DNA from: Nitrososphaerota archaeon
Lineage (GTDB): Archaea > Thermoproteota > Nitrososphaeria > Nitrososphaerales > Nitrosopumilaceae
Reading direction: 5' to 3'
Assembly: GCA_005877305.1 (NCBI GenBank)
Contig: VBPW01000016.1
Coordinates: forward strand, 1-40,504
Length of the DNA: 40,504 nt
The translations under genes and the position numbers were made by a program. This document shows positions 1 to 40,504 of the stretch, one piece after another. The notes below the pieces were generated by a model. That model did not search any database. It had not been told where the DNA came from and saw only the letters and a program-made list of their open reading frames with translations. Numbering within the stretch: the stretch's first letter is position 1; each line of letters begins with the position of its first letter.

Positions 1-2003
1 AATTTAGTTGTATTTAGATCAAATTCAAATATTCTCCCACTTTTAATAAGAGAATCTCCTACCCAAACTACATTTCTACTGTTATCATACACAGGATAGA
101 AAGGCAAACTATTGTTTCCAGGCGTTTTAAATTCTTTAATATTAACTACTAAACTGTCTAGTTTTGGTTTAACAAGTAAATCATCATAAGATGCAACAAG
201 ATTAAGTGAATTTTCTTTGTTTTGAACACCTTCTGCTCGTAGACTCCAATGCCCAGGAAATCCAAATACTGTATTTGCAGAAAATACTCCCGTAGAAACT
301 TGCTGCGCATCTATCGTATTTGGGCCGATCCCCCTATCAACTTGTGTTAATTTCAACTGTACTGATTTCATATCTATTGGATTTTTGTTTGAATCTAAAA
401 ATGAAATTTTAAAATCATTATTTCCTGTGGAAAATGGAATAATTGTTAAGACTATTCTACCTCCATTTTCAACAAATTTGGTTTCAGTAAATTCATGTCC
501 AGTTACTAAATTATCTGTTGTAGCCAAAGCAAAGATGTTTGACTGTTGTATTAGTTGCAATTGGTTTTGAAATTCACTTGATGGTAATCCAGAATCAACA
601 AGCACAGCAACTGAAGCGATCAGAGCCATACCGACTAACGATTCTATTTTTGTGCTTTTACTAAATTTAGATATGATAGATTTAACATGGTTTGTTTTTT
701 CACTAATGACTGCATTATTTTTTGTAATCAATAATGAAGTAGCATTGAATGCTTGTTTGTGTATGATCATGTTATTATAAGCTCCAAGTGATATCATGAT
801 TGCGGCAAGAGAAAGTTTTACAATTAGTATTTTACCATATGATGATCCTAAAGTCAAAGCAAGATTGCTTTCAAGAAAATATAACAAAAATGGACCTGTA
901 ATTACAATTGCACCAAGAATTGATATTGCAATTATTGAAAATCTAGGAATCAAAATTGTTAGAGTAGGTATACTAATATCTTCATCAATAGCTTGTTTTA
1001 GGTTGGGCATGAAAATGAATGCAATGTAAAAAATTCCACCAATCCACAGAGAAGCGACTATGTTGTGTATGAAATCAAGTATTAACGGTAGTATCTTACC
1101 AGTGGCTGCACCATGACTGATTAAACTAGTAGTTGCAAGTACTAATAGACCTATTCCAAACAATCCTAAGACATGGCCTTTGGATGTAATGGAATTTGAT
1201 TTTTTTATCTTGTGATATATTGTATAAGATAATGCAAGCAATGCAACTGAAGCAATCATCCTTATGATCCACGTGCTTCCAAACTTGGTAGATACTGCAT
1301 CCAGAATTCCTGCATTGATTGAATAAGCTTGAACAGAAATCATAGCAAAACCAGATGTGACAACAAGGATAGAACCAATTACTACTAATTTCACCATACT
1401 ACGATCTATTTTCTTTCTAGTCTCATCTAGAACATTTCCTAACCAAGAAATTCTAGATATTGGTTTCCATAACCATAGAGTTGCAAATGAGGCTCCTACT
1501 ACTAAGACCTGCCCAACTAATACAGGAAATCTTACAATTGTTTCTGGTATAGAAGTCTCTTGGTAGTTACTTGACGTAGGGGTAGCAAAATTTTGAGGAA
1601 CTGGTTGACCTATTGCAAATACATAAGCATTTTTGGTCACATGACCATCTGTCTGGTCAAGAACTTTGGTTGTCACAGTGTATATTCCATCTTTAAGTCC
1701 AGAAGGTAGTGATACACTTAACGTGTGTTCATCATTGTCGATGTAATGTAGATCCTTTTGTTGTATTTCCATCCCACTAGAATTCAAAACCTTTAGCTGG
1801 CTATACCGAATGTCTATAGGATCATTAAAGTATACATCAACCTTGGTTGGTTGATTTGCTAAAGACTGTCTATCGGATGGATCACTTTTTGTTACACTAG
1901 CATGTGCATAAGAATTCGGAATATTTGGGATAACAATTAACATTGAGGAAATTACAAAGATAATCATGGTAACTTGAAACGTTCTCTGAGTAAATCTAAT
2001 CAT
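1..2003 (-). CDS. CopC-CopD fusion copper protein (3' end cut by window edge)
   Basis: The protein begins with a signal peptide ending in SYA, so the predicted mature chain starts with histidine, as in CopC proteins where this His binds Cu(II). A CopC domain follows (about residues 33-130), with the DxxDEHTLSVSLP and DQTDGHV patterns of the family. Then come about eight hydrophobic helices of a CopD domain (roughly 150-440), with conserved histidines in SHGAATG and DFIHNIVASLWIGG. A C-terminal outside-facing beta-rich domain, YtkA/FixH-like in character, runs off the left edge. CopC/CopD proteins are linked to copper binding and transfer across the membrane, and copper is in heavy demand in ammonia-oxidizing archaea. 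The ATG at 2003 is the only start giving a signal peptide. Family call is firm; direction of copper movement is not known. Confidence 0.88.
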   Translation of the reverse strand, partial: MIRFTQRTFQVTMIIFVISSMLIVIPNIPNSYAHASVTKSDPSDRQSLANQPTKVDVYFNDPIDIRYSQLKVLNSSGMEIQQKDLHYIDNDEHTLSVSLPSGLKDGIYTVTTKVLDQTDGHVTKNAYVFAIGQPVPQNFATPTSSNYQETSIPETIVRFPVLVGQVLVVGASFATLWLWKPISRISWLGNVLDETRKKIDRSMVKLVVIGSILVVTSGFAMISVQAYSINAGILDAVSTKFGSTWIIRMIASVALLALSYTIYHKIKKSNSITSKGHVLGLFGIGLLVLATTSLISHGAATGKILPLILDFIHNIVASLWIGGIFYIAFIFMPNLKQAIDEDISIPTLTILIPRFSIIAISILGAIVITGPFLLYFLESNLALTLGSSYGKILIVKLSLAAIMISLGAYNNMIIHKQAFNATSLLITKNNAVISEKTNHVKSIISKFSKSTKIESLVGMALIASVAVLVDSGLPSSEFQNQLQLIQQSNIFALATTDNLVTGHEFTETKFVENGGRIVLTIIPFSTGNNDFKISFLDSNKNPIDMKSVQLKLTQVDRGIGPNTIDAQQVSTGVFSANTVFGFPGHWSLRAEGVQNKENSLNLVASYDDLLVKPKLDSLVVNIKEFKTPGNNSLPFYPVYDNSRNVVWVGDSLIKSGRIFEFDLNTTK

Positions 2004-2005
2004 CT

Positions 2006-2044
2006 AGAGCAATATTACATATCAAGACTTTACTATATTGCTCT
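2006..2044. promoter_or_regulatory. Perfect 10-bp inverted repeat next to the copCD start
   Basis: AGAGCAATAT at 2006-2015 is mirrored by ATATTGCTCT at 2035-2044, with 19 bases between. It begins three bases upstream of the CopC-CopD start codon and spans the -5 to -40 region where the TATA box and transcription start should lie. It could be an operator or a hairpin in a short 5' leader. No regulator is identified. Confidence 0.45.
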
Positions 2045-2057
2045 TGCTAAAATAATG

Positions 2058-2153
2058 GTACAACAATAGAATTAAATTTGTTCAGCGTAGAAACGTATCC
2101 ATATCATGTAAAATCATTTTTTATTTTTGATATTAGTTGTTCTATTATTGTAC
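2058..2153. promoter_or_regulatory. Distant 14-bp inverted repeat in the divergent intergenic region
   Basis: GTACAACAATAGAA at 2058-2071 and TTCTATTATTGTAC at 2140-2153 are inverted copies with one mismatch, 68 bases apart, between the divergent CopC-CopD gene and the secreted protein starting at 2301. Paired operator sites for a shared regulator would look like this. The rest of 2004-2300 is AT-rich; a TATA-like AAATATTA near 2274-2281 sits about 25 bases before the ATG at 2301. Confidence 0.35.
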
Positions 2154-2300
2154 TAGAAAATATTTAATGCATTGAAATATCATATTTTGCGTGAATAGTA
2201 AAATTATTTCCTTATTCTCTGAAATGATCTATATTAACTTAGTTTACACTTATGTTAATAAAGTTAAGACAATAAATATTACGTCATATTACCTGAAACA

Positions 2301-3008
2301 ATGAAAACCAAAATTATTACTTTCTCATTGGTTTTTATCATGCTTTTGCTCATGATGGCTTCAATATCCTTTACTCCTAAATCCGCATCTGCTCACATAA
2401 GTAAGGTTTTTGGTAATTATTCTGTAGAGATCGGTTGGGCAAATGAACCCGCATTTGCTGGGTTAATGAATAACATTCAAGTCATTGTGAAAAAAGGGAA
2501 TATAGATAATGGAACATCAATAACAGACGCATTAGCTAATATGCAAATATCTGTAAAGTATGGTACGGTTTCAAAAAAATTGGATTTTGTACCTAGTGAT
2601 GAGGTAGCTGGACTATATTTTTCTCCATTAATTCCTGCTAAAGTTGGCTCCTATAGTGTCGTAATGAAAGGTACTATAGAAGGACAAAATATTGATACAG
2701 AAATACCACTTGATGATGTTGGAAGCTCAAATACAATAAATTTTCCACAGACTGGTTCTTCTGTTGATACATCCTCAAATATGGGTCAAATTGGAACAAT
2801 TATCACTCAACTTACAAGTGACATTGAAGAAGCAAAAAGCAGCGCAAATTCAGCTGCTCAAAGTGTTGCAAACGTTGGAAAATCCTTCCAAGAGGTAAAG
2901 GATACTACCGATAGATTATACATGATAAGCATGGCAGGAATAGGTATTGGTGTTGCCGGAATAGTTATTGCAGTATTTGCTATTTCAAAAAAAGATGAAA
3001 AAGTTTGA
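2301..3008 (+). CDS. Secreted Ig-like protein with C-terminal membrane anchor
   Basis: A signal peptide (residues 1-31, ending SASA) is followed by histidine as the predicted first mature residue. A beta-rich domain of about 110 residues follows (HISKVFGNYSVEIGW onward), then a polar linker, an alanine/serine/glutamate helix with coiled-coil character (about 165-205), one transmembrane helix (about 208-229) and a short lysine-rich cytosolic tail. This suits an extracellular domain held on a stalk. No catalytic motif is recognised. It is divergent from CopC-CopD and its stop overlaps the next gene's start, so the two are probably co-translated. A copper role is inferred only from the neighbours and the N-terminal His. 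Confidence 0.72.
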   Translation: MKTKIITFSLVFIMLLLMMASISFTPKSASAHISKVFGNYSVEIGWANEPAFAGLMNNIQVIVKKGNIDNGTSITDALANMQISVKYGTVSKKLDFVPSDEVAGLYFSPLIPAKVGSYSVVMKGTIEGQNIDTEIPLDDVGSSNTINFPQTGSSVDTSSNMGQIGTIITQLTSDIEEAKSSANSAAQSVANVGKSFQEVKDTTDRLYMISMAGIGIGVAGIVIAVFAISKKDEKV

Positions 3009-3940
3009 TTTTTGAAAGTAAACTGAAATTCGTTCTAATACTAGTTTTACTAAGTCTTGTTGTCTTTCCGATTTATGCACAACAATCACAACAAACCCAG
3101 CTTAAAATCAGTTTCATAAATAAGCAAACCAATGCAATTCAACAACACATCGATTACAGAGTCACAGTTACAAAAGGACAAAACCAAGTTTTTGGAATTC
3201 CAATTACTCATACTGCAGAAGGTGCAGTAAGTATTCCATATCAATTTCAAGATGCAGGAGATTATCAGATTACTGTTAGTGTAGAAGGAATATTATTCCA
3301 ACCAATTCCACCAGAGACTGCAGAGTTTTCTGCTATTATTCCAAGTGCACAACCACCACCTACAGAGAAACCAAAAAGCGGTTGTCTCATAGCAACCGCA
3401 GCATTTGGTTCTGAGCTTGCACCACAAGTACAATTCCTAAGAGAATATAGAGACAACACAATTATGACAACTGTAGCGGGTTCAAGTTTTATTAACGCAT
3501 TTAATGCAGTTTACTATTCATTTAGTCCAATAGTAGCTGATACCGAAAGAACACATCCACTATTACAGGAAACTGTAAGAGCTGGAATAGTTCCACTCCT
3601 TGGAATTCTACAAATTGCAAAGTTCTTGACACTTGTAAATAACAATTTTTCAGTGATAATGTCAGGAATAATGGCGTCATCACTTATCGGTGCAGTCTAT
3701 TTTTGGCCCGCAGGTCTTGCAATCAAATCTGTTAGAGACTCTAAAAAACTAAATCCAAAAATTGTAATTGCAATAATTTCTGTAATATTGTTATTGATAG
3801 TTATCTCACTTGTTATGGGAAATTTGCAGTTTATTATGATCACAACTTCTGCAACTGTCTTGACATTTGTTGGGCTTGGAGCAATCTATTCTTCTTGGGC
3901 AATTGCAAAAATATTGAGAAAGGCAAACACGTTTTTATAA
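3005..3940 (+). CDS. CFI-box membrane protein with N-terminal secreted domain
   Basis: It starts with TTG overlapping the previous stop as TTGA, which suggests translational coupling. A signal peptide (1-25, ending in IYAQ) leads into a beta-rich domain (about 30-113), a proline-rich linker, and then a motif of the CFI-box kind at residue 127 (SGCLIATAAFGSELAPQV, then FLREYRDN). The region after it (155-205) has weakly hydrophobic segments, and three to four transmembrane helices close the protein. The CFI-box is known as a cysteine-centred motif of unknown function, usually close to the C-terminus; here about 160 residues of membrane domain follow it. Operon partner of the gene at 2301. Confidence 0.75.
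   Translation: MIFESKLKFVLILVLLSLVVFPIYAQQSQQTQLKISFINKQTNAIQQHIDYRVTVTKGQNQVFGIPITHTAEGAVSIPYQFQDAGDYQITVSVEGILFQPIPPETAEFSAIIPSAQPPPTEKPKSGCLIATAAFGSELAPQVQFLREYRDNTIMTTVAGSSFINAFNAVYYSFSPIVADTERTHPLLQETVRAGIVPLLGILQIAKFLTLVNNNFSVIMSGIMASSLIGAVYFWPAGLAIKSVRDSKKLNPKIVIAIISVILLLIVISLVMGNLQFIMITTSATVLTFVGLGAIYSSWAIAKILRKANTFL
3931..3940 (+). promoter_or_regulatory. TATA box for the plastocyanin-like gene
   Basis: TTTTTATAA lies about 28 bases before the ATG at 3963, the spacing expected when transcription starts at the start codon (leaderless mRNA). It overlaps the last codons of the upstream gene. Confidence 0.6.
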
Positions 3941-3962
3941 CCGTCTATAAATAGCAGGATCC

Positions 3963-4859
3963 ATGAAGTCAAAAACAATAGGCTCCTTCTTCGTTGTTTT
4001 GACTCTAGTAGTTGGTATTATGGCATTTGCCCCATCGGCATTTGCAGACACTGCAGTATCCATAACAAAAGGTTCTGGCGCTTCAGCAAGTGCAGCTTGT
4101 GTATCAACAAATAATTGTTTTACACCAAATCCAGTAAATGTATCACCAGGTGATACAGTTACATGGACAAACACAGATACAGCATCACACACGGTAACAA
4201 GTGGGAAAATAGATAATTCAACAGGCAATATAGTAGCTGCTGTTTTTGACAGTAGCTTGCTTACACCTGGAAAGACATTCTCTCACCAATTTACAGCTGC
4301 TGATGTAGGAACAATCAACTACTTTTGTCAAGTTCATCCATGGATGACAGGAGTAGTAACAGTTGCAGCTGGAGGAGCTAAAAGTGGAGGAATGAACACG
4401 GGTGGAGCAATGACGATGGTACAAGGTATGTCTACTGATGGCTCAACACAAGTCACAATAGATACAACACCAGCAGCTCCAGTAAGCGGTCAACCATTAT
4501 CAATTGCACTAACATTCAAAAATGCTAACGGAAATCCAATAAAACATCAAAACTATGCAATAACTGTAACACAAGATGGAAACTCGGTATTATCCAACAC
4601 AACAGGGCATACTCATACTGGTAATGACATGCAAATGACCAGCAATCTGGAATATGCTAAACCAGTTGATATTACAGTAACCCTTAACGGAGTTGGATTA
4701 CCAGGAACAGATCCATCTACATGGACTGGTCCAAAAGGCGATGTGGTAAGCTTCCACGTTGTTCCAGAATTTGGTTCAATTGCTTCAATAGTTCTTGCAA
4801 TTGCTGTAATTAGCATTGTAGTATTTACCACAAAGACTAGAGTAATTCTAAAACTCTAA
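3963..4859 (+). CDS. Plastocyanin-like blue-copper protein with PEFG sorting tail
   Basis: After a signal peptide (1-28) comes a type-1 copper (cupredoxin) domain. The ligand set is visible: His76 in SHTV, then Cys122, His125 and Met128 in YFCQVHPWM. A low-complexity Gly/Met linker leads to a second beta domain (about 145-255). The C-terminus has the PEFG-CTERM arrangement: PEFG, a hydrophobic helix, then basic residues, which in thaumarchaea is thought to direct processing by a dedicated sortase and attachment to the envelope. Small blue-copper proteins are proposed electron carriers in archaeal ammonia oxidation; that role here is inference. It has its own TATA box. Confidence 0.92.
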   Translation: MKSKTIGSFFVVLTLVVGIMAFAPSAFADTAVSITKGSGASASAACVSTNNCFTPNPVNVSPGDTVTWTNTDTASHTVTSGKIDNSTGNIVAAVFDSSLLTPGKTFSHQFTAADVGTINYFCQVHPWMTGVVTVAAGGAKSGGMNTGGAMTMVQGMSTDGSTQVTIDTTPAAPVSGQPLSIALTFKNANGNPIKHQNYAITVTQDGNSVLSNTTGHTHTGNDMQMTSNLEYAKPVDITVTLNGVGLPGTDPSTWTGPKGDVVSFHVVPEFGSIASIVLAIAVISIVVFTTKTRVILKL

Positions 4860-4863
4860 CCCC

Positions 4864-4889
4864 ATTTTCTTTTTATTATTTTATTATAT
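4864..4889 (+). terminator. T-rich transcription stop after the plastocyanin-like gene
   Basis: The 73-base gap between two convergent genes holds a run of T tracts (TTTTCTTTTTATTATTTTA). Archaeal RNA polymerase stops on such tracts without needing a hairpin. T-rich sequence is also present on the other strand at about 4900-4925. Confidence 0.5.
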
Positions 4890-4932
4890 CAGAAATTATG
4901 ATAAAATTATTTTAGAAAAATTATAAAAATGA

Positions 4933-6060
4933 TCAGGAACTTGCCTGCGGCTTAATTGTACTTAATGATATGGCATGATCATCTATGAGAGCACCAACAC
5001 CAACTGTAATGTTTTTTATTATAACTGATATCTTTCCCAAGTCATTATCTGTAAGATTATACTTTTGTGCAAGGACATTCTTCACCTTGGTTTCGGTATT
5101 TGATAACTCGTTAAGACTTGATGGTATTGATATATCAAGTGTCTTGCGTATCATTTCTTTTGGAATTTTTCTAGTATCGTCTTGAATTATGTAGAATGAA
5201 ATCTTGTCTACTATGACTTCATGTGGAATGGTTGGAAGCGCATTTGCAGTATAAAATACTTGGACATTAAGAAGATTGATTTCATCTTCTGAAAGATTTC
5301 TGATAACTGTTCCTTTTTCTGGTTGTAATGTTGAATCTAACGATACGTTAATTATCACAAAGCCTTCCACAAAATTTTCATTATTATTTCCAAGTATTTT
5401 TCTTATATCCTGGCATGTAAGAGATGTTGATGTTTCTGAGTTAAGGTTTTTTAAAATTGCATTGGAACTCGGTCCATCATTTACTACCACATTCCATAAT
5501 ATCGAAGTCTGATAGGTTAGTTTGTTAAAAATACCAATGTCAGTATCATAATGACCAGGTCTTAATGGTCCCTCATCTGCATAGATTGAACCGCACTCAA
5601 ATTTTGCTGTATATGTTATGTTTTTTACAGGATTGCTTGTTACAGTAGTTCCAGAAGGAAAATTAGTAAATGTTGAGACTGCAGACGAATCCTTTACTTG
5701 AATTGATTTTGAGAGCTTGTCGGAATCAAATCCTATCGGTACAGTGATTTGAGAAATTGTATAATTCCCATTTTTTACACCAGTTACGGTAATAATACCA
5801 TTTTTGTCTTTTTCAGAATCTAATGCAGAGTTGTCTTTTATTGTAAAAGTTCCAATATTTTTGAATGGATTGGGCGTTATAGAATATTCAGCACCGCCAA
5901 GTAATGCGTTATTATTTGTAAGAGTGATTATAGTTATTGATGGACTTTGTGCAAACGCAAAATTTTCAGTACCATGATTGTTCAAATTCATCATAAAATA
6001 AAAAATTGATCCGAATACAAAAATGCTAATAACAAAACAAATTTTTTTCCAGCTTTTCAA
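4933..6060 (-). CDS. Secreted protein with SpaA-like domain, function unknown
   Basis: A signal peptide or N-terminal anchor (1-38, ending FAFAQ) is followed by a prealbumin-like SpaA-type beta domain (about 44-130, with GAEYSITPNPF, GIITVTGVKNGNYTI and IGFDSD, typical of collagen-adhesin repeats). A second region (about 145-375) has two well-spaced cysteines (FECGS, LTCQDI) that could form a disulfide outside the cell. There is no C-terminal anchor or PEFG signal, so the protein is either free or held by its N-terminal helix. The ATG at 6060 has a TATA-like ATTAAATTA about 28 bases upstream. The second half is not recognised. Confidence 0.7.
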   Translation of the reverse strand: MKSWKKICFVISIFVFGSIFYFMMNLNNHGTENFAFAQSPSITIITLTNNNALLGGAEYSITPNPFKNIGTFTIKDNSALDSEKDKNGIITVTGVKNGNYTISQITVPIGFDSDKLSKSIQVKDSSAVSTFTNFPSGTTVTSNPVKNITYTAKFECGSIYADEGPLRPGHYDTDIGIFNKLTYQTSILWNVVVNDGPSSNAILKNLNSETSTSLTCQDIRKILGNNNENFVEGFVIINVSLDSTLQPEKGTVIRNLSEDEINLLNVQVFYTANALPTIPHEVIVDKISFYIIQDDTRKIPKEMIRKTLDISIPSSLNELSNTETKVKNVLAQKYNLTDNDLGKISVIIKNITVGVGALIDDHAISLSTIKPQASS

Positions 6061-6082
6061 TGGTATGTTTCTTGTTTGTCAT

Positions 6083-6124
6083 TAATTTAATGTTAGTGAG
6101 AATATACCCAAGAATTAAATATAA
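6083..6124. promoter_or_regulatory. Divergent promoter pair
   Basis: TATA-like ATTAAATTA (read on the minus strand, about 6083-6091) lies 25-30 bases before the minus gene's ATG at 6060. TTAAATATAAT (6115-6125) lies about 25 bases before the plus-strand ATG at 6144. Both fit leaderless starts. Confidence 0.5.
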
Positions 6125-6143
6125 TACGTAGTAAGTTTTGTTA

Positions 6144-6773
6144 ATGCAGTTTTATTTGCCCAAGGGCATCATTTCTGCAATTTTTGCTTTTTCACTTCTT
6201 TGCATTTTAGGCTCTATGACTTTACACCAAGTATATGGTGATGGTTTTGCCATGGAAAACCTTCCGCCTGCTACCATTGGAAATAAGAAGGTGAGCCTTT
6301 TCATCCAACTTACTCCAACAATACTAACCTCAGATACTTCTATACCAAGAACTATGGTATTAAGACTGTTTGATGCAAATACGAATCAAACGATTCCGCA
6401 CGATTCATTTATAATCACAGTAACAAAAGCCTCCAATGAACAACTTCTAATGAGAGATGCTTTTCATACGCATTCAGGAATTCTAACACTAAAGATCAGT
6501 CCCACTACTACCTTGGGAAAGTGGAATATTTCTGGAGATAATGATTTTGTATTAGGATGGATGACACAAGGTGATTCGGCAATACCGGTAAGTGCCCCAA
6601 TACTTGCAGAAGGTGGATTGTACCATATTCACATAGACCTTATTTCATTTATTAACGATAAAAACACATTTGCTGTCCAAGACATACCAAAGTTTGATTC
6701 CTATCTTAGTGTAGGAGACATTTCAAATCATATCATTACTTATAACAGCAATTCTTACCTCGATGCCATTTGA
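6144..6773 (+). CDS. N-terminal part of a split secreted PEFG protein
   Basis: The segment carries a signal peptide (roughly 1-31, ending HQVYGDG) and a beta-rich domain like those of thaumarchaeal secreted proteins (FHTHSGILTLKI, LYHIHIDLI). It has no anchor or sorting signal and ends abruptly after VGDISNHIITYNSNSY plus four odd residues. The following reading frame, which overlaps by 11 bases, lacks a signal peptide but carries the missing C-terminal half and PEFG tail. The pair therefore reads as one gene broken near 6760. The ATG at 6144 is preferred over a TTG at 6138 because of the TATA box about 25 bases upstream. Confidence 0.65.
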   Translation: MQFYLPKGIISAIFAFSLLCILGSMTLHQVYGDGFAMENLPPATIGNKKVSLFIQLTPTILTSDTSIPRTMVLRLFDANTNQTIPHDSFIITVTKASNEQLLMRDAFHTHSGILTLKISPTTTLGKWNISGDNDFVLGWMTQGDSAIPVSAPILAEGGLYHIHIDLISFINDKNTFAVQDIPKFDSYLSVGDISNHIITYNSNSYLDAI

Positions 6774-7515
6774 TTGGGATCCAACTAGATTCCAAGATCG
6801 TCCTATCTTTGTACATGAAGAAATTCATGTTCCAAAATCATTCAAAGAATTTTCAAGTACACCAACATATGTTGCAAGTGTAAATGGAAATCCACTTACA
6901 GGTAGAAGACTTATAGTGGATCCATATTCATTGGGTGATACCATAATTGCACATATTTTGTTAAACAAAATCGATATCACTAATCTTGCAAAGATCATTC
7001 CACCTAGTACAAATACAATGAATTTTGAGCTTTCACCTGCAGCTGCAAACGTAAAGACTTCTTTTAGTGTGTTAACGGATTTTGGAGGATGGGGAATCAA
7101 ACTTGGATGGTCTCCCACACAAATTACTGCAAATACACAAAATAATCTTAAACTGACATTTTTTGATGCCTTTACAGAACAACCAATAACAGGAGATGTA
7201 AACTATGACATCAAAATATTAGATAAGGATGGTAATACTGCACTTTCTGAAACAAGTCTTACAGCTAAAGGAGGCACTGATACCCAGTCTATTAACTTGC
7301 CAAGCAATGGAATTTACAGAATAGAAATCAACATAAAATCCATAGTTAACAACGGTCTGCCTGACACAAGTAGGATAGGGGTAGGCAGAGGTGATCTTGT
7401 CGTACCATCTACAGTTACTGGTGACGAAACAATTCCAGAATTTGGACCAGTAGCGTCATTGGTTCTTGTAATTGCTATAATTAGCGTGGTCACAGTTACA
7501 GCAAAAACAGGGTAA
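6763..7515 (+). CDS. C-terminal part of the split PEFG protein
   Basis: It starts MPFDWDPTRFQDRPIFVHEE with no signal peptide, yet it is extracytoplasmic in character: beta-rich domains (RLIVDPYSLGDTI, then a region with FGGWGIKLGW) and a C-terminal IPEFG, hydrophobic helix and basic end. A PEFG protein must be exported, so a cytosolic start here makes little sense. Relative to the upstream part it is shifted by one frame, and residues between NSNSY and MPFDW seem to be absent. Best read as the second half of the gene beginning at 6144; whether the break is real decay or sequence error is open. Confidence 0.65.
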   Translation: MPFDWDPTRFQDRPIFVHEEIHVPKSFKEFSSTPTYVASVNGNPLTGRRLIVDPYSLGDTIIAHILLNKIDITNLAKIIPPSTNTMNFELSPAAANVKTSFSVLTDFGGWGIKLGWSPTQITANTQNNLKLTFFDAFTEQPITGDVNYDIKILDKDGNTALSETSLTAKGGTDTQSINLPSNGIYRIEINIKSIVNNGLPDTSRIGVGRGDLVVPSTVTGDETIPEFGPVASLVLVIAIISVVTVTAKTG

Positions 7516-7580
7516 TTTCTGTATAGATTTTAAAATTCCACAAATACTATTATACAAAACAAAAGTGAGTTTATCATTCA

Positions 7581-8306
7581 ATGCTTCCACTACGTGATGA
7601 AAATCCAAAACCCCCAGGTTACAAACCCATAGTAACTTATGCACTCATTGCAATAAACATCATTGTATTTTTTTGGGAAATATCTGTTACAGGCCAATTC
7701 TATGAATTTACAAACCGAAGAGCTGAAGAGATTTTTCTTAACTATGGTACAGTTCCATCAATTGTAACCAAGGGATTAATTGACAAAAACTATGGAGTAA
7801 TATCATCAATTTTTAGTTCAACGTTTCTTCATGCAGGAATATTGCATATTGGCGGAAACATGCTTTTTTTGTACATTTTTGGTGATAACATTGAGTACAA
7901 ATTTGGAAGAGGAAAATATCTTGCCTTGTACCTGTTCTGGGGACTTGTTGCAGGATTTGTCCACATATTGTCTGATCCCTCAAGCTCTGCTCCTGCAATA
8001 GGCGCATCAGGAGCAATCTCTGGTGTACTTGGAGCATATCTTGTGATATTTCCTAATGCTAAAGTACTAACTTTGTTGTTGTTCGGATTTTTTATTAGAA
8101 CTATTCGAATTTCAGTAAAATGGTATCTTCCATTCTGGTTCATATTTCAAAATGTATTGCCAGCATTAGTTGGTTCTAGTGGTTCTGGTGTTGCCTTTTT
8201 TGCACATATTGGTGGATTTTTAATAGGAATGTTAACAGGTTTTCTGTACAGAAAAACACACGGCTCAGAATTTATGTATGGAACAAGATACGGATGGAAA
8301 GGCTAA
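7581..8306 (+). CDS. Rhomboid-family intramembrane serine protease
   Basis: This is a six-to-seven helix membrane protein with rhomboid hallmarks: LHAGILHIGGNMLFLYIFGD at about residues 83-102, the catalytic GASG with Ser143, and His209 in FFAHIGGFLIGML. Rhomboids cut transmembrane segments of other proteins inside the membrane. The length (241) is normal, and the start MLPLRDENP fits the common archaeal form. A TATA-like ACTATTATAC lies about 30 bases upstream. Substrates are unknown; the nearby membrane-anchored secreted proteins are possible but unproven candidates. Confidence 0.92.
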   Translation: MLPLRDENPKPPGYKPIVTYALIAINIIVFFWEISVTGQFYEFTNRRAEEIFLNYGTVPSIVTKGLIDKNYGVISSIFSSTFLHAGILHIGGNMLFLYIFGDNIEYKFGRGKYLALYLFWGLVAGFVHILSDPSSSAPAIGASGAISGVLGAYLVIFPNAKVLTLLLFGFFIRTIRISVKWYLPFWFIFQNVLPALVGSSGSGVAFFAHIGGFLIGMLTGFLYRKTHGSEFMYGTRYGWKG

Positions 8307-8368
8307 CAATAAACTTCTTAGACGTAGTTTTTATCAAGGAATAAATTCTACTTGACTTATCAAGATAC

Positions 8369-8545
8369 ATGCCATTAATTACAGTCTCAATGTATCCTGG
8401 CAGAACACAAAAACAAAAAGAGGATTTTGCTAAAGCCATAACAAAATCTGCTGTTGAAATTCTCAAGACCAAGGAAAACCATGTTATCATAGTCTTTGAA
8501 GAAAATCCAAAAGAAAATTGGTATATGGCTGGAAATCCTCTTTAA
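8369..8545 (+). CDS. 4-oxalocrotonate tautomerase-like enzyme (58 aa)
   Basis: A small ORF reading MPLITVSMYPGRTQKQKEDF and ending ENWYMAGNPL. Loss of the initiator Met leaves Pro as residue 1, the catalytic base of the tautomerase superfamily. Length and the beta-alpha-beta pattern match the small hexameric 4-OT type. AT-rich TAAATT lies 20-25 bases upstream. The natural substrate cannot be told from the sequence. Confidence 0.85.
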   Translation: MPLITVSMYPGRTQKQKEDFAKAITKSAVEILKTKENHVIIVFEENPKENWYMAGNPL

Positions 8546-8551
8546 ACTACA

Positions 8552-8561
8552 TTTTTATTTT
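8552..8561 (+). promoter_or_regulatory. TATA box that fixes the nitrilase start
   Basis: TTTTTATTTT lies about 25 bases before a GTG at 8581 that opens with TKVAVVQLKADID, the standard N-terminus of a nitrilase. This supports 8581, not the internal ATG at 8634, as the true start. Confidence 0.5.
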
Positions 8562-8580
8562 AACCGTGTCTACAAGATTC

Positions 8581-9317
8581 GTGACAAAAGTTGCAGTTGT
8601 ACAATTAAAAGCAGATATTGATAAGAGGAATTTATGATGTTTTACACTTCATCTTCTCAGACACCAAGAGATCTTGCAAGTTTAGCTGAGACGATAAATG
8701 GTGAGTTTGTTTATTCAATTTCAGAATCTGCAAGACAAAACTCTATTCAAGTAGTAGGAACCTTTTATGAAAAAAGTCCAAAAATTGATAGAGTCTATGA
8801 CACATCTTTTCTTATAGATAAAAATGGCAAAGTATTATCAAAATACAGAAAAATTCACCTTTATGACGCGCTTGGTTTTAAGGAATCAAGTAAGCTTTAC
8901 GCAGGTTCAAAAATTGTAAAACCAATTAAAACAACAATAGGGAAAATGGGAATGATGATTTGTTATGACTTGAGATTTCCCGAAATGTCTAGAACTCTTG
9001 TGTCTGCTGGCTCAGAAATTCTTGTGGCACCATCAGCATGGGTAAAAGGTGAGATGAAAGAAGAGCATTGGATAACAATCAACAAAACGCGTGCAATTGA
9101 AAATGGTTGCTATATTATCTCACCGGATCAGGTCGGTAACATATACTGTGGTAGAAGCTTAGTAGTTGATCCGTATGGAAAAATATTGTTAGACATGAAA
9201 AAAAGAGAAGGAATCGGAATTGTTGATGTCTCACTTGATAGAGTAAAACAGGTGAGAAAAAATTTACCTCTCTTAAAAAACAGAAGAACAGACATCTATA
9301 ATGATTTTAAGATTTAA
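8581..9317 (+). pseudogene. Carbon-nitrogen hydrolase (nitrilase family), broken near its N-terminus
   Basis: From the GTG at 8581 the frame reads TKVAVVQLKADIDKRNL, the first strand of a nitrilase, then hits TGA at 8635-8637. The open frame resumes with MMFYTSSSQTPRDL (ATG 8634) and runs intact to 9317. The Lys (KYRKIHLYD) and Cys (MICYDLRFPE) of the Glu-Lys-Cys triad are present, as are the family features HWITINKTRAIENGCY and VDPYGKI. About 20 residues that should lie between the parts, including the FPE motif with the catalytic Glu, are missing. Relatives hydrolyse omega-amides such as 2-oxoglutaramate. As written the gene cannot make an active enzyme. Its 3' end overlaps the convergent next gene by 11 bases. 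Confidence 0.75.
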
Positions 9318-9780
9318 TTTCTCTAGTTTTACATTTCATGTTTGCACATTGTCTTGTCCATTTTTGTTTTATAGAATATCTAAAAAGAATAATTGGCCAT
9401 GAACAAAACTTACACGGGATTTTAGTTGTACAAAGCATTCCTCTTTGTATAAGAGGTGATGATGCTCTACATCCATTATAATAATTTGAACATCCGATGA
9501 ATCTTTTTTTTGTTATGCGAGAACGTATTACCATAAGCTTTCCAATATGACACTGTGGACATTCAACTAATCCATTTACTGGAGAATTTGTTCCAAGTAT
9601 GACGTATTTCTTTTTTTTCTCAGACCAAGCAAGATATCCATTTTTGTCATAGTATTGTTTAATCTCATTTTTCATCTTTACAATTCTTCTTTCACTAATT
9701 TTGATAGAGTTTCTTGAATCTAACTTACTTTTTACTGAGACCTGAATTTGAGAATTTTTTTTTCCTTGCATCGCTATCAT
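9307..9780 (-). CDS. Zinc-finger protein related to topoisomerase C-terminal fingers
   Basis: This is a basic 157-residue protein. The first half is lysine-rich with a YYDKNGYLAWSEKKKKYVILG stretch. Then comes a C4 zinc finger of the topoisomerase I tail kind (CPQCHIGKLM, GCSNYYNGCRAS), and a second cysteine set near the end (PCKFCSWPI, QCANMKCK). Such stand-alone finger proteins probably bind DNA or RNA; there is no topoisomerase catalytic domain. A second in-frame ATG lies at 9771. It is divergent from the thiolase gene and overlaps the nitrilase tail. Confidence 0.7.
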   Translation of the reverse strand: MIAMQGKKNSQIQVSVKSKLDSRNSIKISERRIVKMKNEIKQYYDKNGYLAWSEKKKKYVILGTNSPVNGLVECPQCHIGKLMVIRSRITKKRFIGCSNYYNGCRASSPLIQRGMLCTTKIPCKFCSWPIILFRYSIKQKWTRQCANMKCKTREIKS

Positions 9781-9813
9781 ATCATCATCTTATAATTGAA
9801 CATTAATGAAGAA

Positions 9814-9821
9814 TTTTTATA
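9814..9821 (+). promoter_or_regulatory. TATA box for the thiolase gene
   Basis: TTTTTATA is centred 26 bases before the GTG at 9844, supporting that start and a leaderless transcript. Confidence 0.5.
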
Positions 9822-9843
9822 GGGAATCTAGTCAGCGAGATTT

Positions 9844-10998
9844 GTGGAAAAAGTCTGTGTTATTGGTGCAGGCAGCACAAAATATGGCAAATTACAAGAT
9901 AGCATTACGGATATAGCAATTCAGGCATCAGTTGACGCTATTGAGAATGCAGGAATAGAACCAAAAGAAATTCAGGCAGGCTACATCTCTAATGTATTTG
10001 GTATTGCGGATAAGCAGGTTCATTTGGGACCCGTTATAATGAGCGATCTTGGTATTCCAGAAGTCCCATCTTTATCAATTGAATCAGCATGTGGAAGTGG
10101 TTCTGTTTCATTTAGAGAAGCTTACGCAAACGTTGCAGCTGGATTTTATGATGCAGTTTTAGCAACAGGAGTTGAAAAAGTAACTCACACAGGTACAGAA
10201 TGGACTACAACATATTTTTCATATTGCTCTGATTTTTTCTATGAAGGGGGAGCAGGTGCATCATTCCCAGGACTATTTGCATCAATGGCAAGAGCTTATC
10301 TAGCTGAATTCAAAGCAACAGAAGAAGATCTCGCAATGGTTGCAGTAAAAAACCACGATAATGGATTGTTAAATCCAAAGGCACACCTAAGAAAAAAAAT
10401 TACGGTTGATGATGTTATGAAATCTGCAGTTGTTGCAAGTCCGCTTAAACTATATGATTGTTGCCCATTTTCAGATGGAGCTAGTGCAGTGATTATATGC
10501 AATGAAAAATTTGCAAAAAAGCATACAAAGAATTACATTAAAGTCATTGGATCAGGTAGAGGAGGATCCCCAGCTGCACTACAAGGAAGAGAACACATTA
10601 CAACAATTCCAAGTACAAAACTTGCTGCTCAAGCTGCATACAAGATGGCAGGAATTACTCCAAAAGATGTTGATTTTGCTGAAGTACATGATTGTTTTAC
10701 AATTGCAGAGCTAGTTGATACCGAAGATTTGGGATTTTTTGAAAAAGGAAAAGCAGTTGAAGCTGTACGACAAGGAATGACAAAACTAAACGGAGCTATA
10801 CCAATCAATCCATCAGGAGGACTAAAATCAAAAGGGCATCCAATTGGTGCTACCGGAATTGGACAGATAGTTGAAGTCTTTGACCAGTTAACAGGAAAAG
10901 CTGGGGAAAGAACGGTAAAAGATGCTAAAATAGGTCTGACACACAACTTTGGCGCAACAGGTGCAAGCTGTGCAGTTCATATATTCAAAAGTGTATAA
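9844..10998 (+). CDS. Thiolase (acetyl-CoA C-acetyltransferase-like)
   Basis: This 384-residue thiolase fold has nucleophile Cys83 in SIESACGSGS, the NPSGG and GHPIGATG motifs with the catalytic His, and the late Cys in FGATGASCAVHIF. It belongs to the archaeal/SCP2-like branch. The next gene encodes a DUF35 zinc-ribbon/OB protein; in archaea these partners form a complex with thiolase (and HMG-CoA synthase) that channels acetoacetyl-CoA. Likely roles are acetoacetyl-CoA formation for mevalonate/isoprenoid lipids or the ketothiolase step of the 3-hydroxypropionate/4-hydroxybutyrate cycle. The sequence alone does not decide between them. Confidence 0.88.
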   Translation: MEKVCVIGAGSTKYGKLQDSITDIAIQASVDAIENAGIEPKEIQAGYISNVFGIADKQVHLGPVIMSDLGIPEVPSLSIESACGSGSVSFREAYANVAAGFYDAVLATGVEKVTHTGTEWTTTYFSYCSDFFYEGGAGASFPGLFASMARAYLAEFKATEEDLAMVAVKNHDNGLLNPKAHLRKKITVDDVMKSAVVASPLKLYDCCPFSDGASAVIICNEKFAKKHTKNYIKVIGSGRGGSPAALQGREHITTIPSTKLAAQAAYKMAGITPKDVDFAEVHDCFTIAELVDTEDLGFFEKGKAVEAVRQGMTKLNGAIPINPSGGLKSKGHPIGATGIGQIVEVFDQLTGKAGERTVKDAKIGLTHNFGATGASCAVHIFKSV

Positions 10999-11365
10999 TT
11001 TGTTAACAAAAGAAGAATTCATCAATAGCGCTAAATCAGGTAAGGTTCTTGCCAGAAAATGCACAAAATGTGGTCATTTACACCTAGTTACGACGTATTT
11101 CTGCCAAAATTGTGGAAATAAGGGGTTTGAAAACGTCTTTCTTGATGGAAAAGGCTCAATTGCCACGTATACCATAATAACGGTTCCACCAGCAGGATAC
11201 GAAAAATGTGTACCATATGCCTGGGTTGTAATGAAACTAGATGGTGTAGATCTACGAATTTCGGGATTTATGGCAAATATTCAATCTCCGTCAGATCTTC
11301 CACTTGGAACAAGGGTAAAAATTACTGGGTATGACGAACGTGGAATTTTGATTGAAAAAATGTAA
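10991..11365 (+). CDS. DUF35 zinc-ribbon/OB-fold partner of the thiolase
   Basis: An N-terminal helix (NLLTKEEFINSAKSGKVLA) is followed by a rubredoxin-like zinc ribbon (CTKCGHLHL, FCQNCGNKG) and an OB fold (GKGSIATYTII, PYAWVVMKLDG, GTRVKITGYDE). This is the DUF35/YdcE-like architecture that scaffolds archaeal thiolase complexes. The frame extends upstream to an ATG at 10949, but the family start and gene overlap favour GTG at 10991 (8-base overlap with the thiolase stop) or TTG at 11000. It is co-transcribed with the thiolase. Confidence 0.85.
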   Translation: MYNLLTKEEFINSAKSGKVLARKCTKCGHLHLVTTYFCQNCGNKGFENVFLDGKGSIATYTIITVPPAGYEKCVPYAWVVMKLDGVDLRISGFMANIQSPSDLPLGTRVKITGYDERGILIEKM

Positions 11366-11407
11366 ACCAAATTTATTAAACTGATTAAAAAAAACACAAA
11401 AGAGATC

Positions 11408-11415
11408 TTTTATAA
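11408..11415 (+). promoter_or_regulatory. TATA box for the 53-aa zinc-ribbon gene
   Basis: TTTTATAA lies about 25 bases before the ATG at 11437, supporting this short gene as a real leaderless transcript. Confidence 0.55.
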
Positions 11416-11436
11416 TTTTGTTTAAAACTGATCACA

Positions 11437-11598
11437 ATGTCAGTTGATGTTGTATGTGGAAAATGTGGTGCTAGAATTGTAAACATGCGCATGTTAAAAT
11501 CGGTTAAAGAAGTTATTAGACCATACAACAGTAAATGTCCTTCTTGTGGACAGACACTTTCACCCTCTGAATTTACAGTAGATGTACAGAAAAACTGA
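11437..11598 (+). CDS. Small zinc-ribbon protein (53 aa)
   Basis: The ORF reads MSVDVVCGKCGARIVNMRML and ends SPSEFTVDVQKN, with two CxxC pairs (CGKC at 7-10 and CPSC at 34-37) spaced for one zinc. A TATA box at the leaderless distance and the clean cysteine pattern support a real gene. Function is unknown; such proteins often bind nucleic acid or other proteins. Confidence 0.75.
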   Translation: MSVDVVCGKCGARIVNMRMLKSVKEVIRPYNSKCPSCGQTLSPSEFTVDVQKN

Positions 11599-11665
11599 TC
11601 AAAAATAGTAGTTTAAGGATCAATTTCGTCACAAATCTTATTTACCGATACTATCTAGACATGCC

Positions 11666-13759
11666 ATGGAACTGAGTGAAGACTTTGGCGAGCAGAAGCG
11701 GGGAGGCATTTTACAATCAGCATCAAAACGCGTAAGAATGATCTTTTCGGTAATGGCAAGTCCGAACAGGATCGATATTTTACGTATTTTAAATTCAAAA
11801 GGCCCTCTTACTTATTCAGAATTAAAATCACTTGCAGGATTTAAATCAAAAAAAGAAAGTGGCAAGTTTGCGTACCACTTGAGAAAACTTCTAAGGCAAT
11901 CTCTAGTAGCTCTGAATAAATCTGAAAGGCGTTATACTATTACAAATTTAGGAAAGCTTGTTCTAAGTCTTGCCAGGCAAAATGAAGAACGCTCTATAAT
12001 AGAAAGCGGTAAGATGTATGTACGAACCTCCCACGAATCAATAGAGGAGTTTAACTCACATAAGATAATCCAGTCTCTTGTACGTGAGGGTAGTCTACCA
12101 CTTGAACTAGCCCAAAAAATAACTGAGGAAGTAGAAAACCGCATCTACAAATTTCAAACCTCATACCTTACTGCTTCGGTGATACGTGAAATGGTAAATT
12201 CTGTACTTTTAGAGCAGGGCCATGAGGATTATAGGCACAAACTCGCTAGGTTTGGACTTCCTGCCTATGATATTCATGAAATGATGACAAATGTGGACGG
12301 AATTCATAATGGCGTAGAAGGACTCCTCTTTAAGACCGGTCAGACTGTTTTTGGAGAGCATCTGGTTCTAAATACACTACCAAAAGATGTTGCAGATTCA
12401 CACCTCTCAGGTGATATCCATATAACAAATCCGGGAATATGGTCACTCTTACCAGATACGATCTTTGTAAACATCAAAGAGTTATTAGAAGACGGTATAG
12501 ATCTTCGAGGGAAATTCCTAGGAGTAACAAGGATGCCTCCGATAAATACACTAGGTGAACTTGCTACATCACTATCATTACTCACTTCGTTACTATTCAG
12601 AGAAGCATCACAAGAGGTGATAATGGATGGATTAGTAACAATTTTGCAAAAATATTCAAAAAATCTTGGTGAAGTTGAAGAAAAAATTACAACTGCATTT
12701 GCAGCAACATCAACTGCTCCAAAATACAGTAAAAATGGCACACTTGCTTCCTTTAGAATTCCACTTGGAACTGATTCGAAGTTAATAGGTGCAATACTTG
12801 CTGGTTACAAAAAATATGTAAAATCAACACCAATTCCTTCCATTGGTATTATAATCGACTATGAAAAAGGCAAAGTCAGCGAGTTTTCTGATATACTTTC
12901 TGAAATTGTTGCATTAGGAGGACGTGTAAGCTTTTCAAAAAGCATGGTATCCAATAAAGGAATTTTACGAAGTGATACCAAAACTGCAGGGACTACAATA
13001 AATCTTCAATCACTTTCAATTAACATGCCTAGACTTGCATTTGAATCCAATAAAGATGAAACATACTTTAGAGCACGTCTTGCACTCTTGATGAAGCCTG
13101 CACTTGCAGCAATGTCTCTTAGAAAGAAAGAAATATCCGATCTAACTAGACGTGGACTAAATCCAATTCTTGCAAATAACACACAGTACATGCAAAAGGG
13201 TTCAGTTATCTTAGTAGTCAATCTGATTGGTCTAAAAGAAGCAGTTTTTGGAATACTTGGATATGAAAATGATAAGGCTGGTCAAGAAATACTCTCTAAG
13301 GTCATAGCAACGGCAATAGAGGTATCAGCCAAGAAGGGAAAAGAGATGAGCGATAATGTTACTATATCTATGACTGAAAGCGATGCCGCTGCACGCTTTT
13401 CAGGCTTGGACGGTGAAAAATATGGTAAAATGTCTGTTCTTCAATATGTGGAAGGAGAATCTTATTCCGAAGGAATAGTGTTAAATGCTTCAGAAATTGA
13501 AGGAATGAATCAAAAAACAGACAAAGTTGTAGAAGCTAATCATATGTCAAAGTCACTCAATGGAGGATTGCTAGTACAACTAAAAATTCCTGATAATACA
13601 GATACAGCAGGAATAAAAAAGGCTATAGAAAAAGCAAGTGAACTTGTTAGTTCATTTAGGCCAATAAGAAAGGTGCATATTTGCAGTAATTGTGGTCTAA
13701 AGGAAGAAAAGATCACTGACAAATGTCCTACTTGCAAATCACCATACATTCTTGCCTGA
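11666..13759 (+). CDS. HTH / ATP-cone / NrdD-like protein without catalytic residues; candidate RNR regulator
   Basis: Three parts are seen in order. A winged helix of the ArsR kind (about 20-105: SPNRIDILRILNSKGPLTYSE, then KFAYHLRKLL). An ATP-cone-like region (about 117-205: SHKIIQSLVREGSLPLELAQ, EEVENRIY, YDIHEMM). Then a long NrdD-like domain with GDIHITNPGIWSLLPDTIF and DGIDLRGKFLG, closed by a zinc ribbon (CSNCGLKEEKITDKCPTC). The roughly 675 residues before the ribbon contain no cysteine, and no glycyl-radical motif (RVxG-type) is found near the end, so ribonucleotide reduction is not possible. The next gene is a true class II reductase. Inference: a DNA-binding sensor that reads nucleotide levels through a retired reductase fold, comparable in logic with NrdR (zinc ribbon plus ATP cone). 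Confidence 0.8.
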   Translation: MELSEDFGEQKRGGILQSASKRVRMIFSVMASPNRIDILRILNSKGPLTYSELKSLAGFKSKKESGKFAYHLRKLLRQSLVALNKSERRYTITNLGKLVLSLARQNEERSIIESGKMYVRTSHESIEEFNSHKIIQSLVREGSLPLELAQKITEEVENRIYKFQTSYLTASVIREMVNSVLLEQGHEDYRHKLARFGLPAYDIHEMMTNVDGIHNGVEGLLFKTGQTVFGEHLVLNTLPKDVADSHLSGDIHITNPGIWSLLPDTIFVNIKELLEDGIDLRGKFLGVTRMPPINTLGELATSLSLLTSLLFREASQEVIMDGLVTILQKYSKNLGEVEEKITTAFAATSTAPKYSKNGTLASFRIPLGTDSKLIGAILAGYKKYVKSTPIPSIGIIIDYEKGKVSEFSDILSEIVALGGRVSFSKSMVSNKGILRSDTKTAGTTINLQSLSINMPRLAFESNKDETYFRARLALLMKPALAAMSLRKKEISDLTRRGLNPILANNTQYMQKGSVILVVNLIGLKEAVFGILGYENDKAGQEILSKVIATAIEVSAKKGKEMSDNVTISMTESDAAARFSGLDGEKYGKMSVLQYVEGESYSEGIVLNASEIEGMNQKTDKVVEANHMSKSLNGGLLVQLKIPDNTDTAGIKKAIEKASELVSSFRPIRKVHICSNCGLKEEKITDKCPTCKSPYILA

Positions 13760-13796
13760 AATTCTTATAAGCGAAGTTCTTTCAATACTGACGAGT

Positions 13797-13816
13797 AATT
13801 TTTTTTAAAAAAAATT
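13797..13816. terminator. 20-bp T8/A8 palindrome after the NrdD-like gene
   Basis: AATTTTTTTTAAAAAAAATT is a perfect palindrome 38 bases past the stop codon. The T8 tract is enough to act as an archaeal terminator; the symmetry may be incidental or may help it work in both directions. Confidence 0.45.
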
Positions 13817-13853
13817 CTACAATATAATCTTATTTATCTGTACTCCATATTCG

Positions 13854-13889
13854 ATCTTCTTGAAGATTTATTTGGGATCTATACAGATC
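13854..13889. promoter_or_regulatory. Two adjacent inverted repeats upstream of nrdJ
   Basis: ATCTTC-TT-GAAGAT (13854-13867) and GATCT-ATAC-AGATC (13876-13889) are both perfect inverted repeats of 14 bases whose starts lie 22 bp apart, about two helical turns. A TATA-like ATTTATTT (13866-13873) lies between them, about 28 bases before the short ORF at 13897. The layout would suit a repressor covering the promoter. Confidence 0.4.
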
Positions 13890-13896
13890 TAAAACT

Positions 13897-14010
13897 ATGA
13901 AAATTGTAACGGTGTCAACAAAGTTGATCCAAAGTCAAGCTTTAGAAAAATATTTTTTGCCTCAATCTTTATTTAACTCTCTTTTCTTAGGGTTACGGGG
14001 AGACATTTGA
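13897..14010 (+). CDS. Possible 37-codon leader ORF overlapping the nrdJ start
   Basis: The ORF opens MKIVTVSTKLIQSQ and ends FLGLRGDI. Its TGA overlaps the TTG start of nrdJ as TTGA, the same arrangement as at 3005. The ATG lies about 28 bases after a TATA-like ATTTATTT. It has no known domain. It may be a leader peptide coupling translation into nrdJ, or a chance frame; another TATA-like CTTTATTTA (13966-13974) could start nrdJ directly with a short leader containing GGGGAG. Confidence 0.35.
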   Translation: MKIVTVSTKLIQSQALEKYFLPQSLFNSLFLGLRGDI

Positions 14011-16427
14011 CAGATTTTTCACAAATAGAGAATTCGATCATTGAAGTTAAAAAACGCGATGGACGAGTGTTAAATTTCCAGAAGGACAAAATTTCAAACG
14101 CAATATACAAGGCTTTAGTTGCCTGTGGTAGACCAGAACACAGCTTAGCTGATAAACTGGCAAATCGGGTAATGGAGAAACTTATCAATCAAGGTTATTC
14201 AGCTTCTGGTCCGCCAAGCGTGGAAGACGTACAAGATATGGTTGAATCTACTCTAATAGATGAAGGACTAGGCGAAATTGCCAAAGCCTACATCCTTTAC
14301 AGACATGAACGAAGAAAGATCCGAGAAGAAAAGATGAAGGTTCTTGATGCCAAGTCTCTTGATAGTGTAGCAAAGAAATTTGATCTTAACTGCCTGAGAG
14401 TTTTAGCATCTCGATACTTGATGCGTAACAATAAGGGAACAATAATTGAAAGTCCAAATGAAATGTTTGAACGAGTTGCAGTTTTGGTAGGAATTGGAGA
14501 TTTACTAAAGGACTCTTCTATCTTTGAAGTTGAAGGAAGAAACACACAAAACATAGAGGAAGCTGCAAAATATCTTGACAAACTTGATGACTTTGATTAC
14601 AAATTCAAGATAGGCAAGTATCTTCTTAACAAATGGCATTTTAGATCATTAATCCACCACTACATCGATCTGGCTAAGCGTGGTCAAATGAAGGTGAGCA
14701 TTAAAGAGTTTCTTACTATGCTTGCAGCAAGAAAGTTTGATCAGTATGCAGAGAGAATTACAGAATACTATGACCTGATGGTCTCACAAGACTTTCTACC
14801 AAACTCACCAACAATGATGAATGCGGGGGGTAGACTAGGGCAACTCTCAGCCTGCTTTGTGCTTGCCATGCCTGATGACATGGAAAGAATAATGAAATCA
14901 TCTTCAGATGCAGCATTAATCTTCAAGTCTGGGGGAGGTGTAGGCATCAACTATTCTGACCTCAGAGAAGAAGGAGATATGGTAGCATCAACATCTGGTG
15001 TTGCTTCAGGTCCTGTATCATTCATGAATATCATAAACACAGTGACTGAAGTTGTCAAACAAGGTGGAAAACGACGAGGTGCAAACATGGGAATTATTGA
15101 AGCATGGCATCCTGACATTGAGAAATTCGTTACTACAAAAACAAAACCTGGAGTTTTGGAAAACTTTAACGTAAGTGTTGGAGTTTGGGAAGATTATTGG
15201 GATGCACTTGTAAATTCAAAAGATGGAAAATATGTTCTTCGAAGTCCACGTGATCAATCACATATACGAGAAATAAATGCACACCAACTGATTGATCTAA
15301 TTGCACTTTCAGCTTGGAAGAGTGCTGAACCTGGTCTGATCTTCTTTGATCTTATTAACAAATACAATGTATTTGCAAAAGCTCGTGGTGGACCATTACG
15401 AGCTACTAATCCTTGTGGGGAACAAAGTTTGTATCCTTACGAATCATGCAATCTAGGATCTATCAATCTATCAAACTATGTTAAACGAAAAGCAGATGGA
15501 CAATATGAATTTGATTGGCAAAGATATGAAGAGACAATCCGAAAGACAACAAGATTCTTGGATAATGTTATAGATGTAAACAATTATCCAATTCCTGAGA
15601 TCGATAAGGCGTCAAAGGATTCACGTAGAATTGGACTTGGTGTTATGGGTGTTGCAGATCTACTCTTTAAGTTACGAATTCCATATAATTCACAAGAAGG
15701 TTACGAATTCCAAGAAAAAATTGCTGAAGCACTAACTTACTATTCCATGGAAGAAAGTGTCGCCTTGGCAAAAACACGAGGTGCGTTTTCGTTATGCACA
15801 AAAACAGAATATCCTGAGGGAAAAATTCCAGTAGCTGGATATTATGAAAAACCAAAGAGTACTCGCTGTTATGATTGGGACGCATTAATTGGTAAGATTC
15901 AAAAACATGGTATTAGAAACGTACTAACAACCACTGTAGCGCCTACAGGTACTCTTTCTATGATTGCTGATTGCTCAAACGGAATGGAGCCCATGTTTGC
16001 TTTAGCATTTGAAAAACGTGTGACTGTTGGAAGATTTTTTTATACAAACAAAATCTTTGAAGAGGTTCTCAAAGAACATGGATTGTATAACGATCAAATT
16101 CTAGAAAAGATTGCAAATAACTATGGATCTCTAAAAGGAATTCCAGAAATTCCAGAATGGATGCAAAAAATCTTTGTTACAGCGATGGACATACACTGGG
16201 CTGATCATCTTATGGCTCAAGCTGTATGGCAAAAGTGGATTGGTAATGCAATCGCAAAAACAATTAACATGCCACATGATGTAACAGCTGAAGATATCAA
16301 AGCAGCATATCTGATAGCACATGAGCTTGGACTCAAAGGAATCACGATATTTAGAGATGGTTCAAGACATGAACAAGTCTTACACATGACTGGTGATAAT
16401 GTGAAAAAAACATTCCAAGTTAACTGA
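14007..16427 (+). CDS. nrdJ: Class II (adenosylcobalamin-dependent) ribonucleotide reductase
   Basis: This enzyme reduces ribonucleotides to deoxyribonucleotides using adenosylcobalamin. An N-terminal ATP cone (about 8-100: VKKRDGRVLNFQKDKISNAI) provides allosteric control. The reductase barrel follows, with NSPTMMNAGGRLGQLSACF, the phosphate-binding region SGGGVGINYSDL, the thiyl-radical NPCGEQ near residue 470 and the TVAPTGTLSMIADCSNG motif near 645. The start is TTG at 14007. The chain stops at KKTFQVN, just where the family usually continues into a cysteine-rich redox tail; that tail is found 20 bases later in another frame. The corrinoid adenosyltransferase at 38.7-39.3 kb could supply its cofactor. 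Confidence 0.95.
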   Translation: MTDFSQIENSIIEVKKRDGRVLNFQKDKISNAIYKALVACGRPEHSLADKLANRVMEKLINQGYSASGPPSVEDVQDMVESTLIDEGLGEIAKAYILYRHERRKIREEKMKVLDAKSLDSVAKKFDLNCLRVLASRYLMRNNKGTIIESPNEMFERVAVLVGIGDLLKDSSIFEVEGRNTQNIEEAAKYLDKLDDFDYKFKIGKYLLNKWHFRSLIHHYIDLAKRGQMKVSIKEFLTMLAARKFDQYAERITEYYDLMVSQDFLPNSPTMMNAGGRLGQLSACFVLAMPDDMERIMKSSSDAALIFKSGGGVGINYSDLREEGDMVASTSGVASGPVSFMNIINTVTEVVKQGGKRRGANMGIIEAWHPDIEKFVTTKTKPGVLENFNVSVGVWEDYWDALVNSKDGKYVLRSPRDQSHIREINAHQLIDLIALSAWKSAEPGLIFFDLINKYNVFAKARGGPLRATNPCGEQSLYPYESCNLGSINLSNYVKRKADGQYEFDWQRYEETIRKTTRFLDNVIDVNNYPIPEIDKASKDSRRIGLGVMGVADLLFKLRIPYNSQEGYEFQEKIAEALTYYSMEESVALAKTRGAFSLCTKTEYPEGKIPVAGYYEKPKSTRCYDWDALIGKIQKHGIRNVLTTTVAPTGTLSMIADCSNGMEPMFALAFEKRVTVGRFFYTNKIFEEVLKEHGLYNDQILEKIANNYGSLKGIPEIPEWMQKIFVTAMDIHWADHLMAQAVWQKWIGNAIAKTINMPHDVTAEDIKAAYLIAHELGLKGITIFRDGSRHEQVLHMTGDNVKKTFQVN

Positions 16428-16446
16428 AAAAGCACTGCAAATAAAA

Positions 16447-16599
16447 ATGCCAGATATATCAGTACAATCTCCTCAAGTTCCACTTACTCAAGAAGAGATA
16501 GAAGAAAGGCTATGTCCAACATGCAAAAACAACTTGGTCTTTGCAGAAGGATGTAACATCTGCATAGAATGTGGATATAGCGGTTGTACAGCCGGTTAG
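16447..16599 (+). CDS. Detached cysteine-rich tail of class II reductase (50 aa)
   Basis: The ORF reads MPDISVQSPQVPLTQEE, then CPTCKNN, EGCNICIECGYSGC and ends TAG. This CxxC / GCxxCxxCGYSGC pattern is the C-terminal zinc/redox tail normally fused to NrdJ, which rereduces the active site. Here it is one frame off the main ORF and 19 bases downstream. Removing one A from the A7 run at 16403-16409 would join the frames through KHSKLTEKALQIK. It is either a separate small protein, a frameshifted tail, or a sequence error. Confidence 0.7.
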   Translation: MPDISVQSPQVPLTQEEIEERLCPTCKNNLVFAEGCNICIECGYSGCTAG

Positions 16600-16662
16600 A
16601 ATTAAAATTGAAGAAAGGGTTTCAAATCAAAACTCTTTTACTATCATCATTTACTGAAAATA

Positions 16663-17787
16663 ATGATGAACAAAAAAATTCTATCCAGCGCAATTACAGC
16701 GGGAGCGGCAGCAGTAGTTATTGTAGTAGCTTTACTGTGGATAGTACCACAATCACAACCATCTCACACACCACAAATTCAACCAACCGTATCTCATAAT
16801 ATCAAACTTGGTCTTGTTATAATGCCTCCAACACAAACTCCCACTCTTGCAGAAATAAAAAGCACATATCAAGAAGCAGCATCAACAGGAATTGGAAGAA
16901 GTAATGTCTATCTTTCTTGGCCATCAATAGAACCTCAAGAAGGAAAATACAATTGGAAAACTTCGGATATTTTGATGGGTCTAAACAGAGAACAAAATCT
17001 CAATGTTACACTTTACTTTTCCGTAATAAATGATCGTATCTTAGGTCCTTTCCCAGATTGGATAGAAAAACCACAGTTTGATCAAAAACTTCAAGACAAG
17101 ACTGTACAAACTCTTGATACAATCATAACAAGATATTACATCGTAGATCACGTCATCATAGGTGGTGATATTGATGGATATTTTAGAGATCATCCTGATG
17201 ACATTTCAAACTATGTCAAGTTCTTTGATGGAGTATATTCTAGGCTTAAAGAAAAACATCCAGATGTCAAGTTTGGGAATTGGTTTTCACTTAATTCAAT
17301 ATTAAATCAATACCAAGAAGATTTAGTTGGAAAACTTAACCAAGGAAATTTTGTTGCCTATTCGTATTATCCAATAGATTCAACAGGATATGAAGTGAAA
17401 AGCCCTGAAGAAGAAGGTAAAAACTTACAAAAAATGATAGATCTTGCAGGTGGTAAAAAAATCGCTCTAGTTGAGGTTGGTTGGAGTACAGCAAAATCCA
17501 TTAACGGTACAAAAGAAAACCAGGTAAAATTCATGAAATTAGTATTTGATTTTTACAAGAAAAATGATTCCAAATTTGAGTTTCTAACATGGTATAGACA
17601 ATACGACAGACCTGTAGATACATGTGCAAACGTATTAAACAAATCTCCCGTAGGATTTGGTAATGATATGGTGTTAAACAATACCGCATCATTACTTTGC
17701 AATATGGGTTTATTTGATATGGATAAAAATCAGAAACCGGCTTGGGATGAATTAAAAAAGCAAATTCAACTTAGTCCTAATTCTTAA
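16663..17787 (+). CDS. Secreted glycoside-hydrolase-like barrel protein
   Basis: A signal anchor (residues 4-29) and a short Pro/Gln/Thr linker precede a domain of about 310 residues with the alternating pattern of a TIM barrel: SNVYLSWPSIEPQEGKYNWK near the start (the family's W-S-x-x-E-P-x-x-G-x-Y-x-W pattern), then VIIGGDIDGYF, KFGNWFSLN, FVAYSYYPID, KIALVEVGWST (possible nucleophile Glu) and EFLTWYRQYD. This resembles GH10/GH42-like and glycosyl-hydrolase-like folds. The substrate is unknown and the acid/base residue is not certain. It stands alone between nrdJ and a tRNA gene, with a T-rich promoter region. Confidence 0.65.
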   Translation: MMNKKILSSAITAGAAAVVIVVALLWIVPQSQPSHTPQIQPTVSHNIKLGLVIMPPTQTPTLAEIKSTYQEAASTGIGRSNVYLSWPSIEPQEGKYNWKTSDILMGLNREQNLNVTLYFSVINDRILGPFPDWIEKPQFDQKLQDKTVQTLDTIITRYYIVDHVIIGGDIDGYFRDHPDDISNYVKFFDGVYSRLKEKHPDVKFGNWFSLNSILNQYQEDLVGKLNQGNFVAYSYYPIDSTGYEVKSPEEEGKNLQKMIDLAGGKKIALVEVGWSTAKSINGTKENQVKFMKLVFDFYKKNDSKFEFLTWYRQYDRPVDTCANVLNKSPVGFGNDMVLNNTASLLCNMGLFDMDKNQKPAWDELKKQIQLSPNS

Positions 17788-17868
17788 TTATAATGAAGAT
17801 TTCGATTGTTTAGTTGAAAAGCACAGTATTTGTTGTTATAGGATTGTTACTTGTAAACAATAAAAAAA

Positions 17869-17942
17869 TGCGGTCGCCGGGATTTGAACCCGGGTAACGG
17901 GCTTGGAAGGCCAGTGTACTAACCAAACTATACTACGACCGC
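17869..17942 (-). tRNA. tRNA-Gly, anticodon TCC
   Basis: Read on the minus strand, the 7-bp acceptor stem GCGGTCG/CGACCGC is followed by a D arm, the anticodon loop CTTCCAA (anticodon TCC), T loop GGTTCAAATCC and discriminator A. No intron and no encoded CCA. The anticodon stem has one T-C mismatch. A T6 tract follows at about 17862-17867 on the transcribed side. Confidence 0.93.
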
Positions 17943-17959
17943 TTAACACTGCCAATCTT

Positions 17960-18631
17960 TTAGCTAGATAATAATTCTTTTTCATATTCATATAATACAC
18001 GAGAAATGATTACATGAACTTCAAGAGGATTTTTATCGACTGAAACAAGATTATTCATCCTTTTTAGTATTTGATCCGAAAAGTGACCTTTGGGATATCC
18101 TCCAACAACAATACATGAATCTTTACCAATTACTTTTGCAAGTTTTTCATAGGAACTTGTGGCACCTTTTGTAGAAAGGCCAATTATTTCTTTTGGATTA
18201 ATTTTGTCAATTAGCTCTGCAAAACCCATATTTTTTATTTCTAAAAGTTTCTTTTCACCTTCTTCTATTATTCCAGTCGCGTAGAGCTTTTCAATTAATC
18301 CAATGAATCTATGATAAGATTTTGGCAGATGCACATTATTCCCAACAGAAATTACTTTATCCTCTATTGTATGTATATAGATTTGAAGCTTATTTTCAAA
18401 ATACAACGGAATGCTACAAGCCTCAAGCATACAAAAATGAACCAAATCTGGCCTACCACGCTTTATCTCATTTTTGATCCGTTTCATTGCTGCAAAATGC
18501 CAAGATACATCTAAAATTAATTCAGATGGGTTTTTGTTAACCCTTTTACTATGCGCTAGTACAGAATTATGATTTTGGAGTTCATTTGGAATAAGTTCCA
18601 AAGCAGATTCTGCGAGTATAAGCGAAAGCAA
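17960..18631 (-). CDS. nep1: 16S rRNA pseudouridine N1-methyltransferase Nep1 (Emg1)
   Basis: The SPOUT-class enzyme methylates a pseudouridine in helix 35 of small-subunit rRNA and assists 30S assembly. Family signs are LILAESALELIPNEL at the N-terminus, KRGRPDLVHFCML, YIHTIEDKVI, LPKSYHRFIGLIEKLY and the C-terminal SAM site IVVGGYPKGHFS. Length (223) is normal. It starts with TTG at 18631, with no room upstream for a TATA box because the RNase P gene begins head-to-head within a few bases. It is part of a ribosome/RNA-processing neighbourhood with Rpp21 and S19e. Confidence 0.93.
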   Translation of the reverse strand: MLSLILAESALELIPNELQNHNSVLAHSKRVNKNPSELILDVSWHFAAMKRIKNEIKRGRPDLVHFCMLEACSIPLYFENKLQIYIHTIEDKVISVGNNVHLPKSYHRFIGLIEKLYATGIIEEGEKKLLEIKNMGFAELIDKINPKEIIGLSTKGATSSYEKLAKVIGKDSCIVVGGYPKGHFSDQILKRMNNLVSVDKNPLEVHVIISRVLYEYEKELLSS

Positions 18632-18904
18632 GATGTATTTGCTATATCAAATGCAAGAACAAATCCTAGCTTAGCACAAAGACAGGCAAGTCTTGCAAAA
18701 AAACTAAGTACAAAATACCGAATTAGAATGCCTTATGATATACGAATAAATTTTTGCAAAGAATGCAAAAAATTTATTGCTCCTGGAGTAAATGCAAGGA
18801 TTAGGATAGGAAGATCATCTGTAAAATCAATTCGTATTACTTGCGGATTTTGTAATCACACCTACAGAAAGATCATTCAAAAATCAATTCCAAAAGGTCA
18901 ATGA
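18569..18904 (+). CDS. rnp4: RNase P protein component 4 (Rpp21/Rpr2), N-terminus uncertain
   Basis: From ARTNPSLAQRQASLAKKL onward the protein matches the RNase P/MRP Rpp21 subunit: RIRMPYDIRINFCKECKKFI, PGVNARIRIGRSSVKSIRI and CGFCNHTYRKI, with CxxC pairs holding zinc. It supports tRNA 5' processing. The frame can only start at 18569, which gives a non-family N-terminus (MILEFIWNKFQ) and a 63-base head-on overlap with Nep1. In another frame an ATG at 18633 gives MYLLYQM, which would join ARTNPS if one G were added (ATGCA to ATGGCA near 18651). The N-terminus may therefore be frameshifted or truncated. Confidence 0.8.
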   Translation: MILEFIWNKFQSRFCEYKRKQDVFAISNARTNPSLAQRQASLAKKLSTKYRIRMPYDIRINFCKECKKFIAPGVNARIRIGRSSVKSIRITCGFCNHTYRKIIQKSIPKGQ

Positions 18905-18935
18905 TTTATAAGACGAACTGAAAATTTTTAACTTT

Positions 18936-19388
18936 ATGGCAAAGGCATACGATGTACCAGCAGATATACTGATTAACAAATTATCTGAGATTCTAAAAGG
19001 AGAAGATATTGCTGCCCCAAGCTGGGTTCCATTTGTAAAAACGGGGGCACATGCAGAAAAACCTCCACAAAAGAATGATTGGTGGTATACTAGATGTGCA
19101 TCACTTCTTAGGAAAATTTATCTTCACGGTCCAGTAGGTGTAAAGGATTTGCGAGGATTGTATGGTGGAGCTAAAGCAGTAGGATATGGAGGAGCTCACC
19201 ACAGAGACTCGGGTGGGGCGATAATTCGAACAGCTATTCATAATTTAGAAAAATTGGGTTACCTTGACAAGGTGGAAGGAAAAGGAAGAACAGTTTCACA
19301 TGAAGGAATGAAAAAAATTGATCGAGTATCCACAGAAATCCTAAACGAATTAATTGCAAAGAATCCAAGCTTAAAGAAATATTCCTAG
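18936..19388 (+). CDS. rps19e: 30S ribosomal protein S19e
   Basis: 150 residues with the S19e signature: YDVPADILINKLSEILK, WYTRCASLLRKIYLHGPVGV, LYGGAKAVGYGGAHHRDSGG and the helix IIRTAIHNLEKLGYLDKVEG. It is an archaeal/eukaryotic small-subunit protein needed for late 30S maturation. TATA-like GATTTATAA lies about 28 bases before the ATG. It is followed 7 bases later by the PDCD5 gene, a pairing common in archaea. Confidence 0.97.
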   Translation: MAKAYDVPADILINKLSEILKGEDIAAPSWVPFVKTGAHAEKPPQKNDWWYTRCASLLRKIYLHGPVGVKDLRGLYGGAKAVGYGGAHHRDSGGAIIRTAIHNLEKLGYLDKVEGKGRTVSHEGMKKIDRVSTEILNELIAKNPSLKKYS

Positions 19389-19395
19389 TGGTCTT

Positions 19396-19674
19396 ATGAG
19401 CATGCCAAATTCAAATGATGATAAAAGGCTTACTGATGCAGAAGTTGCATCAATGAAGGAGCAAGCACTTAGAACCCTACTCTCACCACAAGCAAGATTA
19501 CGCTTAACCAATGTAAGAATGGTAAAACCAGAACTTGCATCTATGGTTGAAAACTATCTTATCGGCATGGCATCTCAGGGTAAATTAAACACACAAATCT
19601 CAGACGAACAATTAAAACAAATCTTACAATCAATACAACAACCAAAACGTGATTTCAAAATAAATCGCTTATAG
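19396..19674 (+). CDS. PDCD5-family DNA-binding protein
   Basis: 92 residues, helical and charged, with family features ALRTLLSPQARLRLTNVRMV, KPELASMVENYLIGMASQGK and DEQLKQILQSI. Archaeal members bind double-stranded DNA; the eukaryotic relative PDCD5 works with the chaperonin TRiC. It lies just after S19e, as in many archaea, in what is probably one transcript. Confidence 0.93.
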   Translation: MSMPNSNDDKRLTDAEVASMKEQALRTLLSPQARLRLTNVRMVKPELASMVENYLIGMASQGKLNTQISDEQLKQILQSIQQPKRDFKINRL

Positions 19675-19717
19675 ATCTAGCGAAAATATATTAGGGGTAA
19701 ATTAGGCGAAACCATCT

Positions 19718-20767
19718 ATGAAAGCAATAGTTTATGAAAAATATGCTCCAAACGATGATTACAAATCAATTTTAAAAGTTAAAGATGTAGATGACCCAAA
19801 ACCAAAACCAAATGAAGTTGTTTTCAAAGTAAAAGCTGCGGCATTAAATTATAACGATATTTGGGGAATGAGAGGTCAACCGATTCCAGTTCCATTACCT
19901 CATATTTCAGGATCTGATGCTGCTGGTGAAGTAATTGCAGTTGGAGAAGATGTAAAGAATTTCAAAACTGGGGATAGAGTTGTTTCACACTCTAACATGT
20001 CATGCCGAGTATGTGAGGCATGTACTGATGGGAGAGAATTTGATTGTGTTCAAAGAACAATCTGGGGATTTCAAACAGGTCCGCTATGGGGAGCTTTTTC
20101 AGAAATAACACATCTTCCCGAAGTAAATGTTGCAAAAATTCCTGATAGCGTAAACTTTGATGAAGCAGCAGCTGCGTCGATGACATTACTTACAGCATGG
20201 CACATGCTAGTTGGAAGAGCAAAGATACGACCAGGACAAAATGTCCTAATCATGGGTGGTGGATCTGGTGTTGGTAGTTTTGGAATACAAATTGCAAAAC
20301 TTTACAATTGTACAGTGATTTCTACAGCAAGCGGAGACAAATTAGAGAAACTAAAGCAGATAGGTGCGGATTATGCGGTAGATCACAGAAAAGAGGATTG
20401 GAGCAAAGAAGTCAGACAAATTGCAAAACCATTAGGTGGTATTGATATAACATTTGATCACATTGGTCAAACGCACTGGAATGCACAGCTCACCTTACTA
20501 AAATATGGTGGAACACTAGTAACATGTGGTGCAACTACTGGTTATGATGCAAAGACAGATTTGCGACACATATTCTTTAAGGGAACCAATATACTTGGTT
20601 CCACACAAGGAACCAAAGCGGAATTAGAACAGGGTCTATTCTGGATGGGTAAAAAGAAAATTAAATCTACTATAGACTCTGTATATAGCTTTGAAAATGC
20701 TGCCGATGCTCATACAAAAATGGTAACAGGTAAGGGTCTTGTTGGCAAAATCTTAATGAAACCATAA
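19718..20767 (+). CDS. Medium-chain (zinc-type) dehydrogenase/reductase
   Basis: 349 residues of the MDR family: a GroES-like N-domain (ALNYNDIWGMRGQP, HISGSDAAGEVIAVGED), a structural-zinc lobe with cysteines in SCRVCEACTDGREFDC, and a Rossmann domain with NVLIMGGGSGVGSFGIQIAK for NAD(P). The usual catalytic Cys of zinc alcohol dehydrogenases is replaced (NDIWG) and the GHE motif reads HISGSD, so it resembles the quinone-reductase or enoyl/acryloyl-CoA reductase branch more than an alcohol dehydrogenase. A step in the 3-hydroxypropionate/4-hydroxybutyrate cycle is possible but not shown. A CitE-like gene follows 12 bases later. Confidence 0.8.
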   Translation: MKAIVYEKYAPNDDYKSILKVKDVDDPKPKPNEVVFKVKAAALNYNDIWGMRGQPIPVPLPHISGSDAAGEVIAVGEDVKNFKTGDRVVSHSNMSCRVCEACTDGREFDCVQRTIWGFQTGPLWGAFSEITHLPEVNVAKIPDSVNFDEAAAASMTLLTAWHMLVGRAKIRPGQNVLIMGGGSGVGSFGIQIAKLYNCTVISTASGDKLEKLKQIGADYAVDHRKEDWSKEVRQIAKPLGGIDITFDHIGQTHWNAQLTLLKYGGTLVTCGATTGYDAKTDLRHIFFKGTNILGSTQGTKAELEQGLFWMGKKKIKSTIDSVYSFENAADAHTKMVTGKGLVGKILMKP

Positions 20768-20779
20768 TCTAATATCTGT

Positions 20780-21643
20780 ATGGCAAGACTCTTACGCAGT
20801 CTTATCTTTGTTCCTGGAAATAATTCAAGATTTTTAGAAAAGGCCAAAACTCTTTCAGCAGATATAGTGTGTTTTGATTTAGAAGACTCTGTCCCTAAAG
20901 AGGAAAAAGAGGCTGCTAGAAAATTAATCAGAGAAGCTCTGAGCAATCGTGTGGAATATAAAGCTGAAGTCTATGTAAGGACAAATTCACTTGCTTCTGG
21001 AATGATCTCGGAGGATTTATCAAAAATAGTTCAAAAAGGAATTGATGGTATCGTTATTCCCAAAGTAAACAACATAACAGAATTAAAAAAAATCATAAAA
21101 ACACTTGCAAGTCTAGAAAAAAAACGTAAACTTACATCAATTGAAATCATACCATCAATAGAGTCTGCTGAAGGCGTGGTAAATACATACGCTATAGCAT
21201 CATCAAGTAATAGAGTATCAGCTCTTGTTTTTGGCGTCTTTGATCTGCTAAACGATCTGGGTATTGAATATACAAAACAGGCTGAGGGAGCAAAATATGC
21301 AAGAGCAAAAATCCCCTTGGATGCAAGAGCTGCAGGAAAATGTGTCATAGATGCAATCTGGCAAGATCTCAATGATGAAGATGGACTAGAAGAAGACTGT
21401 ATAATTGGGCGAAGTCTTGGATATGCAGGAAAAAGCATTATTCACCCTAATCAGATTCCAGCAGTGCACAAAATATTCTATCCCACTCGAGCCGAGATAG
21501 AATGGGCAAAAAAGGTATGTCAGGTATATATAGAATCCACAAAGAAAAGCAAAGGCGCAACTAAGGTGGAAGGAAAAATGATTGACGAAGTTCACTTTAA
21601 GAGAGCAAAGGCATTGCTTGATTCCATAAATATCTCAATCTAA
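20780..21643 (+). CDS. CitE-like CoA ester lyase (HpcH/HpaI aldolase family)
   Basis: 287 residues with the citrate-lyase beta / malyl-CoA lyase pattern: LIFVPGNNSRFLEKA, CFDLEDSVPKEEKEAAR (acidic metal and substrate residues), VYVRTNS, GIVIPKVNN, EIIPSIESAEG and a C-terminal GRSLGYAGKSIIHPNQI. Such enzymes split or join acyl-CoA and 2-oxo acids with Mg2+. No citrate-lyase alpha or gamma partner is nearby, so a stand-alone malyl-CoA or similar lyase is likely. Close spacing suggests it shares a transcript with the dehydrogenase. Confidence 0.85.
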   Translation: MARLLRSLIFVPGNNSRFLEKAKTLSADIVCFDLEDSVPKEEKEAARKLIREALSNRVEYKAEVYVRTNSLASGMISEDLSKIVQKGIDGIVIPKVNNITELKKIIKTLASLEKKRKLTSIEIIPSIESAEGVVNTYAIASSSNRVSALVFGVFDLLNDLGIEYTKQAEGAKYARAKIPLDARAAGKCVIDAIWQDLNDEDGLEEDCIIGRSLGYAGKSIIHPNQIPAVHKIFYPTRAEIEWAKKVCQVYIESTKKSKGATKVEGKMIDEVHFKRAKALLDSINISI

Positions 21644-21990
21644 ATTGAATTAGTCACAATGCGGAGGATTTTTTCGTAGGTAAAAGGAACGCGCTCATTC
21701 CTTTTGATTTGCGAATAAGATCAAAATTTCTTGTAATTATGGACAAAAATTGTCAAAAATGTCTTAAATGAATTTTTTTGTCTGGCTAAAACTCTAATTT
21801 TATCTTTAAATTGCATGTTTATAGGTAAAAACAACAAAATATTTATAGTTACTATTAGCCTAGAAATAATCCTACTAAAAGATTGTGCATAATTTGTATG
21901 ACTCTCAAAAATTCTAGTTAACTAGGTTTCACTTTACTTGTCAAAAAAATGTCACAATAATGAAAAAATACAATCAGAATACATGGGATT
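21644..21990. other. 347-base intergenic region before the MscS gene
   Basis: No ORF with coding character was found. It holds a perfect 8-bp stem-loop, AAAAGGAA / TTCCTTTT (21682-21705, loop CGCGCTCA), shortly after the CitE-like gene, T tracts near 21771-21778, and a TATA-like AATATTTATAG near 21838-21848. The last could start a transcript with a leader of over 100 bases into the MscS gene, or a small RNA; neither can be shown here. Confidence 0.35.
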
Positions 21991-22959
21991 GTGTCTCAAA
22001 TGAAATCAGGATCAATTTACAGCAGTATGATAATTTCAGCATTTTTGTTAGCTATATCTGGTACAAGCTTGGTATATGCTCAACAAACATCTAATACATT
22101 CATTGAACCAGAAACAGCAGCACTGACAACTTTTGTAGATTCAGTGGCTGTAGCTGCTCCAAAAATAATTGCTGCTGCAGTTTTATTGGCAATTGGACTT
22201 GTAGCGGGAAAAGTTACTGCCAGAGTAGTTGAAAAAGCAGCAAAAAAAATTATGCAAAAGGCCAACTTGAAAAATATCTCTGAATCTCACTTGATTGAGG
22301 AGACCGTAGGAAAATTTGATTCAGCTCATCTTATTGCTTCAACCGTAAAGTGGTTTGTATACCTATTCTTCATCGTAGCAGCAATAAATGCACTCCAGCT
22401 AGCGCAGCTGACAAACGCACTTACATCACTTTGGCTTTGGATACCAAATGTGCTGGCTTTTGTTTTAATAGTAATCATTGGTTCTGTTATAGCAAACTAC
22501 ATTATAAAATGGGTAAATCATGAACTTGTGGTACACCATTACGGCGGTACGAGATACATTGGCGTAGGTATAAAGGCAGTAATTTACAGTATTGTTTTTG
22601 CGGTAGGTCTTACCCAAATTGGAATAGGACAATCTGTCATACCAACACTGGTAGCTGCATTTTCATGGAGCATTGCAGTTGCCTTGGGAGCTGCAATTGC
22701 AGTTGGACTAGGATTTACGCTAAAGGACATCTTACCTGCTGCAATAGTAGGAGCATCTCACCAGCGTTCCCTGTTCAAGGTTGGCCAAAAAGTCAAGATT
22801 GGAGATGTCTCTGGGGTCATCACAGCATCAGAAGTGTTGCACATCATAGTAACAAACGAGAAAAATGAAAGTATCATTATTCCAACAAAAGATCTGATGC
22901 ACAAACAGGTAACTATACTTCATTCGAAATCAAAAGACCAACACGTTTTAACTGTGTAA
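21991..22959 (+). CDS. MscS-family mechanosensitive channel
   Basis: An N-terminal hydrophobic signal-like segment (ending LVYAQQ) is followed by a first helix (AVAAPKIIAAAVLLAIGLVAG), a basic helix, two further transmembrane helices, a pore-like glycine/alanine helix (SWSIAVALGAAIAVGLGFTL, then KDILPAAIVG) and a small beta domain (FKVGQKVKIGDVSGVITAS, NESIIIPTKDLM) as in MscS. It lets solutes out during hypo-osmotic shock. The C-terminal cytosolic cage is short, ending soon after the beta domain. The start is GTG at 21991; an ATG at 22000 is an alternative. Confidence 0.85.
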   Translation: MSQMKSGSIYSSMIISAFLLAISGTSLVYAQQTSNTFIEPETAALTTFVDSVAVAAPKIIAAAVLLAIGLVAGKVTARVVEKAAKKIMQKANLKNISESHLIEETVGKFDSAHLIASTVKWFVYLFFIVAAINALQLAQLTNALTSLWLWIPNVLAFVLIVIIGSVIANYIIKWVNHELVVHHYGGTRYIGVGIKAVIYSIVFAVGLTQIGIGQSVIPTLVAAFSWSIAVALGAAIAVGLGFTLKDILPAAIVGASHQRSLFKVGQKVKIGDVSGVITASEVLHIIVTNEKNESIIIPTKDLMHKQVTILHSKSKDQHVLTV

Positions 22960-23051
22960 GTTTACAACAAACCTACGAATCTTACAATAAACATTTGACT
23001 ACATTTTGTTTCTGCATAGCTAGGCTTATACTGAATAGTTTTTCAAAATCA

Positions 23052-23059
23052 TTTTATAT
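23052..23059 (+). promoter_or_regulatory. TATA box that places the ribE start at 23081
   Basis: TTTTATAT is centred about 25 bases before GTG 23081 but only 16 before an in-frame ATG at 23072. With leaderless spacing this favours the GTG, which also gives the family-standard MFTGIIEG start. Confidence 0.55.
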
Positions 23060-23080
23060 CTAATAACCACAATGTATCAA

Positions 23081-23671
23081 GTGTTTACTGGTATAATTGA
23101 AGGACAAGGAAGAGTTAAGAAATTTGATATTAAAACAAAAAATCGTAGTGCGGCAAAAATGGAAGTAGATTTAGGAAATCTTGCAAAAGGACTCCACATA
23201 GATGACAGTGTTGCAATAAATGGAGTGTGCCTTACTGCTACAAATATCTCAAAAAACCAGGCTGAATTTGAAATGATTGGTGAAACCTTGAAAAAAACAA
23301 ATCTCGGAATGATAAAACCAGGGGATAAAGTAAACATTGAACGTAGCTTAAAAGTTGGTGAAAGAATGGAGGGCCATTTCGTACTTGGACATATTGATGG
23401 AACTGGCAAAATTGTAAAAATAGAAAAATTGCCAAAAGAGATCAAATTCTGGATCGAACTTTCTAAAGACTTAGCTAGATTTGTAGTAAAAAAAGGATCG
23501 ATTACAGTTGATGGAATAAGTTTAACACTTGTTGATGTTATAAAAAATAAAATTTCCATTTCTATAATTCCACACACAATGAAAATTACAAATCTTGGTT
23601 CAAAAAAAATTGGCGATAAAGTTAATATTGAAACCGACATACTGGGAAAATATGTGATTTCTAAAAATTAA
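23081..23671 (+). CDS. ribE: Riboflavin synthase (alpha-type)
   Basis: The enzyme dismutates two 6,7-dimethyl-8-ribityllumazine molecules into riboflavin. Two duplicated beta-barrel halves are visible: MFTGIIEGQGRV and SVAINGVCLTAT, then GHFVLGHIDGTGKI and GSITVDGISLTLV. The length is about 196 residues, normal for the bacterial-type enzyme; many other archaea use the unrelated pentameric RibC, so this form is notable. It is the first gene of the riboflavin cluster. An in-frame ATG at 23072 is a less likely start. Confidence 0.93.
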   Translation: MFTGIIEGQGRVKKFDIKTKNRSAAKMEVDLGNLAKGLHIDDSVAINGVCLTATNISKNQAEFEMIGETLKKTNLGMIKPGDKVNIERSLKVGERMEGHFVLGHIDGTGKIVKIEKLPKEIKFWIELSKDLARFVVKKGSITVDGISLTLVDVIKNKISISIIPHTMKITNLGSKKIGDKVNIETDILGKYVISKN

Positions 23672-23675
23672 CCAT

Positions 23676-23711
23676 TTACTACTTTTGTAGTAATAACCAC
23701 TTTTGTAGTAA
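23676..23711. promoter_or_regulatory. Tandem palindromic operator candidate upstream of ribB
   Basis: TTACTAC-TTTT-GTAGTAA (23676-23693) is a perfect palindrome with 7-bp arms. It is followed at once by TAACCAC-TTTT-GTAGTAA (23694-23711), a second copy with a decayed left arm, giving an exact 18-bp period. The pair ends just before the TATA box, where a bound regulator would block or help TFB/TBP. The archaeal riboflavin regulator RbkR is a reasonable candidate binder, by context only. Confidence 0.72.
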
Positions 23712-23713
23712 GA

Positions 23714-23721
23714 TTTATAAT
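23714..23721 (+). promoter_or_regulatory. TATA box of the ribB promoter
   Basis: TTTATAAT lies about 27 bases before the GTG at 23744, giving ribB and the genes after it their own leaderless promoter, separate from that of ribE. Confidence 0.6.
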
Positions 23722-23743
23722 CATTACAACAAGCTTCTTAATT

Positions 23744-24424
23744 GTGTCCTTAGAAGAGGCAATTTCCTCCCTACGTAAAGGTGAGTTCATTTTACTTCAC
23801 GATGCAAACAAGCGTGAAAATGAGGTAGATATGGTAGTTGCTGCAGAATTTGTGACTCCTGCGCATATTGCAAGGATGCGTCAAGATGCTGGCGGATTGA
23901 TCTGTTTATCAATAAATCATTCTTTTGCCAAAAGCTTGGGACTACACTTTATGCATGATATACTCTCTAATGCGCAGACTATTGATAACCAATCAAAAAA
24001 AATGATCATGGGAACAGCACCTTATGGTGACAAACCGTCTTTTTCTATTTCTATAAATCATGCACAAACATATACTGGCATTACAGATCGTGATAGGGCA
24101 CTAACAATAAACGAAATGGCTAGTCTTTACAAAAATACAAACGGAAACAAGAAAGAAATTTTTGTTTCTTCATTTAAAACACCAGGACATGTACCTCTTT
24201 TGATTGCATCAGAGGGATTGTTATCCGATAGGTTAGGTCATACTGAAATGTCAATCTATCTAACTAGACTTGCTGGCTTATGTCCAACTGCAGCAATCTG
24301 TGAGATGCTTGATTCTGAAACGTATACAGCTCTTTCAATTGAAAAGGCTAAAAAATATGCAAAAGAAAATACCATTCCTTATTTTGATGGCAACGAGCTG
24401 GTAAAATTCGCTAAGGAGCATTAA
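23744..24424 (+). CDS. ribB: 3,4-dihydroxy-2-butanone 4-phosphate synthase
   Basis: It makes the four-carbon unit for lumazine synthase from ribulose 5-phosphate. The acidic metal loop is HDANKRENEVDMVVAAEF; RMRQDAGGLICLSI, TYTGITDRDRALTI, KTPGHVPLLIAS and RLGHTEMSIYLTRLAG are family motifs with catalytic His. No GTP cyclohydrolase II domain is fused, in line with the separate GTP cyclohydrolase III two genes later. The start is GTG at 23744, fixed by the TATA box. The stop is 2 bases from the next start. Confidence 0.96.
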   Translation: MSLEEAISSLRKGEFILLHDANKRENEVDMVVAAEFVTPAHIARMRQDAGGLICLSINHSFAKSLGLHFMHDILSNAQTIDNQSKKMIMGTAPYGDKPSFSISINHAQTYTGITDRDRALTINEMASLYKNTNGNKKEIFVSSFKTPGHVPLLIASEGLLSDRLGHTEMSIYLTRLAGLCPTAAICEMLDSETYTALSIEKAKKYAKENTIPYFDGNELVKFAKEH

Positions 24425-24426
24425 TT

Positions 24427-24837
24427 TTGAACATTGCAATTGTAGTTTCGGAATTTAATAATGAAATTACTTCAAAAATGCTTGAAGTTGCACTTGAAAA
24501 AGCAAAAAATCTTAAACTAAACATAAAATATACCTGTAAAGTTCCTGGCGTGTTTGACATGCCAATTGTAATTGATTCCTTATTGAAAAAAAAGGAAATT
24601 GATGCAGTAGTTACACTTGGGGCAGTAATAAAAGGACAAACAAAACATGATGAACTTATTACGAATACAATAGTTCGTGTCATAACCGATCTTTCTATAA
24701 AATATCAAAAACCAGTAACCTTGGGTATAACAGGTCCTGGCATGTCAGAAAGACAGGCACAGGCAAGAATAAGACCTGTCGCAGAGAGAGCTATAGAATC
24801 TGCGGAAAAGATAGTTGACCAGTTAAGGAAGATATGA
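24427..24837 (+). CDS. ribH: 6,7-dimethyl-8-ribityllumazine synthase
   Basis: It condenses the butanone phosphate from RibB with the ribitylamino-uracil to lumazine. The 136 residues show NIAIVVSEFNNEIT, VPGVFDMPIVIDSLL, VVTLGAVIKGQTKHDELI (with the catalytic His) and LGITGPGMSERQAQAR. The start is TTG at 24427, two bases after the ribB stop; the ATG of the next gene follows the stop by one base, so translation is tightly linked. Confidence 0.96.
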   Translation: MNIAIVVSEFNNEITSKMLEVALEKAKNLKLNIKYTCKVPGVFDMPIVIDSLLKKKEIDAVVTLGAVIKGQTKHDELITNTIVRVITDLSIKYQKPVTLGITGPGMSERQAQARIRPVAERAIESAEKIVDQLRKI

Positions 24838-24838
24838 G

Positions 24839-25591
24839 ATGATCCAACTTACCATAATCAAAATCACTGGGTATGGACACTGGACACAAACCTTAGGAAG
24901 TGATAGAGAACACAAATTGCAGATGCTTCAATCTTCACTTTATAAAGAAATACAAAATCTCTTTTCAGAAAAAAATGGTCTAGTATTTTCTAATAGATTT
25001 GATGAACTATTTGCAATCACAAATGGTCTTTCTCTAAATGATCATGTAGAAATTCAACAAAAATTAGCAGAATCATTTGATCTTCAACTCTCCATGACAA
25101 TAGGATATGGTGATTCGCCATTTGAAGCAAATCTTAAGGCAGACAAAGCAAGGAAATCTAAAATAATTTTAGAAAAGAAGCATAACATTTTTGGTTATGT
25201 TGATGGAAAGGCAGATCAATTAGTTCAGATAATGCATATGGATGTAGACGATTCTACATCAATATCGGCAAAAAAATCTCCCTATGAGATTTCATCACTT
25301 ATGTTCAAACTGTATTCAGAAATGTCAGAATTTTTCTTAACAAAAAATTGCCTCACTTTTTTTATGGGAGGAGACAACTTCATGATAGTCACATCAGGGA
25401 ATGGTAAGGAACATTCAATAAAATTCTTGGACTTGATGAAAGAAAAACATGGCATCGCATTAAACTGTGGAATTGGAACTGCAAAGACTGCACGAGAGGC
25501 TGCCAAACTTGCAACAAAATCTCTTGATACTATTAGAGAGCTCAGAGATTCTGGTAAAAATCAGCAGCGAATCCTTGAACTAACATGCTGA
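24839..25591 (+). CDS. arfA: GTP cyclohydrolase III
   Basis: This archaeal first enzyme of riboflavin (and deazaflavin) synthesis opens GTP to the formylated pyrimidine FAPy without removing the formyl group. The 250 residues form two cyclase-like halves: FSNRFDELFAITNGL and MTIGYGDSPFEANLKADKAR, then HMDVDDSTS, FFMGGDNFMIVTSG and NCGIGTAKTAREAAKLATKS; the acidic and GGDN residues bind metal and GTP. Because it leaves the formyl group on, the pathway needs a separate deformylase. It overlaps the following amidohydrolase by 7 bases. Confidence 0.93.
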   Translation: MIQLTIIKITGYGHWTQTLGSDREHKLQMLQSSLYKEIQNLFSEKNGLVFSNRFDELFAITNGLSLNDHVEIQQKLAESFDLQLSMTIGYGDSPFEANLKADKARKSKIILEKKHNIFGYVDGKADQLVQIMHMDVDDSTSISAKKSPYEISSLMFKLYSEMSEFFLTKNCLTFFMGGDNFMIVTSGNGKEHSIKFLDLMKEKHGIALNCGIGTAKTAREAAKLATKSLDTIRELRDSGKNQQRILELTC

Positions 25592-26778
25592 TAAAAAATG
25601 TCAGTATCCTTTACGGAAATGATCTAGATTACATTAATAGTACAAATATTCGTATTTCTGGCCAATTTGTCAAGGTAGTAGGCACGAATCTAAAACCAAA
25701 CCAAAAAGAAGACATTCTTGATTGCGAAGGACTGCTCATGATTCCAGGTTTTATTAATGCCCATACTCATCTTGGTGACTCGATAGGAAAAGATATTGGT
25801 CTAGATTATGAAGTAGAAGAAAAAATTCACCCAATTATAGGCCTCAAACAAAAGATTCTAAGAAATTCGCAAAAATCACATCTAACAAGTTTTATCAGAA
25901 ATTCATGTCTTTCAATGATAAAAAAAGGAATCACAACTTTTGTTGATTTTAGAGAAGGTGGATTAGATGGAATTGAACTCTTACGGAATGCAACAAAAGG
26001 ACTCCCAATTAGACCTATAATTCTTGGTAGAATCGATTACTATCAAGATTTAAAATCAATTAAAAAAAATACTCCATTACCTGAATCAAAAAAGAAGGAG
26101 CTTAAGGTTATTTTAAAGAAATGTGATGGGCTGGGGGTAAGTGGTACCAATGAGTTCAGTGATTCTGTATTGAATTTTTTTTCCAAAGCACCAAAAATGA
26201 AGGCAATTCATTCAGCTGAAACATTAGAGGGCTGTAAGATTTCTAAAAAGATAACAACAAAAACGGAAACTCAACGTGCTTTATTACTGAAACCAAATTT
26301 TCTGGTTCATATGATATATGCATCAAAAAGAGATCTGATGCTTGTATCAAAAAACAAGACTAGTATCGTTGTATGTCCACGTGCAAACGCAGCACTCGCA
26401 GAGGGAATTCCTGATGTGAATCTTATGATGAAAAACGGATGTAATTTAACAATAGGAACAGATAATGTAATGATAAACTCGCCTGACATGTTCAGAGAAA
26501 TGGATTATCTATGGAAAGTCTCAATGGGACTACAAAAAACCAGATTATCTCCAAAATTCATACTTAAGATGGCTACAGTAAATGCGTCAAAAATACTTCA
26601 TAACAAGAATATAGGCATAATTCAATCTAATAGCTTGGCTGATTGTATTTTTATCAATAAACACGCTATTGATTTAGAACCAATGCATAACCCATATGCT
26701 TCTATTGTACATCGAGCTTCTGAAACAGCAATAAAAGCAGTTATGTTCGGAGGAGAAATAGTCCATGGTAAAATCTAG
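25585..26778 (+). CDS. Amidohydrolase-superfamily enzyme in the riboflavin operon
   Basis: 397 residues of the deaminase-like (TRZ/ATZ, SAH-deaminase) branch. Metal ligands are in place: His60 and His62 in FINAHTHLGDS, His209 and Glu212 in KAIHSAETLEG, His242 in FLVHMIYAS and Asp293 in IGTDNVMINSPDMF. It overlaps GTP cyclohydrolase III by 7 bases and the ArfC-type reductase by 14. In archaeal riboflavin synthesis, FAPy must lose its formyl group (ArfB in methanogens, an unrelated creatininase-like protein), and the later pyrimidine deaminase is poorly assigned. No other gene of this cluster covers either step, so this enzyme is a good candidate for one of them. That assignment is inference; the fold call is firm. 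Confidence 0.85.
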   Translation: MLIKNVSILYGNDLDYINSTNIRISGQFVKVVGTNLKPNQKEDILDCEGLLMIPGFINAHTHLGDSIGKDIGLDYEVEEKIHPIIGLKQKILRNSQKSHLTSFIRNSCLSMIKKGITTFVDFREGGLDGIELLRNATKGLPIRPIILGRIDYYQDLKSIKKNTPLPESKKKELKVILKKCDGLGVSGTNEFSDSVLNFFSKAPKMKAIHSAETLEGCKISKKITTKTETQRALLLKPNFLVHMIYASKRDLMLVSKNKTSIVVCPRANAALAEGIPDVNLMMKNGCNLTIGTDNVMINSPDMFREMDYLWKVSMGLQKTRLSPKFILKMATVNASKILHNKNIGIIQSNSLADCIFINKHAIDLEPMHNPYASIVHRASETAIKAVMFGGEIVHGKI

Positions 26779-27418
26779 GCCACATGTAATACTTAGCGCA
26801 GCTATGAGTGTAGATGGTAAAATAGCAACACGAACTGGTAACTCTGAACTTTCATCAAGAAAAGACCTGGTGCGAGTACATAAACTCAGAGCAAGTGTAG
26901 ATGCAATACTTATTGGAAAACATACTCAAATGATTGATGATCCTTCGTTGACAGTCAAATATGTGAAAGGAAAAAATCCCACTCGTATAATTTTAGATTC
27001 TGTAGGTTCAATAGAATCAACTTCACAAATAATTAAAACTTGTAAAACGGTTCCAACAATAATAGCAGTATCAAAAAAAATAACTCAAAAAAATATTGTT
27101 CGACTAGAAAAAGAAGGGCTTGAAGTAATAAAATGTGGGCAAAACAAAATAGATCTCAAAAAACTATTACACATCTTAAGAAAGAAAAACATAAAGAAGC
27201 TTCTTGTAGAAGGCGGAGGAACAACTAATTGGTCTTTCATAAAAGATGGACTTGTAGATGAGATGATAATCACAATTACTCCATATGTTCTAGGTGGTAG
27301 CATTGCAATTTCTCTAGTACACGGGGAAGGGTTTGGTAAAATTGCACAAGCGCCTTTGTTGAAACTAAAGAAAATCAATAGAATGAAAAACGAGCTAGTA
27401 CTACACTATACCATCTAA
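26765..27418 (+). CDS. arfC: Diaminohydroxyphosphoribosylaminopyrimidine reductase (ArfC/RibD C-domain)
   Basis: It reduces the ribosyl to the ribityl side chain with NADPH. The 217 residues match the RibD reductase domain / yeast Rib7: HVILSAAMSVDGKIATRTGN, HKLRASVDAILIGKHTQMIDDP, PTRIILDS, LLVEGGGTTNWSFI and VDEMIITITPYVLGGS. The deaminase domain fused to it in bacteria is absent, so deamination must be done by another protein. Its start lies inside the amidohydrolase gene, and its end overlaps the convergent TFE gene by 4 bases. Confidence 0.94.
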   Translation: MVKSRPHVILSAAMSVDGKIATRTGNSELSSRKDLVRVHKLRASVDAILIGKHTQMIDDPSLTVKYVKGKNPTRIILDSVGSIESTSQIIKTCKTVPTIIAVSKKITQKNIVRLEKEGLEVIKCGQNKIDLKKLLHILRKKNIKKLLVEGGGTTNWSFIKDGLVDEMIITITPYVLGGSIAISLVHGEGFGKIAQAPLLKLKKINRMKNELVLHYTI

Positions 27419-27924
27419 TGCTTTAGATCATCTCGCAACTGATCTATCTTAGCTTGCAACGCTTTCTTGAGCTTTTCATTTTTGGTAACGTTTACAAGCT
27501 TTCCACATGTTGGGCATTTAAAAGACAGATCTAAAGCTTTTTCAAATGTCAGCTTTTGGCAATCTTCATTGCCACAATGATAGAATTCAGCCGAGTTCTC
27601 ATAATCCAATCTTTGCTGCAATCTTTCAACAATCTTCTTTTTTTGGTTCCCAATAAAATTGTCAACCTCGTCTTTTCTTGCTCTCCATCTATAGACAAAC
27701 CAGCCTTTTTTTTCATCCTTGACTCTAATACCAGTTATCAGAGCTTTCCCAAAAAGATCGTATAACACCTTTCTTACGATGTTAATTCTTAGACCCGTGG
27801 AACTAGCAATTTCTTCATCTGTAGCATCTTCCGTATTCAAAAGAGAACGGGCTACTTTTAGATACTCATCACCACCAATTAAAGCAGCTATTTTTATAAA
27901 AGGATCCTCATGCTCATTAGTCAT
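27415..27924 (-). CDS. tfe: Transcription factor TFE (TFIIE alpha)
   Basis: The basal factor stabilises promoter opening by archaeal RNA polymerase. The 169 residues show a winged helix (about 15-90: LLNTEDATDEEIASSTGLRI, RVKDEKKGWFVYRWR), a linker helix and a zinc ribbon (YHCGNEDCQKLTF, FKCPTCGKLV). Last gene of the minus-strand run after trm56, with its own TATA box about 26 bases upstream. Confidence 0.95.
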   Translation of the reverse strand: MTNEHEDPFIKIAALIGGDEYLKVARSLLNTEDATDEEIASSTGLRINIVRKVLYDLFGKALITGIRVKDEKKGWFVYRWRARKDEVDNFIGNQKKKIVERLQQRLDYENSAEFYHCGNEDCQKLTFEKALDLSFKCPTCGKLVNVTKNEKLKKALQAKIDQLRDDLKH

Positions 27925-27945
27925 TGCCGTCCTTGATTTAGATTC

Positions 27946-27954
27946 TATATTTAA
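27946..27954 (-). promoter_or_regulatory. TATA box of tfe
   Basis: On the minus strand TTAAATATA lies about 26 bases before the TFE ATG (27924) and overlaps the end of trm56, so tfe can be transcribed on its own. Confidence 0.5.
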
Positions 27955-28481
27955 TCAATTGTTTTGTCTAATACTTTTTTTCCCTTTTTTGTGGGAACAA
28001 TTTCCCTTTGCGCATCGGCGTGTTTTTTTAGGAACTGTCTGCCCTCTAAGACCCTATCAAGTAAAACTGCTAGTGCGCTTATTTCGGAATGGGGTTGATT
28101 ACCGATTGCTACGTTATAGTCTGCAATATCATAAACTTCCCTTGGTACCTTTTCTGCTCCGACAACAACAAGAATTTTTTTTTCTTTTCTAATCTCATCC
28201 AAGACAGAATTGATGCTTTCGCCATACATCGTTAGATGTACAATTTTAAAGGATTCATTTTTTTTTGATTTTAGGATTTTTTTCCAGTTTTCTGTAATTT
28301 CTACCTCAAAATTACCTCCCCAAACTCTATCTACTTCTGATATTGTATTCTTGATATCGGGGTTGACTTCTTGCATTATAATTTTTGAAGCTCCAAAAGA
28401 TCTTGAAACAAGAGCAACATGTGTTGTTACTCGGTCATCGCGTACAAGTCTCTGACCTATCCTTAGAACTTCAATCTTCAT
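27951..28481 (-). CDS. trm56: tRNA (cytidine-56) 2'-O-methyltransferase
   Basis: This archaea-specific SPOUT methyltransferase acts on C56 of the tRNA T loop. Seen are [52 protein letters not shown] and the knotted SAM site [20 protein letters not shown] with [17 protein letters not shown]. Length 176 is normal. Its start overlaps the hflX stop by 11 bases, showing a shared transcript. Confidence 0.95.
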
Positions 28482-29604
28482 AATTTATCTTAATTTCTCT
28501 TTTAGTGACATCATTTTTTTCTTTTATTAGCGGTTCATTTTTTAAAACAACATACAAGAGTTCCTTTAATTTAGATATGTTTTCACCAGTTACTGCTGAT
28601 ATAGATAGACACTTCTTACTTTCTTTTAATCCAAGGATTTCTACTTTTGCAAGAGTTTCATCTTTAGATATTAAATCGGATTTATTTAGAGCAAAAATTA
28701 TCTTGTTATAGTCGACTCCAAGCTCCTCTAATGCTCGCATGCAACTTCGAAATTTCTTTTGTAACTCTATAATTGGGTCGCTTATGTCAATTACAAGTAT
28801 TACTGCATCAGTATAGGTAAGCTCCTCTAGTGTTGACTTGAAAGCTTCTATCATGTAGGCTGGAAGATTGCTTATAAATCCAACCGTATCTGAAATTAAA
28901 ACATCAGTCTCTGAGATCTTAATTTTACGTGTTGTTGTTGAAAGGGTTGTGAAAAGTTTTGGATTTTCTTCTCGCGTCTCACCAGTTAACGTATTAAATA
29001 GAGTTGTCTTTCCAGCTGAAGTGTAACCTGCTAAAGAAATGGTCTTAAATCCAATTCTGTCTCTGCCTTGTCTATGTAGCGCACGTTGTTTTCCAGCTTT
29101 TACGAGCTTTGATTTAATACTAGTCATCCTATTTTTTATATCATTAAAATAGACATCGACTTCGAATTTACCAATTCCCATGAATCCTGGTTGTTCGCCC
29201 TTCTTTGCTAATCGTACTTTTTCTTTTGCTCTTGACATTTCATATCTTAATTCTGCCATCTTGATCTGTAATTTTGATTCTGCACTTGTTGCATTGCGTT
29301 CAAATATTTCGAGAATTAAAGCTTCTCTATCCAGAATGTTTGTCTTTAGCTTCGATGCAAGGTTATAGTTCTGACTGGGTTTGAGAATTTCATCAAAGAT
29401 GATGACATTAGGTTTTGTTGAATTAACTAATTCCTTTAATTCTTCAACCTTTCCCTCCCCCAAACCATATTTGGATTTGTTTAGAAATTTCTGTTTGATT
29501 ATTTTGATAACCTGGTATCCTGCAGTGTCACAGAGTGCAAGTGCTTCCTTTACATCGTCCTCTCTGTCATATGTGATAAGGATTGCAGTTTCTTTCATTA
29601 CCAT
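28471..29604 (-). CDS. hflX: Ribosome-associated GTPase HflX
   Basis: 377 residues: the HflX N-domain (about 1-110, with [11 protein letters not shown] and [16 protein letters not shown]), a coiled-coil linker ([19 protein letters not shown]) and a G domain with P-loop GYTSAGKTT (193-201), DTVGF and NKSD. HflX GTPases bind the large subunit and can split stalled ribosomes. It begins MVMKET, with a second ATG two codons in, 20 bases after the phoU-like stop. Confidence 0.95.
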
Positions 29605-29624
29605 AAAGGGGTTCGATTCATGTC

Positions 29625-30668
29625 TTATTGCTTTCGCAAAGTTTTCTCTATAGTCATATTCATGACAATTTCTGCAATATCGCTTGCATATTCTGAAATT
29701 CTTCTAATATTTTCGCCCATTCGTCTTACCCTATAAATTTCCTCATCATCTCTTATCGATTTAGTGTTTTCAAGCATCTTTTTTTCATATTTTGTAATTT
29801 CTGCTGTCCTTTCTACAGTGAGTTCTGCTTGAGCAAAATCTCTTTTGAATAGTGATAAGCATGCATCATCAAGCACAGATAGGGCAAAGCTGTTCATTTC
29901 ATGAATAGTGTCCAGCACGGATTTTTTGATTGGTTTTTTAAATTCCAGTAGATCTTTCACTATATCAGTAGCATGATCACCAACACGTTCTATGTTTTTA
30001 ACAATAAGCCTATATCCAAGACAACTTCTCGCATTTTCAATACCCATATCTTTTAACATGTGTTCATTTTGAATTGCAATCTTGAGTTGTCGTATTATGT
30101 AAAAACTAAACCTATCTACTTCATCATCACTGTTTATCACTTCTTTTGCCAAGTCAAAATTTGCTTCTTCATGTGCTAGCAGGGCATCGTTTTGCATAGA
30201 TTTTGCAATGATTAACATTCGTTTTAATGCTCCATCTACTGAAAGCTCAAACAAATTTATCAGTACTTGAATGGTAATACCTTCAGTTGAGTCAGCAATA
30301 ATTTCTGTCCCCATTAGAATTCCTTTCACTGCGTCTTTTACTGCATTTCGTTGAGCTGGTTTTAATCTCCCAGATTTGGGTTTTACATTTATGGTACTAA
30401 AACCAAGTAAGTAAAGTGAAATAAGTTTTCTAACAATTGCTGCACCTTCATCCTCTGGTTTTATTTCAATTGTTGCATCTTCAGTGTTAATTGTTTTTGT
30501 ATGGTGTTTTAGTGGAGTAATTTGTAAAGTCGATGTACCTTGTCTTAAAACTGTAACTTGATCACCTTGTTTTAGTCCCATGTCCATTATCCACTGTTTG
30601 GGTAATGATACAATGTAAGATGATTTTCCCGTAAACTGTATCTTACGTGTCTCTTCATTAGTTCCCAT
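29625..30668 (-). CDS. PhoU-domain protein with AbrB-like N-terminus
   Basis: The N-terminal 50 residues form a SpoVT/AbrB swapped-hairpin DNA-binding domain ([29 protein letters not shown]). Two PhoU helical bundles follow (about 120-345, with the metal-binding patterns [17 protein letters not shown] and [20 protein letters not shown]). This archaeal combination is thought to regulate phosphate uptake, uniting sensor and DNA binder in one protein. No pst genes are in the window. A TATA box lies about 28 bases before the ATG, in a symmetrical divergent promoter. Confidence 0.9.
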
Positions 30669-30691
30669 AACTCACATAATGATTTGCTAAT

Positions 30692-30720
30692 CTATATAGT
30701 TATTCAAAAATACTATATAG
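30692..30720. promoter_or_regulatory. Symmetrical divergent promoter (paired TATA boxes)
   Basis: CTATATAGT (30692-30700) and ACTATATAG (30712-30720) are perfect 9-bp inverted copies, 11 bases apart. The left one lies about 28 bases before the phoU-like ATG (minus), the right one drives the PUA-domain gene on the plus strand. The AbrB-like domain of the phoU protein could bind such a palindrome, by inference only. Confidence 0.6.
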
Positions 30721-30769
30721 TAATATCTGTGCAAAAACAATTAGAACCCAATAACTTACTGTACTGACA

Positions 30770-31228
30770 TTGGACTCAATTCTTAAAATTAAACATACAT
30801 TAGATGCACTATTTGGAATTGGAGTCTCAAAATATCTCCCAAATGAAATCAAGATTACCTACTCAAAAAGGACGGGAAGAATACAACACGTCTATGAAAA
30901 CGAAAATCTACTTTGTACTTTACGAATAGATGGAGGACTTGCAATTACACCATGCCTTGCACAACTTCTTCTTAAAAGTAAGAAATTTAGAGAAAACTGC
31001 CTCGAGGTAGACGCTGATTCCAAACCTTTTGTGGAAGATGGAAGTTCGGTTTTCTGCAAACATGTTGTATGGTGTGGTAAAAAAATCTTAATTGGAGCTG
31101 ACGTGCCTGTTCTTTACAAAGGTACTGTAATTGCAGTTGGAAGGGCTGTCCTTTCTTCAAGAATGATTAAATCCTTAAAACGAGGCGTAGCCGTCAAAGT
31201 CAGAGATAGTTTAAAAAGTCCAGATTGA
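30770..31228 (+). CDS. PUA-domain RNA-binding protein
   Basis: 152 residues; the N-domain (HTLDALFGIGVSKYLPNEIK) precedes a C-terminal PUA fold (SKPFVEDGSSVFCKHVVWCG, VPVLYKGTVIAVGRAVLSS, KRGVAVKVRDS). Such small archaeal PUA proteins bind RNA and are linked to translation or RNA modification. The start is TTG at 30770, the only usable start after an upstream in-frame stop. The NAC gene follows 14 bases later, a common archaeal pairing. Confidence 0.85.
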   Translation: MDSILKIKHTLDALFGIGVSKYLPNEIKITYSKRTGRIQHVYENENLLCTLRIDGGLAITPCLAQLLLKSKKFRENCLEVDADSKPFVEDGSSVFCKHVVWCGKKILIGADVPVLYKGTVIAVGRAVLSSRMIKSLKRGVAVKVRDSLKSPD

Positions 31229-31242
31229 TCAACTGATAATAT

Positions 31243-31584
31243 ATGATGCGTGGCGGAAACCGCGAAATGCGCCGAATGTTAGACAAGATGGGTTTAGAAA
31301 TGAAGGAAATTTCCAATGTACAGGAAGTAATCATCAAAACTGACAAAAAGGAAATCATAATAGTAAAACCCTCTGTTTCAGAAATGAAGGCAAAAGACAA
31401 TTCTATATTTCAAGTGATAGCAGAAAGCTATGAAGAAAGAGAGCTTGAAGTACCAGTATTCAGTCAAGAAGATATTATGCTTGTGGCTCAACAAGCAAAT
31501 GTTTCTCAAGAGGCTGCAAATAATGCTCTCATAGAAGCCAAAGGAGATCTTGCAAGAGCAATTTTGTTACTTACAACAAAATAA
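31243..31584 (+). CDS. nac: Nascent polypeptide-associated complex protein (alpha-type)
   Basis: 113 residues; begins MMRGGNREMRRMLDKMGLEM, then the NAC beta-barrel (NVQEVIIKTDKKEIIIVKPS) and a C-terminal UBA domain (QEDIMLVAQQANVSQEAANN, then ALIEAKGDLARAILLL). Archaeal NAC is a homodimer at the ribosome exit that contacts new chains. It shares a transcript with the PUA gene. Confidence 0.96.
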   Translation: MMRGGNREMRRMLDKMGLEMKEISNVQEVIIKTDKKEIIIVKPSVSEMKAKDNSIFQVIAESYEERELEVPVFSQEDIMLVAQQANVSQEAANNALIEAKGDLARAILLLTTK

Positions 31585-31685
31585 GACACAATACCTTAAT
31601 TTTACTAAATCCATATTCAAGAGATACCGATGCTAGAATTTGTAATTACTATCTTATTCATCTAACATTTTTTGTAAAAATTAAA

Positions 31686-31759
31686 TGCGGAGTGCGGGAT
31701 TTGAACCCGCGACCTTCAGCTTGGGAAGCTGACGTCGTGCCGGGCTGGACTAACTCCGC
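31686..31759 (-). tRNA. tRNA-Gly, anticodon CCC
   Basis: Read on the minus strand, acceptor GCGGAGT/ACTCCGC pairs fully. The anticodon stem TCAGC/GCTGA encloses loop TTCCCAA (anticodon CCC), the T arm is GCGGG-TTCAAAT-CCCGC and the discriminator is A. No intron, no encoded CCA. The D stem seems to be only three pairs. It is the second glycine tRNA in the window. Confidence 0.93.
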
Positions 31760-31782
31760 CAATCCACATTTGAAGCCTAACA

Positions 31783-31790
31783 TTATATAG
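31783..31790. promoter_or_regulatory. Single TATA box shared by tRNA-Gly and a zinc-ribbon gene
   Basis: TTATATAG is nearly symmetrical and lies about 27 bases from the tRNA 5' end (minus) and 25 from the ATG at 31811 (plus). No other TATA-like sequence is in the 51-base gap, so one element may serve both directions. Confidence 0.5.
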
Positions 31791-31810
31791 TTTAATTACT
31801 AAAAAAATTC

Positions 31811-31984
31811 ATGGATGCAAAATGTCCACAATGTGAAAAAGCTGCGATACTTGATGATGAAATAACAGTTGTAAAATGTCATTTTTGTGGATTTGAAGCA
31901 AAATACGATGACTATTTGGAATTGATGAAAGAAAGAGTTGGTGGTATGGTAGAAAATTTCAATCCTGATAAAGCTGGATTTTAA
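31811..31984 (+). CDS. Small zinc-ribbon protein (57 aa)
   Basis: The ORF reads MDAKCPQCEKAAILDDE, then VKCHFCGFEAKYDDYLELMK and ends NFNPDKAGF, with CxxC at 5-8 and 23-26. It has a TATA box at leaderless distance. It lies tail-to-tail, one base apart, with another zinc ribbon at 31986-32114. Function not recognised. Confidence 0.75.
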   Translation: MDAKCPQCEKAAILDDEITVVKCHFCGFEAKYDDYLELMKERVGGMVENFNPDKAGF

Positions 31985-31985
31985 A

Positions 31986-32114
31986 TCACCAAAACGAACC
32001 TTTGTCAGAACAATCAAGATGTGCCCCACAATTTGTACAAATCATATGACATGCCTGCATCGGGGTCATCTTATTTTCACACCTGGGGCATTTGATCTCT
32101 TCTATCACTATCAT
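31986..32114 (-). CDS. Small zinc-ribbon protein (42 aa)
   Basis: The short frame reads IEEIKCPRCENKMTPMQ, ACHMICTNCGAHLDCSD and ends KGSFW, with two CxxC pairs, a further Cys and conserved-looking His residues. The pattern ICTNCGAHLDCSDKG recalls a widespread small-protein family of unknown role. AT-rich sequence (32115-32140) upstream could hold its promoter. Confidence 0.7.
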   Translation of the reverse strand: MIVIEEIKCPRCENKMTPMQACHMICTNCGAHLDCSDKGSFW

Positions 32115-32190
32115 TTTTTGTAATAATTAATAATTTTAAAAGATTTAGGTACAAAGATTAATTAATAGTCTGCAGACTTTTTCAAAATGC

Positions 32191-32604
32191 TTGGCAACAT
32201 TCAAGCTTACCATATCTGATAAAAAAGGAAAATCAATCACAAGGGAACTAAAAGAAAAAGATGCAAATCCACTCTTAGGTCTACAGATAGGAAATGAATT
32301 AGATGCAGCAATTATAGGTCAAGCTGGTAAGATCCGAATTACTGGTGGGAGCGACAAATCTGGAGTACCTTTGAGAGAAGATATCCATGGTGGAGCACGA
32401 AAATATATACTGTTATCAAAAGGGGTTGGCTTGCGTGATGCTGAAAAAGGACAACGTTTTCGTAAGCTAATCAGAGGAAATACTATTACTGAGGAAGTAT
32501 ATCAGATAAACTGCTCCTTGGATAGCGAATTAAAAATAGATGAAGTAGCACCAGCGCCAACTGAAGAAAAAAAGGAAAAGACTGACAAACCAAAAAAGGC
32601 ATAA
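32191..32604 (+). CDS. rps6e: 30S ribosomal protein S6e
   Basis: 137 residues: FKLTISDKKGKSITRELKEK, NPLLGLQIGNELDAAIIG, KIRITGGSDKSGVPLREDIH and the basic RKYILLSKGVGLRDAEKGQR. An acidic/lysine tail follows. It starts with TTG at 32191. It lies directly before the aIF2 gamma gene, as in many archaea. Confidence 0.96.
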   Translation: MATFKLTISDKKGKSITRELKEKDANPLLGLQIGNELDAAIIGQAGKIRITGGSDKSGVPLREDIHGGARKYILLSKGVGLRDAEKGQRFRKLIRGNTITEEVYQINCSLDSELKIDEVAPAPTEEKKEKTDKPKKA

Positions 32605-32634
32605 GTTAACATAGGCGATTTTTAAAACCTGATC

Positions 32635-33900
32635 GTGCATTGGAAAGAAACTCTTCCTGATTGGTATATCAAAAAATACGGTCATCAACCCTGTGTTAAC
32701 ATTGGTACTGCTGGACACGTAGATCATGGAAAGACAACACTTATCCAAGCTCTTACTGGAATTTGGACTAGCGCACATAGTGAGGAACTAAAACGCGGAA
32801 TCACTATTCGTGTAGGTTATGCTGACGCTGCATTTTACAAGTGTAAAAACTGCCAATCTCCTTTAGGATCCTCAGTTACACCAAAATGTAATAATTGTGG
32901 AAAGGAAAGTGAACTAACCAGAGTGGTAAGTTTTGTTGATAGTCCGGGTCACGAAAGTTTAATGGCAAACATGCTTTCAGGTTCAGCATTAATTGATGGC
33001 GCTTTACTTGTAATAGCAGCTAATGAGAGAGTACCACAGCCACAAACTAAAGAGCACCTCCTTGCGTTACAAACACTTGGAATTCAACAAATCGTAATTG
33101 CACAAAACAAAGCAGATCTAGTATCTTATGAAGATGCATTAGCGAACCATGCTGATATTGTAAAATTTGTGAAAGGCACTAATGCTGTAAAAGCACCAAT
33201 AATACCAATCTCTGCACAATCAAAACTTAACATAGACGCATTGATAGATGCTATTGAATCATCAATCGAAACTCCAAAAAGAGACGAGTCAAAACCAACT
33301 GTTATGCATGTATTGCGTTCATTTGATGTTAACAAACCTGGTACTAAAATAAAAAGCATAAAAGGTGGTGTAATAGGCGGAAGTGTTACTCAAGGATTTT
33401 TCAAAGTGGGAGACGAAATTGAAATAAAACCCGGTCTTGCAAACGAGAAAAATAGCACCTATGAACCAATTATCACAGAGATCTCTTCTCTTGGAACAGG
33501 TGCAGGACTTGTAGACGAAGTAAAACCTGGAGGTTTAGTTGCTATAGGAACCAAACTTGACCCCTCAATGACACGAAGCGACTCACTTATTGGTTCTGTT
33601 ATTGGAAAGCCAGGTACTTTGCCAGAAAATTCTTCAACTGCAAAAATAGAGATTAACCTCTTTGATACAGCTGTCGGTTCAGTTGATGAAATAAAAGTTT
33701 CATCTGTTCAAGTAGGTGAATCGTTAAGACTTAGTGTAGGGACTGCACCAGTTCTTTCTAAAGTAACCAGTGTAAGAGGTGAAAGAGTAGACGTACAGTT
33801 CAAAAGACCAGTTTGTTTATTTGAAAAGGGAAGAGTAGCAATAAGTAGAAGAATTCAAGAAAGATGGAGACTAATTGGAGCAGGTGTAATAGTTGGTTGA
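32635..33900 (+). CDS. eif2g: Translation initiation factor aIF2 gamma
   Basis: The GTPase subunit delivers initiator tRNA to the small subunit. The 421 residues show P-loop GTAGHVDHGKTTL, switch I with GITIRVGYADA, a zinc knuckle (CKNCQSPLGSSVTPKCNNC), DSPGHE and NKADLV, then two beta-barrel domains ending RRIQERWRLIGAGVI. The start is GTG at 32635. The alpha subunit is at 37.9-38.7 kb. The stop overlaps the PIN gene's start by 8 bases. Confidence 0.97.
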   Translation: MHWKETLPDWYIKKYGHQPCVNIGTAGHVDHGKTTLIQALTGIWTSAHSEELKRGITIRVGYADAAFYKCKNCQSPLGSSVTPKCNNCGKESELTRVVSFVDSPGHESLMANMLSGSALIDGALLVIAANERVPQPQTKEHLLALQTLGIQQIVIAQNKADLVSYEDALANHADIVKFVKGTNAVKAPIIPISAQSKLNIDALIDAIESSIETPKRDESKPTVMHVLRSFDVNKPGTKIKSIKGGVIGGSVTQGFFKVGDEIEIKPGLANEKNSTYEPIITEISSLGTGAGLVDEVKPGGLVAIGTKLDPSMTRSDSLIGSVIGKPGTLPENSSTAKIEINLFDTAVGSVDEIKVSSVQVGESLRLSVGTAPVLSKVTSVRGERVDVQFKRPVCLFEKGRVAISRRIQERWRLIGAGVIVG

Positions 33901-34272
33901 AGTTGTCTGTGACACGAGTTTTTTGATGATTCTTGCATCAAAAAATATCAAAAATATTTCAAATCTTGATACAGAGATTGGAACAATTGAATTTACGGTT
34001 CCTGATATTGTTATTACTGAACTTGAAAGACTTTCACAAGATAAGAATCTTAAAAAAAAACTTTCGCTGTTAATGCACTAAAAATAATAAAAGATTTTAA
34101 AAAAATTCAAATCTCAGGAAGTAGTGTAGATGATGCATTAGTATCATATGTAAAGAAACATCACGGAATCATAGCCACAGTAGATACAGAATTAAAAAAA
34201 AGGATAAAAAACTTTGGCTCTGTTGTTTCTTTAGCAAACGACAGAATCGTTCTAGAACCTAGTAAGATTTAA
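33893..34272 (+). pseudogene. PIN-domain protein (Fcf1-like), frameshifted in an A9 run
   Basis: The first part reads VEVVCDTSFLMILASKN and IVITELERLSQDKNLKKK, a PIN nuclease N-terminus with its first Asp and Glu, then stops at 34081. Adding one A to the A9 run at 34052-34060 opens a frame reading AVNALKIIKDFKKIQISG, DDALVSYVKKHHGIIATVDT (later acidic residues of the site) and ending RIVLEPSKI at 34272. In many archaea a PIN protein implicated in rRNA processing follows aIF2 gamma. As given, the product would lack half the active site. A homopolymer error is the simplest cause. Confidence 0.8.
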
Positions 34273-34298
34273 CTTTAACAAAAATTATTGTATAAAAT

Positions 34299-34955
34299 AT
34301 GTTTGAATACAATGGAATTAAAATAAGATGGTATGGTCACGACACCTTTACACTAGAAAAATCAATTACTATATGTATAGATCCATACAAATTGTCAAGA
34401 TCTATTCGTGCAGATGTTGTGCTTATTTCACATAATCATTTTGATCATTTGAGCTTAGATGATTTAAAAAAAATCTCATCTAATAATACTATCATTATTG
34501 CAGCAAAAGAATGTATTGACCAACTTACTAAAATTCCTTTAAAAGAAAAAATAGGTCTGTCTCCAGGACAAGAAAAAATAATAAACGATATTAAAATTAA
34601 AGCAGTTCCTGCATACAATATCGATAAGATTAATCCTGATACGCACAAACCCTTTCATCCAAAAGAAGACAAAAAGATTGGTTTTGTTATAAGTATAGGA
34701 GAAACATCAATCTATCATACGGGAGATTCTGATCTTATCCCAGAAATGAATGACCTAAAACCGGACATTCTATTTGTCCCGGTAAGTGGAATTTACGTTA
34801 TGACTGCACAGGAAGCTGCAAGAGCTGTAGAAAAAATAAAGCCAAAAGTAGCAATTCCAATGCATTATGGTACTATAGTTGGTAGTGTAGATGATGCAAA
34901 AGAATTCAGAGACATGGTAAAGTCTTGTGAAGTACAAATTCTTACAAAAGAGTAA
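34299..34955 (+). CDS. Metallo-beta-lactamase-fold hydrolase (UlaG/UPF0173-like)
   Basis: 218 residues: IKIRWYGHDTFTLEKS, the metal motif SHNHFDHLS (HxHxDH), a second His pair in YHTGDSDLIPEM and AIPMHYGTIVGS near the end. This fits the UlaG-like, UPF0173 branch that includes poorly characterised hydrolases. The substrate is unknown. It stands alone between the PIN gene and AglB. Confidence 0.88.
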   Translation: MFEYNGIKIRWYGHDTFTLEKSITICIDPYKLSRSIRADVVLISHNHFDHLSLDDLKKISSNNTIIIAAKECIDQLTKIPLKEKIGLSPGQEKIINDIKIKAVPAYNIDKINPDTHKPFHPKEDKKIGFVISIGETSIYHTGDSDLIPEMNDLKPDILFVPVSGIYVMTAQEAARAVEKIKPKVAIPMHYGTIVGSVDDAKEFRDMVKSCEVQILTKE

Positions 34956-34983
34956 TAAGCAGAGTAAATTTCACCACTTTTAG

Positions 34984-37335
34984 TTGATTTCAAACCTTAA
35001 ATTATTTAGGATTGGAACTTTCGAGTTTCACCTTCATCACTTGTTAATTATTGGTGTTCTTGCAATTTCCTTTTCAATATCTGTCATGATTAGATCTCAA
35101 GGTGCTGATTATGGTTTTCAATTAAATGAATTTGATCCTTTCTTTAACTATAGGGCAACACAATACCTGTTAGCTCACGGTATAGATGCATATGTACATT
35201 GGCATGATGATATGAGTTGGTATCCAAGTGGAAGGGATGTTTTTGCAACATCACAAGTCCCATTACACTTTACAGCTGCTTTTTTGTATAAGGTCTTTGG
35301 TGCTGGTTCAAGTCTTTACAATTTTACAATAATATTTCCAGTTGTTTTTGGTTCATTTACAGCAATAATCATATTTGCACTTGTACGAGTTATTGGGGGT
35401 ACAACTGCAGGTCTTTTTGCTTCCCTCTTCTTTGCACTATCTCCCCCTATCATTGTTAGGGGTACCATTGGCTGGTTCAAGTCAGAACCACTAGGACTTT
35501 TTTATGGTCTGTTAGGTCTCTATTTATTTCTGAGTGGACTGAAATCACAGAACCGAAAAATTGCATTTGGGAAATTAATCGGTGGAGGACTGTTTTTAGC
35601 TATTGGTTTTGCTTCTTGGGGTGGTGTTGAATTCTTTCTCATGCCCTTGGCATTGTTTATCATTGTACTTCCATTTATCAGGAAAGATCACAAATTCCTT
35701 CTTTGGGCAGTACCTCTCTTTGTAGCTGTTACGTTAGCAGTTGCAGGTGGATTTGCAAGGCCAGGACTTAGCTTCGTCCTAGGTGTACGCGGTTTTGCTC
35801 TAATTGGACCAACAATATTTCTTGTAGCACTGATTTTTGTTCAGAAATATAGCAAAGAAGGCGTAAGATTGCGTAATGGCTTGGCAATTTTAGGCGGATC
35901 TATAATAGCTGGAGTTGCAATGATTTCTTCACATCTATTACATTTACCAAGCTTTCGTTATCTTAATGCAATAAATCCATTTCTCACATCAGAGGATCCA
36001 TTAGTTGATTCTGTTGCAGAACATGCAACTCCTACACTTACTCAAAACTTTACGTATTTTTCAATCCTCATGTTATTTGCTGGTTTAGGAATATGGCTTA
36101 TTTTTAGGAAAAAATGGGGAGATCATAATTCTTTACCAATAGGTATCAAAAATGAAATGACCGTTTTTGCATTGATTATCGGTATTATTGGTGCTTATTC
36201 TGGTGCAACTTTCGCAAGATTGGAGCTCTTGACCGCAACATCTGTTATCATACTTTCTTCAGTTGGGTTAGCTGTCGTAACATCTGAAATACTAAAAGGA
36301 CCTCAAGTAAAAACATCTGAAATACTAAAAAAAGGAACACAAAGAAAAACATCTGATAATTCAAAGAAGGGAACATTACAGAGTAAAACTATCGGTAGTA
36401 TAGGAATAATTGCAAAGGTATCATATGTGGTCATTATAGTTGCCCTACTTTTGGTACCGGCTATTTTTCCAGCAAATGCTAATTGGATCTCAATAACCAA
36501 ATCTCCGCCTACTATTCTTAATGGTGGATCTAACTATGCCATAGCAACAAATGATTGGCCAGAAACTTTGAACTGGATATATAAGAATACGCCAAAAGAT
36601 GCTGTTATTGCCTCATGGTGGGACTATGGTTATTGGATACAAACAATGGCTGGACGGACAACACTTGCTGATAATGCAACATTATCTACTTATGTAATTG
36701 CACAAATAGCAAAAATATTCCTCAGTTCGCCTGATGAGGCATGGAAGATGCTGCATGATTGGGGTGCTAACTATATTCTTGTGTATGTAGTAGGACAGGA
36801 ATTTGTTTCAAATGGACAAGAACTTTACGTACTGGGTGGTGGTGGAGATGAAAGCAAAAAACAGTGGTTTATGAGAATTGCAGGAGAAGACACGTCAAAG
36901 TTCCTACAGAGTGATGATTTTACTCCAAATGATAACTTTTGGCAAAATACGTTATTAGGAAAAATGTTTCCTTTCACAACAGTGACCTATTTTGATCCCA
37001 ATACCCATCTACAATCAGACAAATATCAAACAGGATACATCGCTGTTTATTCTAAAACCATAAAGTATCCAGCTGATGGTGATGGACCTTTGAAACTTGT
37101 TTATGCTTCTCCTAGCCTTAATAACACTAAAAATGGTATTGTTTCAGGAGTATTGTTGTATCAAGTCAATCCTAACTATTTATCACAATCTAATACCAAT
37201 CAAGAAACTAAACCTGAAGTAAAACCAACCAGCGTCAATCCTACTGGAGATGTAGGTGTTATTTCTACAAAATATGGAAATATTGCTAGCTTGCAAAATC
37301 TGGATTTTATGATGGAACAATATTCCATAGAATAA
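34984..37335 (+). CDS. aglB: Oligosaccharyltransferase AglB/STT3 running into a cyclophilin N-terminus
   Basis: The membrane enzyme transfers glycan from lipid carrier to Asn of secreted proteins. About 13 helices are followed by an outside domain; catalytic signs are NEFDPFFNYRATQYL in the first loop and the signature WWDYGYW near residue 548. A lysine-rich loop with tandem repeats lies near residues 433-465. After VLLYQVNPNY the frame continues into SVNPTGDVGVISTKYGNI, the start of a cyclophilin domain, then goes out of frame and stops at 37335. This looks like an STT3-cyclophilin fusion (natural or made by a deletion) with a later frame break. The start is TTG at 34984. Confidence 0.88.
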   Translation: MISNLKLFRIGTFEFHLHHLLIIGVLAISFSISVMIRSQGADYGFQLNEFDPFFNYRATQYLLAHGIDAYVHWHDDMSWYPSGRDVFATSQVPLHFTAAFLYKVFGAGSSLYNFTIIFPVVFGSFTAIIIFALVRVIGGTTAGLFASLFFALSPPIIVRGTIGWFKSEPLGLFYGLLGLYLFLSGLKSQNRKIAFGKLIGGGLFLAIGFASWGGVEFFLMPLALFIIVLPFIRKDHKFLLWAVPLFVAVTLAVAGGFARPGLSFVLGVRGFALIGPTIFLVALIFVQKYSKEGVRLRNGLAILGGSIIAGVAMISSHLLHLPSFRYLNAINPFLTSEDPLVDSVAEHATPTLTQNFTYFSILMLFAGLGIWLIFRKKWGDHNSLPIGIKNEMTVFALIIGIIGAYSGATFARLELLTATSVIILSSVGLAVVTSEILKGPQVKTSEILKKGTQRKTSDNSKKGTLQSKTIGSIGIIAKVSYVVIIVALLLVPAIFPANANWISITKSPPTILNGGSNYAIATNDWPETLNWIYKNTPKDAVIASWWDYGYWIQTMAGRTTLADNATLSTYVIAQIAKIFLSSPDEAWKMLHDWGANYILVYVVGQEFVSNGQELYVLGGGGDESKKQWFMRIAGEDTSKFLQSDDFTPNDNFWQNTLLGKMFPFTTVTYFDPNTHLQSDKYQTGYIAVYSKTIKYPADGDGPLKLVYASPSLNNTKNGIVSGVLLYQVNPNYLSQSNTNQETKPEVKPTSVNPTGDVGVISTKYGNIASLQNLDFMMEQYSIE
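36280..36384 (+). repeat. Imperfect tandem repeats in the aglB loop
   Basis: ACATCTGAAATACTAAAA occurs at 36280 and again at 36313 (33-base period), with a decayed third start ACATCTGATAAT at 36349. In protein: TSEILKGPQVK, TSEILKKGTQRK, TSDNSKKGTLQSK. The units keep the reading frame and enlarge a lysine-rich loop between membrane helices. Confidence 0.75.
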
Positions 37336-37742
37336 TGCCTGGTTTTGTAATTCAAGGCGGTGATCCAAATACGAAAAGTGGCTCACGTGATACATGGGGA
37401 ACAGGTGATGCAGGATATACGATTCCACCTGAATTTAGCAACCTTAAACACACAAAATACATGGTATCGATGGCTCGTGGATCTGACATTAATAGCGCAA
37501 GTTCTCAATTTTTCATAGTACTTGGTGATGCACCTTGGTTAGATGGCAAATATACAATATTTGGTGAAGTAATTTCTGGGCAAGACGTAGTTGATAAGAT
37601 AGCTTCAATTAAAACAGATTCCTCTACAAATCAACCATTAGACCCTAATGAAGCACGTATGGACAAAGTTGCTATACAATCCTCTGAGACACAATCTCCA
37701 ACAGCTACGAACACATCCTCAAGTGTTATAGGAATAAAATAA
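37290..37742 (+). pseudogene. Cyclophilin-type peptidyl-prolyl isomerase, 5' part frame-broken
   Basis: The frame opens at 37290 and reads LAKSGFYDGTIFHRIMPGFV, then IQGGDPNTKSGSRDTWG, YMVSMARGSDINSASSQFFI and GKYTIFGEVISGQDVVDKI, all cyclophilin core, ending at 37742. The first ATG is 37335. The matching N-terminal strand (VISTKYGNI) ends the upstream aglB frame, and about 20 residues expected between NI and LAKSG are missing. Cyclophilins speed proline isomerisation; context suggests an extracytoplasmic enzyme for secreted glycoproteins. As written the fold lacks its first strand and helix. The end is one base from the convergent Nop10 stop. Confidence 0.78.
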
Positions 37743-37743
37743 G

Positions 37744-37899
37744 TTACTTGTAACGATCAGAAATTCTATATCTTGCATATTTGTCATCCGGAGAATATTT
37801 TCCAGGATGAACTGTTACAGTTTTGTTACCACACTTTGGGCAATCATCTTTTAGAGTATATCGTTTACAAATGAGACATTTGCGCATCTGAAATCGCAT
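37744..37899 (-). CDS. nop10: H/ACA RNP protein Nop10 (51 aa)
   Basis: The short gene reads MRFQMRKCLICKRYTLKDDC, then PKCGNKTVTVHPGKYSPDD and ends RYRISDRYK. The zinc ribbon (CxxC at 8-11, CxxC at 20-23) followed by HPGKYSPDDKYARYR is the Nop10 signature. Nop10 works with Cbf5, Gar1 and L7Ae in guided pseudouridylation. It starts two bases after the aIF2 alpha stop, an arrangement typical of archaea. Confidence 0.94.
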   Translation of the reverse strand: MRFQMRKCLICKRYTLKDDCPKCGNKTVTVHPGKYSPDDKYARYRISDRYK

Positions 37900-37901
37900 A
37901 T

Positions 37902-38702
37902 TTATCCCTCACGTGTTTTCTTTGATTCTTCTCTAGTGAATTTGAAAGTATCCCCTTTCTTTTCTATGGTGGCCTGAATTTCTGAAATGATTGGTTTGAG
38001 TTCTTTTTCTGCCGTTTTGAAATTTTGAGCAGAAATTGTTAATCTATACTTTGGAGCTCCAATGTAGATTATTTCTACATTAACTGCTTTATTTTCAACT
38101 GCATCAAGAAGTGCTTTTTTTATAATTTCAACTCCATTAGGTTTGGTACATGTAAGCTCCAATACACCACGTATCTCTACATGAGGTACTTGGATCTTTG
38201 AACTGATTTCTTCTATTGTTTTTAGTACCTTGGTTGACAGATTAAAACCATCCAAAATACCGATTCCTTTTGATACTATTTCTGAAAAGGCATCATAAAC
38301 AGAATTAAATTTGTTTATTAGAACTTCTTCTATTTTTTCAACCTCTGATTGGGAAAGATCGGCTTTTGTTTTTAAACTATCAAGGAGGACCTTTTCTTTT
38401 TCTTTTCTTTTTAACTCGAGGAGCTTTTTCTTTTTCTGATCACTTGAAATTTGTTTTAATGATAAATCAATTTCAGATCTTGCTGTATTTACTCGTTTTA
38501 CTAAAAGTACTTTTTTTTCTCCAACCTTGAGAAACTTTTCTACATGTCTTATCCAACCAGTTGCAATTTCTGAAATATGTAAAAACCCTTGAATGTTATT
38601 GTATTCATCAAGAGTGACATATGCTCCCTGATCCATGATTTTGGTAATTGTGGCAACAATAATTTCGCCAACCTCTGGAAGTTCTTGAACAGCTGTAGTC
38701 AT
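37902..38702 (-). CDS. eif2a: Translation initiation factor aIF2 alpha
   Basis: 266 residues: an S1 OB-domain (PEVGEIIVATITKIMDQGAY, FLHISEIATGWIRHV), a helical middle (about 90-170) and a C-terminal alpha-beta domain (VEIRGVLELTCTKPNGVEII, VEIIYIGAPKYRLTI). It completes the trimeric initiation factor with the gamma subunit at 32.6 kb. Co-transcribed with nop10. Confidence 0.96.
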   Translation of the reverse strand: MTTAVQELPEVGEIIVATITKIMDQGAYVTLDEYNNIQGFLHISEIATGWIRHVEKFLKVGEKKVLLVKRVNTARSEIDLSLKQISSDQKKKKLLELKRKEKEKVLLDSLKTKADLSQSEVEKIEEVLINKFNSVYDAFSEIVSKGIGILDGFNLSTKVLKTIEEISSKIQVPHVEIRGVLELTCTKPNGVEIIKKALLDAVENKAVNVEIIYIGAPKYRLTISAQNFKTAEKELKPIISEIQATIEKKGDTFKFTREESKKTREG

Positions 38703-38741
38703 GGTTTTTCAAATTTTTATTACGTAATTTAATGTTGCTGG

Positions 38742-39275
38742 TTAGAAGTCCACACCTTTCTTGGCTTTAATTCCTGCTTTGAAGGGATGTTTTATTTCTC
38801 TCATTTCTGTAACAAGATCTGCAACTTCTATAATTTCATCTCTAGCATAATTTCCAGTAAGAACCAAATTCAATTTAGGTGGTTTAATTTTTATTAAATC
38901 TAAAATATCTTCTAATTTTACTAGATTTAGATTGATTGCATAGTTTATTTCATCAAGTATTATGATATCATATTTTTCTGATCGAATCTTTTCTTTTGCT
39001 ATGCGAAGAGCTTCATCAGCAATTTCTTTATGTGCTTCAATTGGACTTTTATCATCGATAATTCCAACAAAACCCCTTACTATAGCAGTTAATTCAAACT
39101 CTGGCTCTAGCCTCTTTGATGAAGTCATTTCGCCATAGTGCCAAGAGCCTTTGATGAATTGTATCATACAAATTTTGTAATTATATCCAACTGCTCGTAA
39201 AGCCATGCCAAGTGCAGCAGTCGTCTTGCCCTTTCCTTTACCTGTGTATACTATTACAAGTCCGTCTTTTCCCAT
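38742..39275 (-). CDS. cobO: Corrinoid adenosyltransferase
   Basis: The enzyme adds the 5'-deoxyadenosyl group to cobalamin. P-loop VYTGKGKGKTTAALGMALRA lies close to the N-terminus, followed by MIQFIKGSWHYGE, IILDEINYAINLNLV and LVLTGNYARDEIIEVADLVT, as in CobA/CobO/BtuR. The frame extends to an ATG at 39317, but ATG 39275 (MGKDGLVIVYTG) fits the family better and has an AT-rich element about 28 bases upstream. Its product is the cofactor of NrdJ in this window and of methylmalonyl-CoA mutase elsewhere. Confidence 0.92.
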   Translation of the reverse strand: MGKDGLVIVYTGKGKGKTTAALGMALRAVGYNYKICMIQFIKGSWHYGEMTSSKRLEPEFELTAIVRGFVGIIDDKSPIEAHKEIADEALRIAKEKIRSEKYDIIILDEINYAINLNLVKLEDILDLIKIKPPKLNLVLTGNYARDEIIEVADLVTEMREIKHPFKAGIKAKKGVDF

Positions 39276-39351
39276 CAATTTTTGGTTCCAAGTGTGAACT
39301 AAAAAGATTCGGATCAAAATAACCTATTATTTTGCAACAGAAAATGCGTAG

Positions 39352-39358
39352 TTTATAA
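39352..39358 (+). promoter_or_regulatory. TATA box for the geranylgeranyl reductase gene
   Basis: TTTATAA lies about 28 bases before the TTG at 39384, matching leaderless spacing and supporting that start. Confidence 0.5.
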
Positions 39359-39383
39359 TCATCAAAGAAAAATTGTTTCTTGT

Positions 39384-40504
39384 TTGACAAGAGAATATAA
39401 TTTTGATATTGTTATAGTAGGAGGTGGACCAGCTGGCCTTTCTGCAGCATGGTCAGCTGCAAAAAAAGGCATACGTGTAGCTGTACTTGAACGAGAAGAA
39501 GCAATCGGGCATTCAGTTCGAACAAGCGGTGTTACTTGGATTAAGGAAGCAAAATCTTTTGGGATTCCTTCTGATTGTTATAACCCTATTCGTAATTATT
39601 CATTTTATTCACCAAATAATCATATCACCATAACAAGTTCTGAGCCTCAAGCTGCAGTCTTGGATGTAAGAAGAACTTATCAGTTTCTTGCATATCAAGC
39701 AGCGAGTGCTGGTGCAGACATTTTTGTTAGAACCAATGTGATCGGCATACTTGAGGAGAATGGAAAGTTAGCAGGAGTCAAGGCTACATCCATAAAAGAT
39801 GATCTTGTTTTTCACTCAAAACTTGTAATAGACGCAAGCGGATTTTATTCTGTAATTGGAAAAAATACCGGTACTGTATCACAATGGAAAAGATTTGGTG
39901 TTGGTGCAGAGTTTGAAGCATATGTTGATACCATTGATCCCCAAACATGGTATCTTATGGTTGGACAACAATATTCTCCAGCTGGTTATGCTTGGATCTT
40001 TCCATTAGGAAAAAACAAGATAAGAATTGGTGTTGGTGTTGGAAAACCAGAATCACAAGTTGATCCCACTCAAAGATTGCTTGAGCTAATTGATAAAAAG
40101 CCAGGTCCGATAGGAAGCTTGGGAAGAATTGTTCCAATAGAATTTCATTATGGATTAATTCCAAATGAAGGACTAACCCATACCACCATAGCAGATAACC
40201 TCATACTTGTTGGCGATGCAGCTGGGCAGGCAAATCCGCTTGTCTTGGAAGGAATCAGATATGCAATAGAGTTTGGAAGAATAGCAGGTCAGGTAGGTGC
40301 AGAAGCAGTTCTAAAAAATGATACATCAAAGGAATCTCTAAAACCATACGAAGAAAATTGGAAAATGGCAATAGGATCTAAGATAAAAGCCGCAGTAAAA
40401 GTGCAAAGCAGATGGCTTGGTCTCTCAGATGAAGAATGGGACAAGGAAATTACAATAATCAAAGAGCTTTCTGCAGAAGAATTTTTGGATTTCGTAAAAG
40501 CTGA
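39384..40504 (+). CDS. Geranylgeranyl reductase family flavoprotein (3' end cut by window edge)
   Basis: An N-terminal FAD-binding fold (FDIVIVGGGPAGLSAAWSAA, then VLEREEAIG) is followed by RTSGVTW, the family motif YAWIFPLGKNKIRIGVGVG and NLILVGDAAGQANPLVLEGI with the second FAD contact. Archaeal members saturate the isoprenoid chains of membrane lipids. About 373 residues are visible and the end is missing. The start is TTG at 39384. It is divergent from cobO. Confidence 0.92.
   Translation, partial: MTREYNFDIVIVGGGPAGLSAAWSAAKKGIRVAVLEREEAIGHSVRTSGVTWIKEAKSFGIPSDCYNPIRNYSFYSPNNHITITSSEPQAAVLDVRRTYQFLAYQAASAGADIFVRTNVIGILEENGKLAGVKATSIKDDLVFHSKLVIDASGFYSVIGKNTGTVSQWKRFGVGAEFEAYVDTIDPQTWYLMVGQQYSPAGYAWIFPLGKNKIRIGVGVGKPESQVDPTQRLLELIDKKPGPIGSLGRIVPIEFHYGLIPNEGLTHTTIADNLILVGDAAGQANPLVLEGIRYAIEFGRIAGQVGAEAVLKNDTSKESLKPYEENWKMAIGSKIKAAVKVQSRWLGLSDEEWDKEITIIKELSAEEFLDFVKA

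Follow-up and report, generated by a model that had tools for sequence, protein, structure and literature searches.

A winged-helix protein built on a catalytically dead class III ribonucleotide reductase as a probable regulator of archaeal reductase genes

The control of ribonucleotide reductase (RNR) genes is poorly known in most archaea because NrdR, the bacterial RNR repressor, is rare there (PMC9110341, PMC12176259). The window analyzed here, a 40,504-nucleotide stretch from a Nitrososphaerota archaeon of the family Nitrosopumilaceae (GenBank assembly GCA_005877305.1, contig VBPW01000016.1), encodes a protein that resembles a class III anaerobic RNR (NrdD) carrying a DNA-binding head, and the next gene on the same strand encodes a class II enzyme, NrdJ. 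The locus raises the question of what such a protein does beside a working reductase. An earlier note on this DNA had read it as a nucleotide-sensing regulator whose reductase domain cannot be catalytic.

Domain composition and the lost active site

The features of the two genes are as follows.

11666..13759, + strand: open reading frame of 697 amino acids (P0001) with a winged helix, an ATP-cone and a dead NrdD-like region
11741..11965, + strand: winged-helix DNA-binding domain, residues 26-100 (Pfam DUF7347 and HTH_20, above cut-off)
12014..12232, + strand: ATP-cone, residues 117-189 (Pfam PF03477)
12347..13741, + strand: NrdD-like region, about residues 228-692, including a zinc ribbon, without catalytic cysteine or glycyl radical
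14007..16427, + strand: nrdJ, class II RNR with its own ATP-cone, the presumed target (NCBIfam TIGR02504 and Pfam)

The joining of a winged helix, an ATP-cone and an NrdD-like domain, as claimed in the earlier note, is borne out by Pfam matches that all exceed their cut-offs: NRDD (E-value 1.4e-22, strongest over residues 415-692), DUF7347 (2.4e-10; 41 vs 27.6 bits), the ATP-cone (9.5e-9; 36.1 vs 25.8 bits) and HTH_20 (6.9e-8; 32.8 vs 27 bits). The winged helix is of the ArsR type, with GKFAYHLRKLL as its recognition-helix region, and residues G66, F68 and H71 are invariant in alignment A2. The neighboring gene, 247 bp downstream, is indeed nrdJ (NrdJ_Z, TIGR02504, 4.6e-220). A small open reading frame of 53 amino acids with a zinc-ribbon-like sequence lies just 5' of the 697-residue gene (11437-11598, + strand); several related loci show its C-terminal coding part in the corresponding position, and it may share the intergenic control region with the larger gene.

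Homology to NrdD was marginal when the single sequence was searched against the PDB (best E-value 0.22) and became clear with profiles. A 54-member family profile matched solved NrdD structures down to 2.1e-36 (Streptococcus thermophilus NrdD), and hhalign aligned the family with an independently aligned profile of true NrdDs over 572 columns at 100% probability (E-value 8.7e-58). The AlphaFold2 model, built from a shallow alignment, is mediocre (pLDDT 59.1, pTM 0.61), its N-terminal half being the weak part (pLDDT about 28-58); in a Foldseek search with it, class III RNRs nevertheless fill the first 36 places and class I and class II RNRs come next. By profile comparison and predicted structure, the NrdD fold is thus present, and the assignment of residues 228-692 to NrdD is secure.

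An active-site alignment of 78 non-redundant homologues with 35 true NrdDs (34 encoded in the phylum's genomes, plus that of Escherichia coli) separates the two groups. Cysteine occupies the position of E. coli C175 in all 35 true NrdDs and in none of the 78 homologues, and that of C384 in 35 of 35 as against 1 of 78; glycine at the position of G681 is found in 34 of 35 true NrdDs and in 4 of 78 homologues. The glycyl-radical motif RxxGY near the C-terminus, present in 34 of 35 true NrdDs, was found neither in the window protein, which stops short of the glycyl-radical loop position, nor in any homologue examined; the lone true NrdD without it (from locus L168) ends before that region. Against TIGR02487, the NrdD equivalog, the window protein scores 74 bits, below the curated cut-off of 326 bits. 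The claimed non-catalytic nature of the reductase domain therefore extends to the family, and no orthologue with intact residues, which would have marked the window gene as a decayed copy, occurs among the 78.

The protein has only four cysteines (673, 676, 687 and 690), all within the C-terminal zinc ribbon, whose cysteines are retained by about nine in ten homologues; the ribbon derives from NrdD, and its role is probably structural. The cysteine-free stretch ahead of the ribbon is real in the window protein; as a family trait it does not stand, as it is shared by only some members, and others carry scattered, non-conserved cysteines. The conserved trait is the loss of the catalytic cysteine and glycine positions, not a total absence of cysteine. 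As to the proposal that the old substrate and effector sites are kept, the ATP-cone and a structural core are retained, the latter including the NLPR motif, R577, D582 and Y600, but most other residues invariant in true NrdDs are lost in the order, and retention of the substrate sites is doubtful from the alignment. In a maximum-likelihood tree, a quick one with long branches, true NrdDs and the family fall on the two sides of one branch with support of 100. Since the true NrdDs, including that of E. coli, lie together on one side, a single loss of catalysis would be the simplest reading.

Conservation, distribution and genomic neighborhood

A relative of the protein is present in 94 of 101 genomes of the window's order, and in 67 of the 70 good ones, usually as a single copy. 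In 300 genomes sampled from the phylum, diverged homologues that share the layout of helix-turn-helix (HTH), ATP-cone and NrdD region (about 545-840 residues) occur in many further families, several lineages being shortened to 545-650 residues; many other genomes of the sample have no homologue or are matched through a true NrdD only. Many of the outer lineages that carry the protein are, in our reading, probably Bathyarchaeia-like. This wide distribution in the order and the phylum rules out contamination or a one-off gene. An origin from a mobile element was also rejected: the phage search found no homologue, a scan of IMG/VR with the family profile returned two partial matches only, and the sole plasmid match was a true nrdD on a Methanomethylovorans plasmid. 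Directly upstream of that plasmid-borne nrdD lies a gene for a 668-residue protein (L221, NC_019972.1, 339-2345) that has no significant Pfam match and is unrelated to the family.

Purifying selection on the gene is strong. Compared with three congeners that are 94% identical, the whole gene has a dN/dS of 0.05-0.06. The HTH part has 0.00, the ATP-cone no more than 0.01 and the NrdD region about 0.07-0.08; nrdJ, taken as a comparison, has about 0.06-0.08. The HTH and ATP-cone half holds 17 of the 22 columns that are invariant in the 54-sequence alignment. Because the ratio is low and the invariant columns are massed in that half, the pattern of conservation fits neither a working nor a decaying reductase. 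In one single-contig genome the gene is split by a stop (G005:C1:1756001-1758075, locus L122), which could be either a real loss or a sequencing error, and in genus g15 (G018, G035, G050) the protein has diverged and its zinc ribbon is gone.

In the family Nitrosopumilaceae, nrdJ is the next downstream gene on the same strand in all 88 assessable loci, a set that includes many near-copies and was left redundant, mostly about 200-250 bp away. Among 41 non-redundant representatives of the order it adjoins the gene in 39, the two exceptions (G018 and G035) both belonging to g15. Outside the order, nrdJ lies downstream in one locus (L149), and a true nrdD lies directly downstream in eight genomes of four families (G152, G164, G176 and G207; G192 and G202; G155; G225); in two loci (L144 and L174) a glutaredoxin-like gene sits between the two. 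Most non-order genomes have the gene without an adjoining RNR gene, often near pyrB or pyrI. The RNR linkage suggested for the window is thus found in other genomes and extends to a second class: as the neighbor is nrdJ in the order and a true nrdD in other families, the gene accompanies a working RNR of either class.

The true NrdDs found beside the dead protein are of a second type, with the motif R[IV]TGY (L144, 7269-9477, and L174, 7817-10016, in gene-strand coordinates; the downstream open reading frame of L156), and the L156 and L197 enzymes carry an ATP-cone similar to that of the dead protein.

Candidate control elements and a proposed mechanism

Two elements near the gene pair are candidate binding sites on the evidence of their sequences.

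11628..11644, + strand: promoter element GTCACAAATCTTATTTA, consensus GTCAYAARTCTTAWTTA (part of it TATA-like), lying about 21 bp ahead of the start codon of the 697-residue gene
13908..13927, + strand: conserved inverted repeat of operator-like form, AACGGTGTCAACAAAGTTGA (TCAA-N5-TTGA), 99 bp upstream of the start of nrdJ

The consensus GTCAYAARTCTTAWTTA has exactly one match in each of 12 genomes, in every case just upstream of the dead NrdD gene, and reversed-pattern controls gave no match in these genomes. Motif discovery in 32 regions upstream of nrdJ recovered AACGGTGTCAA-N5-TTGA, mostly about 90-100 bp before the start, with a log-likelihood of 219 vs 61-69 in shuffled sets, a statistic that related sequences inflate. 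The motif scores at least 11 in 27 of the 32 regions and is missing in five, from five lineages. In the window's own genome its core matches upstream of no gene except nrdJ; with one mismatch allowed it is no commoner than the reversed control in most genomes, and so alone it defines no regulon. The inverted repeat was also considered as an operator common to both genes, and it is absent from the upstream region of the dead NrdD gene itself. In genus g15 the nrdJ motif is missing along with the RNR linkage. This co-loss counts for little: it happened once, and the motif is missing from five other lineages as well. The DNA upstream of the dead NrdD gene holds GATC boxes at about five times the density of the remaining intergenic DNA in the loci; as possible autoregulatory sites they are suggestive only. 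Up to nine such boxes per 200 bp occur in this region in L029, L037, L046, L065 and others.

The ATP-cone is the putative sensor. Across the family R120 is conserved in 78 of 78 homologues, F129 in 77, E127 in 76 and T169 in 75. In NrdR, mutants in V48, K50, E56 or K62 bind nucleotides less well and no longer bind DNA (PMC9110341); by our own reading of the motif, R120, E127 and K133 would correspond to K50, E56 and K62. Only two ATP-cone genes were found in the window's own genome (87% complete), the dead NrdD gene and nrdJ, and NrdR (TIGR00244) had no match there. In the phylum sample, NrdR matches above the cut-off are confined to one family, f18. In six f18 genomes (G158, G170, G182, G197, G213 and G231) the gene that immediately follows NrdR is a true nrdD of the RVVGY type, and the same genomes encode the dead NrdD protein elsewhere.

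Taken together, we propose, with a probability of roughly 0.75, that the protein is a transcription regulator of RNR genes derived from an entire class III reductase that is catalytically dead. The earlier reading of a nucleotide-sensing regulator is upheld in this form by the set of domains, the family-wide dead site, selection and RNR adjacency. The protein probably senses nucleotide levels and switches the adjoining RNR gene, both its nucleotide binding and its DNA binding being inferred. In the proposed mechanism, the ATP-cone would do the sensing and the winged helix would carry the response to DNA; the NrdD region would dimerize as in NrdD and act as a scaffold that may include an effector site. 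Binding of ATP or dATP in the ATP-cone would alter the oligomeric state or geometry, such that the paired winged helices could or could not bind near the nrdJ promoter, with 13908-13927 as the candidate site and the protein's own promoter (11628-11644) perhaps as a second target. If NrdR is a guide, the protein would most likely repress nrdJ at high dATP. For the family as a whole, across the window's order and many families of the phylum, we lean towards an archaeal group of transcription factors that take the place of NrdR: an entire dead class III RNR, together with its ATP-cone and perhaps an effector site at the dimer interface, would sense the dNTP pool and regulate the RNR on which the cell relies, whichever that is. 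Counted against the regulator reading are the weak N-terminal half of the structural model, the gaps in the nrdJ motif and its absence from the promoter of the dead NrdD gene, the location of most non-order genes away from RNR genes, the losses in g15 and the split gene in G005.

Other explanations and comparison with known systems

The protein could be a broader regulator of nucleotide metabolism, for example of pyrimidine synthesis, with RNR genes as only part of its regulon; members outside the order often have no adjoining RNR gene, and among 37 non-order representatives pyrB is nearby in 15 and pyrI in 11. In the order, however, the link to nrdJ is almost exceptionless and pyrB is near in only 12 of 41 representatives, and we regard this broader role as possible but unlikely. 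Action at the protein level, as a decoy or allosteric partner of NrdJ or NrdD with the winged helix serving protein contact or autoregulation only, would account for the retained RNR fold and ATP-cone and for a gene that adjoins that of the enzyme. It would require two different partners, since the neighbor is class II NrdJ in one group and class III NrdD in others, and the HTH is among the best-conserved parts; such a role seems improbable.

The state of the NrdD region itself could be explained in two further ways. A few core residues are invariant (N453, P455, R456, D582 and Y600), as might be expected if the barrel had been re-purposed for another, non-radical nucleotide reaction with regulation secondary. 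The same positions are equally invariant in true NrdD; the rest of the barrel is less conserved than any other part of the protein, which several lineages have shortened, and this leaves the reading very unlikely. Simple decay of an old NrdD, with the nrdJ adjacency a leftover of an ancient operon, agrees with the missing catalytic residues and with a gene broken in at least one genome, but the low dN/dS and the near-universal presence in the order contradict a pseudogene, and the catalytic loss is common to all 78 homologues with the N-terminal half best preserved. We consider decay extremely improbable.

No description of this architecture was found in the open-access literature (most subscription papers lay outside the scope of the search), and a helix-turn-helix fusion goes unmentioned in two large surveys of the RNR family (PMC9531940, PMC9669993). 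If the proposal is correct, an abundant archaeal group, the ammonia oxidizers and their relatives, would have a dedicated and conserved RNR regulator, and the protein would show plainly how an essential enzyme can become the sensor that controls its own successor. It would also remove a misreading, as annotation by similarity could assign to aerobic ammonia oxidizers an anaerobic RNR that is unable to work.

Among known systems, NrdD is the homologue, with which the family shares the fold, the ATP-cone, the NLPR motif and the C-terminal zinc ribbon; unlike NrdD, the family lacks the catalytic cysteine and glycyl radical and carries at its N-terminus a winged helix that none of the 35 true NrdDs shows. 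NrdR resembles it in combining a DNA-binding domain with an ATP-cone, in its linkage to RNR genes and in ATP-cone determinants that are largely conserved (PMC9110341). NrdR, however, is about 150 residues long, binds DNA through an N-terminal zinc ribbon and has no reductase domain, and because this zinc-ribbon architecture is absent from the 697-residue protein, the analogy is one of function and not of membership. The DNA-binding head matches ArsR-type winged-helix regulators (HTH_20, DUF7347) above the Pfam cut-offs; to our knowledge, typical members of that group have neither an ATP-cone nor an NrdD region. PurR of Bacillus subtilis has a phosphoribosyltransferase-like fold unrelated to RNR and senses PRPP; like the protein described here, it joins a winged helix to a catalytically inactive enzyme fold, in its case one from the pathway under its control.
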